Assembly: GCF_003675875.1 (NCBI RefSeq)
Contig: NZ_RCDI01000002.1
Coordinates: forward strand, 1-64,000
Length of the DNA: 64,000 bases
From: Halostella limicola
Lineage (GTDB): Archaea; Halobacteriota; Halobacteria; Halobacteriales; Natronoarchaeaceae
Direction: 5' to 3'
Shown: positions 1-64,000 of the stretch, piece after piece
How positions within the stretch are numbered: the first letter of the stretch is position 1
Layout: every line of letters starts with the position of its first letter
Translations under genes and position numbers: made by a program
The notes under the pieces: model-generated
What the model saw: only the letters and a program-made list of their open reading frames with translations
Database searches by the model: none
What the model was told of the DNA's origin: nothing

Positions 1-1584
<1,584 letters not shown>

Positions 1585-1812
1585 GGTACAGATAATCAAT
1601 AACAAACTTCCACAATAAATCCCGTATCTAGGTGTTCAAACCTGTAATCCGAGACAGAAACGATCGAATCGGGGTACGAGCGACCGGAAGTACGCGCTGG
1701 GCCGCCGCGCCGTCAGAGCGCGGCGGACGAAACCGCCCGAGAGCGACCGTGAACGATACGCGGGCGGCGGGCCGACCGCGCGGTCGACAACCGGCCGCCG
1801 GTATCTAGGTGT
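1585..1812. other. acs/bat intergenic region with a 13-base direct repeat
   Basis: This 228-base gap holds the acs promoter. The 13-base word gtatctaggtgtt occurs at 1624-1636 and again at 1801-1813, where it overlaps the stop codon of the Bat-like gene. The spacing is 177 bases. The first copy lies just upstream of the TATA-like region of acs, which would suit a regulator site; the second is at a gene end. No RNA gene or credible small ORF is visible. Confidence 0.5.
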
Positions 1813-4005
1813 TTAATCTCCGCCGTCGGCCGCGTCGAACACTGTCCGGAGGAGCTCGCGCTGCCCCTTCCGGAGGTGGTTGTGAAGCGTCGGGGAGGAG
1901 ACGCCCATCGCGTCGGCGATCTCCTCGGCGGTGCTCTCGCGCGGCCAGTCGAAGTAGCCCCCGAAGTACGCCGCCCGGAGCGCCGACTCCTGGCGGTCGG
2001 TGAGCCGGTCGTCGACCCCCCGCCGGAACTCGCCGACGGTCGGGTCGGCCCCCTCGACGCTTCGCTTGCCGAGGAGCTCCACGCTCGGGAACGCGTCGAC
2101 GAGTTCGTCGATGACCGACCGGACGTCGGTGTCGGGCGCGAGCTCGGCCACGAGGGTACTCTCCCCGCCGTCGACGTCGAGCCGGCGGACCGTCGCCCCG
2201 GCCCGGGTCAGCGCGACCGACGGCGCGGACCCCGACAGCACGAACTCCAGCAGGAACTCGTCGCCGCGGGTCTCCACGAGGCGGAAGTCCGCGACCCCGT
2301 CGTCGTCCGCCGCGAACTCGAACGCCTCCGGCGGCGTCGCTCTGGAGAGGGTGACGTAGTAGACGAGCGCCCCGTCGCTCCCCGAGACGAGCGATTCGAG
2401 CGCCAGCCGGCAGTCGAAGGCCCCCGTGACGCGGTTGAAGAAGGAGCGGTCGCCGTCGACCCGGAACGCGAGTTCGACGACTGCGTCCGACAGGAGCAGC
2501 TGCCGCCGACGAAGCGCGGTGACGGCGTGGCCGACCCGCCGCCCGAGGGTGTCGAGGTGGGCCCGCTCGTCCGCGCCGAACGCGTCGGCGCGCTCGGACA
2601 GCACGCAGAGGACCCCGTGGGAGGACTCCGCCGCCGGGAGCGGCACGAGCGCGAGCGAGCGGATCCCGTGCCGCCGGAATGCCTCGCTCGCGGCGTCGGG
2701 GAGCGGCTCCGGCCCGGCGTCGGACCGCACGACCGGATCGCCGGACTCGACCGCGCGCTCGACGTCGCCCGCCGCCGCCAGGGCGTCGGCTATCCGTCCG
2801 GCGGCGTCCCGGTCGACGCCGGCCGCCGTCTCCGGCGAGAGAGCGTTCGACGCGTGTCCCGGTACCCCGATCCATGCGCCCGCGTACGCGTCGTCGGTCA
2901 GACTCGCACAGACCGCTCGCTCGATCCCGGACCGGTCGGTCGCGTCCAGCGCGCCCGCCGCCGCGGACCGGACGGCCTCGGCGACGGTTCCGAGCCGCCG
3001 GAGGCGGTCCCGCTCGTCGCGGACCGAGTCCAGCTGGCGCTTCCGAGCCGTGAGATCGACGACGAGGGCGGCGAACCCGTCACCCCCGTCCCCGACCGGT
3101 GCGACGACGGCGTGGCACCACGCCCGGCTCCCGTCGCCGCGGACGCGGTAGCCGGCGCCCTCGTACCGCCCCTCCTCGGCGGCGGTCGTGAGGTGGTGTT
3201 CGGGGCGGCCCTCCTCGACCGCCTCGTCGGTGTACAGGACCGACACGTGCCGGTCGAGCACGTCCGCCGCGTCGCGGCCGAGCACCCGCTCGGCGCTCTC
3301 GGGCCACGACTCGACGCACCCCTCGGCGTCGAGTCGGAACGCGCAGCAGTCCTCGGCGGCTTCGAGCGCCGCCGCGAGGCCGCCGGCCGGCCGGCGGTCG
3401 TCCGCTCCCACAGCGTCGGACGCCTCCCGGCCGACGAGCGCGTCGATGGCCCCGACGACGCGCTCCTCGTCGGGCGGGTCGAGGTACGGTTCGAGCGCCG
3501 CGAAGCTCCCCCATCCGCCGACCGCTTTCGCGACCCGCGGGCTGACCTCGGCGTCGAGCAGCAACCGCCGGGCGAAGTACTGCCGGAGGTCCCGGACGGC
3601 GAGGTCGGCGTATCGGCCGTCGCCGGTCCGGTCCGCCGCGCGGCTCGTCACGTCCGCGACGAGCATCTGGACGCGGCGGGGGCTCACGTCCACGAGCGTC
3701 TCGTCGCCGGCGAGGTCGGACGCGTAGCGCCGGATCTCGCGCTCCAGCCCCGGCGGGACGACCGTCTCGCGGTCGACCTCGCCGTCACCGTCTCTCACCG
3801 CCAGGAGGTGCCGGTCGGGGTCGGCCCGCGCCCGTCGGAGGTCCCCGGGTCGCACCCGGACCATCTCGGCCGCGCGGAGGCCGGCCTCGCCGGCGAGACG
3901 GACCAAAAGCGCCTCGCGGTACGTCTCCGCCGCCGCCGTGAGGCGGTCGTACTCCGCCTCGCCGAACCAGTGGCCCGCCCGGTCGTCCGCCGCGGTCGTC
4001 GTCAC
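1813..4005 (-). CDS. Bat-like transcriptional regulator (integrase-like N-terminus, PAS, GAF, HTH_10)
   Basis: A bacterio-opsin-activator type regulator of about 730 residues. Roughly residues 1-210 resemble the helical and catalytic fold of tyrosine recombinases (LRAAEMVRVRPGDL, then DLRQYFARRLLLD), followed by a PAS domain near 235-340, a GAF domain near 365-500, a Bat-associated middle domain and a C-terminal HTH_10 (LTDRQESALRAAYFGGYFDW...SSPTLHNHLRKGQREL). The GTG at 4005 is preferred as start because the protein similarity begins there; an in-frame start at 4086 would add 27 residues of non-conserved sequence. Its position between two acs genes on the same strand suggests control of acetate use, which is inference. 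The sensed ligand is unknown. Confidence 0.88.
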   Translation of the reverse strand: MTTTAADDRAGHWFGEAEYDRLTAAAETYREALLVRLAGEAGLRAAEMVRVRPGDLRRARADPDRHLLAVRDGDGEVDRETVVPPGLEREIRRYASDLAGDETLVDVSPRRVQMLVADVTSRAADRTGDGRYADLAVRDLRQYFARRLLLDAEVSPRVAKAVGGWGSFAALEPYLDPPDEERVVGAIDALVGREASDAVGADDRRPAGGLAAALEAAEDCCAFRLDAEGCVESWPESAERVLGRDAADVLDRHVSVLYTDEAVEEGRPEHHLTTAAEEGRYEGAGYRVRGDGSRAWCHAVVAPVGDGGDGFAALVVDLTARKRQLDSVRDERDRLRRLGTVAEAVRSAAAGALDATDRSGIERAVCASLTDDAYAGAWIGVPGHASNALSPETAAGVDRDAAGRIADALAAAGDVERAVESGDPVVRSDAGPEPLPDAASEAFRRHGIRSLALVPLPAAESSHGVLCVLSERADAFGADERAHLDTLGRRVGHAVTALRRRQLLLSDAVVELAFRVDGDRSFFNRVTGAFDCRLALESLVSGSDGALVYYVTLSRATPPEAFEFAADDDGVADFRLVETRGDEFLLEFVLSGSAPSVALTRAGATVRRLDVDGGESTLVAELAPDTDVRSVIDELVDAFPSVELLGKRSVEGADPTVGEFRRGVDDRLTDRQESALRAAYFGGYFDWPRESTAEEIADAMGVSSPTLHNHLRKGQRELLRTVFDAADGGD

Positions 4006-4119
4006 TGTTTCGCTCTTTCGGGAAACGCGAAGGTAAATGTTCGGGGTAGAACGGGTATCTGCGGAGGATAGTAGAGGAACCCTCAACTACCGTTTCGCTG
4101 TTTCAGAACAGGCGAAACG

Positions 4120-6102
<1,983 letters not shown>

Positions 6103-6127
6103 CACCTGAATCCAAGGACGTGAGCGG

Positions 6128-6134
6128 CATAAAC
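6128..6134 (-). promoter_or_regulatory. TATA-like element of acs copy 2
   Basis: On the minus strand the sequence reads gtttatg, about 26 bases before the ATG at 6102. That is the spacing of a haloarchaeal promoter that starts transcription at or next to the start codon. Confidence 0.55.
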
Positions 6135-6216
6135 GTTCTTGCTAACGAGAGTAGGGCCCGCCCGACCGGCGAGTAGGAACAGTAAACTAATCCCCGGAGG
6201 GAGCGAACGGGACCTC

Positions 6217-7146
6217 ATGAACCTCTCCGGGAAGCGAGTGCTGGTCACGGGCGGCGCGGGCCTGGTCGGATCGCACATGGCCGACCTGCTCGCCGCCGAC
6301 AACGACGTCCTCGTGGCGGACGACCTCTCGAACGGCCGCCGCGACTGGGTCCCCGACGACGCCGAGTTCGCCGAGGTCGACCTCACGGACCCGGCCGGCG
6401 TCCGCGAGGTCGTCACCCCCGAGGTCGACGTCGTCTTCCACTTCGCGGCGTCGAAGAACGTCAACACCGACCGCCCCCGCGGACAGTTCGACGAGAACAA
6501 CGCGATGACGTACAACCTCCTCGAGCGGATGGACGAGGTCGGCGTCTCGCGGATCGCCTTCACCTCCTCCTCCACAGTGTACGGCGAGGCTCCCCGTCCC
6601 ACTCCCGAGGACTACGCCCCCCTCGAACCGATCAGCATCTACGGCGCGAGCAAACTGGCCGAGGAGGGGCTGCTCTCGACGTACGCCCACGCCCACGACT
6701 TCACCGTCTGGACGTTCCGGTTCGCGAACATCCCCGGCCCCGCGTTCGACGGCTCCGTCATCCCCGACTTCGTCGAGAAACTGGACGAGAACCCCGAGAC
6801 GCTCACTATCCTCGGCGACGGTCGACAGGAGAAGTCCTACCTCCACGTCGAGGAGTGCGTCGACGCCATCCGCCACGTCGTCGAGCACGCCGACGACGCC
6901 CACAACGTGTACAACCTCGGCACGCGCACCACGACCTCCGTGAACCGCATCGCCGACATCGTCGCCGACGAGATGGGCGTCGACCCCGACCGCGAGTACA
7001 CCGGCGGCGACCGCGGGTGGACCGGCGACGTGCCGAAGATGCGCCTCTCGGTCGAGAAGCTCTCGGCGCTCGGCTGGGAGCCGCCGCTGTCCAGCGACGA
7101 GTCGGTGCGGAAGGCGGCGCGGCAGTTGGTCGAGCAGTTGGAGTGA
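6217..7146 (+). CDS. NAD-dependent epimerase/dehydratase (UDP-glucose 4-epimerase-like)
   Basis: An extended short-chain dehydrogenase of 309 residues acting on a nucleotide sugar. The N-terminus carries the NAD-binding motif GGAGLVGSHMADLL; the catalytic residues are the serine in TSSSTVYG and the YGASK tyrosine-lysine pair. The ATG at 6217 begins right before the Rossmann strand; an upstream in-frame start would add 26 unrelated residues. The substrate cannot be read from the sequence; UDP-glucose, GDP-mannose or a related sugar for surface glycans is likely. It ends 2 bases before a convergent gene. Confidence 0.9.
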   Translation: MNLSGKRVLVTGGAGLVGSHMADLLAADNDVLVADDLSNGRRDWVPDDAEFAEVDLTDPAGVREVVTPEVDVVFHFAASKNVNTDRPRGQFDENNAMTYNLLERMDEVGVSRIAFTSSSTVYGEAPRPTPEDYAPLEPISIYGASKLAEEGLLSTYAHAHDFTVWTFRFANIPGPAFDGSVIPDFVEKLDENPETLTILGDGRQEKSYLHVEECVDAIRHVVEHADDAHNVYNLGTRTTTSVNRIADIVADEMGVDPDREYTGGDRGWTGDVPKMRLSVEKLSALGWEPPLSSDESVRKAARQLVEQLE

Positions 7147-7147
7147 G

Positions 7148-7477
7148 CTACACCGAGAACGCCGTCTCCGCCTCGCAGTCCTTCTCCCGCGCTTCGAGCG
7201 TCGCGACGACGGCGTACTCGCCGGGGGCGGGGTCCTCCCAGGTTGCCTCGTACGTCGCGGTCCCGCCCGGGTCTATCGTCTCCGAGCCGAGCATCTGGGC
7301 GAACATCCGCCCCTCGCTGAAGCGCCACACTTCCCCGCCGTCGTCGCGGACGGCGAAGTCGGCTTCGAGCGTGTCGGAGAACGACAGGTCGACCGGTTCG
7401 TCGCCGTCGTTAGCGACGGTGAAGGTGAACTGAACGCCGTCGTCGACGGTCGCGTCGAGGGTGCCGTGAAGTGACAT
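7148..7477 (-). CDS. BsuPI-type putative proteinase inhibitor
   Basis: A 109-residue all-beta protein resembling the BsuPI family, named after the intracellular proteinase inhibitor of Bacillus subtilis. Typical features are the N-terminal strand FTFTVANDGDEPVDLSFSD, the central VWRFSEGRMFAQM and the ending segment EATWEDPAPGEYAVVATLEA. It has no signal peptide or membrane segment, so it should be cytoplasmic. It lies directly downstream, on the same strand, of a Tat-exported subtilisin-like protease (gap about 105 bases), which makes it a candidate partner. BsuPI-like domains also occur in proteins not known to inhibit proteases. Confidence 0.75.
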   Translation of the reverse strand: MSLHGTLDATVDDGVQFTFTVANDGDEPVDLSFSDTLEADFAVRDDGGEVWRFSEGRMFAQMLGSETIDPGGTATYEATWEDPAPGEYAVVATLEAREKDCEAETAFSV

Positions 7478-7582
7478 GGCGCGGGCTACCGAGCGGTCGA
7501 TTATATCTCTTCTGCAGAAAAACGGAACGGGGCCGAAGAGGCAGGTGTGGGGTGGTGTCGCGGGAGGTCGCCGAAACGCTGC

Positions 7583-8737
7583 TCAGTCGTCGCTGGAGTC
7601 GAGCCCCAGCGCCGCGGCGACGTCGAGCAGCCCGCTGCCCTGCTCGTTGCTGGACAGCCCGACGTCCTCGGCAGTGGACTTCAGGCGGTCGCGCGCCTCG
7701 ACGTTCGTGTAGCCGTTCGCCATCAGCTGCGCGCCGGCGCCGGCGACGTGGGGACAGGCCATCGACGTGCCCGAGAACGTGTCGTAGCCGCCCGGGATCG
7801 TCGAGTAGACGTCTTCGCCCGGCGCGGCGAGTTCGACCTCGGGGCCGGTGCTGGAGAAGTTCGCCAGCGAATCGTCCTCCGAGGTCGCGCTGACGGCGAT
7901 GCACTCCTCGTACGCGGCGGGGTAGCCGACGCAGTCGCTACAGGGGCCGTCGTTGCCCGCCGCCGCGACGAGCAGGACCCCGTTGTTGTAGGCGTACTGG
8001 CACGCGTCCTTGACGGTCTGGGAGCCGCTGCTCCCGCCGAGGCTCATGCTGCCGACGTCGTACCCCTGGTCGGCGGTCCACTCGATGCCGGCGGCGATGT
8101 CCGACCACGAGCCGCTGCCGTTCTTGTCCAGCACCTTCGCGGCGTGGAGCGTGGCCTCCGTACTGACGCCGACGACGCCCTCGGAGTTGTTCACTGCGTC
8201 GGCCGTGCCGGCACAGTGGGTGCCGTGGTCGTTGTCGTCGTCCCAGTCGTACCGACAGACGTTCGGGCCGCCGCGACAGGAGACGAACGCGCGGCCCTCG
8301 CCGAGGTTCGCCTGCAGGTCCGGGTGGTCCGAGTCGATCCCGGTGTCGATGATCGAGATGTCGGCACCGGCGCCCGTCTCGCCGTTCGCGTGGGCGACCT
8401 CGGCGTCCGTGCGGTCGATGCCCCACGGCGTCGTCTGGGCGAGGGCCTCCCACTCGCCGTTCACTTCGACGTAGCGGACGTCGGGCCGGTTGCGAAGCGC
8501 TTCTGCCGCCCGCGCGGGCACCCGTATCGTCATCGCGTCGAACGAGAACTCCCGTACCACGGCCGCCGCGGCGTCGCTCGCTGCCCGGCGGCCGCTGTCC
8601 GCGCCGTACCCGACGTTCACCTCCACGAGGTCCTCCGGCTCCGCGCTCGCGAGCCCGCCCGCGCCGACCACGGCGAGCGCACCGCTGGTTTTCTTGAGAA
8701 CGTTACGACGGCTGACGTGTGTGCTGCCATCTGACAT
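7583..8737 (-). CDS. Halolysin-like subtilase (S8 family), Tat-exported
   Basis: A 384-residue subtilisin-like serine protease. The N-terminus has a twin-arginine signal (SRRNVLKK plus a hydrophobic stretch), then a short inhibitor_I9-like propeptide (about residues 37-95, ending VRYVEVNGEW). The catalytic triad is visible: Asp131 in IIDTGIDSDHPD, His171 in NDHGTHCAG and Ser325 in FSGTSMACPHVAG; the oxyanion Asn is N262 in AAAGNDG. The halolysin C-terminal extension is absent, so this is the short form. Tat substrates fold before export, so an active protease may exist briefly in the cytoplasm. The BsuPI-like gene follows on the same strand. Confidence 0.95.
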   Translation of the reverse strand: MSDGSTHVSRRNVLKKTSGALAVVGAGGLASAEPEDLVEVNVGYGADSGRRAASDAAAAVVREFSFDAMTIRVPARAAEALRNRPDVRYVEVNGEWEALAQTTPWGIDRTDAEVAHANGETGAGADISIIDTGIDSDHPDLQANLGEGRAFVSCRGGPNVCRYDWDDDNDHGTHCAGTADAVNNSEGVVGVSTEATLHAAKVLDKNGSGSWSDIAAGIEWTADQGYDVGSMSLGGSSGSQTVKDACQYAYNNGVLLVAAAGNDGPCSDCVGYPAAYEECIAVSATSEDDSLANFSSTGPEVELAAPGEDVYSTIPGGYDTFSGTSMACPHVAGAGAQLMANGYTNVEARDRLKSTAEDVGLSSNEQGSGLLDVAAALGLDSSDD

Positions 8738-8870
8738 GGCAACCGACCGTGACTACATCATATATTATTAATTGTTGTGGTAGTTTCAGTTAGGTTATTA
8801 ACACTATCTGGAAAACAGCGGCGGGTTCCCAAGCAGTACGCCTTTATCCGGCGACCGCCAACGCCGACGC

Positions 8871-9647
8871 GTGCAGATCGTCGGGTACGACACGGGTGCG
8901 CCGGACGACGAGGGCGGGGACGGCCGCGCGCCGGCGCTGCTGGTCGCCGCGGACGGCGTCGTAGAGCGGGCGGAACTGACGCCCGGGACGAGGCTCGCGT
9001 ACTCCCTCGGGGAGCGCCGCTGCGCGGGCGCGGTCGACGGGACAACCCACTACGCCTGCGGGAACGAGGGCGCTCCCTACTGCGACCAGCACGCGAGCAC
9101 CTGGGTGTGCGCGCGGTGCACCGGGACCTGCCTCAAGGACGAGATGGACTGCTACGAGGAGCACGCGGTGTACCTCGCCGCGTTCGCCCCGGCGACGGTG
9201 AAGGTGGGCGTCACCCGGCTCTGGCGGCTGGAGACGCGCCTCCGCGAGCAGGGCGCCGACCGCGCCGCCCACGTCCACACCGTGTCGAACGGGCGGATCG
9301 CCCGCGAACTCGAAGCCGAGATCGCGACGGACCTGACCGACCGGGTGCGCGTCCCCGAGAAGATCGCGGGGCTTCACAGCGCCGTGGACGAGGACGTCTG
9401 GGAGGTCGTTCTCGACGACTTCGACGTGATCGACCGCACCGCCTTCGACTACGGGATCGACCTCGACTCGCGGCCGGTGGTCGAAACGCTCGCCTCGGGG
9501 GAGGTCGTGGGCGTGAAGGGACGGATCCTGGTCCTGTCGAACGCCGGCACGACGTACGCGGTCGACCTCCGGGACCTCGTCGGGCACGAGGTCGCCGAGG
9601 AAGCGGCCGACCGAAACCTCCAGTCCGATCTCGGCGCGTTTTACTGA
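8871..9647 (+). CDS. DUF2797 family protein
   Basis: A 258-residue protein with the features I recall for DUF2797. A Cys-rich centre (CAGAV, YACGNEGAPYCDQH, CARCTGTC) looks like a zinc site; it is followed by VYLAAFAPATVKVGVTRLWR, which resembles the first part of a GIY-YIG nuclease fold, and an arginine-rich helix. It starts with GTG at 8871, with a TATA-like cctttatc about 30 bases upstream. No enzymatic function is established. It stands alone, divergent from the S8 protease gene. Confidence 0.75.
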   Translation: MQIVGYDTGAPDDEGGDGRAPALLVAADGVVERAELTPGTRLAYSLGERRCAGAVDGTTHYACGNEGAPYCDQHASTWVCARCTGTCLKDEMDCYEEHAVYLAAFAPATVKVGVTRLWRLETRLREQGADRAAHVHTVSNGRIARELEAEIATDLTDRVRVPEKIAGLHSAVDEDVWEVVLDDFDVIDRTAFDYGIDLDSRPVVETLASGEVVGVKGRILVLSNAGTTYAVDLRDLVGHEVAEEAADRNLQSDLGAFY

Positions 9648-9751
9648 CGGAAGTCCCGTTTCGTGCGGAGAAGCGACCCGCAGAACTCCCCGACGACCGA
9701 CGGCCGGCAGTATACCTAACCCTTTTCGGGGCGCGGACGGAACGGGGAGGT

Positions 9752-10162
9752 ATGTCGGACGACGAACCCACCGACGGCGAGGAATCGGGTGCAGAGGACA
9801 ACGGCGAGGGCGAGAGCGAGGAGAAGTCCTTCCGGGAACGCGTCGAGGAGATCCGCGAGAAGCGAGCCGAGGAGGGCGAGGGCGAAGGCGAGTCCCGCGA
9901 AGAGCGCATGGAAGAGATGATGGGCGGCGGCCCCGGCGGCATGGGCGGGGGCGGCGGCAACCCCTTCGCGCAGATGATGAGCGGCATGATGGGCGGCGGC
10001 CCGGGCGGCCCCGGCGGGCGCGGTCCGGGCGGCCCCGGCGGCGCGGGCGGGCAGGAAGCCGGTAACGAGGAGCTCGTCCGCGAGGTGCGACAGCTCCGCG
10101 ACGAGGTCCGCGACGCGACCCGCCAGCTCCAGCGCATCGCCGACGCCATCGAAGACGACTAA
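9752..10162 (+). CDS. Gly/Met-rich protein with flanking charged helices
   Basis: A 136-residue protein with three parts: an acidic, Glu-rich N-terminus with a predicted helix (about 25-60), a low-complexity centre rich in Gly, Met and Pro with repeated MMGGGPGG units (about 60-100), and a C-terminal heptad-like coiled coil (ELVREVRQLRDEVRDATRQL). The ATG at 9752 follows a ggagg ribosome-binding motif. The layout recalls proteins that assemble through coiled coils with a flexible linker. I do not recognise a family. Confidence 0.7.
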   Translation: MSDDEPTDGEESGAEDNGEGESEEKSFRERVEEIREKRAEEGEGEGESREERMEEMMGGGPGGMGGGGGNPFAQMMSGMMGGGPGGPGGRGPGGPGGAGGQEAGNEELVREVRQLRDEVRDATRQLQRIADAIEDD

Positions 10163-10286
10163 GTACCCTTCTGCGTCCTTTTCGCGTCCGTAGCGACAGA
10201 GCGCAGCCGAGCGTAGCGACTGCTCCAGTCGTTTCGAGCGACGACCTCGACGGCCGCGCCGGCGGTGCGCGGCGCGACGGTGTCCG

Positions 10287-11390
10287 CTACCGGACCCCGT
10301 CGTAGATCGTCGCCAGCCGCTCCACGGTCCGGTCGACGCTGAAGTCGTCGCGACTTTCGAGGCAGTTCTCGACGAGTCGCTCCCGGTCGGCGAGCGCGTC
10401 CTCGATCCGGGCGCGGAACGCGTCCACGTCGTCTTCCGGGTAGTGGTAGCCGGTGACGCCGTCCTCGACGGTCTCCGACAGCGCGCCGCTGTCGACGCCG
10501 ACGACCGGCGTTCCGCAGGCGTTCGCCTCCAGCGCGACGAGCCCCTGGGTCTCGACGGGGCTCGGGAACGCGAAGACGTCGAGCGACGAGTAAAACGCCG
10601 CCATCTCGTCGCGGTCGAGGAACCCGAGGAAGCGGGCGTCGACGTCGGCCGCGGCCGCCTGTCGTTCGAGGTCCTCGCGGGCCGGGCCGTCGCCGCCGAG
10701 CACCACCGTGGCGTCGAGGCCGTCGGCCGCCTCGATCAGGTCGGAGAGGCGCTTCTCGTAGCCGTGGCGCCCGGTGTACCCGATCAGCGTCTCGCCGACC
10801 AGGTCGTGGCGCTCGCGGAACGCGGTCCCGTCGACCGGGCGGAAGCGCTCGGTGTCGATGCCGTTCGAGACGACCTTCACCGGCGCGTCGATGCCCACCT
10901 CGTCGTTCAGGTACCGGCGGACGGGGTCGGTGGGCACGAGCACCGCGTCCGCGCGGTCGAAGAACCAGCGCTCGTAGCCCTCCACGAACCCGCGGAGCCC
11001 GGACGCGATGCCGTCCGTCGGCGCGAGGTAGTCCGTGTACTCGCCGCCGGGCGTGTGATAGGAGGCGACGAGCGGCGCGTCGGCGCGGCGCGCGAGCCGC
11101 ATCGCGCCGAGGCCGAGCGTGTAGGGCGTGTGCGCGTGAACGACGTCGACGTCCGCGACGGTGTCGGGTACTTTCGGCGCGCCGAGTCGGTACCCCTCGT
11201 ACCAGGGGAAGGGGACGCTACGCACCGGATGCTCGTTCGGCCCCGGAGCGTGACCTTCGGAGTGCGGGTACACGACGTCCATGCGTCCGCCGTTCCGGTT
11301 CCAGCGGTCCCGCCACGTGTCGATAGTGTAGGTCACGCCGTTTACCGTCGGGAGATACGTATCGGTAAAGGCGACGACCTGATGGTCCAT
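10287..11390 (-). CDS. GT4 family glycosyltransferase
   Basis: A 367-residue retaining glycosyltransferase with the GT-B fold. The N-terminal domain contains DTYLPTVNGVTYTID and VVHAHTPYTLG; the C-terminal domain has GYTGRHGYEKRL, GGDGPARE and the E-x7-E signature in SPVETQGLVALEA. It is closest in style to mannosyl- or glucosyl-diacylglycerol transferases of archaea; the acceptor is not readable. The ATG at 11390 is chosen over an upstream start because a TATA-like element (11415-11424) sits about 27 bases before it. Confidence 0.9.
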   Translation of the reverse strand: MDHQVVAFTDTYLPTVNGVTYTIDTWRDRWNRNGGRMDVVYPHSEGHAPGPNEHPVRSVPFPWYEGYRLGAPKVPDTVADVDVVHAHTPYTLGLGAMRLARRADAPLVASYHTPGGEYTDYLAPTDGIASGLRGFVEGYERWFFDRADAVLVPTDPVRRYLNDEVGIDAPVKVVSNGIDTERFRPVDGTAFRERHDLVGETLIGYTGRHGYEKRLSDLIEAADGLDATVVLGGDGPAREDLERQAAAADVDARFLGFLDRDEMAAFYSSLDVFAFPSPVETQGLVALEANACGTPVVGVDSGALSETVEDGVTGYHYPEDDVDAFRARIEDALADRERLVENCLESRDDFSVDRTVERLATIYDGVR

Positions 11391-11701
11391 TATCGGCCCA
11401 TTCGTAGGGGAGCAGTTAAAAAACTCGTCATTCAACGATCATCCGACGGTCCATCGTTAGTCCGGCGCTAAACAGCGCTCCCGGCGCTCGGCGTACCGTC
11501 CTCGAATCGCACAGCGGCGGGCGACGCGGCGCCAGTCGCCGGCGTCTCGCGGGCGAGCGAAATTTTGTTGATAAAGAAACAGCTACGATTAGAAACAAAA
11601 AATATATCCATCACTCCTCCAGTAGGGTCTAGTGGGGCAATTCAGGATAACACTCTCTCTTGTCCTGCTTGGCCCCGGAATCCCCCCACCCCCCATTTCC
11701 G
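11391..11701. other. Divergent promoter region between the GT4 gene and rnp4
   Basis: A 311-base region without a gene. On the minus strand the element at 11415-11424 (gttttttaac) serves the glycosyltransferase. Toward the right the DNA becomes very AT-rich (about 11560-11610), with aatatatcc at 11601-11609 as the likely TATA box for the rnp4 transcript, leaving a leader of roughly 65-70 bases. No RNA gene was recognised. Confidence 0.5.
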
Positions 11702-11974
11702 ATGACAGTACCCGAAGAGCGCATCGAGCGTCTGGAGTCGCTGGCGCGGGAGGCCGCGTCGGAGTCCCAGCAGGACCGGGCGATGGAGTACGTCCGTCTG
11801 GCCAGACGCGTCGCCGAGCGCAACCGCGTCAACCTGCCCCGGCGGTTCAAACGGTTCACCTGCGATCGGTGCGACAGGTATCTCCGGCCGGGCGTCAACG
11901 CTCGCGTCCGCCTCCGAGACGGCCACGTCGTCATTACCTGCGACTGCGGGGAGCAGGCGCGGTACCCGTACTGA
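11702..11974 (+). CDS. rnp4: RNase P protein subunit 4 (Rpp21/Rpr2 homologue)
   Basis: A 90-residue protein of the archaeal RNase P holoenzyme, which removes 5' leaders from tRNA precursors. It has two long N-terminal helices followed by the zinc ribbon with four cysteines (CDRCDRYLRPG and CDCGEQ). The ATG at 11702 matches the expected N-terminus; an open frame upstream encodes non-conserved sequence. It is first in a likely operon with yhbY and mscS. Confidence 0.93.
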   Translation: MTVPEERIERLESLAREAASESQQDRAMEYVRLARRVAERNRVNLPRRFKRFTCDRCDRYLRPGVNARVRLRDGHVVITCDCGEQARYPY

Positions 11975-12054
11975 CAGTACCTTCTCGGCGCGCCGCGTGA
12001 CAGGCGCCAGTGCAATAAAGTTGAAACGGCTGCCGTCCGTAACCGGTAATCAGA

Positions 12055-12300
12055 ATGACTGACGAGGACCTGCGGAAACGAGCCCACGACCTCGACGTGA
12101 CCCTCTGGGTGGGGAAAAGCGGTATCGGCGCGGTGACCGACGAACTCTCGGACCAGCTCCGGGACCGCGACCTGGTGAAGGTGAAGTTCCTCCGCGCGGC
12201 GCGGGGCGGCAGTAGCACCGAGGAACTCGCCGTCGACCTGGCAGACGAGGTCGACGCGGAGCTGATAGAGACCCGCGGGAACACGGCGGTGCTGCACTGA
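12055..12300 (+). CDS. YhbY-type CRM-domain RNA-binding protein
   Basis: An 81-residue single CRM domain, a fold associated with ribosome assembly and intron splicing. It shows the family's conserved WVGKSGIG loop (GKxG type), the helix after it, and the KVKFLRA strand. It follows rnp4 by 80 bases and its stop codon overlaps the mscS start by one base, so translation of the two is probably coupled. Pairing of rnp4 with yhbY fits an RNA-processing operon. Confidence 0.9.
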   Translation: MTDEDLRKRAHDLDVTLWVGKSGIGAVTDELSDQLRDRDLVKVKFLRAARGGSSTEELAVDLADEVDAELIETRGNTAVLH

Positions 12301-13178
12301 TGGCGTTCGTCGACGAACTGCTCCGCGACGCCGGCCTGTCGAACGCGTACGCGGATCCCCTCGGGGCCACCGTCGAGTTCGTCGGCGCGTTCGTCGTCGT
12401 CTACCTCCTCGGGAAGACGGTGGTCTACCCGCTGGTGCAACGCCTGCTGAACCGGCGCGACCTCGACGCGCACGCGCGCAAGCCACTGATGAAGGTGAGC
12501 CAGATCGTCGTCGTGTTCGCGGCGGTGGCGATCGCCTTCGCGTTCGCCGGGTTCGGCAACCTGCTGACGTCGCTCGCGACCATCGCTGCGGCCGCGACGC
12601 TGGCTATCGGTCTCGCGATGCAGGACGTCCTGAAGAACTTCGTCGCGGGCATCTTCATCTTCACCGACAAGCCGTTCCGTATCGGCGACTGGATCGAGTG
12701 GGACGGCAACTCCGGCGTCGTGGAGGACATCAGCCTGCGCGTGACCCGCATCCGGACGTTCGACAACGAGCTGCTGACGGTACCGAACTCCAACTTGACC
12801 GACGACGTGATCAAGAACCCGGTCGCCAAGGATCAGCTCCGCCTGAAGTTCGTGTTCGGCATCGGCTACGACGACGACATCGAGCGCGCGACCGACATCA
12901 TCGTCGAGGAGGCCGAAAAGCACCCGGACATCCTCGACGACCCCGCGCCGTCCGTGCGCCTCACGGAACTCGGCGACTCCTCGGTCGGCCTCCAGTCCCG
13001 CATCTGGATCGCCAACCCGAGCCGCGCCGACTACGTGAAGACCCGCGGCGAGTACGTCACGAACGTCAAGCGCCGCTTCGACGAGGAAGGGATCGACATC
13101 CCGTACCCGAACCGTACCCTCGAAGGCGGGCTGGAGCTGACGAACGCCACGGACGTGGTGGAACCAGCCGACGACTGA
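12300..13178 (+). CDS. MscS-family mechanosensitive channel
   Basis: A 292-residue small-conductance mechanosensitive channel that releases solutes on hypo-osmotic shock. Three transmembrane helices (about residues 20-42, 63-85 and 90-112) lead into the pore-lining helix (AIGLAMQDVLKNFVAGIFI), then the beta domain with PFRIGDWIEW and LLTVPNSNL. The C-terminal alpha/beta domain is present. The ATG overlaps the stop codon of the YhbY gene. Its stop codon lies inside the first of three degenerate 57-base repeats. Confidence 0.93.
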   Translation: MAFVDELLRDAGLSNAYADPLGATVEFVGAFVVVYLLGKTVVYPLVQRLLNRRDLDAHARKPLMKVSQIVVVFAAVAIAFAFAGFGNLLTSLATIAAAATLAIGLAMQDVLKNFVAGIFIFTDKPFRIGDWIEWDGNSGVVEDISLRVTRIRTFDNELLTVPNSNLTDDVIKNPVAKDQLRLKFVFGIGYDDDIERATDIIVEEAEKHPDILDDPAPSVRLTELGDSSVGLQSRIWIANPSRADYVKTRGEYVTNVKRRFDEEGIDIPYPNRTLEGGLELTNATDVVEPADD

Positions 13179-13335
13179 TCGGCGTCGAGTTTCATCTCGA
13201 CGCTGCAGTTTCGGCTGGTAAAAGGCGGACGACTGAGCGGCCGAGGGTCTCGTCCCGAGACCGCGGTCTCCGCCGGTGAAAGCCGACGACTGAACGGTAT
13301 CGACTCGGTACTACGAGACCGGGCGGCCGCTCCTT
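13167..13335. repeat. Three degenerate ~57-base tandem repeats at the end of mscS
   Basis: The word gcSgacgactgaNcgg occurs at 13167-13182, 13225-13240 and 13282-13297. Similarity runs on through each unit: a short hairpin-forming segment (gtcgag/ctcgac in unit 1, gtctcg/cgagac in unit 2) and a gctggtaaaa or gccggtgaaa end. The first unit contains the last codons and TGA of mscS; the others look like duplicated copies of that gene end. Confidence 0.6.
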
Positions 13336-13384
13336 CTGCTACACACGTCGCGGAGGCACCGCTCGGCGGTGTTATAACGGATTA

Positions 13385-13701
13385 TGAATGGCGGACGCCC
13401 GAGGTTGCCCGGCGTTCCGGACGGGGGAATCCCGGTTGCCTCCTCCACCCCGCGACCCATCGAGCGACAGGTGTCCGGCGGTCCGCTGCTCGCTTCCGCG
13501 CCTGACGGATTGCCACCGACGAACCGCGACGGGACATCCCTGCGGATGGCCGTCGCGGACCGCTGCCCCCGATGGACGAGGCTTCCACGTTGGCTCCCGG
13601 GGCCCCGACCGGTCTGACCGGACGTGCCCGGGGTTCGGTCCCCGCTAAAGACCATAGTGCGGGTGACGAGCAGGGCCTAACTGCCCGACCTAGTCCACCT
13701 C
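13385..13701 (-). ncRNA. ffs: Signal recognition particle RNA (7S RNA)
   Basis: A structured RNA of about 315 nucleotides recognised as archaeal SRP RNA. Helix 8 is diagnostic: on the minus strand 13506-13485 reads GTCAGG, a 3-pair stem closing a GGAA tetraloop, then AGCAGC. Helix 6 with a GCAG tetraloop lies at about 13540-13543. The 5' domain (13690-13625) shows the paired ggtcgggcag...cctgctcg pattern typical of archaeal Alu domains, and the long helix 5 forms between 13590-13560 and 13485-13440. The ends are estimated from pairing of ggtgg near 13699 with ccatt near 13387. It has no protein-coding potential. Confidence 0.9.
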
Positions 13702-13718
13702 AACGTAACGGACCCTGT

Positions 13719-13733
13719 CTTAAGGACCTTTCG
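13719..13733 (-). promoter_or_regulatory. Promoter of the SRP RNA
   Basis: On the minus strand cgaaag (BRE-like) is followed by ccttaag as the TATA-like element at 13719-13724, about 20-25 bases before the estimated RNA 5' end near 13699. Confidence 0.5.
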
Positions 13734-13796
13734 CATCGATCGGGGACGGCGACGCGCTATCGGAGGCGTCCCGGTCGCGGACCGGGCGACACTCAC

Positions 13797-14216
13797 TCAG
13801 ATGAGGCGGAGCGCCCGGGCGTACCACCCGCCGCTCGCCGGGACGAGCAGCGTGACGGCGGCGAACGCCCACCGGTGGTACTCGATCCACTCCGCGGTCG
13901 ACAGCTGGAAGACGACCGTTTCGTCGACGGCGAAGGCCCACTGGAGGGCGAGAAGGACCATGACGACGCCCAGCCCGACCGTCGCGCCGGCCGCGACCTC
14001 GGGGGGCGTCCGGTCCTGTCGCCCCGCGGCGAACGCCACCCCGACGACCACAGCGAGCAGGGTGACGCCCCACGGACCGACGAGGCCGTAGCCGTAGTAC
14101 ACCTGCAGACCGGAGACGTCGGCAGACGGCAGCGCGACGTACGGTAGGACGGCGGCGGCGACGACCGCGAGCGCTCCGAGCAACCCGACCGACGGCGGAA
14201 CTGTCTCGTCGACCAT
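13797..14216 (-). CDS. Four-helix membrane protein, unknown function
   Basis: A 139-residue protein with four hydrophobic segments (about residues 8-30, 45-65, 72-92 and 113-135). The ATG at 14216 begins MVDETVPPSVG; the open frame extends further upstream but that part is Arg/Pro-rich and not membrane-like. It resembles small haloarchaeal membrane proteins without assigned function. It is divergent from the coiled-coil gene at 14299 and lies upstream of the SRP RNA on the same strand. Confidence 0.7.
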   Translation of the reverse strand: MVDETVPPSVGLLGALAVVAAAVLPYVALPSADVSGLQVYYGYGLVGPWGVTLLAVVVGVAFAAGRQDRTPPEVAAGATVGLGVVMVLLALQWAFAVDETVVFQLSTAEWIEYHRWAFAAVTLLVPASGGWYARALRLI

Positions 14217-14298
14217 GTCGGGAGACTGGCAGCGCCCGGAGCATAAGCGCGGCGTTCGAGTCGGAAAGCCCATCACGGCGCCGGCCGAACGCCGGGAC

Positions 14299-14664
14299 AT
14301 GGGACTCGGCAGCACCGCCAAGAAGATTCAGACAGTCGCGGACCGGGCGGAACAGCTGTACAAGCAACTCGTCGACGTGCGCGAGCGCGTGATGAAGCTG
14401 GAGGAGACGGCCGCCGAAACCGGCGACCGCGTCGAGACCATCGAGACCGAGCAGGAGAAACAGCGCGCGGTCCTCGACGCTATGGCCGAGCAACAGGGGA
14501 TCGACGTGGAGCAAGTGCTCGCCGACGCCGCCATCGAAGACCTCGACGAGAGCGCCGACGACGGGGCGACGGATCAGAGTGCCGCCGACGCTGACGCGAC
14601 CGCGGCCTCCGGCGACGCTACCGTCGAGACGATGGCCGAGTCATCCGCCGAAGAGAACCAATAA
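14299..14664 (+). CDS. Coiled-coil protein (DUF5798-like)
   Basis: A 121-residue soluble protein. Residues 1-75 form a long heptad-patterned helix (AEQLYKQLVDVRERVMKLEE), followed by a segment with GIDVEQVLADAAIEDLDE and an acidic Ala/Asp/Glu-rich tail. The start GLGSTAKKIQ matches haloarchaeal proteins I remember as DUF5798; no function is known. The ATG at 14299 is preferred because the conserved part begins there. The cysteine synthase gene follows 33 bases later. Confidence 0.7.
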   Translation: MGLGSTAKKIQTVADRAEQLYKQLVDVRERVMKLEETAAETGDRVETIETEQEKQRAVLDAMAEQQGIDVEQVLADAAIEDLDESADDGATDQSAADADATAASGDATVETMAESSAEENQ

Positions 14665-14697
14665 AGTATAACGGGCCCGGCAACTATTGCCTACCCG

Positions 14698-15678
14698 ATG
14701 ACCACCCATCGGGAGCCTTTCGACTCCGTACTCGACGCCGTCGGTGAGACGCCGCTCGTCCGCGTGCAGGCGTCGCCCGACACGGTGCCCGTGTTCGCCA
14801 AACTGGAGACGTTCAACCCCGGTGCGAGCGTGAAAGACCGCATCGGGAAGTACATGCTCGAACGGATGGTCGAGCGCGGGGAGGTACCGGAGGGCGGCAC
14901 GGTGATCGAACCGACCGCCGGCAACACCGGCATCGGCTTCGCCATCGCCGCCGAACAGCTCGGCCTGACGGCCATCTTCGTCGTCCCCGAGCGGTTCAGC
15001 ATCGAGAAACAGCAGCTCATGCGGGCGCTCGGGGCCGAGATCATCAACACGCCCACCGAAGACGGGATGGACGGCGCCATCGCCCGCGCCCACGAGCTCG
15101 CTGCCGAACTGGACGACGCGGTGGTCCCCCAGCAGTTCGCCAACCCGCTCAACGCCGAAGCCCACTACGAGACGACCGGGCCGGAGATCTACGAGGCCCT
15201 CGACGGCGAGGTCGGCGCGGTCGTCGCCGGCTGCGGCACCGCCGGGACGCTCATGGGGATCGCCAGATACGCCCGCGAACAGAACCCGGAGACGTACGTC
15301 GCTGCCGTCGAACCGGAGGGGTCACTGTACGGCGAGGTGCTCGGCAGAGACGAGCAGGAAGCGGAGTACAAGACCGAGGGGATCGGCACGCACGACCCGT
15401 CGACGAACGAGCTGTTCGACCCCGAACTCGTCGACGACGTGATCGACGTCGCCGACCGCGAGGCACAGGATGAACTCAAGCGGCTAGCGCGGGAGGAGGG
15501 CCACCTCGTGGCGTCGAGCGCCGGCGCGGCCAGCGTCGCGGCCCGGCGCGTGGCGGCGGACATCCGAGACGGCGCTATCGACGCGCCCCACGACACCGTC
15601 GTGACCCTCTTTCCCGACTCCAGCGAGCGGTACCTCTCGAAGGGGATCTACCGGTCCTTCGAGGAGTGGGAAGGCTAG
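14698..15678 (+). CDS. Cysteine synthase family PLP enzyme
   Basis: A 326-residue fold-type II PLP enzyme that makes cysteine from O-acetylserine (or a related activated serine) and sulfide. The Schiff-base lysine is in NPGASVKDR, the substrate-binding loop is TAGNTG and the phosphate-binding loop is GCGTAGT. The C-terminal SSERYLSKGIY is typical of cysteine synthase and cystathionine beta-synthase catalytic domains. No regulatory CBS domain is present. It ends with a 4-base tail-to-tail overlap with the CoA-binding protein gene. Confidence 0.9.
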   Translation: MTTHREPFDSVLDAVGETPLVRVQASPDTVPVFAKLETFNPGASVKDRIGKYMLERMVERGEVPEGGTVIEPTAGNTGIGFAIAAEQLGLTAIFVVPERFSIEKQQLMRALGAEIINTPTEDGMDGAIARAHELAAELDDAVVPQQFANPLNAEAHYETTGPEIYEALDGEVGAVVAGCGTAGTLMGIARYAREQNPETYVAAVEPEGSLYGEVLGRDEQEAEYKTEGIGTHDPSTNELFDPELVDDVIDVADREAQDELKRLAREEGHLVASSAGAASVAARRVAADIRDGAIDAPHDTVVTLFPDSSERYLSKGIYRSFEEWEG

Positions 15679-16082
15679 CAGAGCCGCTGGTGTTCGACCT
15701 TCATGCACCGGTCCTGAACGACGTGGCGACCGTCGGCCTCGGCGCGCTCCGCGGCCTCGTCGTCGCGGATCCCGAGCTGCGTCCAGATCACCTTGACGTC
15801 GTCGCGTTCCAGCGCCTCGTCGACGATGTCGCTCACCTCGTCGCTCGGCCGGAACACGTTGACGATGTCTATCTCCTCCTCTACGTCGCGTAGCGAGTCG
15901 TAGGCCGGCCGCCCGAGGACCTCCTCGGCGTGCGGGTTGACCGGGACCACGTCGTAGCCGTTGTCCGCGAGGTACTTCGGGATCTCGTGTGCGTCCTTCC
16001 CCGGCGTAGACGAACAGCCGACGACCGCGATCCGTCGCAGGCCGAGCAGTTCTCGTATCTCCGCGTCGCTCTCGACGGGCAT
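15675..16082 (-). CDS. CoA-binding domain protein (YccU type)
   Basis: A 135-residue single-domain Rossmann protein of the CoA-binding family related to the N-terminal domain of succinyl-CoA synthetase alpha. It shows the nucleotide loop VGCSSTPGKDAHEIPKYL and the VIWTQLGI strand followed by CMKVEHQ. The ATG at 16082 is directly preceded by a GTG in the same frame; either is possible. The exact ligand and role are unknown for this subfamily. Confidence 0.85.
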   Translation of the reverse strand: MPVESDAEIRELLGLRRIAVVGCSSTPGKDAHEIPKYLADNGYDVVPVNPHAEEVLGRPAYDSLRDVEEEIDIVNVFRPSDEVSDIVDEALERDDVKVIWTQLGIRDDEAAERAEADGRHVVQDRCMKVEHQRLC

Positions 16083-16114
16083 CACCCGAGGATGGGGTCC
16101 CCCTCCGCTAAAGC

Positions 16115-16756
16115 CTACTGGTCGTTCGACGCCGTCGACAGACCAACGGTTCGGACCGACGGCTCGCCGCCGTCGTCCTCGACCTCGATGACGCCGTCGA
16201 ACAGCTGTTTGAGCGTGTTCAGGGTCTGCTGTTCGTGGGCGGTCGAGTCGATGACGTACAGACCCAGTCCGTCCGCGCTCTGGACGCGCCCCGTGAACAC
16301 GTGGAGGAACCGGAACACGGTCTGGAGGTTCGAGTACATCAGCAGCGTCGACACCGAGTGGAGAAGGACCCGGTTTCGCTTGACGTTTCGCGTCTCGTAG
16401 AACTCCTGGAGGAACTCCGATAGCTGGATCCCGATGCCGGTCATGTCCACCGGCGACGACGCGTACTTGACCTGCGAGGTGTTCTCGGCGTTGCCGACGC
16501 CGCGCTGTTTCGTCACGCAGTCGACCACGCCGACCGGTTTCCCCTCCACGGATCCGACGAGGTCCTCGTACTCGTCGATCAACTTGTCCGCGCTGTCCTT
16601 CGTCGAGACGACGATGGCGCCGTCCCCCCGCTCCGTCCCGCTCGCGAGGATCTGCAGGGCTATCCGCCGCTTCCCCGTAAGCGGGGGCCCCGTTACGAGC
16701 AGGTTCGTACCCGGGTCGAGTTCGACGTCCGGTTGGACTGCAGCCAGATCATACAT
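16115..16756 (-). CDS. RecA-superfamily ATPase (KaiC/RAD55-like)
   Basis: A 213-residue protein with the RecA core: Walker A GPPLTGKR near residue 24, a sensing region around ILASGTERGDGAIVVS, and a Walker B-like hydrophobic strand ending LLHSVSTLLMYS. The Walker B acidic residue is not obvious, so ATPase activity is uncertain. Haloarchaea carry many such stand-alone KaiC/GvpD/RAD55 relatives, often tied to signalling. It lies 32 bases upstream of the CoA-binding gene on the same strand. Confidence 0.75.
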   Translation of the reverse strand: MYDLAAVQPDVELDPGTNLLVTGPPLTGKRRIALQILASGTERGDGAIVVSTKDSADKLIDEYEDLVGSVEGKPVGVVDCVTKQRGVGNAENTSQVKYASSPVDMTGIGIQLSEFLQEFYETRNVKRNRVLLHSVSTLLMYSNLQTVFRFLHVFTGRVQSADGLGLYVIDSTAHEQQTLNTLKQLFDGVIEVEDDGGEPSVRTVGLSTASNDQ

Positions 16757-16898
16757 GACGGATCCTCGTGGGGAGAACAGCCGGGACTCCCGTACTGTTA
16801 CTTGTCTCGTTCAACGCCTTCGCGTACCATAAAGGTGTACGAATCGAACTTATAGAGTTTTTGATTGTATGTTAAACGAACCGAAGGAAACCCGCTCA

Positions 16899-17747
16899 TC
16901 ACAGCGACGGCACCGCCGTCGCGCGACCGACGACGAAGGCGGCCGCCGCCAGAAACATCCCGTATTTGATGTGGGACTGCCCGGCCGTCGGGTCGTCGAA
17001 GCTCTCGACGGTCGCGTACAGCATGATCGCGTCGGCGGGCACGACGACGAGGAGGTACGGCACGCCGAACGTCCCCCGGACGTACGGGACCGGACTCGCC
17101 AGAAGCGCGACCGCGAGGGCCGCGGCCGCCGCGTACAGCGCCCGTCGCTCGCCGACGGCGATCGGGAGCGTGCGCAGTCCCTCCTCGCGGTCCCCCGCCA
17201 CGTCCTCGACATCCTTGATGATCTCCCGCGTCAGCGTCGACAGCGCCGCGAGCAGGAACAGCACTACTGTCGGTGCGGGCCGGCCGACCGCCGCGCCGCC
17301 GAAGAGGAACGTGCTCCCCCCGAGGACCGCGACGACGAAGTTCCCCACTCCGGGCAACCCCTTCAGCCACTCCGTGTAGACGATCAGAGCGACGAGATTC
17401 ACGGCCGCGATGCCGATCGCCAGCGGCGGCAGGAGCAACGCGGCCGCCGCGGCCGTGACGAACATCCCTGCACTGAACGCCAGCGCGCCGCGAGGACTGA
17501 CCGCCCCCCGCGGGATCGGCCTGTCCGGTTCGTTGATAGCGTCGATCTCCCGGTCGAAGTAGTCGTTGACGGCGTTGCCGGCCGCGGTGGCGGCGACCGT
17601 GGCGACGACGGCGGCGGCCGCCGGCACCGCGGGGACGTCCGTCCCGACGGCGACGAACGCGCCGATGAACGTCAGCGCACCCGCGGCGACCGCGTTGACC
17701 GGCCGCGTCAACTCGAGCAGCCCGCGGACCCGCTCTCCGGCACTCAT
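16899..17747 (-). CDS. Geranylgeranylglycerol-phosphate geranylgeranyltransferase (DGGGP synthase)
   Basis: A 282-residue UbiA-family membrane prenyltransferase that adds the second geranylgeranyl chain in archaeal ether lipid synthesis. The first Asp-rich motif is NDYFDREID (about residues 61-69) and the second is DVEDVAGDRE; both bind magnesium-diphosphate. Eight to nine membrane helices are visible. Archaeal single-copy UbiA proteins of this length normally have this role. The start ATG at 17747 gives MSAGERVRGLLELTRPVN. Confidence 0.9.
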   Translation of the reverse strand: MSAGERVRGLLELTRPVNAVAAGALTFIGAFVAVGTDVPAVPAAAAVVATVAATAAGNAVNDYFDREIDAINEPDRPIPRGAVSPRGALAFSAGMFVTAAAAALLLPPLAIGIAAVNLVALIVYTEWLKGLPGVGNFVVAVLGGSTFLFGGAAVGRPAPTVVLFLLAALSTLTREIIKDVEDVAGDREEGLRTLPIAVGERRALYAAAAALAVALLASPVPYVRGTFGVPYLLVVVPADAIMLYATVESFDDPTAGQSHIKYGMFLAAAAFVVGRATAVPSL

Positions 17748-17842
17748 AGGGCTCAGTCCCGACGGCTCCCTGATAAAGGGCGCGGAACGGGTCGCGAGAA
17801 ATCAGTGGGTTTAAACGGTGCCGTCGCCCAACTTTCGCCCGA

Positions 17843-17917
17843 GGGCGCTTAGCTCAGTCTGGACAGAGTACTTGGCTTCGGACCAAGCTGTCGCGGGTTC
17901 AAATCCTGCAGCGCCCA
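17843..17917 (+). tRNA. tRNA-Arg, anticodon TCG
   Basis: A full cloverleaf of 75 bases: acceptor GGGCGCT with AGCGCCC, D-arm GCTC...GAGT, anticodon stem CTTGG/CCAAG with loop CTTCGGA (anticodon TCG, reads CGA), a 5-base variable loop and T-arm GCGGG-TTCAAAT-CCTGC. The discriminator base is A. The CCA is not encoded. A TATA-like gtttaaacg lies about 30 bases upstream. Confidence 0.95.
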
Positions 17918-18073
17918 TCACGTTACTTCTCGGAGAGCATTTACCATACAGTTATTGAATTGACTACTTCCCCGACCGATGTCGAAACTGACCGGCGTGC
18001 GTCGTCGAACACCACTCGGACTGTCTGACGGAGAGCGAAACTGTTTCGCCCCTCTGAGAAGTATCTTCTGGCG

Positions 18074-18490
18074 ATGAAGGAGGTTCTGTACCGGCTCAAA
18101 CGCCCGCTACTGTACGTGATGGCCCCCGCGTACGTCGTCGCTGGCGTTCTGCATTTCGTCGTGCCGGAGTTGTACGTCCAGATCGTCCCGCCAGTTTTCC
18201 CGGCGGCGCTCGCGCTCGTTTACTTGTCCGGCCTCGCCGAAATAGCCGTCGGGGTCGGGCTGTTGGTCCCCCGAACTCGACGGCACGCGGCGTGGGCGAC
18301 GGTCGCATTACTCGTCGCGGTCTTTCCGGCGAACGTCTACATGGCGACCCACGGGGTCGTCGTCGAGGGGATGCCGGGCGGCGGCGACCCCTCCGACCTC
18401 GTCCGCTGGGGACGACTCCCGCTGCAGGGCGTGTTGATCCTCTGGGCGCTCTGGTACACGCGACCCCCGGCCGAGGCGGACCGAAGCTGA
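18074..18490 (+). CDS. DoxX-like membrane protein
   Basis: A 138-residue integral membrane protein with four hydrophobic segments. The sequence YVVAGVLHFVVPELYVQIVPP and the helix LVYLSGLAEIAVGVGLLVP are typical of DoxX-like proteins, in which a conserved Glu follows the second helix. Functions proposed for the family include partnering with sulfur or quinone enzymes; nothing nearby fixes it here. It is followed by the YihY gene. Confidence 0.8.
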   Translation: MKEVLYRLKRPLLYVMAPAYVVAGVLHFVVPELYVQIVPPVFPAALALVYLSGLAEIAVGVGLLVPRTRRHAAWATVALLVAVFPANVYMATHGVVVEGMPGGGDPSDLVRWGRLPLQGVLILWALWYTRPPAEADRS

Positions 18491-18570
18491 TACCGACGAT
18501 CATCACCGCCCACCCGACATCTCTGCGCGCCCACACTGCCCGTTTTCCGTCTTTCCGTCGATCGTACGGT

Positions 18571-19665
18571 ATGGTCAGCCTCTCGGGCGCCACGGCGACT
18601 GGGAAGCAGGTGTTCAACGAGTTCTCCCAGAAGAACGTGACCTTCATGGCGGCGGGGATCGCGTACAACGCGTTCATCTCGCTCGCGCCCCTGCTGCTCG
18701 TGGTCCTGTTCGTCGTCTCGGTGTCGGGGACGGGCCTCGAAGACCGGATCATCGAACTCTCCCAGCAGTCGCTGCCCGGACCGATAGCCGACGCCGTCTC
18801 GGGGATACTGCGGGACAACTCCGGCGGCGGCGCGTCGGCCGTCGGCCTTCTCGTGCTCATCTGGGGGACGCTGAAGATCTTCCGGGGGCTCGACACGGCG
18901 TTCTCGGAGATCTACGAGACGAAGACGAAGAACTCCTTCGTCGACAAACTGGTCGACGGGATCGTGGTGTTCGTCGCGATGGTGGTCGCCATCCTGGCGA
19001 CGGTCGGCGTCACGGCCGCCTTCTCGCGGTTCTCGTCGGTCATCCCGTTCGTGGGCTACCTGACGCCGCTGGTGCTCGTCGTCGGTCTGGTGCTGGCGTT
19101 CCTGCCGATGTACTACCGGTTCCCGGACACCGACGTCGACTGGGACCACGTGTGGCCGGGCGCGGCGTTCGCGGCGGTCGGCTGGGCGGCGTTCCAGGCG
19201 GTGTTTCAGGTGTACCTCTCCTTCACGGGCGGCGGGTCGGGGGATTTCTTCGGGAGCGTCATCGTGATCATCACGTGGCTGTACTTCTCCGGGCTCGTCC
19301 TCCTGCTCGGCGCGGTGATAAACGCCGTGATCGGCGACCACGCCTCCGAGAAGGCCGGCGGCGTCGGCGAAGGGGCGACGGGGTACGAGACGGACCGCGA
19401 GCAGTCGCTCTCGCCGGACGAGTTCGGCCAGTACCTCTGGAACCTCCGGGAGGAGATCACTCCCACCGGGGACGCGGGGCGGGCCGGCACTCCGGACGGG
19501 ACGGGCCGGTACCGCCATCCCGACGGCGACGTCGAGGTGATCGAGCAGTCGAAGGGGGAAGACGACGGGACGAAGTGGGAGGTGGCGTTCCGCTGGCGGA
19601 CCGACGAGCCGCCGGAGGGCGAGACCGATCCCGCGGACGAACGCGCCGCCGCGACGGAGGACTAG
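18571..19665 (+). CDS. YihY/BrkB family membrane protein
   Basis: A 364-residue protein with six predicted transmembrane helices and a charged C-terminal tail of about 120 residues rich in Asp, Glu and Gly. The N-terminal NVTFMAAGIAYNAFISLAPLL is the family hallmark. The tail contains a separate small segment (TKWEVAFRWRTDEPPEG) that could be a folded appendix. The ATG at 18571 is chosen because similarity begins there. Family members are thought to be transporters, but substrates are not firmly established. Confidence 0.88.
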   Translation: MVSLSGATATGKQVFNEFSQKNVTFMAAGIAYNAFISLAPLLLVVLFVVSVSGTGLEDRIIELSQQSLPGPIADAVSGILRDNSGGGASAVGLLVLIWGTLKIFRGLDTAFSEIYETKTKNSFVDKLVDGIVVFVAMVVAILATVGVTAAFSRFSSVIPFVGYLTPLVLVVGLVLAFLPMYYRFPDTDVDWDHVWPGAAFAAVGWAAFQAVFQVYLSFTGGGSGDFFGSVIVIITWLYFSGLVLLLGAVINAVIGDHASEKAGGVGEGATGYETDREQSLSPDEFGQYLWNLREEITPTGDAGRAGTPDGTGRYRHPDGDVEVIEQSKGEDDGTKWEVAFRWRTDEPPEGETDPADERAAATED

Positions 19666-19832
19666 TACTCGATCTCGGCGGCGATGCCGACCGCGAGGGC
19701 CCCCGCACCGAGGAGGACGAGAACCGCGCCGGCGATCGACGGAGTCGCCGGCCACGCGGACAGGCTGACGGCCCAGAGGCCGGCGACCAGCGCGACCCCG
19801 CCCGCGACCACGAACTGAACGAACCGCTCCAT
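19662..19832 (-). CDS. Small two-helix membrane protein
   Basis: A 56-residue protein with two transmembrane helices (about residues 6-26 and 32-52) and nothing else. The ATG at 19832 gives MERFVQFVVAGG. The gene overlaps the end of the YihY gene by 4 bases on the other strand. It is likely real because of its membrane-like composition and tight packing, but no family was recognised. Confidence 0.55.
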   Translation of the reverse strand: MERFVQFVVAGGVALVAGLWAVSLSAWPATPSIAGAVLVLLGAGALAVGIAAEIEY

Positions 19833-19945
19833 GGATCCGCGTTCCGCGCCGAGCGGCAAGGCTCCGACGGTCCGGACGGGGGGCGGCGCGTGACGGCGTC
19901 GCTCCGGGCGGCAAGCGTTAGTGACTGCCGCCCGAACGATCGCGC

Positions 19946-20332
19946 ATGGCCGAACCCGTGCTCGTCTACGACGACGACTGCGGCTTCTGCACCTGGTGGG
20001 CCGACTTCCTCGCCCGCCGCTCCGACCTCCGGATCGTCGGCTTCGCGGAGCTGACGCCGGAGCTTCGCGACCGATTGCCGGAGAACTACGAGGAGTGCTC
20101 GCACCTGGTGACCGACGACGAGGTGTACTCCTGCGGGGCGTCGATCGAGGAGGCGTTCGTCCGGTCGGACCTCGGCGAGTCCGCCAGACCGCTGGTGGAG
20201 TCCCTCCGGCGCTTCGACGGCTACGGCTCCGTCCGCGAGGGCGGCTATCGCCTCGTCGCGGACAACCGGAGCCTCTGGGGGAAGGTGCTGTCGAAGACGC
20301 CGCCGGCGCGGTCGGCGGACGACCGCGACTGA
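19946..20332 (+). CDS. DCC family thiol-disulfide oxidoreductase-like protein
   Basis: A 128-residue protein of the DCC family, named for its N-terminal Asp-x-x-Cys-x-x-Cys pattern; here it is YDDDCGFCTWWADFL. The thioredoxin-like fold and the CxxC suggest redox activity, though the family is poorly characterised. It converges on a lipase maturation factor-like gene 41 bases away; I recall the two families occurring as neighbours in other genomes. Confidence 0.85.
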   Translation: MAEPVLVYDDDCGFCTWWADFLARRSDLRIVGFAELTPELRDRLPENYEECSHLVTDDEVYSCGASIEEAFVRSDLGESARPLVESLRRFDGYGSVREGGYRLVADNRSLWGKVLSKTPPARSADDRD

Positions 20333-20373
20333 TCCGGGGTGAGTCGGGTCGGTCGGACACCGCTCGCGACCGT

Positions 20374-21879
20374 TCAGAAGACGCTCCGTCGGGGCGTCGC
20401 ACCGCCCGAGCGGAGGTCGTCGAGCGTGACGGGGGCGACGTACGTGCCGACGCGCTCGCGGCGCCACCACTCGCCCGTCTCCGCGCGCTCCTCGGGCGTC
20501 GTGAACCGGTACCGATAGCGGGTCACGCGGACCATCTCCGGTGGGCCGTCGAACGGGGCGTCCGACAGCAGGTCGAGCGTGGCGTCGTCGCCGTCCAGCA
20601 GGGACTCCAGCAGCCGGAAGAGCCAGCGCTGCCGCCGCGTCGGGCGGGGACGCATCGCGGCGAACCACAGTTGCCAGTCCAGGCGCAAGTGGTACGGCGC
20701 CCACTGCGGCGGCCGCTCGTCCGTCCGAACCGGCTGTCCCCGGAACTCGTACGCTTCCCAGTCCGCTTCGTCGGGGTACTCCTCCCGCGTCCCCTCGATC
20801 ACCAGCTGATAGCGGTCGCGCGTTATCGACCCGAACGCGCCGTAGGTGTTGACGAGGTGGAGCGGGTCGTACGCGGTGTTCATCACCTGCGATGTGGAGA
20901 GGATATTCCTGACCGGCCGCGCGCTCATCGTGAGGACGAGGACCGAGACGGCGAGTGCGACCGCCTGCAGAGGGAGCGGCGGGGGTGTGGCGGCGGTCGC
21001 AGCGGGCGTCGCGCCGACGGCGGACAGCGCGGAGTCCGGTACCATCGCCCCGAGGACGCCGTCGCTGAACGTCGCGATCGCCTGCACGATCGTCAGCGCG
21101 TTGAGCCACGAGAAGTTGCCGGTCAGCATGAGCCACGCCTGGAAGCCGACCGTCGCGACGCCGCCGACCGCGGCGTACGGCTGCGGCGCGAAGTAGAGGA
21201 AGGGGACGGCGAGTTCGACGACGTGGTTCCCGAACACCTCGACGCGGTGGAACCGGTCGGGGAGGTGGTGGGCGTACCACGAGAGTGGGTTCGGCATCGG
21301 CTGGGTCTCGTAGTGGTAGTCGAGGCAGGTGAGGTCGCGCCAGCAGTCGTCGCCGCGGATCTTGATCAGCCCCGCGCCGAACATGTTGCGAAAGAGCACC
21401 CACTTGATCAGCCAGACCACGACGACCGGTGGGCCGCTCGCGCCGGCACCGAGAAATATCGCCAGAAAGCCCGTCTCCAGCAGCATCGACTCCCAGCCGT
21501 AGCCGTAGAAGACCCGCCCGGCGTTGACGAACGACTGGTACAGCGCCCACAGCGCCGCCCAGATCAACATCGACGCGACGATCGGGTACGGCTCCGGGAG
21601 CCAGTACGGCAGGCCGACGAGCGCGGCGACCGAGAGCGCGACGCCGGTCCACGCGGCCGCCCCGATTACCCGGTCGTCCGGGTAGAGATAGAAGAGGCTC
21701 GGCCGCTCGCGGAACGACGCGGCCTCGACGTACTCCCCGATCGGCAGGAGGCCGTCCTCGCCGGCGAGCGCCCGGAACTGGTTCGCCGCGACGAGGAACG
21801 CCGCGAGGTAGATCACGGCGAGGGCGCGCTGGAAGAGAAAGCGGACCAGCCAGTAGTCCTCCGATCCCGGTAGCGCCAT
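20374..21879 (-). CDS. Lipase maturation factor (LMF) family membrane protein
   Basis: A 501-residue membrane protein with about ten helices followed by a soluble C-terminal part. Family traits are the SLFYLYP and YQSFVNAGRVFYGYGWESMLLE segments, the loop GAGLIKIRGDDCWRDLTCLDYHYETQPMP (given here in part as GAGLIKIRGDDCW and CLDYHYETQ) and YGAFGSITRDRYQLVIEGT. In animals LMF1 supports folding of secreted lipases in the ER; the prokaryotic role is unknown. The two cysteines in DDCWRDLTC may be redox-active partners of the neighbouring DCC protein, which is inference. Confidence 0.9.
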   Translation of the reverse strand: MALPGSEDYWLVRFLFQRALAVIYLAAFLVAANQFRALAGEDGLLPIGEYVEAASFRERPSLFYLYPDDRVIGAAAWTGVALSVAALVGLPYWLPEPYPIVASMLIWAALWALYQSFVNAGRVFYGYGWESMLLETGFLAIFLGAGASGPPVVVVWLIKWVLFRNMFGAGLIKIRGDDCWRDLTCLDYHYETQPMPNPLSWYAHHLPDRFHRVEVFGNHVVELAVPFLYFAPQPYAAVGGVATVGFQAWLMLTGNFSWLNALTIVQAIATFSDGVLGAMVPDSALSAVGATPAATAATPPPLPLQAVALAVSVLVLTMSARPVRNILSTSQVMNTAYDPLHLVNTYGAFGSITRDRYQLVIEGTREEYPDEADWEAYEFRGQPVRTDERPPQWAPYHLRLDWQLWFAAMRPRPTRRQRWLFRLLESLLDGDDATLDLLSDAPFDGPPEMVRVTRYRYRFTTPEERAETGEWWRRERVGTYVAPVTLDDLRSGGATPRRSVF

Positions 21880-21996
21880 ACCGGGGCGTAACCGCGGCGG
21901 CGATCAAAGGCGTAACGGGAGCGCGCAGACGTGTCGACTCGGATACAAAATCTCGCTTCCGGAAACCGATACGGGGGTCGCCGCCGAAGCGCCGCC

Positions 21997-23013
21997 ATGG
22001 CGAACGAGACGATGCGCGCGGCGGTGGTCCCGGAACCGGACGGCGATCTCGAGGTCAGGGAGCGAGCGATCCCCCAACCGGAGCCGGGCGAGGTCCGGAT
22101 CGCCGTCGCGGCCTGCGGAATCTGCGGCGGCGACGACGTCGCGCGCGAGGGCGCGCCGCCCGTCGAGTACCCGCGGGTTCCGGGGCACGAGATCGTCGGC
22201 ACGGTCGACGCCGTCGGAGGCGACGTCACCGAGTGGGACGAGGGCGACCGCGTCGGCGTCGGGTGGCACGGCGGGCACTGCTTCGACTGCGACGCCTGCC
22301 GCCGCGGGGAGTTCGTCCACTGCGAGAACGGGGTCGTCACCGGGCTCCACCGCGACGGCGGGTACGCCGAGTACGCGCTCGCCCGCCGGGAGGCCCTCGC
22401 CGCCGTCCCCGACGAACTGGACGACGCGGCGGCGGCCCCGCTGCTCTGCGCCGGGCTCACGACGTTCAACGCCCTCAGACACTCCGACGCTTGCCCCGGT
22501 GACCTCGTCGCCGTCGTCGGGATAGGCGGCCTCGGCCACCTCGGCGTCCAGTACGCGCACCGGGCGGGCTTCGAGACGGTCGCCGTCTCGCGGGGCGCGG
22601 AGAAACGCGCCGCCGCGCTCGACCTCGGCGCGGACCACTACGTCGACAGCGAGGCCGTCGACCCGGGGGCGGCGCTGCGTGACCTCGGCGGCGCGCGCGT
22701 CGCTCTCGTGACCGCGCCGTCGAGCGACGCCGTCGCATCAGTCGTGGACGGACTCGGAGCGGACGGCGAGGTGCTCGTCGTCGGATCGCCCGAAGATCCA
22801 GTCCCGGTCGACGCGACGCAGCTCGTCGGCACACGCGGCCGCGTCGCCGGCTGGGCGTCGGGGACCCCGAGCGAAGCCGAGGACGCGCTGGCGTTCAGCG
22901 ACCTCCGGGATGTCGTACCCGCAGTCGAGACGTTCGATCTGGCGGACGCCGCCGAGGCCTACCGCCAGATGAGCGAGGGCGAGGTGCGGTTCCGGGCGGT
23001 ACTCGTCCCCTGA
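21997..23013 (+). CDS. Zinc-dependent alcohol dehydrogenase
   Basis: A 338-residue medium-chain dehydrogenase. The catalytic zinc ligands lie in ACGICGGDD and PGHE; the structural zinc is held by four cysteines in HCFDCDACRRGEFVHC; the NAD(P)-binding motif is GIGGLGHLGVQYAH. The ATG at 21997 (MANETM) is taken, because an upstream in-frame start adds 22 Arg-rich residues. The alcohol or polyol substrate cannot be deduced. It is transcribed away from the LMF gene. Confidence 0.92.
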   Translation: MANETMRAAVVPEPDGDLEVRERAIPQPEPGEVRIAVAACGICGGDDVAREGAPPVEYPRVPGHEIVGTVDAVGGDVTEWDEGDRVGVGWHGGHCFDCDACRRGEFVHCENGVVTGLHRDGGYAEYALARREALAAVPDELDDAAAAPLLCAGLTTFNALRHSDACPGDLVAVVGIGGLGHLGVQYAHRAGFETVAVSRGAEKRAAALDLGADHYVDSEAVDPGAALRDLGGARVALVTAPSSDAVASVVDGLGADGEVLVVGSPEDPVPVDATQLVGTRGRVAGWASGTPSEAEDALAFSDLRDVVPAVETFDLADAAEAYRQMSEGEVRFRAVLVP

Positions 23014-23148
23014 TCGAAAATATAACTTTTCTTAACTTTAGTCCGGTCTCCCGCCCGAACCCACGCTGTATGCGGGAGAAACCGTCGGGGTCCGTTTCCC
23101 ACTTCCAACTTCCACAAAATATATGGTTGCGCCGAACCGTGTGACGGT

Positions 23149-23403
23149 ATGTCACTCTTCGGTCGAGAGCACCTCCGGATCACCGCAGACGCCGTTCACC
23201 CCGGGACCACCGTCCGGTACGACTACCGGACGGGGAGTTGCCTCGCAACGGTGGTCAGGAAGACCGACCGACACGTCGTCATCGACGGCGAGGGCTGTCA
23301 CGCGAAGTTCGACCTCGACCAGGCGGACGAACTCCTCGAGTCCGGGCGCCTTCGGGTCGTCCTCGACGACGTGGTCCACGCCGACGCCGAACGGCCGCGG
23401 TGA
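23149..23403 (+). CDS. Small hypothetical protein, 84 residues
   Basis: An 84-residue soluble protein beginning MSLFGREHLRIT. The composition (KFDLDQADELLESGRL near the centre) suggests a small alpha/beta or beta-barrel fold. It has no cysteine pair and no signal. A TATA-like aaaatatatgg lies about 35 bases upstream, which supports expression. I do not recognise a family. Confidence 0.6.
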   Translation: MSLFGREHLRITADAVHPGTTVRYDYRTGSCLATVVRKTDRHVVIDGEGCHAKFDLDQADELLESGRLRVVLDDVVHADAERPR

Positions 23404-23499
23404 CCCGCCGCCGGACTGGTTCACGCGACTCGTGTCGGCTGCTTCGACTGAGCGCGGGGCCTGGGAGAAGGCCCCATCTGGTTTCCGGGACCGCTCCCG

Positions 23500-23709
23500 T
23501 CAGCCGTCGCCAGGTTCGAGGCCTCCCATGAACCCGTAGTACGCGATGACGCCCGCGAGCATGAACATGTAGTAGGCCCACTGGGGGCCGTCGACGAGGT
23601 CGAAAAACACAGTGACTACCGTCACCCAGACGACGGCGAAGGCGAGGTCCGTGAGCATTCCCCACTTCTGCTCCCGGACGCGGTCCTGAATGTCGTCGAG
23701 TCGACTCAT
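23500..23709 (-). CDS. Small two-helix membrane protein
   Basis: A 69-residue protein with a charged amphipathic N-terminus (RLDDIQDRVREQKWG), then two transmembrane helices (about 20-38 and 44-62) joined by VDGPQWAY. It converges on the gene at 23149. The pattern is common among small haloarchaeal membrane proteins; no function is known. Confidence 0.6.
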   Translation of the reverse strand: MSRLDDIQDRVREQKWGMLTDLAFAVVWVTVVTVFFDLVDGPQWAYYMFMLAGVIAYYGFMGGLEPGDG

Positions 23710-23940
23710 TCCCGTGACGGTTGGGCGAGCGCCGGCATAATACGCCCGGTCGCGTCAACGACCGCCTCGAAGCGACAGGTCGCCCGCGTCGCAGGGTCGA
23801 ACGCGCGACCGCCTCCCCTTCGAATCAAGAGTACGGGCGTCATCCGCGCAGACGCTTTCGTACCGCGGCGGCCGCTGGCCAGAATGCTTATACTACCCGA
23901 ATGGTGAACGGTTACCAGATTTGATACTGGAGGTGATCAG

Positions 23941-24702
23941 GTGAACCGGCGGTCGTTCCTGAAGGCGTGCGTCCACGCCGGGTCGCTTGGCGCGCTGGCG
24001 AACCGACACCGGACGGGCGACGACTCGTTCGACGTCCGGCTGTGGGTCACCAAGGACGCCGCTCGATACGGCGTCGCCTCTCGGGCGAAGGAGTACGTGG
24101 AACTCGCGTTCGGGACCGTCCGTGACGACCTGACAGTCTCGCTGGGTGGCACTGTCAGCGTCGACAGAGAACACGGCTACCGGGTGATGCGCAGCGGCGA
24201 GTGGCCCGGACTACTCGCGGAGGGAGCGGCCGGCGGTAGCGACGTGGACCCGGTGGACGACGTGAACGTGCTCCTCACCGACGGCCCGATGGACACCGCC
24301 CCGACCGGCGTGGGGGCCGCTCACGTCGCCGCGGTCGGCGGGGCGCGCTATCTGGCAGCGCTTCCGCGCGTCGCCGAGACCGCGCCCGTCGTGCCGTACT
24401 CCGAGCCGGCCCGCGTGATGCAGGTGCTCCTCCACGAGTGCGGTCACGCGGTCGGTCTGAGCCACGACGACGGGAGCGTCTACACCCGCGGCGACGCCGC
24501 TATCGCGACGCCGATGATAAGCAGCTACGCCTGGAGCGAGGGGTACGACCCCGGAAGCGGCGCGTGCGGCGCCGTCGGCGACCTCGACGCCGAGCATCGG
24601 CGGCTGTCGTTCCTGTTCTCCGACTGTGCGGCCGAGGCCATCGCCGATTACGACGGCGAACTCGGCGTCCAGACACCGTTCGAGCGCCACCGCGGCGAGT
24701 AA
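23941..24702 (+). CDS. Tat-exported metzincin-like zinc metalloprotease
   Basis: A 253-residue protein with a GTG start at 23941, an N-terminal twin-arginine-like signal (NRRSFLKA) and a perfect extended zinc motif HECGHAVGLSH at about residues 165-175, as in metzincins (HExxHxxGxxH). Some 25 residues later TPMISSYAWSEG offers a methionine for the Met-turn. Cysteines near the end (GACGAVG, SDCAAE) could form a disulfide. The gene stands alone after a 231-base gap. No substrate can be named. The zinc motif is seen; protease activity is inferred. Confidence 0.85.
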   Translation: MNRRSFLKACVHAGSLGALANRHRTGDDSFDVRLWVTKDAARYGVASRAKEYVELAFGTVRDDLTVSLGGTVSVDREHGYRVMRSGEWPGLLAEGAAGGSDVDPVDDVNVLLTDGPMDTAPTGVGAAHVAAVGGARYLAALPRVAETAPVVPYSEPARVMQVLLHECGHAVGLSHDDGSVYTRGDAAIATPMISSYAWSEGYDPGSGACGAVGDLDAEHRRLSFLFSDCAAEAIADYDGELGVQTPFERHRGE

Positions 24703-24773
24703 CGTGACGTTTTCCGGACCGTTCGCGTCCTAGGCGACGAATTCTAAACCGGGTCGCGGTCGTCCGGACGAAC

Positions 24774-25133
24774 ATGGCAGTCATAGACTCCATCATCGTG
24801 TTCGTCGTGAACCTGCTCATCGGGGCGCTCGGCATCTACGTCGGGGCCCGGGTGATATCGGACTACGACGACTACACGTACGCGATCATAACGGCGTTGA
24901 TCGGGGCGATAGTGTGGGCGCTCGTGAGCCTCTTCGTCGGCTGGATACCGCTGCTCGGTCCGATCCTGGTGCTGCTCGCGTATGTCGCGATCATCAACTG
25001 GCGGTACCCCGGCGGATGGGTCGACGCGATACTCATCGCGCTCATCGCGTGGATCGCCGTGCTCGTCGTGGTGTACATCCTCGCCGCCATCGGGCTCACG
25101 ACGTTCGGCGCGGTCGGCGTCCCCGGCGCCTGA
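24774..25133 (+). CDS. Four-helix membrane protein, 119 residues
   Basis: A very hydrophobic 119-residue protein with four closely spaced transmembrane segments. The only notable polar stretch is ARVISDYDDYTYAI after helix 1. It ends one base before the convergent NDH-2 gene. I do not recognise a family; it could be a small structural or holin-like membrane protein. Confidence 0.65.
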   Translation: MAVIDSIIVFVVNLLIGALGIYVGARVISDYDDYTYAIITALIGAIVWALVSLFVGWIPLLGPILVLLAYVAIINWRYPGGWVDAILIALIAWIAVLVVVYILAAIGLTTFGAVGVPGA

Positions 25134-26270
25134 TCACTCGACCGCGAGGTCGAGTTCCTCGTTGACGAGGTCGACCGCGTTCCTGACCGCGCCGACGGAG
25201 CTCAGGTAGCCCGCGCCGACGCTGGCCTTGAGCGCGTTCGCCGCCGCGCCGGTCACGACGGAGGGACCGACCTTCGCCACGGCCCCGTCGCCGACGCTGA
25301 CGATCCACCCCGGCGAGTCGAACCTGAACTGGTCGAGCCGCGGCGCGAAGACGCCGCCGTCGTCCTCGACGAGACGGCGGACGTTCTCCGCGACGACGCG
25401 GGCCTCGCGGATGGCCGACTGCGCGCTCGCCGGCACCGCTTCGCCGTCGGCGTCGACGACGCTGGCCGCGTCGCCGAGGACGAACGTCGAGTCACCGAGT
25501 CGGAGCGAGCCGTCGACCTGAGGGCGTTCGCCGCCCAGTGCGTCAGCGCCGCGGATGCCGCCCGTCCACGCGAAGGCATCGTAGGATATCGACGACCCGT
25601 CGGCCAGCGCGACGGCATCGGCGTCCGCACCGTCGACGGTCGCGCCGGTCCGGACATCCACTCCGCGCGCTTCGAGTTCTCGGTGGACCGCGCGCTGAAA
25701 CGCCGGCGGGAACGACGGCGCGACGTCGTCGAATCGCTCTAGCAGCGTCACGGTCGCGTCCGGCGCGTTTTCCTCGCGGGCGAGGGCCGCGAGTTCGCCC
25801 GCCAACTGGACGCCCGAGAGCCCGGCGCCGCCGACGACCGCCCGCCCGCCGCGGTCCAGCGCGTCGAGGAAGTCTTCCCGGATGGCCTCGGCGTCCCGCA
25901 GGCGCTTCAGCGGCGTGGCGTGCTCCTCGACGCCCGGCAGGCCGTAGAACGCCGTCTCCGCGCCGACACAGACCGCGCCCACGTCGTACGTGACGGTCGA
26001 CCCGTCGTCGAGCGCCGCCTCGTTCGCGTCCGGGTCGACGTCGGTCACGCGCCCGCGGCGGACGGTCGCGCGGTCCACCACCTCCGTCAGCGGCACGAGG
26101 ATGTCGTCGGCGACGGACGGCCGGCGAACGACCCGGTGGAGTTCGTGCTGGACCAGGTGGTCGCCGGAGTCGTCCACGAGCAGGATCTCCGCGTCCTCCG
26201 GAAGCGCGTCCTCCAGCCGTCGAACGAGCGTTACGCCGGCGTAGCCGCCTCCGAACACAGCGACCTTCAT
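25134..26270 (-). CDS. Type II NADH dehydrogenase-like flavoprotein
   Basis: A 378-residue FAD-dependent oxidoreductase that probably passes electrons from NADH to menaquinone without pumping protons. The FAD motif is VFGGGYAGVTLVRRL at the N-terminus, the NADH motif VVGGAGLSGVQLAGEL is near residue 145, and the second FAD contact FVLGDAASV is near residue 265. The C-terminus is amphipathic, as expected for a membrane-attached NDH-2. It stands alone, with start ATG at 26270. Confidence 0.9.
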   Translation of the reverse strand: MKVAVFGGGYAGVTLVRRLEDALPEDAEILLVDDSGDHLVQHELHRVVRRPSVADDILVPLTEVVDRATVRRGRVTDVDPDANEAALDDGSTVTYDVGAVCVGAETAFYGLPGVEEHATPLKRLRDAEAIREDFLDALDRGGRAVVGGAGLSGVQLAGELAALAREENAPDATVTLLERFDDVAPSFPPAFQRAVHRELEARGVDVRTGATVDGADADAVALADGSSISYDAFAWTGGIRGADALGGERPQVDGSLRLGDSTFVLGDAASVVDADGEAVPASAQSAIREARVVAENVRRLVEDDGGVFAPRLDQFRFDSPGWIVSVGDGAVAKVGPSVVTGAAANALKASVGAGYLSSVGAVRNAVDLVNEELDLAVE

Positions 26271-26356
26271 CGCCGGTGACTTCGGACCGAACCGTTATGG
26301 GTTCGGGGGTCTGCGGCCCGCGACGCCGCCGACGACGAACGGACGGCGGGCGCTCC

Positions 26357-26608
26357 CTACGGGAAGTCGGCGGGCGCCTCGTCGACCCGGACCTCGTCGC
26401 ACGTCACGCTCACGCCGTACCCCGAGTACCGGAACCGAACGCGCATCTCGTCGTCGGGGGCTTCCTCCAGCAGTCGGTTCAGCGCGTCCGGGTCGATCCG
26501 CTTTCCGAGTTGCGTCATCTCCGTCAGAGAGCAGTCCTCCACGGCCGCGACGACCATCGGAATGCCTTCGCTCGGCGGTTCGTCGTCGTCTAACTCGTAC
26601 TCGTACAT
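26357..26608 (-). CDS. Stand-alone HalOD1 domain protein
   Basis: An 83-residue protein that is essentially one HalOD1 (halobacterial output domain 1) module: PMVVAAVEDCSLTEMTQLGK, IDPDALNRLLEE and the final strand YGVSVTCDEVRVDE. HalOD1 was described as an output domain of haloarchaeal signalling proteins, often fused to receiver or PAS domains, but also free as here. The ATG at 26608 (MYEYELDDDEPP) is preferred over an earlier frame start. The molecular target of HalOD1 is not known. Confidence 0.8.
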   Translation of the reverse strand: MYEYELDDDEPPSEGIPMVVAAVEDCSLTEMTQLGKRIDPDALNRLLEEAPDDEMRVRFRYSGYGVSVTCDEVRVDEAPADFP

Positions 26609-26840
26609 TGGCGGGTACCACGACAGTCGATACAAAAACACCGGAGGGTCGTTGCTACGGAACAATCATTTAGGATGGAGGTTTACGATCCGGGGCGCTC
26701 GGCGGCGATATTAATCACGTCGCGGACGCGGACAAGCGACACTTACTGGTCGGGATCGTGACAGGTCGGTGAAAACGGGAGACGGGCGAACGCCGCCGTC
26801 GGTCGAGCGCGGTACGGAGGGGGCGCGACGAGCCGTCGGG

Positions 26841-27824
26841 CTAGAAGAGCGCTTCGCTCTCGTCGAGCACTTCCGCCGGGCCGCCGACCTCCCAGATAGT
26901 GGTCTGGACGCCGACGTCGTTGAGGACCTCCTGGACCTGCTCGGCGTACTCGTCGGTGGTGTTGACGTAGACGGTCGCGCCGGTGTCGGTCGAGAAGTAG
27001 ACGGGCACGTCCTCCTCCTCGCGGAGCTCGCGGACGGCGTTGAACACCTGAAGGGTGGCGGGCTGCCAGTACACCCAGCCGGCGGGTCCGGTCATCGTCG
27101 TCGCGGCCAGCGAGAGCGAGTCGTGCTCGGCGAGTTCGAAAGTGCGCTCGAAGTCGCCCTCGCGGAGGGCGTCGCGGGCCTCGCCGATCTGCTCGTGGAT
27201 GTGTGCGAGGCGGGACTCGAACATGTGGCTGTCGGCGGCCTCGCGGTGGGCCTCCTCGGTCTCTTTGTACGAGGGGACGAGGCCGATGACGGTCTTCAGT
27301 TCGTCGTCGAGCGGCGTCTCGATGCGCTCGGAGCGGCAGTCCTCGTCGTTCAGGCCGGCGTAGAGGTGGGAGAAGCCGCCGGTGACCGCGCGGGCGGCAG
27401 AGGAGGAGCCGCGGCGGGCGATGGTGGAGATCTCGGGGAGCGTCATGTCGAGGTGAGCCGCCTCGGCCAGCGCCATCGCGGCGGCGGCGAAACCGGAGGA
27501 AGAGGATCCGAGACCGACGTTCGAGGGGAAGGAGTTCTCGCTCTCGATGCGGACCGGGTAGACGGTGTGGGAGGCGTCGGAGAGGTCGCGGACGTGTTCG
27601 ACGACGCGTTCGAGGCGTTCGTAGCCGTTGCCGGTGAGCTCCTCGCCGTCGACGACGAACGTGTCCTCGTCGTAGTCGATGTCGAACTCGACGGTCGTCT
27701 TCGTGTGGCTCGGCGCGGTGCAGACGCTGATGCTGTCGTGGTACGGCAGGCGGAGGCGCTCGTCGCGCATCCCGTGATACTTCACGATGCCCTGGATCGG
27801 ATGCGCTTTCGCGGTGGCTTTCAT
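26841..27824 (-). CDS. Phosphomevalonate decarboxylase
   Basis: A 327-residue GHMP-superfamily protein of the mevalonate decarboxylase type. The N-terminus AHPIQGIVKYHGMRDE and the ATP loop NVGLGSSSSGFAA are characteristic, and STDTGATVYV carries the catalytic aspartate. Haloarchaea use the modified mevalonate route, in which phosphomevalonate is decarboxylated to isopentenyl phosphate and then phosphorylated; the haloarchaeal enzyme characterised in Haloferax is of this type. It supplies isoprenoid units for the lipids finished by the prenyltransferase at 16899-17747. It is monocistronic and divergent from nth. Confidence 0.9.
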   Translation of the reverse strand: MKATAKAHPIQGIVKYHGMRDERLRLPYHDSISVCTAPSHTKTTVEFDIDYDEDTFVVDGEELTGNGYERLERVVEHVRDLSDASHTVYPVRIESENSFPSNVGLGSSSSGFAAAAMALAEAAHLDMTLPEISTIARRGSSSAARAVTGGFSHLYAGLNDEDCRSERIETPLDDELKTVIGLVPSYKETEEAHREAADSHMFESRLAHIHEQIGEARDALREGDFERTFELAEHDSLSLAATTMTGPAGWVYWQPATLQVFNAVRELREEEDVPVYFSTDTGATVYVNTTDEYAEQVQEVLNDVGVQTTIWEVGGPAEVLDESEALF

Positions 27825-27922
27825 ACTACCACTCCCTGTATTGCCGCCGCTTAAACCTCCCGGATACGAAACACGGGGCCGATTTCGGATCGCTTAGTAG
27901 CCGCGCGCCGCGAGGGGCGTCT

Positions 27923-28609
27923 ATGGGTACGCCGCTGGAGCCGCGCGAGGCGCAGGCCGAGGAAGTCATCGAGCGACTGGAGGAGGAGTTCCCCGACAGC
28001 ACCATCTCGCTGAACTACTCGAGCCGGCTGGAACTGCTCGTCGCGGTCGTCCTCTCCGCGCAGTGCACCGACGAGCGAGTGAACGAAGTGACCGAGGAGC
28101 TGTTCGAGAAGTACCGGACGCCGGAGGACTACGCCGAGGCCAGCGAGGAGCAACTGGCCGAGGACATCTACGGCATCACCTTCCACAACAACAAGGGCGG
28201 CTACCTGAAGGGCATCGGCGAGGCGATCGTCGAGGAACACGACGGGGAGGTGCCAGATACGATGGGCGACCTGACCGAACTCCCCGGCGTTGGCCGCAAG
28301 ACGGCGAACGTCGTCCTCCAGCACGGCCACGACGTGGTCGAGGGCATCGTCGTCGACACGCACGTCCAGCGGATCAGTCGGCGGCTGGGACTGACCGAAG
28401 AGGAGCGCCCCGAGAGCATCGAGCGGGACCTGCTCGACGTCGTCCCCGAGCGCGAGTGGCAGCAGTTCACCCACTTACTCATCGATCACGGGCGCGCGAC
28501 GTGCACGGCGCGCAACCCCGATTGCGCGGACTGCGTCCTCGCAGATATCTGCCCGTCATCGAAGACGGACAGCGAGATAGACCTCGCCAGTGGCGAGCCC
28601 TGGAACTGA
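27923..28609 (+). CDS. nth: Endonuclease III
   Basis: A 228-residue DNA glycosylase/AP lyase for oxidised pyrimidines. The helix-hairpin-helix is ELPGVGRKTANVV with the catalytic lysine, the catalytic aspartate is in VVDTHVQRIS, and the C-terminal iron-sulfur site has the canonical C-x6-C-x2-C-x5-C spacing (CTARNPDCADCVLADIC). The full-length frame begins at ATG 27923. Confidence 0.95.
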   Translation: MGTPLEPREAQAEEVIERLEEEFPDSTISLNYSSRLELLVAVVLSAQCTDERVNEVTEELFEKYRTPEDYAEASEEQLAEDIYGITFHNNKGGYLKGIGEAIVEEHDGEVPDTMGDLTELPGVGRKTANVVLQHGHDVVEGIVVDTHVQRISRRLGLTEEERPESIERDLLDVVPEREWQQFTHLLIDHGRATCTARNPDCADCVLADICPSSKTDSEIDLASGEPWN

Positions 28610-28693
28610 CCGCTGTCGGGCGATCGTCGCCTCACCGAACCCGACCAAAGTCATAAACACGGGACCGGCGAACGCCCGGCCGGGGGAACGACA

Positions 28694-28972
28694 ATGGCTA
28701 ACGAAGACGAGGAGAGTCCGGTCGAGCGAGACGAAGGGAACCCGCACGAGCGCGACGTGACGCTGGCGCAGGAGAAAGACGAGGAGGAGAAGTCCGAGGA
28801 AGAGCGAGAGGCCGAGGAGGAAGCCGAGGCCAGACAGGAGGAGGCCCGCGAACGCGCCAAGGAGGAGGCCGACGAGCGGGACATCGACGAGGGCTCGACG
28901 GTCCGGGAGGACGAAGCGCGCGAGCAGGAGAACCCCGACAACCACCGCGACGAGGAACCGTTCCAGAGCTAG
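28694..28972 (+). CDS. Highly charged helical protein, 92 residues
   Basis: A 92-residue protein composed mostly of Glu, Lys, Arg, Asp and Ala, predicted as one long charged helix (about residues 15-65) with a disordered acidic end. It starts at ATG 28694, 84 bases after nth. Its extreme charge pattern suits a soluble halophilic adapter or a disordered protein, but no family is recognised. Confidence 0.55.
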   Translation: MANEDEESPVERDEGNPHERDVTLAQEKDEEEKSEEEREAEEEAEARQEEARERAKEEADERDIDEGSTVREDEAREQENPDNHRDEEPFQS

Positions 28973-29008
28973 CACCGCCGACTCTTTTCGGCGCCCGTTC
29001 GCGGACCG

Positions 29009-29497
29009 TCAGAATATTTGATACTTAATGACGTACCGAGCGATGCCGAGCGCGTACGCCAGGACCCAGAACGCGACGTAGCCGAACACGCCGACGCGGA
29101 GGCGTCGGCGCCAGGCGTCGGCGTTCTCGTGCAGGTCCGACAGCGAGACGTCCTGGTCGGGGTCCGAGTAGAGGTCGTGCTTCCGCTTCGCCTGCAGGAT
29201 GCGGACGATGCCGGTGAGCGCGAACGTCAGCATCGCGTACGCCTGCAGGCCGAAGAAGGCGTGCGCGGCGGCGAACCCGCCGAGCTGGTCCCAGAGGCGC
29301 GGGAACATCCAGACGGCGACCGGTACCGTAGTCAGCAGGAGGCCGACGACGATGAACTTGAGGTGGTACACGAGGAGGTCCCAGGTCACCTCCTCTTCCT
29401 CCGCGTCGATCATCACCCACGCGCCGTACAGATAGAAGGGGAAACTCAACGTCACGAGGGCGGCCGCCGTAGTCGCGAGGACGGTCTCCGACGCCAT
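29009..29497 (-). CDS. Four-helix membrane protein (DUF7321-like)
   Basis: A 162-residue membrane protein with four helices (about 5-25, 45-65, 78-100 and 138-158) and a charged loop ILQAKRKHDLYSDPDQDVSL between helices 3 and 4. It looks like haloarchaeal proteins I recall as DUF7321, which tend to sit near the halocyanin/cytochrome b cluster, as here (about 2 kb upstream). The histidine in the second and third helices (VYHLKF, AAHAFFG) could be functional, but haem binding is not proven. Confidence 0.65.
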   Translation of the reverse strand: MASETVLATTAAALVTLSFPFYLYGAWVMIDAEEEEVTWDLLVYHLKFIVVGLLLTTVPVAVWMFPRLWDQLGGFAAAHAFFGLQAYAMLTFALTGIVRILQAKRKHDLYSDPDQDVSLSDLHENADAWRRRLRVGVFGYVAFWVLAYALGIARYVIKYQIF

Positions 29498-29672
29498 TGC
29501 CGGTGATTAGGACGGACCGGCGTTAAAGGGCGTGATCCGCGCGCGAGTGGATCGGGGCCGGCGCGTCGGGGTCGTCACACCTGTCGGCGGTCGGGAGGGT
29601 TACGAGTAATAGTGTGTTTATGTGGAATTTACGGATCGTCCGTACCTAATGAGTTTGGCGCGAAGTTCATCC

Positions 29673-29689
29673 CCCTTAGGGAGTAAGGG
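29673..29689. promoter_or_regulatory. Palindrome just before the start codon of the DUF7344/TrmB-like gene
   Basis: A perfect inverted repeat, ccctta-gggag-taaggg, occupies 29673-29689 and ends six bases before the ATG at 29696. It may extend weakly outward (catc...gatg). Its place between the TATA-like tttatg (about 29618-29623) and the start codon suits an operator for autoregulation by the encoded DNA-binding protein; an RNA hairpin hiding the start is an alternative. Confidence 0.5.
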
Positions 29690-29695
29690 AGATGT

Positions 29696-30877
29696 ATGCA
29701 AAGTAAGCTCCTCCAAGAGCCCGAGTCCGACGGGAATTCTATCATTAACGCGGTGACTCACGGCCGGCGGCGGCGGACGCTCGAACTCCTCCGCGAGTGC
29801 GGCGGAGCCCTCGACGCGGAGGGGCTCGCGACGCACCTCGCGGCTGTGGAGAACGAAAAACGCCTCTTCGAGGTCACCGAAGACGAGTTCCGCGAGACGC
29901 TGGTCGCGCTTCGCCACAACCACCTGCCCGCTCTGGCTGACGCGAACCTGATCGAGCGAGACGAGGAGAGCGGCGCGGTCGCGGTCTCGGACCACCCTGT
30001 CCACGACGACCCGAAGTTGGACCAGATCGTGAGCGTCGAGGCCGACGACTGGGACGCCGTCCTCGAATCCCTCGCCGAGGGTCGGCGGCGAGTCGCCCTG
30101 ACGGTCCTCAGCGCCGCGGACGGTCCCGTCGACCGCGACCGACTCGCCAGAGCGGTCGTCGCCCGCGAGCAGGGCGTCGACGAGATCGAGGTGCCGCCCC
30201 GGGACGCCGAGGACGTCCTGGTGACGCTCCACCACGTCCACCTCCCGATGCTCGACGACGCCGGGCTCGTCGAGTACGACCGCGACGCCGACGAGGTCGC
30301 CTACGCCGGCCATCCCGACCTGGACGAGGAGTGGCTGCTGTTCGAGACGGGCGAGACGCCGCGGCCGATACTCGCCGACGCCGAGCGGTCCGACGACGTC
30401 TGGACCGTGCACGGGACGGAAGACGTCGTCGCGCGTGCGCACACGCTGTTCGACCGGGCCGACGACGAGCTGTTCATCATGGCGACGACCACCGGCCTCA
30501 TCCAGGAGGGATGCATCCGCCGCCTGCAGGCGGCGCTCGACCGCGGCGTCGACGTCTACGTCGGTTCGCAGACCCCCGAGGTGCGCGACCTCGTCCGCGA
30601 GCGACTCCCCGAGGCCGTCATCTGGGAGCCGCAGATGGACTGGCTGAACATGGCCCCGAGCGAGCGGCGGGTGGGGCGACTCGTCTTCGCCGACCGCGAG
30701 GCGATCATGCTCGGGACGCTCGGCGACGAGATCGAGACGGGCGTCTACGAGGAGACGGCCCTCACCGGCGCGGGGACGGACAACGGCGTCGTCATGCTGG
30801 TGCGGGAACTGCTCGGCTCCCGCCTCGACCACCTCGACGCCCAGAGCGAGGACTTCCGCTCGCAGCTTCCGCTGTAA
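29696..30877 (+). CDS. Multi-domain regulator: two DUF7344-type winged helices plus TrmB/PLD-like domain
   Basis: A 393-residue protein in three parts. Residues 15-100 and 115-205 are two related winged-helix-like modules (HGRRRRTLELLREC..., then EGRRRVALTVLSAADGPVD..., each with a conserved LxxxHLPxLxDAxLxE strand). Residues 230-390 resemble the effector part of TrmB-type regulators, itself related to a phospholipase D fold (ADDELFIMATTTGLIQEG, RLQAALDRGVDVYVGSQTPE). No PLD catalytic HKD motif is visible. It probably binds DNA and a small molecule. The palindrome before its start suggests self-regulation. Confidence 0.75.
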   Translation: MQSKLLQEPESDGNSIINAVTHGRRRRTLELLRECGGALDAEGLATHLAAVENEKRLFEVTEDEFRETLVALRHNHLPALADANLIERDEESGAVAVSDHPVHDDPKLDQIVSVEADDWDAVLESLAEGRRRVALTVLSAADGPVDRDRLARAVVAREQGVDEIEVPPRDAEDVLVTLHHVHLPMLDDAGLVEYDRDADEVAYAGHPDLDEEWLLFETGETPRPILADAERSDDVWTVHGTEDVVARAHTLFDRADDELFIMATTTGLIQEGCIRRLQAALDRGVDVYVGSQTPEVRDLVRERLPEAVIWEPQMDWLNMAPSERRVGRLVFADREAIMLGTLGDEIETGVYEETALTGAGTDNGVVMLVRELLGSRLDHLDAQSEDFRSQLPL

Positions 30878-30927
30878 GCGCGACGTTGAGTGACGCCGCC
30901 GTAAGCGCGACGTTCGGCGACGCTTCG
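30874..30927. repeat. 27-base tandem duplication at the gene end
   Basis: The sequence starting gtaagcgcgacgtt at 30874 is repeated from 30901, a period of 27 bases with a few mismatches. The first unit contains the TAA stop codon of the regulator gene. Confidence 0.6.
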
Positions 30928-31021
30928 ACTCTCTCTATTCCTGTGATCGCGTCCGCGAGACGCCTCGCCGGGCGCGGCGGTCCCGGTGGACTTAACGCCC
31001 GCGCGCTCCAACTCCGTCTCG

Positions 31022-31813
31022 ATGAGCGAAACCTCGGACGACGGCACCGGCGAGCAGCCGCCCGACGCCGCGGGCGAAGAGTCCGAGGACGTCGAAACGC
31101 TGCGCCAGAGGGTCGAGGAGAAGTACGACTTCGACGACTTCGGTCCCGAGCAGATGGCGGAGATGACCGCCGAGGAGTGGGACGCCGCCTTCGACGACGA
31201 CACGTGGATCACGGGCCGGGACCTGCTCGACCGCGTCGAGGCCGACCTCGCGAACCAGATCGCGGACCGGCAGGTGTTCGCCGTCTTGGAGCGGATCCGA
31301 CGGGACGGCGAGATGCGCCTGCTCGCGTACTCCGACGAGGGGTACGCCATGGTGTACCCCGACGGTACCGTCGAGGGGTTCGGCACCGTGATGCGCGACG
31401 TGAAGCCGACGGTGGCGCTGTGCTCGATGGAGTCGTACGACCCCCCGGCCCCGCCGGAGGGGGACGTGTTCCTCCCCGACCCCGAGTCCGTCCCCGAGGG
31501 GAGCGGCGAACTCGGCAACCTGATGCTGCAGGCCATCGCGGCCATCCAGGTCCTCGCCGGCCTCGTGCTGCTCGGGGCGTGGCTGTTCGCCGACGTCAGC
31601 GGCATCGCGGCCGTCGTCGCCGCCGGGTTCATCGTCATCGGTCTCGTGTTGTTCGTGACGGTCGCCAACGCGCGCCTGTCAGACAAGTTCCGCGCGGAGG
31701 AGTACCGCGACCGCCTCCGGGCCACCGGGCTGGAGGCCGGGGAGCGGCCGGATTTCCTCCCGCTGGAAGGAGACGACGACGGTGACGCCGCGGAGCGATC
31801 CGCGGACCCCTAA
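31022..31813 (+). CDS. DUF7319-like protein, cytochrome b cluster
   Basis: A 263-residue protein with an acidic N-terminal cytoplasmic part (about 1-160, including EEWDAAFDDDTWITGRDLLDR) and two transmembrane helices (about 172-195 and 200-222), then a charged tail. The name DUF7319 is from memory of haloarchaeal halocyanin/cytochrome b loci and should be checked. It is the first gene of the respiratory cluster, with its own start at ATG 31022. No cofactor motif is present, so it may assist assembly. Confidence 0.7.
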   Translation: MSETSDDGTGEQPPDAAGEESEDVETLRQRVEEKYDFDDFGPEQMAEMTAEEWDAAFDDDTWITGRDLLDRVEADLANQIADRQVFAVLERIRRDGEMRLLAYSDEGYAMVYPDGTVEGFGTVMRDVKPTVALCSMESYDPPAPPEGDVFLPDPESVPEGSGELGNLMLQAIAAIQVLAGLVLLGAWLFADVSGIAAVVAAGFIVIGLVLFVTVANARLSDKFRAEEYRDRLRATGLEAGERPDFLPLEGDDDGDAAERSADP

Positions 31814-31875
31814 ACCACCGCGGGACACCTTCTCGCGGTCGAACCGGTAGCCTGCGGCGTGGTCGGCATCGGTGG

Positions 31876-31883
31876 CTTTAAGC
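31876..31883 (+). promoter_or_regulatory. TATA-like element before the halocyanin operon
   Basis: The sequence ctttaagc lies 26-33 bases before the ATG at 31909, the right distance for a leaderless transcript beginning the halocyanin-Rieske-cytochrome b operon. Confidence 0.55.
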
Positions 31884-31908
31884 GAACACAATCCTCAGTT
31901 CCACGTGT

Positions 31909-32565
31909 ATGAACAGGCGGGACTTTCTGAAGACGGCCAGCGGCGTGACGGGAACCGCCGCCGTCGCCGGCGCGGCGCCTCCGGCCGTCGCCCAGGAGGA
32001 CGACGGGAACGAGACGTCCTCCGGCAACGAAACTGTCGGCAACGAGTCCGGAGGGAACGAGACCGACGGCAACGAGACCGGCGGTGGCGGCGGCGGGGGC
32101 GGCACGAAGACGGTCGCAGTCGTCGACAACGAGTTCCAACCGGCCGAAGTGTACGTAAAGCCCGGGACGACCGTCGTGTGGGAGTGGGAGGGCGACGGGC
32201 ACAACGTCGTCGTCGACAGCCAGCCCGACGACGCGAACTGGGAGGGCCACGAACCCATCGAGAACTCCGGGTTCACCTACGAACACACCTTCGAGACGAC
32301 CGGCGAGTACGCCTACTACTGCTCCCCCCACCAGTCCCTCGGCATGGAAGGCACCGTGATCGTCAACGAGCAGGGTCAGGACCCGTCCGCCGGCGGAGGC
32401 GGCGGGGGCGGCGGCGAGGTCGACATCCACCAACTCGGCGTCCCCATCCAGGCGCACTTCGTCGGGCTCGCGACGATCCTGATGATCCTCGTCTCGCTGG
32501 TGTTCACGTTCTACGTGCTGAAATACGGCGAATCGCCCAACGCGAGCAGCCCCAACAGGAAGTAA
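31909..32565 (+). CDS. Membrane-anchored halocyanin, copy 1
   Basis: A 218-residue blue copper protein. A Tat signal (NRRDFLKTASG) is followed by an Asn/Glu/Gly-rich linker, the plastocyanin-type domain (about 65-165) with copper ligands His in GDGHNVV and Cys, His, Met in YYCSPHQSLGMEG, a Gly-rich spacer and one C-terminal transmembrane helix. It should sit outside the membrane and take electrons from the Rieske/cytochrome b complex encoded directly after it (4-base gap). A paralogue lies at 40314-40907 with nearly identical copper-domain DNA. Confidence 0.93.
   Translation: MNRRDFLKTASGVTGTAAVAGAAPPAVAQEDDGNETSSGNETVGNESGGNETDGNETGGGGGGGGTKTVAVVDNEFQPAEVYVKPGTTVVWEWEGDGHNVVVDSQPDDANWEGHEPIENSGFTYEHTFETTGEYAYYCSPHQSLGMEGTVIVNEQGQDPSAGGGGGGGGEVDIHQLGVPIQAHFVGLATILMILVSLVFTFYVLKYGESPNASSPNRK
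32200..32282. repeat. 83-base patch identical to 40578-40660 in the second halocyanin gene
   Basis: The two halocyanin genes share an exact run of 83 bases covering HNVVVDSQPDDANWEGHEPI and beyond, with high similarity on both sides, while their leaders and tails differ. Third codon positions are also identical. Confidence 0.8.
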
Positions 32566-32568
32566 ACC

Positions 32569-32955
32569 ATGTCATCAGAAGGAAGCACGTACGGCGATAT
32601 TCACCGCTACGAACCGGCTCGCGAGAGCACTGCGGCCGCGATAGCTATCGTGTTGCTGACGGTCATCGAGATCGTGTTCGTCGGCCTCTTCACCTACGGC
32701 CTGGTCAACGGCTGGGGGTACGTCGAGACCGGGAACATGTTCCTCGGCTTCACCCTCGCCGTCATCTTCGTCGACCTGGCGTTCATCCTCGCGCTGTACC
32801 GCAAGGAGTTCCTGCCCGACGTGATGATCGTGAAGAAGCGACGGCGCAAGTGGGAGGACCTCTACGTCCGCGAGGAGGACGCCGACGGACGCGAACTCGG
32901 AGGTAACGCCTGGGAACACGTGAAACGAGCAGTCTACCCGTACTACAAGAAATAA
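32569..32955 (+). CDS. DUF7318-like membrane subunit
   Basis: A 128-residue protein with two transmembrane helices (about 20-45 and 53-75) followed by a basic stretch (KKRRRKWEDLYVREED). It lies between the halocyanin and Rieske genes with gaps of 3 bases each side, so it is very likely part of the same complex or its assembly. No cofactor motif is visible. The DUF7318 name is from memory. Confidence 0.8.
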   Translation: MSSEGSTYGDIHRYEPARESTAAAIAIVLLTVIEIVFVGLFTYGLVNGWGYVETGNMFLGFTLAVIFVDLAFILALYRKEFLPDVMIVKKRRRKWEDLYVREEDADGRELGGNAWEHVKRAVYPYYKK

Positions 32956-32958
32956 ACA

Positions 32959-33819
32959 ATGCCAGAAGACGAAGACAAGTATCCGGTCGAATCCGACCGC
33001 CGTCGTTTCGTGAAAGGCGTCGTGGGAAGCGCGGCGCTCGCCGGCGTCGGCACCGCCACCGCAGGCGCGATCGACTCCGCCACCGAGCAAAGCGGTGCCG
33101 GCGGCGGCTCGACGAAGGCGATGGCGATCGAGAACACCGACGGCCCCGCGCCGCGCGGGATGCCGCAGATCCCCGTCGAGGTCGAGAACGGGGAGCTGAA
33201 AGGCGTCTGGCCGGAAGTCAAAGAGATAGAGGTGCAGGGCCAGACACAGATCATCGCCGAGACGGACAACTTCAAAGACACCGGCCGCAGCTACTCGAAC
33301 CGCTGGTTCCAGTACTGCGGGATCCAGTCCTACGCCGGGCTGGACCCCGAGGCCGACATGGACAACTTCTTCCGGTACTCCCCGTCCCCGCCCCCGTCGT
33401 ACGGGTGGCAGGGCGAGGAGACCTCCGGCGGTGACATCGTCCAGGTCAGCGACTTCCAGGACTACGAGAGCTGGGGGAACGACATCGGGCAGGGTGGCCT
33501 CGGGAAGCCGGCGGCGGCCACGTGGCGGTCGCAGGGCGACGACGTCGACACGATACCGGTTATCGTCGTTCGGAGCCCGATCATCGAGGAGATGGCGCAG
33601 GACGACGAGTGGCTGGCCGCCTCGACGGACCAGGGCTTCATGGCCTGGCTGAACAAGTGCACGCACTTCTGCTGTGTCCCCGGCTGGAAGGCCTCGGAGG
33701 GCGCGGCGAAGTTCAACGCGGAAGACGACGTGTACTGCCAGTGCCACCAGTCGGTCTACGACCCGTTCAGCATCGTCGAGACGACGTTCACGGCACTCCC
33801 GCGTCCGGAGGACAACTAG
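32959..33819 (+). CDS. Rieske iron-sulfur protein
   Basis: A 286-residue protein with the [2Fe-2S] Rieske motifs CTHFCC and CQCHQS near the C-terminus. The N-terminus has a Tat-type signal (DRRRFVKGVVG) that probably stays as an anchor. About 130 residues separate the anchor from the cluster-binding fold, more than in simple Rieske proteins, and include FPGW-free but Tyr/Trp-rich segments (NRWFQYCGIQSYAG). It accepts electrons from quinol at cytochrome b and passes them, presumably, to halocyanin. Cytochrome b starts two bases after its stop codon. Confidence 0.93.
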   Translation: MPEDEDKYPVESDRRRFVKGVVGSAALAGVGTATAGAIDSATEQSGAGGGSTKAMAIENTDGPAPRGMPQIPVEVENGELKGVWPEVKEIEVQGQTQIIAETDNFKDTGRSYSNRWFQYCGIQSYAGLDPEADMDNFFRYSPSPPPSYGWQGEETSGGDIVQVSDFQDYESWGNDIGQGGLGKPAAATWRSQGDDVDTIPVIVVRSPIIEEMAQDDEWLAASTDQGFMAWLNKCTHFCCVPGWKASEGAAKFNAEDDVYCQCHQSVYDPFSIVETTFTALPRPEDN

Positions 33820-33820
33820 C

Positions 33821-34615
33821 ATGAGTCTTGAGAAGAAAGACGAACACGACCACAGAGCCTGGATGGAGGAGCGGGACCTGACGCCCGTCGAGAAGACGTT
33901 CCTCGTGTCGCTGATGTGGCTCGACCAGCGGTTCCGCATCGTCGACTACCTCGAACTGCTGGAGAACCTGTACTACAAGTCGAACCTCCAGATGCCGAAG
34001 AGCCACACGGAGCAGTACAACCTCGACAACAAGTTCTGGTACTGGTACCCGCTGTACTCGCTCGGGTTCTTCTCGACGATCGCGTACGTCGTCGCCGCAG
34101 TGAGCGGGGCGTTGCTGGGCTTTTACTACTCCCCGGCGACGGCCGGCGAGACCGCCGCGGCGTACGAGCAAGTCGTCTACATCATGACCGACCTGAACTT
34201 CGGGTACATGCTCCGGAGCATCCACCGCTGGTCCGCGCAGGTGATGACGGCGGCGGTGTTCCTGCACATGCTCCGCGTCTACTTCACCGGCGCGTACAAG
34301 GAGCCCCGCGAGCTGAACTGGCTCATCGGCATCGTCCTCATCAGCCTGACGATGGTGTTCGGGTACACGGGCTACCTGCTCCCGTGGAACCAGCTGAGCT
34401 TCTGGGCCGGCCAGATCGGCGTCGAGATGGCGCTGTCGGTCCCGCTCATTGGCGAGTGGGCCGCGCAGTTGCTGTTCGGCGGCTTCACGCTCGGGCAGCC
34501 AACGTTGCAACGGATGTACATCTTGCACGTGTTCTTCCTGCCCTTCGTCGTGACCGCACTGATCGCCATCCACATCGGCATCGTCTGGATGCAGGGCATC
34601 GCGGAACCCCACTAA
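33821..34615 (+). CDS. Cytochrome b, N-terminal part (b6-like)
   Basis: A 264-residue membrane protein carrying the two b haems of a split cytochrome b. The ligands are visible as two His pairs: SIHRWSAQ...FLHMLR with 13 residues between, and YILHVFFLP...AIHIGIVW with 14 residues between. The 13/14 spacing is that of cytochrome b6 rather than mitochondrial cytochrome b. About 85 soluble N-terminal residues precede the first helix. The ATG at 33821 follows the Rieske stop codon. Confidence 0.94.
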   Translation: MSLEKKDEHDHRAWMEERDLTPVEKTFLVSLMWLDQRFRIVDYLELLENLYYKSNLQMPKSHTEQYNLDNKFWYWYPLYSLGFFSTIAYVVAAVSGALLGFYYSPATAGETAAAYEQVVYIMTDLNFGYMLRSIHRWSAQVMTAAVFLHMLRVYFTGAYKEPRELNWLIGIVLISLTMVFGYTGYLLPWNQLSFWAGQIGVEMALSVPLIGEWAAQLLFGGFTLGQPTLQRMYILHVFFLPFVVTALIAIHIGIVWMQGIAEPH

Positions 34616-34619
34616 CACA

Positions 34620-35387
34620 ATGACCGACGACAACGACACCACCGAGACGCGAACGGACGGCAGCGGGCCGGGCATCGTCGCCCCCGACGACGAGGTGCCG
34701 TCGTGGCGAGAGCGCAAGGAGCGCACGCAGGGCCTGTCCCGCCTCACGTACGAGTACTTCGAGCGCGCGCGCCGCGAGGACCAGGACCTTCGCCAGGAGT
34801 CCAGTTACGTCGAACGCGACGTGCTCGGCTTCCCGACGTGGCCGCACGAACTGATCCGGAATCTGGCGCTGACGAGCTTCTTCGTCGGCATGATCCTGTT
34901 CCTGTCGGCGACGCTCCCGCCGGAGATGCTGGAGGTCGCCGACCCGAGCACGACGCCGGCGATCATCCTGCCCGACTGGTACCTGTACTGGTCGTTCGGC
35001 CTGCTGAAGCTCGGGCCGCTCAACCCTGAGCTGTCGCTGCTCGGCGGCCAGAAGATGATGGCCGACCGCACATACGGCGTCGTCGCCAACATCGTCGTGG
35101 TCGGCGCCATCGCGATGGTACCGTTCCTGAACAAGGGAAGCGCGCGGCGTCCCGTCGAGCAGCCCTTCTGGGCGGCCGTCGGCGTGGGCGGCGTCGTCTT
35201 CGCGCTGACCATCAGCACGCTCGCCGTCAAGAACCTCGTCCCCATCGACTCACACCTGCTGTTCGACCTGACGTTCCTCCTGCCCATCATGGCGGGGACG
35301 ATCAGCTACGCGGTGCTGAAGTCGATGCGCGAGGGGTACATGTTCGACCTCAACCGCCGGTACTACCGGCTTCGCCCGCCGAAGTAA
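34620..35387 (+). CDS. Cytochrome b, C-terminal part (subunit IV-like)
   Basis: A 255-residue protein equivalent to the last helices of cytochrome b. The quinol-oxidation motif PEWY is present as PDWY in ILPDWYLYWSFGLLK, a variant with Asp for Glu. Three to four transmembrane helices follow a charged N-terminal stretch of 75 residues. The gene starts four bases after the b6-like gene, so the two form the split cytochrome b of one complex. Confidence 0.92.
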   Translation: MTDDNDTTETRTDGSGPGIVAPDDEVPSWRERKERTQGLSRLTYEYFERARREDQDLRQESSYVERDVLGFPTWPHELIRNLALTSFFVGMILFLSATLPPEMLEVADPSTTPAIILPDWYLYWSFGLLKLGPLNPELSLLGGQKMMADRTYGVVANIVVVGAIAMVPFLNKGSARRPVEQPFWAAVGVGGVVFALTISTLAVKNLVPIDSHLLFDLTFLLPIMAGTISYAVLKSMREGYMFDLNRRYYRLRPPK

Positions 35388-35400
35388 CCCACTTTTTTCG

Positions 35401-35721
35401 ATGGTTTCGTCCGAATCGAGGGAGTCGGAGGCCGACGACCGCGGGAGCCGCGAGATCGTCGTGCCGATGCGGGTGTACAAGACGGTCACCGTGTTCTCGA
35501 CGCTCCTCGCCATGGTGGGCGCCATCCTCGGGTTCGCGCTCCTTGACTCGGCGACCAACCGGGCGACGGCGGAGCTGTCGGAGGTGAACGTCGCCCTCGC
35601 GGTTGCCGGACTGGCGTCGATACTGCTCGGCGCGGGCGTGTACGCCTTCGCCACGCGGTTCCGAGCGGAAGGAATGGGAAACGCTAAAGACGGCGACGAC
35701 GAAGGATCACACAATGGCTGA
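35401..35721 (+). CDS. DUF7315-like membrane protein
   Basis: A 106-residue protein with an acidic N-terminus and two transmembrane helices (about 28-48 and 60-82). It follows the subunit IV gene by 13 bases, in which a run of six T could weaken transcription. Its end overlaps the next gene by 8 bases. The operon position suggests an accessory subunit of the quinol:halocyanin complex; the DUF number is from memory. Confidence 0.7.
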   Translation: MVSSESRESEADDRGSREIVVPMRVYKTVTVFSTLLAMVGAILGFALLDSATNRATAELSEVNVALAVAGLASILLGAGVYAFATRFRAEGMGNAKDGDDEGSHNG

Positions 35722-35974
35722 CGAATTCGCGAAAGGGCTCGGCATCTTCACGGGCGCGGGACTCGTCTGGATGGTGCTCGCGGGGTGGTACAACACGCCG
35801 TCGTTCGAGGGCCAGCAGCTCACTGCTCCGAACCCTTCGGATCCGGGCACGTACGAGGCGATCGCGATCGCCTTGAAAGACGGCATGTTCTGGTTCGCCG
35901 TTCTCGGCGCGCTGACGTTCTGGGTCGTCATCCCGGCCGCGCGCGAGCTGTACGCCGCCTACGAGGCCGAGTAA
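35714..35974 (+). CDS. DUF7314-like membrane protein
   Basis: An 86-residue protein with two transmembrane helices (about 8-26 and 56-76) joined by a loop containing GWYNTPSFEGQQL. The ATG at 35714 lies inside the end of the previous gene, so translation is probably coupled. No cofactor motif was seen. Confidence 0.75.
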   Translation: MADEFAKGLGIFTGAGLVWMVLAGWYNTPSFEGQQLTAPNPSDPGTYEAIAIALKDGMFWFAVLGALTFWVVIPAARELYAAYEAE

Positions 35975-36058
35975 CGGCGCCATCGGTCCCTCCCGTCGCC
36001 GGCGGTCCGCGACGGGAGATTGGAAAAACACTAATGGGCCAAATACACAGTTTGACGT

Positions 36059-36493
36059 ATGGATCCGTCATCGATGTTCGGCCCCATCGACGCTCTCACC
36101 CAGACGCAGGTGGAGTTTCTCCTCCTGGGGCTGGTGATTCTCAACATGGTCACGCGGATACTGGCACATCGCACGCACGTTCAGCAGGCGGAGGACGGCG
36201 CGGAGGCGATCAGCCGGTACGTGCCCCACGAAGCGGCGAACGTCGTGCTCGTTCTCGCGTCGTTTTACTACCTCACGATCGCCCACCACGGCGGGATGAT
36301 CCTCTCGATGCTCGTGGTCGGAACGGTCATCACGGACTTCTTCGAGTTCGAGGCCCGAAAGGTGGAAGCGCGGCGCGACGAGCCGCTCGACCGGCCGAAA
36401 GCTGCGGTCATCGGCTCGGTCTTCGTTCTCATGTACGCGGCTTACCAGAGCCTGTTTTTCGTCGTGGAGCCGCTCTGGAACGGCATCGTCTGA
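36059..36493 (+). CDS. DUF7313-like membrane protein
   Basis: A 144-residue membrane protein with three helices (about 17-38, 55-85 and 110-135). Conserved-looking histidines occur in LAHRTHVQQAEDG and TIAHHGGM. It follows the cytochrome b cluster by 84 bases and, with the other small proteins, completes the locus. Function unknown; the DUF number is from memory. Confidence 0.72.
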   Translation: MDPSSMFGPIDALTQTQVEFLLLGLVILNMVTRILAHRTHVQQAEDGAEAISRYVPHEAANVVLVLASFYYLTIAHHGGMILSMLVVGTVITDFFEFEARKVEARRDEPLDRPKAAVIGSVFVLMYAAYQSLFFVVEPLWNGIV

Positions 36494-36512
36494 GGCCGCC
36501 GGAACGCCGTTT

Positions 36513-37256
36513 TCAGTAAAGCGATCGACTGTCGTCGACGACCGCCAGCCGCAGGTCGGCGGTGCGCGACACGTCGACGGGCGTGTGATGCGGCACCTGC
36601 CCCTCGTCGCGGCCGTCGACGACCAGCGACACGTCGCCCTCGTTGCGCTCGACCGAGAGCGTCAGGTCCGTCTCGGGGAGCACCCAGTCGTCCGCGTCCG
36701 TGACGAACGGCGCGATGGGCGTCGCGGCGAGGACGGAGGTCGTCGGGTCGAGAACGGGGCCGCCGGCGTCGTTCGCGTACCCCCTGCTTCCGGCCGGCGT
36801 CGCGACGACGACGCCGTCCGCCCGGAACTCGGCCACGCGGCGGTCCGCGGTCCGGACGGCGTACTCCGAGATGCGGGCCGGCTCCGTCGTGACGAGTGTC
36901 ACGTCGAAGGCGGCGCGGACGGCGGTATCGCCGTCGACGGACACGGAGAGGACCGGCCGAACCGCTTCTCGGTACTCGCCCGCGACGGCGTCGGCGACGG
37001 CGTCGTCGACGGCCGCTTGCGGGACGGAGCGGACGCCGCGTCCCGCCTCGACCGGGAGGACGGGGACGTCGACGCCCGCTCGCACGAGGTCGACGAGCGC
37101 GTCCCCGCCGTCGGCGACGGCGAGGTCGACTTCGCTCGTCGATGCGTGTCTGACGGCGTCCTCGCCGACGACGGGCTCGCCGCCGGCGGCCGAGACAGCG
37201 TCGGCGATACGGTCCGCGGTCGCGCCGACGACGGCGACGACGGTCTCAACGGCCAT
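36513..37256 (-). CDS. Divergent NAD kinase-like protein
   Basis: A 247-residue protein with the fold of ATP-NAD kinases. The C-terminal beta part keeps EYAVRTADRRVAEFRADGVVVATPAGSRGYA (in parts: ISEYAVRT, ADGVVVATPAGSRGYA, GGPVLDP), equivalent to the canonical TPTGSTAY...AGGP region. The N-terminal GGDGT motif is reduced to DGGDALVD. The loss of the second motif glycine and the usual Ser-Thr suggests altered nucleotide use or lost activity. It converges on the cytochrome b cluster (19-base gap). Confidence 0.75.
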   Translation of the reverse strand: MAVETVVAVVGATADRIADAVSAAGGEPVVGEDAVRHASTSEVDLAVADGGDALVDLVRAGVDVPVLPVEAGRGVRSVPQAAVDDAVADAVAGEYREAVRPVLSVSVDGDTAVRAAFDVTLVTTEPARISEYAVRTADRRVAEFRADGVVVATPAGSRGYANDAGGPVLDPTTSVLAATPIAPFVTDADDWVLPETDLTLSVERNEGDVSLVVDGRDEGQVPHHTPVDVSRTADLRLAVVDDSRSLY

Positions 37257-37315
37257 AGGATACCCGCACCATACCGGCCGTTGCGTCCCGGAGGGCAAAA
37301 GGCTGCAGGTTTCGG

Positions 37316-38626
37316 TCAGTCGTCGTACGGCCAGTCGCCGGTGATCTTCATCCCCTCCGCGAGGTCCTGCTCCTCCAGCGCGCTCGCGATCTGATCGGGG
37401 GTCTTCGGCTCGGCGTCGAACGACTCGTCGGCGAGTTCGACCGCGAGGTCGGTGAGCAGGACGGCCTGCTCGCGAAGGTCGCGGCGTTCGAGCTTGTCGA
37501 GCGTGTCGGCGTAGGTGTGGCCCCAGCCGCGGCCCTCGTCTCCGGTCTTGCTCATGACGTGATAGCCGGGGACGCCCCACTTGACGTACGGCCAGTGGTC
37601 GCTGTGAGGGCCGAGTTCCGGGATGGTCTCGACGGGGTGGCCGTACCGGTCGGCGACCGACTCGGCCGCGTCGGTCAGCGCGTCGAAGCCGTGCGTGTAG
37701 AACGAGAGCGTCCGCCCGCGGACGACGCCGTCGAAGTTCAGGACCGTGCGGACCCGGTCGAGGTCGGCGCCCTCAGCCGCGTGCTCGGAGCCGACGAGGC
37801 CCACCTCCTCCGCGCCGAACGCGACGAAGCGCACGCGCGTGTCGAGTTCGTCCTCGCGCTCGGCGAGCGCGCGGGCCACCTCGACGACCATGGCTGTTCC
37901 CGCACCGTTGTCCATAGCTCCCTCGGCGATGTCGTGTGCGTCGACGTGGCTCGTGACGAGCACGGCGTCGTCGGTGTCAGGACCGAGTTCCGCGCGGACG
38001 TTCTGACTCGTCGCCTCGTGGAGGTCGGCCTCGACCTCGACGGTCACCTCGTCGCCGTCGAAGCGGCGGGCGAGGCGCGCGCCGACCTCCTTCGAGACGC
38101 CGACCGCCGGGATCTCGCCGATGGGGTCGTCAGCCGTGCCGACGCTTCCGGTCGGCGGGAGACACCCCTCGACGTGGTTGCGGTAGACGAACGCCGCCGC
38201 GCCGCCCTCGACCGCATGGTAGTACTTCTCACGGCGGTGGACGTAGCGCTCGTAGTAGTCGGGGGCGTCGCTGCGGGCCATCACGACCTTCCCCTCGACG
38301 TCGCGCTCCTCGAAGTCCTCCGGGAGCCCGTGGCCCAGGTCGACCAGTTCGGCCGTCGCCTCGCCCGCGGGGCTGCGCGGCAGGGCGATGCACTCCTGTC
38401 CCGTCCCCGCCGCTCGGACGGCGCTGTCGCCGCGGGTCCACCCCTGGATGTCGTACTCGTCCAGACGGGCGTCGCGAGCGCCCGCGCGCTCCAGGGCGTC
38501 GCGGGTCGCCTCGGCGGCCCGGCGCTCGCCCTCGCTCCCGGCCATCCGGTTCCCGACGTCGACGAGCGTTTCGAGGTGGCCCCATCCGAAGTCGCTGGTG
38601 AACGTGTCACCGATCCACTCGGTCAT
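37316..38626 (-). CDS. M28 family aminopeptidase-like zinc peptidase
   Basis: A 436-residue di-zinc peptidase. Ligands visible in order are His and Asp in TSHVDAHD, the bridging Asp in EGAMDNGAG, the catalytic Glu pair in FGAEEVGLVGS, Asp in LNFDGV and His in GPHSDHWPY. A protease-associated-like insert lies before the first ligand (about residues 110-200). No signal peptide is seen, so it may be cytoplasmic. It stands alone. Confidence 0.9.
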   Translation of the reverse strand: MTEWIGDTFTSDFGWGHLETLVDVGNRMAGSEGERRAAEATRDALERAGARDARLDEYDIQGWTRGDSAVRAAGTGQECIALPRSPAGEATAELVDLGHGLPEDFEERDVEGKVVMARSDAPDYYERYVHRREKYYHAVEGGAAAFVYRNHVEGCLPPTGSVGTADDPIGEIPAVGVSKEVGARLARRFDGDEVTVEVEADLHEATSQNVRAELGPDTDDAVLVTSHVDAHDIAEGAMDNGAGTAMVVEVARALAEREDELDTRVRFVAFGAEEVGLVGSEHAAEGADLDRVRTVLNFDGVVRGRTLSFYTHGFDALTDAAESVADRYGHPVETIPELGPHSDHWPYVKWGVPGYHVMSKTGDEGRGWGHTYADTLDKLERRDLREQAVLLTDLAVELADESFDAEPKTPDQIASALEEQDLAEGMKITGDWPYDD

Positions 38627-38826
38627 GGCCGTTCCTGCACGGGGATTACGCCTAAGCGTTTCGTCTCGAACGACGATCCGTCAGGAACGCGGTGCTGTTG
38701 GGGAAACTGATCGAAGGATCGTAGTGTAGATACTAAAATGAGAGAAGAGATCGTAGTCTCAAGGCAAATTTTGCGATCATTTATTACCGGGCGCGGCGTG
38801 TTTCCGATAGAACGTTAGTGATAGAT

Positions 38827-39900
38827 ATGGCGATAGGGACCGACGACATGGTACGCGTGCTGGGCACCGACGCTGACGATACGGGCGCGACGGGGGCGGA
38901 CCTGTCGGCCGACACGGCGCGGGAGCTCTACCGGACGCAGGTGCTCGCCCGGACCTTCGACGAGAAGGCGATCAGCCTCCACCGGCAGGGACGGATCGGG
39001 ACGTACGCGCCGATGCGCGGCCAGGAGGCGTCCCAGGTCGGCGCGGCGGCCGCGCTCGCCGAGACGGACTACTGCTTCCCGACGTACCGCGACCACGCCA
39101 TGTACCTCCAGCGCGGCACGGACCTGGCAGACGTGCTCCGGCACCTGCTCGGCCAGGGCAACTACGTCGACCACCGGGACGACGACGTCCGGACGTTCCC
39201 GCCGACCATCCCTATCGCCACGCAGCTGCCCCACGCCGTCGGCGTCGGGATGGCGGCCGACTACCGCGGCGACGACGTCGCCGCGCTGGCGAGCTTCGGC
39301 GACGGCGCGACCAGCGAGGGCGACTTCCACGAGGCGCTGAACTTCGCCGGCGTGTTCGACGCGCCGGCGGTCTTCTTCTGTCAGAACAACGGCTACGCCA
39401 TCAGCGTCCCGACCGAGCGCCAGACGGCCTCGGCGACCATCGCCCAGAAGGCCGACGCCTACGGGTTCGACGGCGTTCGCGTCGACGGTAACGACGTCGT
39501 CGCCGTCTACGAGGTGGTGAGCGAAGCGCTGGAGCGCGCTCGGAACGGGGGCGGGCCGACGCTCGTCGAGGCGGTCACGTACCGCCGCGGTCCGCACACG
39601 ACGACCGACGACCCCTCGAAGTACCGCGACGACGACGGCGGCGACGTCCCGGCCTGCGCGGAGAAAGACCCCCTCGACCGCACGCGGGAGTACCTCGAAG
39701 AGACCCACGGCTGGAGCGAGGCGGACGAGACGGCGCTCCGCGAGGCCGCCGAGCGAGAGGTACAGCGAGCGGTGGAAACCGCGGAGGAGCGGCCGGCGCC
39801 GGACGTCGACGAGATGTTCGACAACGTGTTCGCCGACCCGCCGGCGCGGTTCGACCGCCAGCGCGACCGGGTCGTCGAGAGCCCGGAGGTCGACCGCTAG
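38827..39900 (+). CDS. Thiamine-diphosphate dehydrogenase E1 alpha subunit (2-oxoacid type)
   Basis: A protein of about 357 residues, alpha chain of a branched-chain or pyruvate dehydrogenase-like E1. The thiamine-binding motif is intact: SFGDGATSEGDFHEALNFAG...FFCQNN. The C-terminal YRRGPHTTTDDPSKYR loop is typical of the family. Start candidates are 38827 (MAIGTDDMVRV) and 38848 (MVRVLG). Remarkably, no E1 beta, E2 or E3 gene follows: downstream is a convergent unrelated gene. It must pair with a beta subunit encoded elsewhere or be an orphan. Confidence 0.88.
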   Translation: MAIGTDDMVRVLGTDADDTGATGADLSADTARELYRTQVLARTFDEKAISLHRQGRIGTYAPMRGQEASQVGAAAALAETDYCFPTYRDHAMYLQRGTDLADVLRHLLGQGNYVDHRDDDVRTFPPTIPIATQLPHAVGVGMAADYRGDDVAALASFGDGATSEGDFHEALNFAGVFDAPAVFFCQNNGYAISVPTERQTASATIAQKADAYGFDGVRVDGNDVVAVYEVVSEALERARNGGGPTLVEAVTYRRGPHTTTDDPSKYRDDDGGDVPACAEKDPLDRTREYLEETHGWSEADETALREAAEREVQRAVETAEERPAPDVDEMFDNVFADPPARFDRQRDRVVESPEVDR

Positions 39901-40154
39901 ATCGTACCGTTCGTCTTCAGTCCGTTGACGATGTCGTCGACGAGTTCGTCGGCGGTGGCGTAGGGGAAGTCCCTGATACCGGAGAGCTTCGTCGACAGTT
40001 CCATCGCGGTAAAGCTCACCCCGTCGGCCTCGAACCGAGTACTCGGACCGTTCGGGAGGGCCGGAACGAGGTCCATCTGGTTGGCGACCGGGTAGTCGGC
40101 GTCCTTCAGCGCGTCGGTGAGCTGTTCACGCAGTTCCGATTCTGGATCCGCCAT
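39897..40154 (-). CDS. MTH865-like family protein
   Basis: An 85-residue small helical protein like Methanothermobacter MTH865. The match is in MADPESELREQLTDAL, DADYPVANQMDLVPALPNGP and the ending IRDFPYATADELVDDIV. The ATG at 40154 is chosen; upstream in-frame codons are Arg-rich. It overlaps the end of the E1 alpha gene by 4 bases tail to tail. Family function is unknown. Confidence 0.85.
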   Translation of the reverse strand: MADPESELREQLTDALKDADYPVANQMDLVPALPNGPSTRFEADGVSFTAMELSTKLSGIRDFPYATADELVDDIVNGLKTNGTI

Positions 40155-40313
40155 GTGCGATACATTCACACACGCCTGCATAAGGTTTCGGGCGTCCCGC
40201 GTCGCCCTCACTGCGTACGGTTTTCGCTACCCCGCGCACGCGACGGCGACACCGCGACGAACCTCCCGGCAAAAACCAAAGTATTCAGTACGGGTCGCCC
40301 CCTAGTGGCGGGT

Positions 40314-40907
40314 ATGTCAACTGACGAGACGAACGCGGCGGTGTCCCGTCGGGGGTTCCTCAAGGCTGGCGCGGGAGCAACCGCGGCCGCGGCCGGGACC
40401 GGGACAGCGGCGGCGCAGGAGGAGGGGAACGAGTCCGACGGCGGTAATCAGTCCGAAGGCGGTGGCGGCGGTGGCGGCGGCACCGAGACCGTCGCCGTCA
40501 TCGACAACGAGTTCGATCCCGCCGAACTGTACGTCGCGCCCGGGACGACCGTCGTGTGGGAGTGGGAGGGCGACGGCCACAACGTCGTCGTCGACAGCCA
40601 GCCCGACGACGCGAACTGGGAGGGCCACGAACCCATCGAGAACTCCGGGTTCACCTACGAGCACACCTTCGAGACGCTCGGCGAGTACGCCTACTACTGC
40701 TCACCCCACCAGTCTCTCGGTATGGAGGGCACCATCATCGTCAACGAGCAGGGTCAGGAACCCGGCGGCGGCGGTGGCGGCGGCCCGTCGCTCCCGGACA
40801 GCGCGCTGACCATGGGCATCGCGACGATGGCCGCGCTCGTGTCGACGCTGGGGCTCGCGTTCTTCTTCATCAAGTACGGCGGCGACTACGACACGCCGGA
40901 GCAGTAG
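40314..40907 (+). CDS. Membrane-anchored halocyanin, copy 2
   Basis: A 197-residue blue copper protein with the same plan as copy 1: Tat signal (SRRGFLKAGAG), a shorter Gly/Asn-rich linker, copper domain with ligands in GDGHNVV and YYCSPHQSLGMEG, a Gly-rich spacer and one C-terminal helix. It is not next to respiratory genes; the TrkA gene follows 42 bases later. Electrons could come from the same cytochrome complex and go to a terminal oxidase. Confidence 0.92.
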   Translation: MSTDETNAAVSRRGFLKAGAGATAAAAGTGTAAAQEEGNESDGGNQSEGGGGGGGGTETVAVIDNEFDPAELYVAPGTTVVWEWEGDGHNVVVDSQPDDANWEGHEPIENSGFTYEHTFETLGEYAYYCSPHQSLGMEGTIIVNEQGQEPGGGGGGGPSLPDSALTMGIATMAALVSTLGLAFFFIKYGGDYDTPEQ

Positions 40908-40949
40908 AGCGGTACCTTTTCACCGGGACGACGAGTACGCCAGCATCGA

Positions 40950-41639
40950 ATGTACATCATCGTCGTCGGTGCGGGGAATATCGGCACCCCGCTTATCGAT
41001 ATGGCAACACGCGACGAGAACGAGGTCGTCGTGATCGAGAAAGACGGGGCGAAGGCCGACGCGGCCGCGCGGGAGTACGACTGCCTGGTTCTCAACGACG
41101 ACGCGACGGAGATGGAGACCCTGGAGGACGCCGGCGTCGACCGCGCCGACGCGCTCATAAGCACGACCGACCAGGACGCGGCGAACATCATGGTCTGTCT
41201 GCTGGCCACGGAGCGCGAGGTGCCGGCGATCGTCTCGGTGGTGCACAACCCCGAACACATGAACCTCTTCCGGCGGATCGGCGTCAACACGATCGAACAT
41301 CCCCAGAGCCTCATCGCCGGGTACCTCTACCGGGCTGTCAAGCGCCCCTCGATCAAGGACTACATGCGCGTCGGCGACACCGCCGAGGTGTTCGAGATCA
41401 CGGTCGACGACGACGCGCCGATCGCGAACAAGACGCTCATCGAGGCCGACGAGGCGGGCCTCCTGCCGCAGGGCGTGCTCATCGTCGCGATTGAGCGAAA
41501 CGGCAAGGGAGACCCGATCACGCCCCGCGGCGACACCGAGATACACGTCGACGACCTGCTGACGGTGTACTCGCAGGACGGCGCGACGCCGGACGTGACG
41601 AACATCTTCGGTCACTACGAGGACCACGACTTCGCATAG
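40950..41639 (+). CDS. trkA: TrkA-like potassium channel regulator, single RCK unit
   Basis: A 229-residue regulator of a potassium uptake channel. It has one RCK_N Rossmann domain (IIVVGAGNIGTPLIDMA, then VVVIEKDGAK) and one RCK_C domain (about residues 140-215: RVGDTAEVFEITVDDDAPIA). The stop codon is followed immediately by the TrkH start, so the two form an operon. Half-size relative to the classical TrkA; it would form the RCK ring by self-association. Confidence 0.9.
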   Translation: MYIIVVGAGNIGTPLIDMATRDENEVVVIEKDGAKADAAAREYDCLVLNDDATEMETLEDAGVDRADALISTTDQDAANIMVCLLATEREVPAIVSVVHNPEHMNLFRRIGVNTIEHPQSLIAGYLYRAVKRPSIKDYMRVGDTAEVFEITVDDDAPIANKTLIEADEAGLLPQGVLIVAIERNGKGDPITPRGDTEIHVDDLLTVYSQDGATPDVTNIFGHYEDHDFA

Positions 41640-43235
41640 ATGGTCCGCGACGATTCCCGACGGGTACCGGCCCCGATAGCCACGATTAGCCGCGACGTCG
41701 GGTCGCTGCTGCTGATCGAGGCACTGCTGATGACCGTGACCGTCGGGGTGGCGCTCGCCTTCCGCGAGTACTATTCTGCGCTCGCGTTCCTGATCGCCGG
41801 CGGGGTCACCGCCGGCGTCGGCGGCGCGGCCCGGTTCGGCTTCGCGGACGCCCCCGATCCGCGGATGAAACACGGGATGGTGATCGCCGCGAGCGGCTGG
41901 CTCGCCACCGCGCTGTTCGGCGCGCTCGGCTTCTTCCTCACCGCGCACCTGACGCCCGAGAGCGTCGCCGCGGGCTACGTGCCGGCGGGCGCGGAGTACT
42001 CGGAGTCGAGCCTCCGGTACTTCGAGAACCCGCTCCACGCCACGTTCGAGAGCATGAGCGGGTGGACGGGGAGCGGACTCACGATGGCGGTACACGAGCC
42101 CTCGCTCCCCTACGCGCTCCAGTGGTGGCGCTCGCTCATCCAGTGGGTCGGCGGCGTGGGCGTCATCGTCCTCACCGTCTCCATCCTCTCTCGGCCGGGC
42201 AGCGGGAGCTACGCGCTGTACAAGAGCGAGACCCGCGAGGAGAAGATCCACCCGAGCGTCGTCTCGACGGTGCGGACCGTCTGGGCGATATTCCTCATCT
42301 ACACGCTGTTCTCGGTCGTCGCGCTCTTTCTCGCGATCTACTGGACGCAGGACTACACGGTGTTCACCGCGTTCTGGCAGGGGCTCAACCACGCGATGAC
42401 CGGCCTCGCGACCGGCGGGTTCAGCGTGACGGACAACTCCATCGCCACCTACGACTCGCCGCTGATCGAGGGCGTCTTCCTGCCGATCATGACGCTCGGC
42501 GCGATCGCCTTCCCGATCCACTACGGCGTGTTGAACGGCCGGAACCCGCGCCTGCTGACCTCTGACCTGCAGACGCGGTGGCTGCTGGTCCTGCTCGGCG
42601 CCGGCGTCGTCGTCCTCTCGATCCAGAACCTCGGCGTCGAACCCGTCTCGTCCGCCGCGTTCGACGGCTCGTCGGACGCCGTCCGCGACTCGACGTTCCA
42701 GTGGATCAGCGCGCTGACCTGCACCGGGTTCCAGTCCTCGCCCATCGGCGAGTGGAGCCCCGGCGGCAAACTCGTCGTCAGCGTCGCGATGGTCATCGGC
42801 GGCGCGGCCGGGTCGACGGTCGGCGGGATCAAGATCGTCCGCGGCTACACCGTCGCGCGCGGCATCAAGTGGCAGTTCTCGCGCGTGTTCCTGCCGTCGT
42901 CGGCGGTCGTCCACGCGCACATCGGTGACCGCGTCCTGGACCGCGGCGAGATGGAACGCGAGTTCAGCGAGGCGGCCATCGTCACCATCCTCTGGGTCAT
43001 CCTGCTGATCGCGAGCAGTCTCGTGATGGTGAACGCCACGGGCGCTACCTACGCCAGCGCGCTGTTCGAGGTGGCGAGCGCGCAGGGGAACGTCGGACTC
43101 TCCGCGGGGATCACCGGTCCCGACATGCCCGCCGTCACGGAGGCGATGTTCCTCCTGAACATGTGGGTCGGCCGCCTGGAGATCATCCCGGTGCTGGTGT
43201 TCGCCCGGTCGATCCTGTACGGGCTGGAGCCGTAG
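41640..43235 (+). CDS. trkH: TrkH-family potassium transporter, copy 1
   Basis: A 531-residue membrane protein with the four helix-pore-helix repeats of the Trk/Ktr superfamily. Pore segments are recognisable as ESMSGWTGSGLTM, HAMTGLATGGFSV, ALTCTGFQSSP and EVASAQGNVGLSAG. It imports potassium, the main osmolyte of a salt-in halophile, driven by the membrane potential. Its start directly abuts the trkA stop. It is tail to tail with the second trkH gene 41 bases away. Confidence 0.93.
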   Translation: MVRDDSRRVPAPIATISRDVGSLLLIEALLMTVTVGVALAFREYYSALAFLIAGGVTAGVGGAARFGFADAPDPRMKHGMVIAASGWLATALFGALGFFLTAHLTPESVAAGYVPAGAEYSESSLRYFENPLHATFESMSGWTGSGLTMAVHEPSLPYALQWWRSLIQWVGGVGVIVLTVSILSRPGSGSYALYKSETREEKIHPSVVSTVRTVWAIFLIYTLFSVVALFLAIYWTQDYTVFTAFWQGLNHAMTGLATGGFSVTDNSIATYDSPLIEGVFLPIMTLGAIAFPIHYGVLNGRNPRLLTSDLQTRWLLVLLGAGVVVLSIQNLGVEPVSSAAFDGSSDAVRDSTFQWISALTCTGFQSSPIGEWSPGGKLVVSVAMVIGGAAGSTVGGIKIVRGYTVARGIKWQFSRVFLPSSAVVHAHIGDRVLDRGEMEREFSEAAIVTILWVILLIASSLVMVNATGATYASALFEVASAQGNVGLSAGITGPDMPAVTEAMFLLNMWVGRLEIIPVLVFARSILYGLEP

Positions 43236-43276
43236 TCACGGACTCCTTTCCTCCCCGAGAGGCCCGGTGCGGGAAC

Positions 43277-44824
43277 TCAGCTCCGCCAGTACCCCGACGT
43301 CAGCAGCACGAGCACGGGGATGATCTCGAGCCGACCGATCCACATCAGGCCGACCATTAGCAGCTTCGACGACGACGGGAAGTCGAGGTAGCTCCCCATC
43401 GGGCCGACCATGCCCAGCCCCGGACCGATGTTCCCGAGCGTCGCCGCCGACGCCGTGACCGCCTCGATCTCCGTGATGTCGAGGCCGACGCGCGAGGCGT
43501 CGACCGCGATGAGGAACGCGCCGACGAAAAACAGCACCACGTACAGCAGCGTGAACGCGTAGATCCCGCGGAGCGCGCGCTCGTCGAGCGCCCGCCCGGC
43601 GAGACGGACCGGGCGGACCGCCTCGGGGTGGACCGTCGTGAACAGCTCCCGCCGGATCGACTTGAGGATCACGAGCCAGCGGATGATCTTGATGCCGCCG
43701 CCGGTGGAGCCGGCGCTCCCCCCGATGAACATGGCGAACAGCAGGGCGTACTTCGCCGGGCCGTTCCACAGTTCGAAGTCCATGCTCGCGTATCCGGTCG
43801 TCGTGACGATAGAGACCACCTGGAAGGCGGCGTGTCGCAGCGACGACTCGGTCTCGCCGGCCACTTCGACCGGCGTGCCGGGGCCGCCGAGTGCCGGCCC
43901 GGTGAACAGAATCACCGCCACGACGGCCGAGAGCGCGCCCATCACGCCGGCGTACAGGCGGAACTCGTTGTCAGCGAACAGGTTCGACGGCTCGCGGCGG
44001 ATGACGTGCCAGAACAGCGCGAAGTTGGTCCCCGCCGCGACCATGAAGGGGATGATGACCCACTGGACGACGGCCGAGAACGCCTCGATGCTCCGGGCCT
44101 CGGGGGAGAACCCGCCCGTCGGCATCGTGGTCAGCGGGTGCGCGACGGCGTTGTACAGCGTCATGTTCGGCGCGAAGCCGCCGAGGTGGAGGGTGTACAG
44201 GAGGACGAACTCGACGACGGTGAACGCGAGGTAGACGAGCCACAGCACGCGCGCCGTCTCGGCGATCCGCGGCGTGAGCTTCTCGATGCCGGGACCCGGC
44301 GCCTCCGCGTCCATCAGCTGCGCACCGCCGACGGAGAGCTCGGGGAGGATGGCGACGGCGAGGACGACGATGCCCATGCCGCCGAGCCACTGGGTCTGCT
44401 GCCGCCAGATCATCAGCGCGCGGGAGTGCGTGCCGAAGGAGATGTCGCCCATCACGGTCGCCCCGGTCGTCGTGAACCCGCTCATACTCTCGAACAGGGC
44501 ATTTGCGGGCTCGGCCACGGTGCCGTTGCCGGCGACGAGGTACGGGACCGCACCGACCAGCGCGACGGCGAGCCAGGTCAGCCCCACCATCAGGAACCCC
44601 TCCCGAGCGCCGAGGTCCGGATCCGGGTCGAGTCGTTCCAGAAGCGATCCGACGGTGACGGCGAACAGGATGGCGAAGCCGAACGTGATGATCCCGTTCC
44701 CGTAGTACAGCGCGGTCGAAAGCGGCAGGAGGAGGGCGACGGAGAGGTACTTCACGACCGTCCCGACCAGACTCACGCTCGCGCGCCAGTCGACCCGGAC
44801 GTCGAGATCGATCCGACGGTTCAT
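43277..44824 (-). CDS. trkH: TrkH-family potassium transporter, copy 2
   Basis: A 515-residue TrkH with pore segments ESMSGFTTTGATVMG, HPLTTMPTGGFSP, SIVTTTGYASMD and AVTASAATLGNIGPG. It belongs to a different subgroup from copy 1, judging from the low sequence similarity outside the pores. Its start overlaps the end of the double-unit trkA by 4 bases, so the pair is co-translated. Confidence 0.93.
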   Translation of the reverse strand: MNRRIDLDVRVDWRASVSLVGTVVKYLSVALLLPLSTALYYGNGIITFGFAILFAVTVGSLLERLDPDPDLGAREGFLMVGLTWLAVALVGAVPYLVAGNGTVAEPANALFESMSGFTTTGATVMGDISFGTHSRALMIWRQQTQWLGGMGIVVLAVAILPELSVGGAQLMDAEAPGPGIEKLTPRIAETARVLWLVYLAFTVVEFVLLYTLHLGGFAPNMTLYNAVAHPLTTMPTGGFSPEARSIEAFSAVVQWVIIPFMVAAGTNFALFWHVIRREPSNLFADNEFRLYAGVMGALSAVVAVILFTGPALGGPGTPVEVAGETESSLRHAAFQVVSIVTTTGYASMDFELWNGPAKYALLFAMFIGGSAGSTGGGIKIIRWLVILKSIRRELFTTVHPEAVRPVRLAGRALDERALRGIYAFTLLYVVLFFVGAFLIAVDASRVGLDITEIEAVTASAATLGNIGPGLGMVGPMGSYLDFPSSSKLLMVGLMWIGRLEIIPVLVLLTSGYWRS

Positions 44825-46158
44825 AGCAGCGGCGATACCTCGTCGAGGACGTCGGTGTCGACGAAGAGGACCACGTGATCGCCGACTTCGACCACCGTAT
44901 CGCCACGGGGCGTGATGAGCTCACCGCGACGGGTGATCGCTCCGACGACGACACCCTCGGGGAACTCCGCTGCCGACTCCTCTATCGTCGCGTCCGCGAG
45001 GACGCTGTCGCCGTCGACCTCGATCTCCAGCACTTCGGCCCGGTCGTCCTCGATGAGCGCGACGTTTTCCGTCCGGTCTTCGCGGGTGAACCGCGTGATC
45101 TCCTCCGCGGTCACCTCGCGCGGGTTGACCGCCACGTCGACGCCGACGGTCTCGAACAGGTCGACGTAGTCCGCCGTCTCGACGACGGCGACCGTGCGGT
45201 CGGCGCCGACCCGCTTCGCCAGCAGCGAAACGAGGAGGTTCTTCTCGTCGCTGTCGAGCGCCGCGACGACGAAGTCTGCCTCGTCGACGTGTTCGCGGCT
45301 CAGGAACTCCAGATCGGTGGCGTCGCTCTCAAGGACGACCGTCTTCGGGAGTTCCTCCGCGAGCTGACGGGCCCGGTCCGGGTCGTGCTCGATGAGCCGC
45401 GGCCGCATCCCGCGTTCCTCGAACAGGCGGGCGGTCTGGTAGCCGATGCCGCCCCCGCCGACGATGACGACCTCGGCCGCCTCGTCGACGTCGGGGTCCG
45501 GCATCAGCTCCCCGGCGAACGCGCGGACGCTCTCGGGGCTGCCGATGACGACGACCTGATCGCCCTCCACGATCACCGTGTCGCCGCGGGGGATGGTCAC
45601 CTCGCCGTCCCGAAGGATCGCCGCGAAGGTCAGCGACTCGAAGCGGTCGGCCTCCTGCACGGTCTGGTCGGCCACGGGACTGCCCTCAACGATCTCGAAC
45701 TCGGCCATCCTGACCGCGCCGCCGGCGAACGTGTCCACGTCCTGCGCCCCGGGAAGCCCCGCGATGCTGACGATCGCCCGGGCGGTGAGCAGGTTGACGC
45801 TCACCATGAAGTCGACGCCGAAGGCCCCTCGCGACCCCTCCCACGTCTCGAGCAGCGAGGTCTTCTTCACACGGGCGATGGTGAACGCGTCGGAGATGGT
45901 TTTGGCCGTCGAGCAGGCGACGACGTTCGTCTCGTCGTTGTCGGTGCTCGCGATGAGCATGTCGGCGTCCTTCACTCTCGCCTCCTTGAGCGTTCCGAGG
46001 GAAGTCCCGTCACCCTCCAGCGCGAGGACGTCAAGGTCGTACGTCAGCGATTCGACCCGCTCCCCGTCGATGTCGATCACGACGACTTCGTGCTCCGGCG
46101 CGAGGCTCTCGGCGATGTTCGACCCCACTTCGCCCGCACCGATGACGATCACGCGCAC
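44821..46158 (-). CDS. trkA: TrkA-like potassium channel regulator, double RCK unit
   Basis: A 445-residue classical TrkA with two RCK_N domains (VIVIGAGEVGSNIAESL and VVIVGGGGIGYQTARLF), each followed by an RCK_C domain (about residues 135-215 and 365-445). The GTG at 46158 is preferred: it gives the exact start of the Rossmann strand and has a good ribosome-binding site, gaggagg, about eight bases upstream; an earlier GTG at 46185 would add nine residues. It forms an operon with trkH copy 2. Confidence 0.92.
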   Translation of the reverse strand: MRVIVIGAGEVGSNIAESLAPEHEVVVIDIDGERVESLTYDLDVLALEGDGTSLGTLKEARVKDADMLIASTDNDETNVVACSTAKTISDAFTIARVKKTSLLETWEGSRGAFGVDFMVSVNLLTARAIVSIAGLPGAQDVDTFAGGAVRMAEFEIVEGSPVADQTVQEADRFESLTFAAILRDGEVTIPRGDTVIVEGDQVVVIGSPESVRAFAGELMPDPDVDEAAEVVIVGGGGIGYQTARLFEERGMRPRLIEHDPDRARQLAEELPKTVVLESDATDLEFLSREHVDEADFVVAALDSDEKNLLVSLLAKRVGADRTVAVVETADYVDLFETVGVDVAVNPREVTAEEITRFTREDRTENVALIEDDRAEVLEIEVDGDSVLADATIEESAAEFPEGVVVGAITRRGELITPRGDTVVEVGDHVVLFVDTDVLDEVSPLL

Positions 46159-46212
46159 GGATAGGCCCTCCTCATTGCTACGCACGTACCAGCGGGCGCC
46201 GCAAGTGGTTTA

Positions 46213-46743
46213 CTATCCGTCGGCAGGTCCGTCCCGGATCTGCAGCTCTACGGGCCGACGCGCGCCCTCCAGGTCGGCCACGATCCGCTCGACGATGCGC
46301 TCGGCCTCCGTTTCGATCTTCGGCGTGACCTTCTCGACCAGCCAGTCGAACGAGACGAACATCGGCAGGTCGAGGACGCCGCCGCGCGCCGAGTCGGGGT
46401 CGAAGTCGATCCGCAGGACCACCCGGGAGGCGGTCTCCTCGTCCGGCGGCGCTTCGTCGGGGACCTCCTCGACCCGCCACTCGCCGCTGGCGTCGAGGTC
46501 TTTCACGATAGTCCAGTCGATCCTCGACGGGGGGTCCGTCCCGACGACCTTCGAGCGCGCGGTGTAGTCGAGCTTCCACCAGGCGAACACGAGGTCGTAC
46601 TCCGTTCCCGGCGACCCGTCGCCGTGCTGGCGGACCTCCCGAAGGTACTCCGAGTAGTTCGCGTACCGCGGGAAGTCCGTGAGGAAGTCGAACACGTCCT
46701 CGGGCGGCAGGTAGATCACCGTGCTGACTTCGACTGTCTCCAC
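46213..46743 (-). CDS. SRPBCC/START-like protein (COQ10 type)
   Basis: A 176-residue single START-type domain. The N-terminal YLPPEDVFDFLTDFPRYANY is typical of polyketide cyclase/COQ10-like proteins that bind hydrophobic ligands such as quinones. The ending helix LVEKVTPKIETEAERIVERI is complete. The start is taken as GTG 46743 (VETVEVSTVIY); the frame stays open upstream with no similarity. The ligand is unknown; a menaquinone role would be speculation. Confidence 0.82.
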   Translation of the reverse strand: METVEVSTVIYLPPEDVFDFLTDFPRYANYSEYLREVRQHGDGSPGTEYDLVFAWWKLDYTARSKVVGTDPPSRIDWTIVKDLDASGEWRVEEVPDEAPPDEETASRVVLRIDFDPDSARGGVLDLPMFVSFDWLVEKVTPKIETEAERIVERIVADLEGARRPVELQIRDGPADG

Positions 46744-46884
46744 GCCACGTGGTACCCCGGAGCGGCAGGTAAAGTTTGCGACGCGGCCGACCGTAGGCGC
46801 TCCACGCCGCGAACGGCGACGCGTCGGCCGCCGGCGGTCCCGCGATCCGGTCCCTACTTGTCCGTCCCCGTCGCAGGGACACCC

Positions 46885-47619
46885 ATGCACGCAGACGTCC
46901 TGATCGTCGGCGGCGGCGTCGCCGGCCTCTCGGCGGGCATCTTCACCGCCCGCGCCGGCCTCGACACGCTCGTCGTCTCCGAGGGCGAGTCGATCCTCGA
47001 ACGCAACGCGCACCTGGAGAACTACCCCGGCTTCCCCGCCGGCATCGACGCCCGCCTGTTCCTCCGGATGACCCGCGACCAGGCCGAGCGCGCCGGCGTC
47101 GAGTTCGAGGAGGGCCGCGTGACGGATCTCGAGGGGCACGAGGGGACCGACCGGTTCGAGGTGACGACCGAGGGCGGCGACAGCTACGTCGCGGACCGCG
47201 TCGTCGCCGCCTCGTGGAAGGACGCGTCCTACCTCCGGGAGATCGACGTGGGCGTCATCGACCGCGGGAGCAAGGCGTTCGTCGACGTGGAGGAGGGCGG
47301 GCGGACGGACGTCGACGGCGTGTACGCGGCGGGCCGCATCGCGGACGAGCCCCACCAGACGGTCGTCTGCGCGGGCCACGGCTCGAAGGTCGGCCTCGCC
47401 GTCATCCACGACTCGGACGCGAACTACTACCACGACTGGGTCGCGCCGGACGGCTACTTCACCGAGCGCGGCATCGACCTCCCGCCGGCGACCGAGGAGA
47501 TAGACGAGGCGGAGCGCCGCGAGCGCGACGAGGAGAGTCGCGAGGTCCTGCGCGAGTACGTCGAGGAGCCGCTCGACGAGAAGCCGACGATGCACCCCAG
47601 CGTCGTCGACGACGAGTAG
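46885..47619 (+). CDS. Shortened thioredoxin reductase-like flavoprotein
   Basis: A 244-residue FAD protein. The FAD motif VLIVGGGVAGLSAGIFTARA is at residue 5, and the second FAD contact is DVDGVYAAGRIADEP. Compared with thioredoxin reductases it lacks the inserted NADPH-binding domain with the CxxC centre: only one cysteine is present (TVVCAGHG), and the sequence passes directly from VADRVVAASWKDASYL to GVIDRGSKAF. It may accept electrons from another protein or act as a flavin sensor. The C-terminal 60 residues are charged. Confidence 0.85.
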   Translation: MHADVLIVGGGVAGLSAGIFTARAGLDTLVVSEGESILERNAHLENYPGFPAGIDARLFLRMTRDQAERAGVEFEEGRVTDLEGHEGTDRFEVTTEGGDSYVADRVVAASWKDASYLREIDVGVIDRGSKAFVDVEEGGRTDVDGVYAAGRIADEPHQTVVCAGHGSKVGLAVIHDSDANYYHDWVAPDGYFTERGIDLPPATEEIDEAERRERDEESREVLREYVEEPLDEKPTMHPSVVDDE

Positions 47620-47671
47620 CGCGCCGCCGAGCCCTGACATTTTAACCCCGGGCGCCACCAATCGGGAGTCG

Positions 47672-48865
47672 ATGCTCTCGGGAGTCAACGTCGCGCTCGG
47701 CGTCACGGGCTCTATCGCGGCGGTCAAGACCGTCGAACTCGCCCACGAACTCCGCCGGCGCGGCGCCAGCGTCCGCGGCGTGATGACCGACAGCGCCGGG
47801 GGGATCGTCCACCCGTGGGCCGTCGAGTTCGCCACCGGCAACGACGTCGTGACGGAGATCACCGGCGACGTCGAGCACGTCGAACTGTGCGGCCGCGAGG
47901 GATGGGCCGACGTCTTCCTCGTCGCCCCCGCGACGGCGAACACCGTCGGCAAGATCGCGGCGGCGATAGACGACACGCCCGTGACGACCTGCGCGACGAC
48001 GGCGCTCGGCGCGGGCGTCCCCGTCGTGATCGCGCCGGCGATGCACGAGCCGATGTACGACCACCCCGGCGTCCTCGACGCCATCGAGCGCGTGGAGTCG
48101 TGGGGCGTCGACTTCGTCGACCCCCGCGTCGAGGAGGGGAAGGCGAAGATAGCGACGGAGGACGCCATCGCCCTCGGCGTCGCCCGCGCCGCGACGCCGG
48201 ACCCCCTCGCGGGCGAGCGCGTGGTCGTCACCAGCGGCGCGACCGCGGAGACCGTCGACCCCGTCCGCGTCCTCACCAACCGCTCGTCGGGGCGAACGGG
48301 CCGGGCGGTCGCCCGCGCCTGCTACGTCCGCGGCGCGGACGTGACGCTCGTCCACGCGACGGTCGGCCCGCGCGGCGTCGCCGACCCGGGCGTCGAGGGC
48401 GACGGTATCCCCTACGCCGACCTGCGCGAGGTCGAGAGCGCGGGCGAGATGCTCGACGCCGTGCAGGACGCCGCGACCGACGCGGACGCGCTGGTCGGCG
48501 CCGCGGCGGTGTCCGACTACACGGTCGACGCGCGCGAGGAGAAGATCCGCTCAGGCGAGCCCCGCACGCTCGACCTCCGACCGACGCCGAAGATAATCGA
48601 CGAGGTGCGCGACGAACACCCCGACCTCCCCGTGGTGGGCTTCAAGGCCGAAACGAGCGGCGACGACGACGCGATGGTCGCCGCCGCGCGCGAGACCCTC
48701 GACCGCGTGGGCCTCGCGTTCGTCGTCGCCAACGACGCGAGCGTGATGGGCGAGGAAGACACCCGCGCGCTCGTCGTCCGCGGTGACGAGACCGGTGAGT
48801 TCACGGGCAGTAAGGCCGGCTTAGGCGCCCGTGTTGCGGACGAACTGGCGGCCGAACTGGAGTGA
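47672..48865 (+). CDS. coaBC: Bifunctional phosphopantothenoylcysteine decarboxylase/synthetase
   Basis: A 397-residue CoaBC that builds 4'-phosphopantetheine for coenzyme A. The N-terminal CoaC part has GVTGSIAAVKTVELAHEL, the FMN region and PAMHEPMYDHP (variant of PANHxxMW). The C-terminal CoaB part starts with VVTSGATAETVDPVRVLTNR and SSGRTG. The full length is normal for the family. It starts after a short gap with a TATA-like ttttaacc about 30 bases upstream. Confidence 0.93.
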   Translation: MLSGVNVALGVTGSIAAVKTVELAHELRRRGASVRGVMTDSAGGIVHPWAVEFATGNDVVTEITGDVEHVELCGREGWADVFLVAPATANTVGKIAAAIDDTPVTTCATTALGAGVPVVIAPAMHEPMYDHPGVLDAIERVESWGVDFVDPRVEEGKAKIATEDAIALGVARAATPDPLAGERVVVTSGATAETVDPVRVLTNRSSGRTGRAVARACYVRGADVTLVHATVGPRGVADPGVEGDGIPYADLREVESAGEMLDAVQDAATDADALVGAAAVSDYTVDAREEKIRSGEPRTLDLRPTPKIIDEVRDEHPDLPVVGFKAETSGDDDAMVAAARETLDRVGLAFVVANDASVMGEEDTRALVVRGDETGEFTGSKAGLGARVADELAAELE

Positions 48866-48924
48866 CGCGGCCGGGAGGCAGTACCGGTAGCGAAAAGCAT
48901 CCGCGAAGCGGGTGGTGTAAGCAT

Positions 48925-49050
48925 ACGACGGCGGAGCCGTCGTTTCACCGCGCGAGCGGTGAGCGGCGCTGCGCGCCGCGAACAGGCGAGCGCGGCCTTT
49001 TTTGATCGACATTTTTTCGAGGAGCGGTTCGCTCGCTCCGCGAGCGAACC
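48925..49050. repeat. Cluster of four perfect inverted repeats between coaBC and the next gene
   Basis: Four perfect hairpins follow each other: 48925-48943 (8-base arms), 48946-48961 (6-base arms), 48963-48979 (7-base arms) and 49026-49050 (10-base arms around ctccg). Two T-runs (about 48998-49003 and 49012-49017) lie between the third and fourth. The region separates convergent genes, so it may serve as a two-way terminator; the number of hairpins is unusual. Confidence 0.65.
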
Positions 49051-49072
49051 CGACGAGAAAAAGGTCGTCGTT

Positions 49073-49480
49073 TCAGACGTAGTGAGAGTGCGGTACCGGG
49101 GAGTTGTGCTCGAACCCGGTGTCGCGGCCGAACACGCGGAGGGTACCGTCCGCGACGATGTCGGCGAACCACTCGTAGGCGAGGTGGTCGTAGTCGAGCT
49201 TGTGGGTGGGGAGCCGTTCCTGCTCGCCACGGTCGGTGAGCATCTCGCGGACCCAGCGGACCACGACGCCGTGGGGCGTCACTTCGAGCACCTCGAACCC
49301 CTCGAACTCGCGGCCGGAGGGGTCGTCCCAGAACCAGAAGTCGCCTTCCTCGACTCGGAACGCCTGTCGGGCGCGAGCGTCGGGGAGGGGCGGGTCGTAG
49401 CGGAGGGAGACGGCGGTGGCGAGTCCGAAGTCGTCCGCGAGCGTTGCATCGCGTGGTTCGGCGATCGTTACGTCGACCAT
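49073..49480 (-). CDS. Hypothetical protein, 135 residues
   Basis: A 135-residue soluble acidic protein, rich in aromatic residues (EEGDFWFWDDPSGREFEGFE, YDHLAYEWFADIV). A central strand-rich part suggests a small beta-barrel. The ATG at 49480 gives MVDVTIAEPRDATL. No motif, signal or membrane segment is present and no family was recognised. Confidence 0.6.
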   Translation of the reverse strand: MVDVTIAEPRDATLADDFGLATAVSLRYDPPLPDARARQAFRVEEGDFWFWDDPSGREFEGFEVLEVTPHGVVVRWVREMLTDRGEQERLPTHKLDYDHLAYEWFADIVADGTLRVFGRDTGFEHNSPVPHSHYV

Positions 49481-49665
49481 GTGTTCGATAAGCACGGGTT
49501 ACTGACGGGTGCGTTTATACCATTCTGCCAAGTGCCGGCCGAATAGTTACCAGTTGCGTACCAGTTAGTAACACCGGTTCGTCACCGGCGGTAATTTCGG
49601 TAAGTGGTAGTTACCGGACGCCTCGCGGGAAGAGGTGATACGAAGCCCCGCTGGAGCGTCGGACG

Positions 49666-49675
49666 AATATAAAAA
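49666..49675 (+). promoter_or_regulatory. TATA-like element of the Mrp operon
   Basis: The AT-rich aatataaaaa at 49666-49675 is the only strong promoter-like element before the nine-gene operon. It lies about 90 bases before the preferred start at 49762, leaving a leader of some 65 bases with a Gly-rich (ggagg-containing) ribosome-binding region; an upstream GTG at 49690 is less likely. Confidence 0.55.
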
Positions 49676-49761
49676 TAGTTTTCCATCGGGTGGCTAAGGG
49701 TACACCGAGTAGCGACTATGCAATCGAGACACAGCTGGGCGTCGGCGGAGGGGGGAGGAGG

Positions 49762-50802
49762 ATGAGCGCCACCCCCAGCGCTCGGATCCTGGTGCCGGTC
49801 GGCGAGTCTATCACGCTCCGGAACACGGTCGCCTACGCGGTCCGGGAGGCGGCGGCCCGGGCCGAGGAGGGAGCATCGGCGACGGTGCATTTCGTCTATC
49901 CCGTGACCGGACGCGTCGCCGACGCGGAAGGGCTGGAGGAACCGCGCGCGCTCCTCGAACGCGTCGAGGTGTGGGCGCGCGACGACCTCGGCGCCGAGGA
50001 GGAGGACGCGCCGGACGTCGCGTTCGAGACCGCGATACGCGCGGCGAACGAGTACCTCTTCAGCCCCGCCGACTACGCCCGGACGCTGACCGAGTACGCG
50101 GAGGAACAGGGCCTTGACCGCGTCATCGTCGACCCCGAGTACACGCCCGCCGGGAGCGCGCCGATGGTGCAGCCGCTGGAGTACGAACTGGAGCAGTCCG
50201 ACCTGGCGATCGAGGAAGCTCCGGTCGAGCGACCGACGCGGCGCGCGCGGCTGGTGCGGGGCGGCGGCCTCGCGAAGTTCGTCACCGTCTTCGGCGCGTC
50301 GTACCTCTTCTATCTCGTCATCGGCGGGTTCGCCGGGGCGTTCGACTACGTGACGGGGGCGTTCAGTGCCGCGGTGACGGCGGCGCTGCTCTCGCAGATC
50401 TCGCTGTCCGACGCCCCCGACGCCCGGACGCCGGTGCGGCTACTGCGCTTTCTGGTCTACGCGCCGTACCTGCTCTGGGAGATCGCGAAGGCGAACGTCA
50501 CCATGGCGTACGTGGTGTTGCACCCGAGCCTGCCGATCGATCCGAAGATGGAGCGGTTCGAGGCGGCCGTCTGGGGCGACCTCCCCGTGACGACGCTCGC
50601 GAACAGCATCACGCTGACGCCGGGGACGCTGACCGTTGACGTGATCGACCGGGAGTTCCACGTCCACTCGCTCACGAAGTCGTCCCGCGAAGACCTGCTC
50701 GGCGGCGCGCTGGAGCGGGCGGTCCGGTTCGTCTACTACGGCCGCGACGCCGCGTCGATCGCGAGCCCCGAGGAACGTCGCGCGGAGGTGGACGAGGAAT
50801 GA
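49762..50802 (+). CDS. mrpE: Mrp antiporter subunit E with N-terminal Usp-like domain
   Basis: A 346-residue fusion. About residues 1-140 form a universal-stress-protein-like Rossmann domain (SARILVPVGESITLRNTVAYA, HFVYPV, RVIVDPEY), and about 170-346 form the MnhE subunit with its membrane part (FVTVFGASYLFYLVIGGF) and the conserved PVTTLANSITLTPGTLTVD. The ATP-binding GxxGS motif of Usp is not evident. A strong ggagg site lies just before the ATG at 49762. The next gene overlaps by 4 bases. Confidence 0.9.
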   Translation: MSATPSARILVPVGESITLRNTVAYAVREAAARAEEGASATVHFVYPVTGRVADAEGLEEPRALLERVEVWARDDLGAEEEDAPDVAFETAIRAANEYLFSPADYARTLTEYAEEQGLDRVIVDPEYTPAGSAPMVQPLEYELEQSDLAIEEAPVERPTRRARLVRGGGLAKFVTVFGASYLFYLVIGGFAGAFDYVTGAFSAAVTAALLSQISLSDAPDARTPVRLLRFLVYAPYLLWEIAKANVTMAYVVLHPSLPIDPKMERFEAAVWGDLPVTTLANSITLTPGTLTVDVIDREFHVHSLTKSSREDLLGGALERAVRFVYYGRDAASIASPEERRAEVDEE

Positions 50803-51086
50803 GCGAGCTCACGCCGCTGGTCTCCGACGTCCTCATCGGCGCGGCCGGCGCGTTCGCGGTGCTCGCGGTCGTCGTCCTCTACCGCGTCGCCAGCGGGCCG
50901 ACAATGCAGGACCGGGTGATCGCGGTGAACATCATCGGGTCGAACACGGTCGTCATCATCGCCCTGCTGGCCGCGGCGTTCGGCGAGCCCGGGTTCCTCG
51001 ACGTGGCGCTCATCTACGCCCTGCTCAACTTCCTGATGAGCATCGCCATCTCCAAGTTCACGGTCGAGCGGGGTGGTATCATATGA
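50799..51086 (+). CDS. mrpF: Mrp antiporter subunit F
   Basis: A 95-residue protein with three transmembrane helices and the family's PTMQDRVIAVNIIGSNTVV segment. It overlaps the genes on both sides by 4 bases (ATGA-type coupling), typical for the Mrp operon. Confidence 0.9.
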   Translation: MSELTPLVSDVLIGAAGAFAVLAVVVLYRVASGPTMQDRVIAVNIIGSNTVVIIALLAAAFGEPGFLDVALIYALLNFLMSIAISKFTVERGGII

Positions 51087-51400
51087 CGCCGGTCGAGATC
51101 GCGATCGTCGCCCTCGCCGCCGGGGGCGTCTTCTTCGGCGTCGTCGCGGCGGTCGGCGTGCTCCGCCTGCCGGACCTGTATACGCGGTCGCACGCGGCAT
51201 CGAAGAGCGACACGCTCGGGGCGGTCCTGACGCTCGGCGCGGCGGCGCTCACGTTCGGGGCCGACGTGCCGACCGCGAAGACCGTCCTGTTGCTGTTGTT
51301 CATGTTCCTCACGAACCCGACGGCCGCCCACGCGATCACGCGGGCGGCGTACGACCAGGAGATAGAGCCGTGGACGACCGACGAGGAGGGAGACGCATGA
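51083..51400 (+). CDS. mrpG: Mrp antiporter subunit G
   Basis: A 105-residue three-helix subunit. The family motif GVLRLPDLYTRSHAASKSDT is intact, followed by a membrane segment with LLLLFMFLTNPTAAHAI. It is coupled to the neighbouring genes by 4-base overlaps. Confidence 0.92.
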   Translation: MTPVEIAIVALAAGGVFFGVVAAVGVLRLPDLYTRSHAASKSDTLGAVLTLGAAALTFGADVPTAKTVLLLLFMFLTNPTAAHAITRAAYDQEIEPWTTDEEGDA

Positions 51401-51936
51401 CGGCGACGGTGCTCGAAGTCGCGCTCCTCGTGTTCGTCCTCGGCAGCGCGGTGACCGCCGCGCTCCTGCGGGACGTGCTGGGATCGATCATCGCGTTCGC
51501 CGGCTACAGCCTCGGGATCGCGATCCTGTGGGTGTACCTGCAGGCACCCGACGTCGCGCTGACCGAGGCGGCGGTCGGCGCGGGCGTGATGACGGTGCTG
51601 TTCCTGCTCACGATCGTCCGAACGGTACGGCCGCCGAGCGACCGCCTGCTGGAGCGGATCGGCTGGCGCGGCGTCACCGCTGCCGGCGCGTTCGTGGCAG
51701 TGATGCTGACGACCGTCTCCGCGCTCCCGGAGATCGGCGACCCGACCGCGCCGGTCACCGGCGGCGAGGTGACGCAGTACTACCTCGAAAACGCCTACCA
51801 CGACACCGAGGTCGAGAACGCCGTGACGGCCGTGCTCGCCGCGTACCGCGGGTTCGACACGCTGGGCGAGGCCGTCGTCGTGTTCGCGGCCGGCGTCGCA
51901 ATGCTCGTCGTCCTTCGACAGGAGGAGTTCGTATGA
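51397..51936 (+). CDS. Mrp antiporter subunit with DUF4040/MrpA C-terminal region
   Basis: A 179-residue membrane protein corresponding to the C-terminal part of bacterial MrpA plus an N-terminal portion of MrpB. It has the DUF4040-type segment LQAPDVALTEAAVGAGVMTV and ends with a helix (LGEAVVVFAAGVAMLVVL). In bacteria these parts are joined to the large MrpA; here they are a separate gene, as in other archaeal Mrp clusters. Confidence 0.85.
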   Translation: MTATVLEVALLVFVLGSAVTAALLRDVLGSIIAFAGYSLGIAILWVYLQAPDVALTEAAVGAGVMTVLFLLTIVRTVRPPSDRLLERIGWRGVTAAGAFVAVMLTTVSALPEIGDPTAPVTGGEVTQYYLENAYHDTEVENAVTAVLAAYRGFDTLGEAVVVFAAGVAMLVVLRQEEFV

Positions 51937-52403
51937 GTTCGCGTGACATCCCCTACGTCGAGAGCACGATCATCATGACCACCGTTCGCGTCGTCGCGCC
52001 GTTCGTGCTGACGCTCGGCCTGTTCATCATGTTCCACGGGGCCGGGTCCGCGGGCGGCGGCTTCCAGGGCGGCGTCGTCGTCGGCACCGTCATCCTCATG
52101 CTGGCGTTCGCGTTCGGCATCGACGCCGTCCGGGAGTGGCTGGACCCGACCGCGATCCTCGGCGTCATCGCTCTGGGGCTGTTCACGTTCCTCGGCGTCG
52201 GGTTCGGGGCGCTCGCCCTCGGCGGGGCGTTCCTCGAGTACCACGCCTTCGAACCGCTGGGGATCTACCACGTGGTCGGCTACGCGATCGAACTGGTCGA
52301 ACTCGGCATCGGCGCCATCGTCACGGGCGTCATCGTCGGCCTGTTCTTCGTCATCGCCGCCGGGTTCGACGTCGAAGACGGCGAGGAGGAGGATCTGCTA
52401 TGA
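51933..52403 (+). CDS. mrpB: Mrp antiporter subunit B
   Basis: A 156-residue subunit with four transmembrane helices. The MnhB signature FIMFHGAGSAGGGFQGGVVV is intact. It overlaps the preceding and following genes by 4 bases each. Confidence 0.92.
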   Translation: MSSRDIPYVESTIIMTTVRVVAPFVLTLGLFIMFHGAGSAGGGFQGGVVVGTVILMLAFAFGIDAVREWLDPTAILGVIALGLFTFLGVGFGALALGGAFLEYHAFEPLGIYHVVGYAIELVELGIGAIVTGVIVGLFFVIAAGFDVEDGEEEDLL

Positions 52404-52765
52404 TCGACCTGCTGTTAACGCGCTACAACTACGTCGCGGTCGTGCTGCTGCTCGGTATCGGGACGTACATGCTGATAGAGAACTCGAACCTCGTGAAGAA
52501 GGTCATCGGGATGAACGTCTTCCAGACGGGCATCTTCCTGTTTTTCATCACGGCGGCGTACGTCGAGGGGGCGAACCCGCCCATCGTCGGCCACGGCGGC
52601 CACGGCGGGCCGTACGTCAGCCCGCTGCCGCACGTGCTCATCCTCACGGCGATCGTCGTGGGCGTGAGCCTCACCGCGGTAGCGCTGGCGCTGGTCGTCC
52701 GGATCTACGCGGAGTACGGGACGCTGGACGAGGACGTGCTCCGGGAGGTGCGCGCCGATGAGTGA
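52400..52765 (+). CDS. mrpC: Mrp antiporter subunit C (NuoK-like)
   Basis: A 121-residue homologue of NuoK with three helices. The motif NLVKKVIGMNVFQTGIFLFF and the segment PLPHVLILTAIVVGVSLTAV are those of MnhC; the latter includes the hydrophobic helix that in NuoK carries a key glutamate, here not evident. It overlaps the following mrpD gene by 8 bases. Confidence 0.92.
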   Translation: MIDLLLTRYNYVAVVLLLGIGTYMLIENSNLVKKVIGMNVFQTGIFLFFITAAYVEGANPPIVGHGGHGGPYVSPLPHVLILTAIVVGVSLTAVALALVVRIYAEYGTLDEDVLREVRADE

Positions 52766-54305
52766 CGTCCCGGCCCTGCTCGTCGCGGTGCCGATCCTCG
52801 CCGGCGTCGTCGCGCTGCTGGTGGGCCAGTGGCGGGCGCGCGCCGCGTGGGCCGTCGCCGCGCTCGCGTCCGCCGTTCAGGTCGGTATGGCCGGCCTGCT
52901 CGCCGCTCGCGTCCTCGGCGGCGAGACCGTGAGCTACGAGGTCGGGAACTTCCCGGCCCCGTACGGCATCGAACTCGTCGTCGACGGGCTGTCTGCGTCG
53001 GTGGTCCTGCTCGTCGCCGTCGTCGCGTTCGGGGTCCTGCTGTACTCGCGGGTCGCCGGGCCGCGCGAGCCGTCGTTCCACGCGCAGTACCTGCTGCTCG
53101 TCGCCGGGCTCTCCGGGATGAGCGTCACCGGCGACGTGTTCAACCTGTACGTCTTCCTCGAGATCACGGGGCTGGCGGCGTACGCGCTGGTCGCCAGCGG
53201 CGAGTCCGGGCGCGCGGCCGTCGGCGCGCTGAAGTACCTGCTCGTCGGCACCGTCGGCGCGTCGCTGTACCTGCTCGGCGTCGGCTACGCCTTCATCGTC
53301 ACGGGGACGCTGAACATGGCCGACATGGCGGCGAAGCTCGGCGCGGAGGTCGCGTACACCCACCCCGCCGTGCTGACCGCCTTCGCGCTCATCGTGACGG
53401 GGCTGGCCGTCAAGTCGGCGGTGTTCCCGCTGCACACGTGGCAGCCCGAGGCGTACGCGAGCGCGCCCGACAGCGTCAGCGCCTTCATCTCCGCGCTGGT
53501 GTCGACGGTGTCGGCCTACGCCATCGCGCGGATGATAGTCTCCGTGTTCACCGTGGAGTTCTTCCGTGCGAACCCGGTCGCGCAGGACCTGGTCGTCGGC
53601 ATCGCTGGGCTCAGCGTCGTCGCCGGGAGCGTCCTGGCGGTGACCCAGACCGAGGTCAAGCGGATGCTGGCGTACTCGTCGGTGTCGCAGTTCGGCCTCG
53701 TCGTCGCCGCGTTCGCCATCGCTACGGAGACCGCGGTGACGGGCGGGACCATCCACCTGATCGGCCACGCAGTCATGAAAGGCGGGCTGTTCCTGGCGGT
53801 CGGCGCCGTCGCGGCGGCGACCGGCGCGCGGTACGTCTCGGAGTACCGCGGCCTCGCCTCGCGCCGGCCGTTCCTCGCGGGGGCGGTCGCCGTCCTCGCG
53901 CTGGCGATGGTCGGCGTCCCGCCGGCGGTCGGCTTCGTCGGCAAGTGGTACATCGCGCTGGCGGCGGTCGAGTCCGAGTCGTGGTTCATCGCCGTCGTCA
54001 TCCTCTCCAGCACGCTGCTGACGCTCGCGTACTTCGCGCGCCTCGTCGAGCGGATGTACTTCGCGTCCGCGCCGACGGCGGCCGCGGAGCCCGCCGAACC
54101 GACGGGGCCGGTGCCCGACGCCGCGGTGGCCGACGGCTCCGGCGAGGCGGCCGCGTCAGAGAGGCCGGGGACGCCCGACCGCGTCACCCCCGGCGTCGTG
54201 ACGCTGGTTATCGGCGTCGCCGTCCTCGCCGTGGCGCTCGGCTTCGTCGCCACCGAGTTCGCACAGCTGCTCCAACAGACGCTTCCGGAACTCCTCTCAC
54301 CATGA
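52758..54305 (+). CDS. mrpD: Mrp antiporter large subunit 1 (MrpD-like)
   Basis: A 515-residue NuoL/M/N-type antiporter subunit with about 14 helices. The helix-5 glutamate is in YVFLEITGLAAYAL, the helix-7 lysine in GLAVKSAVFPLHTW and the helix-12 lysine in GFVGKWYIAL. The helix-8 lysine seen in bacterial MrpD (LLTKVGIY) is replaced by Thr250 (LVSTVSAY). A Pro/Ala/Glu-rich loop lies near residue 440. Confidence 0.92.
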   Translation: MSDVPALLVAVPILAGVVALLVGQWRARAAWAVAALASAVQVGMAGLLAARVLGGETVSYEVGNFPAPYGIELVVDGLSASVVLLVAVVAFGVLLYSRVAGPREPSFHAQYLLLVAGLSGMSVTGDVFNLYVFLEITGLAAYALVASGESGRAAVGALKYLLVGTVGASLYLLGVGYAFIVTGTLNMADMAAKLGAEVAYTHPAVLTAFALIVTGLAVKSAVFPLHTWQPEAYASAPDSVSAFISALVSTVSAYAIARMIVSVFTVEFFRANPVAQDLVVGIAGLSVVAGSVLAVTQTEVKRMLAYSSVSQFGLVVAAFAIATETAVTGGTIHLIGHAVMKGGLFLAVGAVAAATGARYVSEYRGLASRRPFLAGAVAVLALAMVGVPPAVGFVGKWYIALAAVESESWFIAVVILSSTLLTLAYFARLVERMYFASAPTAAAEPAEPTGPVPDAAVADGSGEAAASERPGTPDRVTPGVVTLVIGVAVLAVALGFVATEFAQLLQQTLPELLSP

Positions 54306-56116
54306 CAGAGATAGATTCACTCCGACCGCTCGCCGCGGTTCTCGCGGCCGCGCTCCCCATCGTCGCGATACTCGCGTCGCACCGCCGACCGAACGTCCGC
54401 GAGGGGTGGTCCGTCGCGTCCGCGCTCGGGACCTTCGCCGTCGTCGCGAGCATGGTCCCCGGCGTGCTCGGCGGCGATGTCTACGTGACCGACCTGGGAA
54501 CCTTCGTCTTCGGCGTGGAGTTCGCGCTCCGGGCCGACGGGCTCGGGACGCTGTTCGCCCTGCTCGCGAGCTTCCTCTGGATCATCACGACGTTCTACAG
54601 CATCGGCTACATGCGCGGGCTCGACGAGCACGACCAGACGCGCTACTTCGCGTCGTTCGCCGCCAGCGTCGCCGCCGCGGTCGGCGTCGCGTTCGGATCG
54701 AACCTGCTCGTGCTGTTCGTCTTCTACGAGCTGCTGACCGTCGCGACGTACCCGCTGGTCACCCACGACGAGGACGCCGAGGCCCGCGCGGCCGGCCGGA
54801 AGTACCTCACCTACACGTTCGGGGGCGGCGTCGCCGTCCTCGCCGGCATCGTGCTCGTCTACTGGCTCACCGGCACCGTCGCGTTCGCCGCCGGCGGCAT
54901 CGAGGGGCTCGGAACCGCCGACCCGACACTGGCCCGCGCGGCCTTCGCGTTGCTCGCGGGCGGCTTCGGCGTCAAGGCCGCCCTGATGCCGATGCACTCC
55001 TGGCTCCCGGACGCGATGGTAGCGCCGACGCCCGTCTCCGGCCTGCTGCACGCCGTCGCGGTCGTCAAGAGCGGCGTCTTCGGCGTCGCCCGCGTCGTCC
55101 TCGACGTGTTCGGCCCGGAGGCGGTCGCGGACCTGGGCGTCGGCGTCGCGCTCGCCGCGGTCGCCGCGTTCACGCTGCTGACCGCGAGCGTCATCGCCCT
55201 GCGGCAGGACAACCTGAAGCGCCGCCTCGCGTACTCGACGGTGAGCCAGCTGTCGTACATCGTGCTCGGCCTCGGCGTCGGCGCGTACGACGCCACCGGA
55301 CTGGCGATGACCGGCGGCCTGCTGCACATCCCCGCCCACGCGTTCATGAAGCTCACCCTGTTCTTCTGCGCGGGCGCGATCCACGTCGAGACCCACACCG
55401 ACGACATCAGCAACATGGCGGGCATCGGCCGGCGGATGCCGCTGACGATGGCGGCGTTCGGCGTCGCCAGCCTCGGCATGGCCGGCATCCCGCTGCTGGC
55501 CGGGTTCGTCAGCAAGTGGTACCTGCTCCTCGGCAGCGTCTCCGCGGGCTACGCCGTCTTCGCCGTCGCGCTCCTGCTCTCCGGCGTGCTGAACATCGCG
55601 TACTTCTGGCCGATCGTCTATCAGGCGTTCTTCCAGACCGCCGCCGACGCCGACACCAAGCCGCTCATCGAGAACCCGTTCGGCGGCAAGGCGACGCCCT
55701 CGGCGGTGGCGGCCCGCGACGACGCCGCCAACCCGCTCCGCCCGGACGGCGGCGACCGCGACGACCGCAACGACCGCGTCCGCGACGATGAAGAGACGTA
55801 CGCCGTCGACCAGTACCCGAGCGACCACCTCGCCGACGACGGGGAGTCGGCGGACGGAGACGTGGAACGCGACGGTGATCACGAACACCACGGCTACGAC
55901 GAGTACGAGGACAAGGACCCCGAGCACCACCACGACCACCACGCCGGGCCGCCCGCTGGCGGGTGGGAACGGCGCGGGTTCGGCGACGAGAGCACGTGGT
56001 TCATGCTCGGCCCCATCTCGACGGCCGCGCTCGGGGCCATCGCGCTGGGCGTCGTCCCCCACTCGGCCGTGTTCCTGCGCATCGTCGACCACGTCGTCAC
56101 GGGGGTGATGGGCTGA
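54302..56116 (+). CDS. Mrp antiporter large subunit 2 with His-rich acidic loop
   Basis: A 604-residue NuoL/M/N-type subunit. All four key residues are present: Glu in FVFYELLTVATYPL, Lys in GVKAALMPMHSWLPDA, Lys in AVVKSGVFGVAR and Lys in GFVSKWYLLLG. Before the last helix there is a hydrophilic insert of about 110 residues (about 460-570), rich in Asp and Glu and in His (DGDHEHHGYDE, DPEHHHDHHAG). Such a stretch could bind metal ions. The frame overlaps the neighbours by 4 and 1 bases. Confidence 0.9.
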   Translation: MTEIDSLRPLAAVLAAALPIVAILASHRRPNVREGWSVASALGTFAVVASMVPGVLGGDVYVTDLGTFVFGVEFALRADGLGTLFALLASFLWIITTFYSIGYMRGLDEHDQTRYFASFAASVAAAVGVAFGSNLLVLFVFYELLTVATYPLVTHDEDAEARAAGRKYLTYTFGGGVAVLAGIVLVYWLTGTVAFAAGGIEGLGTADPTLARAAFALLAGGFGVKAALMPMHSWLPDAMVAPTPVSGLLHAVAVVKSGVFGVARVVLDVFGPEAVADLGVGVALAAVAAFTLLTASVIALRQDNLKRRLAYSTVSQLSYIVLGLGVGAYDATGLAMTGGLLHIPAHAFMKLTLFFCAGAIHVETHTDDISNMAGIGRRMPLTMAAFGVASLGMAGIPLLAGFVSKWYLLLGSVSAGYAVFAVALLLSGVLNIAYFWPIVYQAFFQTAADADTKPLIENPFGGKATPSAVAARDDAANPLRPDGGDRDDRNDRVRDDEETYAVDQYPSDHLADDGESADGDVERDGDHEHHGYDEYEDKDPEHHHDHHAGPPAGGWERRGFGDESTWFMLGPISTAALGAIALGVVPHSAVFLRIVDHVVTGVMG

Positions 56117-57879
56117 TGGTGGAGTTCACGGCCGTCCCGCCGGCCCTGCCCGTGCTGGTCGTCGCGCTCCTCCTGCCGCTCCTGTCGCGTCGGGTCGGCC
56201 ACGCCCTCGGCGTGCTGGTCACCGCGGCCGTGCTGGCCTGGTCGTACCTCGTCCCCGAGGGGGCGTACCTCGACGTCGCCTTCCTCGGCTTCGACGCCGT
56301 GCTGTTCAACGTCGACCAGTTCTCGCGCATCATGGGGATCATCTTCGGCCTCATCGGCGCGACCGCGGTGGTCTACTCCTACTACAGCGACGCGCGGAAC
56401 GTCCAGACCGCGTACGCGCTGTCGTACGTCGGGACGAGCCTCGGGGCCGTCTTCGCCGGCGACTGGCTCACCCTGATCTTCTTCTGGGAGCTGATGGCTA
56501 TCACCAGCACGCTGCTGGTGTGGGACTACGGCGGCCCCGCCGTGCGCGCGGGCTTCCGGTACGCCCTGCTGCACGGCATCGGCGGCAGCCTGCTGATGGC
56601 CGGCATCGTCTGGCACTACGCCGAGGTGGGCACGTTCCTGTTCGGCTCGCTTGAGGGGGTCGCTCACGCGCCCGGGATGGCCGGCACCGTCCCGCAGGTG
56701 CTCGCCGCGCTCGGCATCGGCGTCAACGTGGGCTTCGTCGGCCTGCACGCCTGGCTCCCGGACACGTACCCGCGGCCCCACATCGCCGCGAGCGTGTTCC
56801 TCTGCGTGTTCACCACGAAGACCGGCGTCTACGGCATGTTCCGCGCGTTCCCCGACGGCCACGTCTGGATCGCGTACATGGGCGGGGCGATGGCCGTCTT
56901 CGGCGCGTCGATGGCGCTGCTCCAGAACGACATGCGCCGCCTGCTCTCCTACCACATCCAGTCGCAGGTCGGCTACATGGTCGCCGGCGTCGGCATCCCC
57001 GCCGCGCTCGCGACCTCCGGCGCGTTCGGCCACGTGTTCAACCACATCCTCTACAAGAGCCTGCTGTTCATGACCGTCGGCGCGGTCATCTACCGCACCG
57101 GCGAGGAGAGCCTGAAGAAGGTCGGCGGCCTCGCCCGCGAGATGCCGGTGACGGCGCTCGCGTTCACCGTCGCGGCGCTCTCCATCGCCGGGTTCCCCGG
57201 CTTCAACGGCTTCGTCAGCAAGGGGATGGTCGTGACGGCGGCCCACAAGAAGCACTGGGACGCGCTGTGGTACCTCCTGCTCGCCGGTGGCGTCGGCACG
57301 TTCATGTCGTTCATCAAGCTCGGCTACTACGTCTTCTACCACGGCGACCGGAGCCACAGCGTCCCGGACGCGAACCGCGGCCAGCAGGTCGCGATGCTGT
57401 CTATCGCCGCGCTCTGTGTGGTCTACGGGCTCGTCCCCGACGCGCTGTTCGCCATCCTCCCCGGCCAGGGCGCCGAGGAGGCCCACCCCTACACGATCCC
57501 GCACATCCAGGAGGTGCTCGTGCTCGCCGCGATCGCCCTCGTCGGCTTCTTCCTCCTGAAGAAGCCGCTGAAGAAGCTCGCCGGCGTCCCGGACGTCGAC
57601 GCGGTGTACGAGCCGCTCACGTTCTACGGGACGCGGGGCGTCGTCCGCGGCGTCACGGAGGCGTACGCCGCCGTCGACCGCGCCGCCGTCGCGGTCGCCG
57701 AGTCGGCGATGGCGGCCGCCCGCGACCCGGCACGGGTGAAGCGATACGTCCCCGGCGGTCGGGAGGAGATCGGGATGGACCCCGAGCAGGGCCACGCCCC
57801 GATGGACACCACCGTCGGCACCAGTATCCTGATCCTGACGGTCGTGCTGACGCTCGCGCTGGTGGTGCTGCTCGCCTGA
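56116..57879 (+). CDS. Mrp antiporter large subunit 3 lacking the helix-7 lysine
   Basis: A 587-residue NuoL/M/N-type subunit, last gene of the operon. The helix-5 glutamate (FFWELMAITSTLL), helix-8 lysine (FTTKTGVYGMFR) and helix-12 lysine (GFVSKGMVVTA) are present, but the conserved helix-7 lysine is Asn204 (GVNVGFVGLHAWLPD) and the following Pro is Gly. A C-terminal soluble stretch precedes a final helix. It starts one base before the end of the previous gene's stop. Confidence 0.9.
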   Translation: MVEFTAVPPALPVLVVALLLPLLSRRVGHALGVLVTAAVLAWSYLVPEGAYLDVAFLGFDAVLFNVDQFSRIMGIIFGLIGATAVVYSYYSDARNVQTAYALSYVGTSLGAVFAGDWLTLIFFWELMAITSTLLVWDYGGPAVRAGFRYALLHGIGGSLLMAGIVWHYAEVGTFLFGSLEGVAHAPGMAGTVPQVLAALGIGVNVGFVGLHAWLPDTYPRPHIAASVFLCVFTTKTGVYGMFRAFPDGHVWIAYMGGAMAVFGASMALLQNDMRRLLSYHIQSQVGYMVAGVGIPAALATSGAFGHVFNHILYKSLLFMTVGAVIYRTGEESLKKVGGLAREMPVTALAFTVAALSIAGFPGFNGFVSKGMVVTAAHKKHWDALWYLLLAGGVGTFMSFIKLGYYVFYHGDRSHSVPDANRGQQVAMLSIAALCVVYGLVPDALFAILPGQGAEEAHPYTIPHIQEVLVLAAIALVGFFLLKKPLKKLAGVPDVDAVYEPLTFYGTRGVVRGVTEAYAAVDRAAVAVAESAMAAARDPARVKRYVPGGREEIGMDPEQGHAPMDTTVGTSILILTVVLTLALVVLLA

Positions 57880-57961
57880 CTGCTCCGCCGCGCGGGCCGA
57901 CCCCGCCTCGCGACCGGCGGTTTCGGTGCAGTTTTTACGCGTGGGGCTCCGACAGTGAGCC

Positions 57962-58333
57962 ATGCTGGGCGACTCCGACGACGACGGTCTGTTCGGGATG
58001 GAGGGGGGGACGACCTCCGAGGAGTCGGATCTCGGGCCGGACGTCCCCTCCGTCGACCCGCCGGAAGCGCCGTCGGTCGACAGTACCGACGCGCCCTCAA
58101 CGGACGTTCCGTCGGTGGAGATGCCGTCGGACGACGTTCCCGGCGACCTCAAAGCGGCGTTCTGGACGCTCGTGATCATCGCCAACGGCGTCGTCCTGGC
58201 GTTCAGCCTCGGCCTCATGTTCATCGGCTTCCGGGGGAACTGGGAACTGGGCGGCCGCCTGCTGATCGCGGCCGGTCTCCTCGCGTTTCTCGGGTGGCGC
58301 GTGCACCGGCGGTACGAGCGCCGTGACGAGTAG
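57962..58333 (+). CDS. Small membrane protein with acidic Ser/Pro-rich N-terminus
   Basis: A 123-residue protein: residues 1-60 are disordered and rich in Asp, Ser, Pro and Glu with repeats of the type SVDPPEAPSVDSTDAPSTD; residues 65-85 and 95-112 are two transmembrane helices (AAFWTLVIIANGVVLAFSLG). I recall such haloarchaeal proteins near Mrp operons but cannot name a function. Confidence 0.65.
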   Translation: MLGDSDDDGLFGMEGGTTSEESDLGPDVPSVDPPEAPSVDSTDAPSTDVPSVEMPSDDVPGDLKAAFWTLVIIANGVVLAFSLGLMFIGFRGNWELGGRLLIAAGLLAFLGWRVHRRYERRDE

Positions 58334-58542
58334 TCGCGCCGGCTGTCGGAATTCGATCTGATTATCCGCGAGAAGCCCTGCTGACCGGTTGAGCGGCCGT
58401 ATCGTGCGGCATTTCAGTAATGACTACTACGTGACACGAATCGGGAATAGCTTATATGTGAGGAAGGATTGGGCGAAGGTATGGAACGTCGCCAGACCGG
58501 CCGCCCCCACGCCGGTCGTACGCGACGGTCCCTCCCCCACAC

Positions 58543-59157
58543 ATGGCAAGCGTACCGATGAGTACCAGCCCGGATGCCCAGACTACCGATTCGACCGACG
58601 ACGAGGACAGCGTACTCTCGAAGACCGAGATATTCGACGTACTCCGCAACCAGCGCCGCCGTTTCGTGCTGCAATATCTCAAGCGCAACGAGACGCCCGT
58701 CGAACTCGGCGACCTCGCGACCCAGGTCGCCGCCTGGGAGTACGACGCGAGCGTCGACGACGTCACCTCCGCGCAGCGAAAGCGGGTGTACACCACGCTC
58801 CAGCAGACCCACCTGCCCAAGATGGACGAGGCGGGCATCGTCGAGTACGACTCCTCTCGCGGCACCATCCGAGGCACGGACGCCACGGAGGACCTCTCGG
58901 TGTACCTGGAGATCGTCCCGGGCAACGAGTTCGCGTGGCGCGAGTACTACCTCTCGCTCGGCGCGGTCAGTTGCGCCCTCGTCGCAGCCCTGTGGGGCCA
59001 CGTCTACCCGTTCACGCTCGTCTCCGATCTCGTCTGGGCCACGGTCATCGCGGTCGTCGTCACCCTCTCCGCGGTCGCGCACGTCTACCACGAGCGCAAC
59101 ATGCGCCTCGGCCAGCAGGAAGTGCCGCCGGAACTCGGCTACGACGCCGACGACTGA
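58543..59157 (+). CDS. DUF7344-type winged-helix protein with two membrane helices
   Basis: A 204-residue protein. About residues 25-115 form one winged-helix module ([20 protein letters not shown], then [19 protein letters not shown]), the same type found twice in the regulator at 29696-30877. Residues 135-190 are two transmembrane helices. The membrane-tethered HTH would let a membrane signal reach DNA, which is inference. ATGs at 58543 and 58558 are both possible; a TATA-like gcttatatg near 58448-58456 leaves a leader of about 60 bases. Confidence 0.78.
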
Positions 59158-59264
59158 GCGACGACCTCGGCGACCGACGGTCGCAACCCGATTTCGGCTT
59201 CGAGTGGCGGGACGTATCGGAACGACATCCAGTATCTTTTACTGAGTGGCCGAGTAGCCCCGAT

Positions 59265-59831
59265 ATGGATCAGTTACGGCGGTCCCTGTTGGACGCTCCG
59301 ATCATCGAGAAGGACGGCTATCACTACTTCGTACACCCGATCAGCGACGGTGTCCCGATGCTCGAACCCGGACTGCTCCGGGAGATCGTCATCAAACTCA
59401 TCCGGAAGGCAGACCTGGAGGACGTTGACAAGATCGTCACGCCGGCGGCGATGGGCATCCACATCAGCACCGCCGTCTCGCTGATGACCGACATCCCGCT
59501 CGTGGTCATCCGCAAGCGCCAGTACGGGCTGGACGGCGAGGTCGCGCTGTTCCAGGAGACCGGCTACAGCGAGAGCGAGATGTACATCAACGACGTCGAC
59601 CAGGGCGACCGCGTGCTGGTGCTCGACGACGTGCTCTCGACGGGCGGCACGCTCAAGGCGATCCTCACCTCGCTGGAGGACATCGGCGCGGACGTCGTCG
59701 ACACCGTCGCCGTGATCAAGAAGGCCGGCCCCAACGAGCTCGACGACACGGAGTACGACGTGAAGACCCTGATCAACGTCGACGTGCAGGACGGCGAGGT
59801 CGTCATCGTCGACGAGAACGGCGACGGGTAG
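59265..59831 (+). CDS. hpt: Hypoxanthine/adenine phosphoribosyltransferase-like protein
   Basis: A 188-residue type I phosphoribosyltransferase of the archaeal Hpt family, used in purine salvage. The PRPP motif [13 protein letters not shown] is intact; the N-terminal [22 protein letters not shown] (quoted in part as [15 protein letters not shown]) and the [13 protein letters not shown] loop match the family. Substrate choice (hypoxanthine, guanine or adenine) is not decided by sequence. ATG at 59265; the TATA-like cttttac lies about 27 bases upstream. Confidence 0.9.
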
Positions 59832-59891
59832 AGTCGGCAAGCCACGCTCCGGGGCTGGCACTTATTCGCCTCACTCCCGTACACCCTCTCG

Positions 59892-60578
59892 ATGACATCC
59901 GTACTGTTCGTCGTCAGCGAAGAGGGGTACTGGGGAGAGGAGTGTGCCACGCCGTTCCAGATGCTGTCGGACCGGGACGTGGACATCGACGTCGCGACGC
60001 CGAGCGGCAACAAGCCGGTCGTCGACGACCGGTCCGTCGACCCGGAAACGGTCGGCGAGGACACCGTCGAGGAGGTCATGGACGTCCACGACGACGACCG
60101 GATGGTCAACCCGATGCCCGTGGCGAAGGCCGACGCCGACATGTACGACGCCGTCGTGTTCCCCGGCGGTCACGGCACCGAGTGGGACGTGAACCAGGAC
60201 ACGCAGGCGCGACAGCTCCTGCGCGAGACCGTCGAGGGCGACGACGGCGTCGCGCTCGTCGTCTGTCACGCCGTCGGCATCCTCGCGTTTACCCGCGACA
60301 GCGACGGTGACTTCCTCGCGGAGGGCCGGGACGTCACCGGCTTCCCCAACGAGTGGGAGGAGGACATCGTCGACGAGAACGACCTGATGCCCGACGGGCG
60401 CAAGATGCCCTACTGGGTCGAGGACGAGGTCAAGGCCGTCGGCGCGAACTGGGACGCCGAGCTCGACGCCGACGAGAGCGTCACCCACGACGGCGACCTG
60501 ATCACCGGCCGCGGCCCCGGGTCCTCTCACGCCGCCGGCACGGCACTGCTGGAGCGCCTCGGCGTCGAGGCGAACTGA
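59892..60578 (+). CDS. DJ-1/PfpI family protein (Hsp31-like)
   Basis: A 228-residue class I amidotransferase-like protein. The nucleophile elbow Cys is in ALVVCHAVGILAF, a nearby Glu in VSEEGYWGEE and the FPGGHGTEWD loop match the Hsp31/PfpI group, whose members act as chaperones or glyoxalase III-type enzymes. A methylglyoxal synthase is encoded 3 kb downstream, which makes a role in aldehyde metabolism worth testing. ATG at 59892. Confidence 0.85.
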   Translation: MTSVLFVVSEEGYWGEECATPFQMLSDRDVDIDVATPSGNKPVVDDRSVDPETVGEDTVEEVMDVHDDDRMVNPMPVAKADADMYDAVVFPGGHGTEWDVNQDTQARQLLRETVEGDDGVALVVCHAVGILAFTRDSDGDFLAEGRDVTGFPNEWEEDIVDENDLMPDGRKMPYWVEDEVKAVGANWDAELDADESVTHDGDLITGRGPGSSHAAGTALLERLGVEAN

Positions 60579-60645
60579 ACGGCGGTCGGGACCACGAACA
60601 CTCGTTTTCCGCGGCTCGCGCGACGCCCGTCAGTCGACCGTCCGG

Positions 60646-61566
60646 TCACAGCGGCGGGAGGCCGGCCTCGATCTCGTCGCGGCGGTCCTCCAGCCACTCG
60701 GGCAGCACGAGACGCTCGCCCAGTTCGTCGAGGTCCTCGTCGACCGTGTACCCGGGCTCTTTCGTCGCGAACTCGAAGAGGACGCCGCCGCTCTCGCGCG
60801 CGTACACTGATCGGAACCACTTCCGGTCGATGATCTCCGTGGGGCGAAGCCCCTGCTCCATCAGCACGTCGCGCCACTCCTCCTGCTCGTCTCCCTCCAC
60901 GCGGAACGCGACGTGGTGGACCGTCCCCGCACCCGGTTGCCCCTGGGGCATCTGCGGGTCCTCGCAGAGGTCGACGACGTAACCGAGGTCGCCGCTGGAC
61001 TCGTAGCGGTGGCGGTCCCGCTCGGACTCGGTCTCGCTGTACCCCATCGTTTCCAGCAGGTCGGCCGTCGGGCCGACCGTCGACAGCGACAACGTCACCC
61101 CGAAGAACCCGCAGATAGCGTGCTCGGCCGGTACGGGGCTCTCGGGGAGGTTCGGCTCCGGCGCGTCAGCGCGCGCGACGAGTTCCAGCGGGAGCCCGTC
61201 GGGGTCCTCGAACGAGAGCACGGCGTCGCCGAACCGCTCGGTCGGGCCGTCGACGTCCACCGCCTCGTCGGCGAGGCGGTCCGCCCAGTAGTCGAGCGAC
61301 CCCTCCGGCACCAGAAACGAGACGGTGCTCGCCTGCCCCGTTCCGACGCGCCCCTGTCGGGCGTTCGTGTACGGGAAGAACGTCATGCTCGTGCCGGGCG
61401 TCCCCTCGTGGTCGGCGTAGAACAGGTGGTAGACGGACACGTCGTCCTGGTTCACGCTCCGCTTGACGAAGCGGAGTCCCAGTGTCTCCGTGTAGAACGC
61501 GAGGTTCTCGCCGGGGTCGCTCCCGATGGCCGTCACGTGGTGGATGCCGGGAATGTCCGTGGGCAT
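60646..61566 (-). CDS. Ring-cleaving dioxygenase-like VOC protein (MhqO type)
   Basis: A 306-residue protein with two tandem glyoxalase/VOC domains (start GIHHVTAIGSDPGENLAFY; second domain GFFGVTLSLSTVGPTADLLE). Metal ligands are likely His in HHVTAI, His in TVHHVAFRVE and Glu in VLFEFAT. Related bacterial proteins take part in hydroquinone or catechol resistance. The ring substrate is not established. It is transcribed alone on the minus strand. Confidence 0.85.
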   Translation of the reverse strand: MPTDIPGIHHVTAIGSDPGENLAFYTETLGLRFVKRSVNQDDVSVYHLFYADHEGTPGTSMTFFPYTNARQGRVGTGQASTVSFLVPEGSLDYWADRLADEAVDVDGPTERFGDAVLSFEDPDGLPLELVARADAPEPNLPESPVPAEHAICGFFGVTLSLSTVGPTADLLETMGYSETESERDRHRYESSGDLGYVVDLCEDPQMPQGQPGAGTVHHVAFRVEGDEQEEWRDVLMEQGLRPTEIIDRKWFRSVYARESGGVLFEFATKEPGYTVDEDLDELGERLVLPEWLEDRRDEIEAGLPPL

Positions 61567-61633
61567 ACCAACGTCTACCGGAGCGACGATGATAACGGTA
61601 GGGACGAGAGGGGAAGCGGGCTGACGCTCCGGA

Positions 61634-61789
61634 TCACTCGACCCGAACGAGGCGACTGTTCCAGCACTCGGAACACCCCTCCACCCTTGACCCGTACGTA
61701 CAGCCGCAGACGTCGCACTTGAACACCGACCGCTTCCGTTCGATTCCCAGGATCCGTTCTACGTACTGTCTGATACTCTTCGCGCTCAT
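61634..61789 (-). CDS. 51-residue zinc-ribbon-like small protein
   Basis: A small ORF of 51 residues read on the minus strand from ATG 61789: MSAKSIRQYVERILGIERKR at the start, then a four-cysteine element CDVCGCTYGSRVEGCSEC with C-x2-C pairs (and one extra Cys). The pattern suggests a zinc ribbon. A good TATA box (ttatataa, 61828-61835) lies about 39 bases upstream. Such small zinc-finger proteins are common in haloarchaea; some influence stress and biofilm behaviour, but no function can be assigned here. Confidence 0.75.
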   Translation of the reverse strand: MSAKSIRQYVERILGIERKRSVFKCDVCGCTYGSRVEGCSECWNSRLVRVE

Positions 61790-61827
61790 GGCGTCGTTCG
61801 GACTGCGGTGTTTCCATTCTCCCGAAA

Positions 61828-61835
61828 TTATATAA
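61828..61835 (-). promoter_or_regulatory. TATA box of the 51-residue zinc protein gene
   Basis: The palindromic ttatataa in AT-rich DNA is the best TATA-type element in the window, 39-46 bases before the ATG at 61789. Confidence 0.6.
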
Positions 61836-61976
61836 GCTTGCTGGTAGTTATGTAATTCTAGTAATTAGAAACTCGTTGAAATAACGCCGTTCCGTCCGTA
61901 GTACCCGGATTCGACGATTCGGATCGTCGTGTCCACGCAAGTATGTGTAGCACGGTTCCCGAGAGGTTCACCGTAC

Positions 61977-61995
61977 GCGGGAGGTAGATATGAAC
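61977..61995 (-). repeat. Partial copy of the initiator tRNA-Met 3' end
   Basis: Plus-strand 61977-61995 matches 62117-62135 (T-arm and acceptor 3' half of the tRNA) in 18 of 19 bases, in the same orientation, 140 bases away. Such short copies of a tRNA 3' end are typical att-site scars left by integrated elements. Confidence 0.6.
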
Positions 61996-62114
61996 CACGC
62001 GAAACGCTCGCTCCGCTCGCATCTCTCTCGTTCACATCGACAGTTCTGTTTTACAGAACTCGGTCGTCGTTCGGCGACGAGACGCCTCGCTGAGAAGTTG
62101 AATTCTGGAAAAGT

Positions 62115-62188
62115 AGCGGGAGGTAGATTTGAACTACCGGTCTGCGGGTTATGAGCCCGCCGGAATCTCCTGGCTATCCCATCCCGCT
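62115..62188 (-). tRNA. Initiator tRNA-Met, anticodon CAT
   Basis: A full cloverleaf of 74 bases on the minus strand: acceptor AGCGGGA/TCCCGCT, anticodon arm CGGGCTCATAACCCG with three consecutive G-C pairs next to the loop, T-arm GGTAG-TTCAAAT-CTACC, discriminator A. The A1-T72 end pair and the GGG/CCC anticodon stem mark it as the archaeal initiator. A TATA-like cttaatt lies about 28 bases upstream. No intron is present. Confidence 0.95.
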
Positions 62189-62248
62189 ACATCTTCGTAA
62201 CGCGGTTTGCCAATTAAGGGTTGTGATTCCGTCGCCGTGTGCGGGGTT

Positions 62249-62725
62249 CTACCGTTCCCCGGCGACGCGCCACGTAAAGAGGCTCTCGGCGACGTAGTTG
62301 ACGACGAGGCCGACGCCGATGCCGGTCAGGTTGGCGGCGAGGAACCAGAAGTCCACGCCGGCGACGGCGATAGAGACGTCGAAGGACCGGTACACGACCG
62401 AGAAGACGACGGTCGCGACGAGGACGCCGCCGGCGCGGACCAGATTCGAGGTGAGGAGACGGCGGAGGAACGGTACCACCCCCGTCGTTCCCTGGTCGGC
62501 GAAGGTCCAGTGCTCGTTGATCAGGAACATGACGACGATGGCCGCCTCCGCCCCGGCGAGCTTCGCGGGTTCCGGCGCGACGCCGGCGTGGAGGAGCCCG
62601 CCGAGCACCGCGTTGTCGATGACCGCGCCGAGCGCGCCGACCGAGGCGAACTGCCCGAAGCGGACGCCGGAGACGAGCGCGCGGAGCCGCAGTCGGAGGC
62701 CGTCGAGGACGGAGCGGTCACTCAT
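62249..62725 (-). CDS. GtrA-family membrane protein
   Basis: A 158-residue protein with four transmembrane helices. The N-terminal RFGQFASVGALGAVIDNAVL and the later INEHWTFAD are the GtrA hallmarks. GtrA proteins help move lipid-linked sugars across the membrane. It overlaps the upstream GT2 gene by 8 bases, so the two form an operon for making and flipping a polyprenol-linked sugar. Confidence 0.9.
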   Translation of the reverse strand: MSDRSVLDGLRLRLRALVSGVRFGQFASVGALGAVIDNAVLGGLLHAGVAPEPAKLAGAEAAIVVMFLINEHWTFADQGTTGVVPFLRRLLTSNLVRAGGVLVATVVFSVVYRSFDVSIAVAGVDFWFLAANLTGIGVGLVVNYVAESLFTWRVAGER

Positions 62726-63488
62726 TGTCGGCGAAGCGGTCGACGAGTGCGATCGTGCCGTCGCGAGCGAGGGCCCGGTGGACGCGGTGCCCGCGGAGCC
62801 GGCGGGCGCGGTGGCGCGAGCGCAGGAGCGCCCAGCCGAGTTCCAGAGCGGTGCGGACCGGCGCGACGGTGGAGTCGGGCATGTCTTCCCAGACGACGGG
62901 CACCTCGACGATGCGCTGGTCCAGCGCGCCGGCGATGGCGACCAGTTCGACGTCCCAGGCGAAGCCGGGTTCGTACAGGTGCCGGCGGACCGTCTCCCAC
63001 GCGTCCCGGGTGAGCGCTTTCGCGCCGCACTGGAAGTCGTGGAGGTCGGCGTCGAGCAGCCGGCGGGCGGTCCAGGCGAACGCGTCGCCGAGCCGCCGCC
63101 GGGCGAGCGTCTGGTGGGAGCGCACGTCCGCGTCAGGGTGCCGGCGGGAGCCGACGCTCAGGTCCGCGTCGCCGTTGCGGACCGGGTCGACGACGGCCGC
63201 GATGGACTCGGCGGGCGTGCTGCCGTCCGCGTCGGCGAACGCGAGCACGTCCGTGTCGAGGCGCTCGAAGCCGAACGTGATCGCGCCGCCTTTCCCCCGG
63301 CGAGCGCTCGCGGCGTGGACCGTCGCGGGGAGGTCGGACAGCGCCGAGCGGACGCCGGGAGCGGGGTCGTCGAGTTCGACGCGGATCGCGGCCGGATCGA
63401 GTCGCTCGTCGAGCGCCCGGACGTACGACGAGAGGACGTCGACGTCGGGACGGAACGCCGGGACGACGACGCCGATCGAGGGGGGCAT
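62718..63488 (-). CDS. GT2 family glycosyltransferase
   Basis: A 256-residue GT-A glycosyltransferase. The nucleotide-sugar site begins GVVVPAFRPDVDVL; the metal-binding DxD is in LAFADADGSTP; the later FQCGAKALTRDAW and DVELVAIA segments match dolichyl-phosphate hexose synthases. The classical version begins with a similar PAFRP motif in haloarchaea. With GtrA it probably provides polyprenyl-phosphate-linked sugar for surface glycoproteins. ATG at 63488. Confidence 0.88.
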   Translation of the reverse strand: MPPSIGVVVPAFRPDVDVLSSYVRALDERLDPAAIRVELDDPAPGVRSALSDLPATVHAASARRGKGGAITFGFERLDTDVLAFADADGSTPAESIAAVVDPVRNGDADLSVGSRRHPDADVRSHQTLARRRLGDAFAWTARRLLDADLHDFQCGAKALTRDAWETVRRHLYEPGFAWDVELVAIAGALDQRIVEVPVVWEDMPDSTVAPVRTALELGWALLRSRHRARRLRGHRVHRALARDGTIALVDRFADNE

Positions 63489-63575
63489 CTATCTACGTCA
63501 GGAGCCCCGGACGAGTAAAATGGTTCGGAACGCGCCGACCGAACACCTATGCGGTGCGCGGGCGACAGTGGGCGT

Positions 63576-63950
63576 ATGACACGCGTTGCGCTCATCGCGC
63601 ACGACGACGAGAAGCCGGCGCTCATCGACCTCGCGACGGACTACCGCGACACGCTGGCGGAGTTCGACCTGCTGGCGACCGGGACGACGGGCAAGCGGTT
63701 GGTCGAGGAGACGGAACTAGACATCGAGCGGAAGGCCTCCGGTCCGATGGGCGGTGACATGCAGATCGGGGCCGAGGTCGCGGAGGACCGCGTCGACGGC
63801 ATCGTCTTCCTCCGGGACCCGCTGACGGCCCAGCCCCACGAGCCGGACATCACCGCGCTGTTGCGGATCTGCGACGTCCACGACGTGCCGCTCGCGACCA
63901 CCCGGACGTCGGCGGAGTACGTGCTCGAAGGGCTGGCCGGCGAGGCCTGA
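63576..63950 (+). CDS. mgsA: Methylglyoxal synthase
   Basis: A 124-residue enzyme that converts dihydroxyacetone phosphate to methylglyoxal and phosphate. Motifs are complete: [22 protein letters not shown] (usual SGPLGGDQQIGA), [20 protein letters not shown], with the catalytic Asp and His. The ATG at 63576 gives [13 protein letters not shown]. Methylglyoxal is toxic; the DJ-1/PfpI protein encoded 3 kb upstream could take part in its removal. Confidence 0.93.
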
Positions 63951-63990
63951 AGGAGAAAGCGTATAGCCCCGGACGCGCCTTTCCCGCGTG

Positions 63991-64000
63991 ATGCAGTTCG
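63991..64000 (+). CDS. Possible start of a further gene, cut by the window edge
   Basis: An ATG at 63991 preceded by GTG begins a frame reading Met-Gln-Phe at the very end. Only ten bases are visible, so no identity can be given. Confidence 0.2.

Follow-up and report, generated by a model that had tools for sequence, protein, structure and literature searches.

In Bacillus subtilis, the intracellular protein IPI (BsuPI, PF12690, formerly MEROPS I22) is reported to inhibit the subtilisin Isp1 with a Ki of about 1e-9 M, and the segment comprising residues 62–68 is docked into the active-site cleft of the protease (PMC3901451). The family has been removed from MEROPS, IPI being perhaps a competing substrate (PMC3901451). 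Propeptides of the Inhibitor_I9 type also inhibit subtilisins, acting in cis within the precursor; BsuPI differs from them in fold and in being a protein on its own that is not exported. In haloarchaea, halolysins (SptA, HlyR4, Nep) are S8 proteases that carry a propeptide, are exported by the Tat pathway and undergo autoactivation. SptA self-activates inside haloarchaeal cells and builds up in active form within Natrinema cells as they age, and a mutant of its Tat signal is lethal to Haloferax volcanii (PMC6085418), so that the hazard of exporting a folded protease is real. An intracellular subtilisin inhibitor, NSI, has been purified from Natrialba magadii (Gimenez, Sanchez and De Castro 2003, as cited in PMC3403918). 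Its gene was still unidentified in 2012, when the genome paper of this organism named a serpin and a PEBP as its sole candidates (PMC3403918). Our search, which left most of the subscription literature aside, found no paper that links BsuPI to archaeal proteases.

Here, we describe a window (the whole stretch of DNA analysed, 64,000 nucleotides from the haloarchaeon Halostella limicola) that holds a BsuPI gene and an S8 gene on the same minus strand, with BsuPI on the 3´ side of S8 and a gap of 105 bp. The downstream protein belongs to the same homologous inhibitor family as IPI, for which an S8 target is reported, and shares its wedge motif. Unlike in B. subtilis, where Isp1 is cytosolic, the S8 partner is made as a precursor for Tat export, many genomes have the two genes side by side, and the H. 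limicola genome has no cytosolic S8. The protease shares export route, propeptide and family with the halolysins but is compact, lacks their C-terminal extension and is about 41% identical to the halolysin-type S8s of its own genome; its subfamily is the one not found without BsuPI at close identity. NSI is likewise an intracellular inhibitor of a subtilisin-type protease in a haloarchaeon, and might prove to be a BsuPI protein. From comparison of genes and genomes, we propose with a probability of roughly 0.55 that BsuPI acts in the cytosol as a constitutive inhibitor of subtilases exported by the Tat pathway, and that the compact S8 subfamily depends on it.

Organization of the locus

The features of the locus are as follows.

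6217..7146 (+): NAD-dependent epimerase/dehydratase gene, convergent, one flank of the ancestral BsuPI locus (PF01370, E 2.8e-49)
7148..7477 (-): BsuPI/IPI-family protein, 109 aa, without signal peptide (PF12690, E 4.2e-28; profile match to 3isy; no in-frame upstream start)
7295..7312 (-): GRMFAQ (residues 56–61), putative inhibitory wedge loop, equivalent to IPI residues 62–68 in the alignment to 3isy
7487..7511 (-): BsuPI core promoter, with BRE AA at -34/-33 (7510–7511), TATAA at -28 to -24 (7501–7505) and WW TA at -11/-10 (7487–7488); the first base of BsuPI is 7477
7583..8737 (-): S8 subtilase precursor, 384 aa, compact, without C-terminal extension (PF00082, E 1.1e-56; subtilisin NAT, E 2.3e-64)
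7610..8440 (-): S8 catalytic domain (residues 100–376), with D131 at 8345–8347, H171 at 8225–8227 and S325 at 7763–7765
8441..8641 (-): S8 propeptide region, about residues 33–99 (sub-threshold prodomain matches; mature subtilisins align from residue 100)
8693..8713 (-): Tat twin-arginine motif SRRNVLK (residues 9–15; SRRNVLKK is 9–16), from the sequence and from an RR motif shared by the S8 orthologues listed
8760..8773 (-): AT-rich element of the S8 promoter, at -23 to -36 relative to the ATG, from the sequence and an A+T peak at -33 to -27 in 66 S8 genes
8871..9647 (+): DUF2797 gene, divergent, the other flank of the ancestral BsuPI locus (PF10977, E 3.1e-21), adjoining BsuPI with or without S8

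A preliminary description of this DNA had noted the two genes, their common strand and their spacing, and had assigned to the protease a Tat signal and a full catalytic triad. Both open reading frames were re-read at these positions, and the RR motif SRRNVLKK as well as D131, H171 and S325 were checked by position; all stand. The protease scores 192.8 bits with PF00082 (cut-off 21.8), subtilisin NAT matches its residues 100–376, and the catalytic domain resembles subtilisins structurally with a TMt of about 0.94–0.96 (Foldseek). The reading frame stops 8 residues past this domain and thus leaves no room for the C-terminal extension of halolysins. Matches of the propeptide to I9 and fervidolysin prodomains are weak and below cut-off (E 0.03–0.05; for I9, E 0.046 and 14.8 bits against 21.2).

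In its 4.1 Mb, the genome has a single BsuPI gene and 12 S8s, counting genes and fragments, which puts the probability of a chance adjacency in one genome below about 1%. Nine of the S8s, that of the window included, have a Tat signal, two are of the Sec type and one is a fragment. No cytosolic S8, the target of the inhibitor in Bacillus, was found among the S8 genes of this genome, and the idea of such a target was dropped. With every intact S8 destined for export, only those that fold beforehand, i.e. the Tat-bound ones, are within reach of a cytosolic inhibitor. One S8 gene fragment (L223, 1193–1771(-), G000 contig C2) is apparently a decaying copy.

The BsuPI promoter was profiled in 80 orthologous loci, 31 with S8 nearby and 49 without. 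Sharp A+T peaks are found in the 60 bp before the gene at -34/-33 (BRE), -28 to -25 (TATA) and -11/-10 (WW), and they appear in both sets. The BsuPI transcript is probably leaderless and made from this promoter. As BsuPI has a promoter of its own, co-transcription or co-regulation with S8 is not required, and since its elements are present with and without S8, an operon was rejected as the main control of the pair.

The BsuPI protein and predicted structures

The downstream protein scores 97.7 bits with PF12690, against a gathering cut-off of 22.9, and a profile of 58 haloarchaeal BsuPI homologues matches the B. subtilis IPI structure 3isy with an E of 1.2e-20 over 99 positions. It had been described as BsuPI-like and without a signal, and both points are borne out. 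The BsuPI frame of the window contains no start codon further upstream than 7477, which excludes a signal peptide hidden upstream, as has been proposed for B. subtilis IPI; the sampled haloarchaeal BsuPIs, of about 110 aa, are all signal-less too. In the AlphaFold2 model, the putatively Ig-like BsuPI portion is all-beta with 9 strands and a pLDDT mostly of 87–98; the comparison with 3isy was made by sequence profile.

In the alignment to 3isy, the IPI loop KEKMFTQ falls on the haloarchaeal consensus DGRMFAQ, and the wider motif WRxSxGRMFxQ, which reads WRFSEGRMFAQ in the window, is common to haloarchaeal and bacterial BsuPI relatives. By analogy with IPI, the GRMFAQ loop would be the reactive site for inhibition. 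It is equally conserved in haloarchaeal BsuPIs with and without a neighbouring S8. Most of the bacterial relatives fetched, from Gemmatimonadota and other groups, carry a lipobox, membrane-anchor or signal sequence, and no S8 was found next to them in the fetched loci of 3–12 kb. Those on bacterial contigs L171–L198, mainly Gemmatimonadota and Actinomycetota, have a nearly invariant loop, WRWSEGRMFTQ.

The S8 and BsuPI genes of the window share a reading frame, so a single chain could be modelled as their natural in-frame read-through, with the stop read as G and a linker of 36 residues. AlphaFold2 folded both domains of this chain (P0003) well, with a pLDDT of 89; its pTM of 0.69 is close to that of two domains not placed relative to each other, and for a second pair (L109) the pTM was 0.66. 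Neither of the two runs, made with the monomer model on shallow and mostly unpaired alignments that limit what they can reveal, yielded a confident interface; in the window model, the wedge loop is not docked and takes part in no strand pairing. Structure prediction of the complex, which the preliminary description had named as a check, was successful for the domains and gave no confident interface between them.

Models without a docked loop would suit a different role for the protein, that of an Ig-like escort or folding helper, or of a sacrificial competing substrate, for the Tat-exported S8. The putative Ig-like fold agrees with this explanation, as does the doubt in the literature that IPI inhibits at all, instead of competing as a substrate (PMC3901451). 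Against it, IPI is reported to inhibit subtilisins at nanomolar Ki, and the most conserved surface of BsuPI is the wedge loop, not a general face; we consider such a role quite improbable.

Conservation of the neighbourhood

PF12690 was found in 212 of 391 haloarchaeal genomes (54%), usually as a single copy. We mapped the neighbours of the window genes on 80 BsuPI loci, comprising the window and 79 further fetched loci. In 29 of these, from 20 genera and 6 families, an S8 gene immediately precedes BsuPI in the same orientation, with a median gap of 72 bp. Among the others, one has BsuPI before three S8s (L050), one has a more distant S8 (L088), and 49 have no S8, a sensitive HMM search of the latter revealing no further S8 gene. 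S8-bearing loci include those of Halostella pelagica, Halobium salinum, Halegenticoccus, Haloprofundus and Haloferax marinum, and S8-less ones those of Natrinema, Natronococcus and Natrialba. Recurrence across the class, together with the low odds within one genome, rules out chance adjacency. The preliminary description had taken the pairing as a sign of function and proposed to look for it in other genomes; it is indeed kept across families, and the presence of S8 predicts that of BsuPI.

The number of proteases per locus varies, and in some loci a single BsuPI accompanies arrays of 2 to 5 S8 genes. In L097–L100 (G123, G325, G274 and G176), 4–5 Tat-type S8 genes stand in tandem ahead of one BsuPI; secreted proteases are seldom expanded locally to this extent. 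The order is reversed in L050 (G234), with BsuPI at 5992–6327 and three tandem S8 genes at 6416–10367 on the same strand.

The ancestral block reads acetyl-CoA synthetase, convergent epimerase, BsuPI, zero to five S8 genes, divergent DUF2797, a small acidic hypothetical gene and GT4. The divergent DUF2797 gene (8871–9647 in the window; L032–L110) adjoins BsuPI with great constancy, also in loci that lack S8. In nearly all of twenty further loci of g8, a large genus of f5, DUF2797 likewise stands beside BsuPI and S8 is absent.

This arrangement could reflect inherited synteny only, BsuPI having a housekeeping role in an old block and S8 being merely interposed before DUF2797. The unit epimerase–BsuPI–DUF2797 is kept with or without S8, BsuPI stands alone in 49 of the 80 loci and has its own promoter, and AlphaFold2 gives no confident interface between the two proteins, all of which favours this view. 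The trees speak against this explanation. In the S8 tree (INDEPENDENCE), the state of lying beside BsuPI needs 7 changes, of which at least 5 are forced by well-supported branches, and non-adjacent S8 copies (e.g., in G370, G386 and G251) nest among adjacent ones in genomes that retain BsuPI. In the BsuPI tree, at least 7 changes in S8 adjacency are forced. Furthermore, three pairs (L045, L055 and L085) lie outside the ancestral block. At one of these other loci, L085 (G311), BsuPI is paired with an S8 of another lineage, a Tat S8 of the halolysin type located 162 bp upstream; in the tree, this BsuPI forms a sister pair with the one of L055, which in turn adjoins a window-type S8 carrying a C-terminal extension. 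Although the trees rest on few columns and leave several forks open, such repeated pairings appear hard to explain by inheritance alone. Inherited synteny is also at odds with two further results, namely that S8 implies BsuPI even when the genes lie far apart, and that a control S8 has no within-genus association at the strict cut-off. We therefore regard it as unlikely to be the whole explanation, although inherited synteny and common ancestry do account for part of the association.

A Sec-signal S8 (4159–5754(-)) is divergent from BsuPI (5968–6306(+)) in L201, outside the ancestral locus; the divergent arrangement of a Sec-type S8 and BsuPI in L201 and L176 may be due to chance.

Co-occurrence across genomes

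The window S8 was searched in the same 391 haloarchaeal genomes as PF12690. Against a base rate of 212/391, BsuPI is present in 105 of 116 genomes with a window-type S8 at E<=1e-90, in 85/91 at <=1e-120, in 64/65 at <=1e-140 and in all 51 at <=1e-150. The lone exception at <=1e-140, G389, has a BsuPI beside its S8 that is interrupted by a run of N, and counting it gives 65/65. The co-occurrence is one-sided: BsuPI without S8 is common, and no close S8 without BsuPI was found in the 391 genomes.

As a control, we used a halolysin-type Tat S8 of the H. limicola genome, which co-occurs with BsuPI in 141 of 167 genomes (84%); part of the raw signal is accordingly due to lineage. When genomes were stratified by genus (the strata list 325 of the 391 genomes and omit the other 66, which have no halolysin-type match), z was 3.7–4.1 for the window S8, and for the control it fell from 2.9 to 0.44 at the strict cut-off. 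A pure lineage effect is thereby ruled out, the within-genus signal at strict cut-offs being specific to the window-type S8. In Haloferax (genus g22), BsuPI occurs in 3 of 15 genomes, and these three carry a compact S8 beside it; in the class sample of this genus (n=13), 9 of 10 halolysin-bearing genomes are without BsuPI. The window-type S8 subfamily thus seems especially dependent on BsuPI.

BsuPI could conceivably guard the cytoplasm against proteases other than the Tat-exported S8s of its own cell, such as the S8 of lysing neighbours or non-S8 proteases, and the gene does occur in 45 of the 189 genomes that have no S8 of either type at strict cut-offs. Its presence nevertheless tracks the secreted S8 of the genome itself, rising from this class to 62/86 in genomes with a halolysin-type S8 only and to 105/116 in those with a compact S8 (strict cut-offs, 391 genomes), and some S8 is present in 202 of the 212 BsuPI-bearing genomes. 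We give this explanation very little weight.

Proposed role

The preliminary description saw in the pair a safety catch that holds the neighbouring protease inactive until export. Its premise, that a Tat-exported protease could act inside the cell, is backed by the self-activation of SptA in haloarchaeal cells (PMC6085418). The idea of a cytosolic inhibitor is supported by the co-occurrence and the conserved pair; that it would be private to its neighbour is not, given its own promoter and the S8-less loci. Three points favour a general subtilase inhibitor over a private catch: the lack of S8 in 49 of 80 loci, a loop no less conserved in these, and a separate promoter for BsuPI.

We envisage the following sequence of events, in which binding, inhibition and physiological role are all deduced from sequence data. 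The Tat-exported S8 would fold in the cytoplasm, where it could remove its own propeptide. BsuPI would then bind mature or leaking S8 via the wedge loop WRFSEGRMFAQ and keep its active site closed for as long as the enzyme is neither exported nor degraded. As BsuPI would stay inside the cell, the protease would be free once outside. The greater dependence of the compact S8 subfamily could be what keeps both genes in one genome, often adjacent. If this is correct, a conserved cytosolic inhibitor would answer how haloarchaea survive the export of a folded protease, and the BsuPI family gains independent genetic support as subtilase inhibitors after its removal from MEROPS.

A broader proposal is that haloarchaea generally rely on constitutive cytosolic BsuPI to keep Tat-exported subtilases from becoming active too early, and that the BsuPI gene encodes NSI. 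We put this forward tentatively and with more doubt than conviction. Natrinema gari carries BsuPI (L133) yet accumulates active SptA in old cells, which counts against such a guard and against the inhibitor role proposed above. If the proposal is true, the purified archaeal inhibitor gets a gene. BsuPI genes were found in four Natrialba species other than N. magadii, which makes BsuPI a natural candidate for NSI and a lead to its gene.
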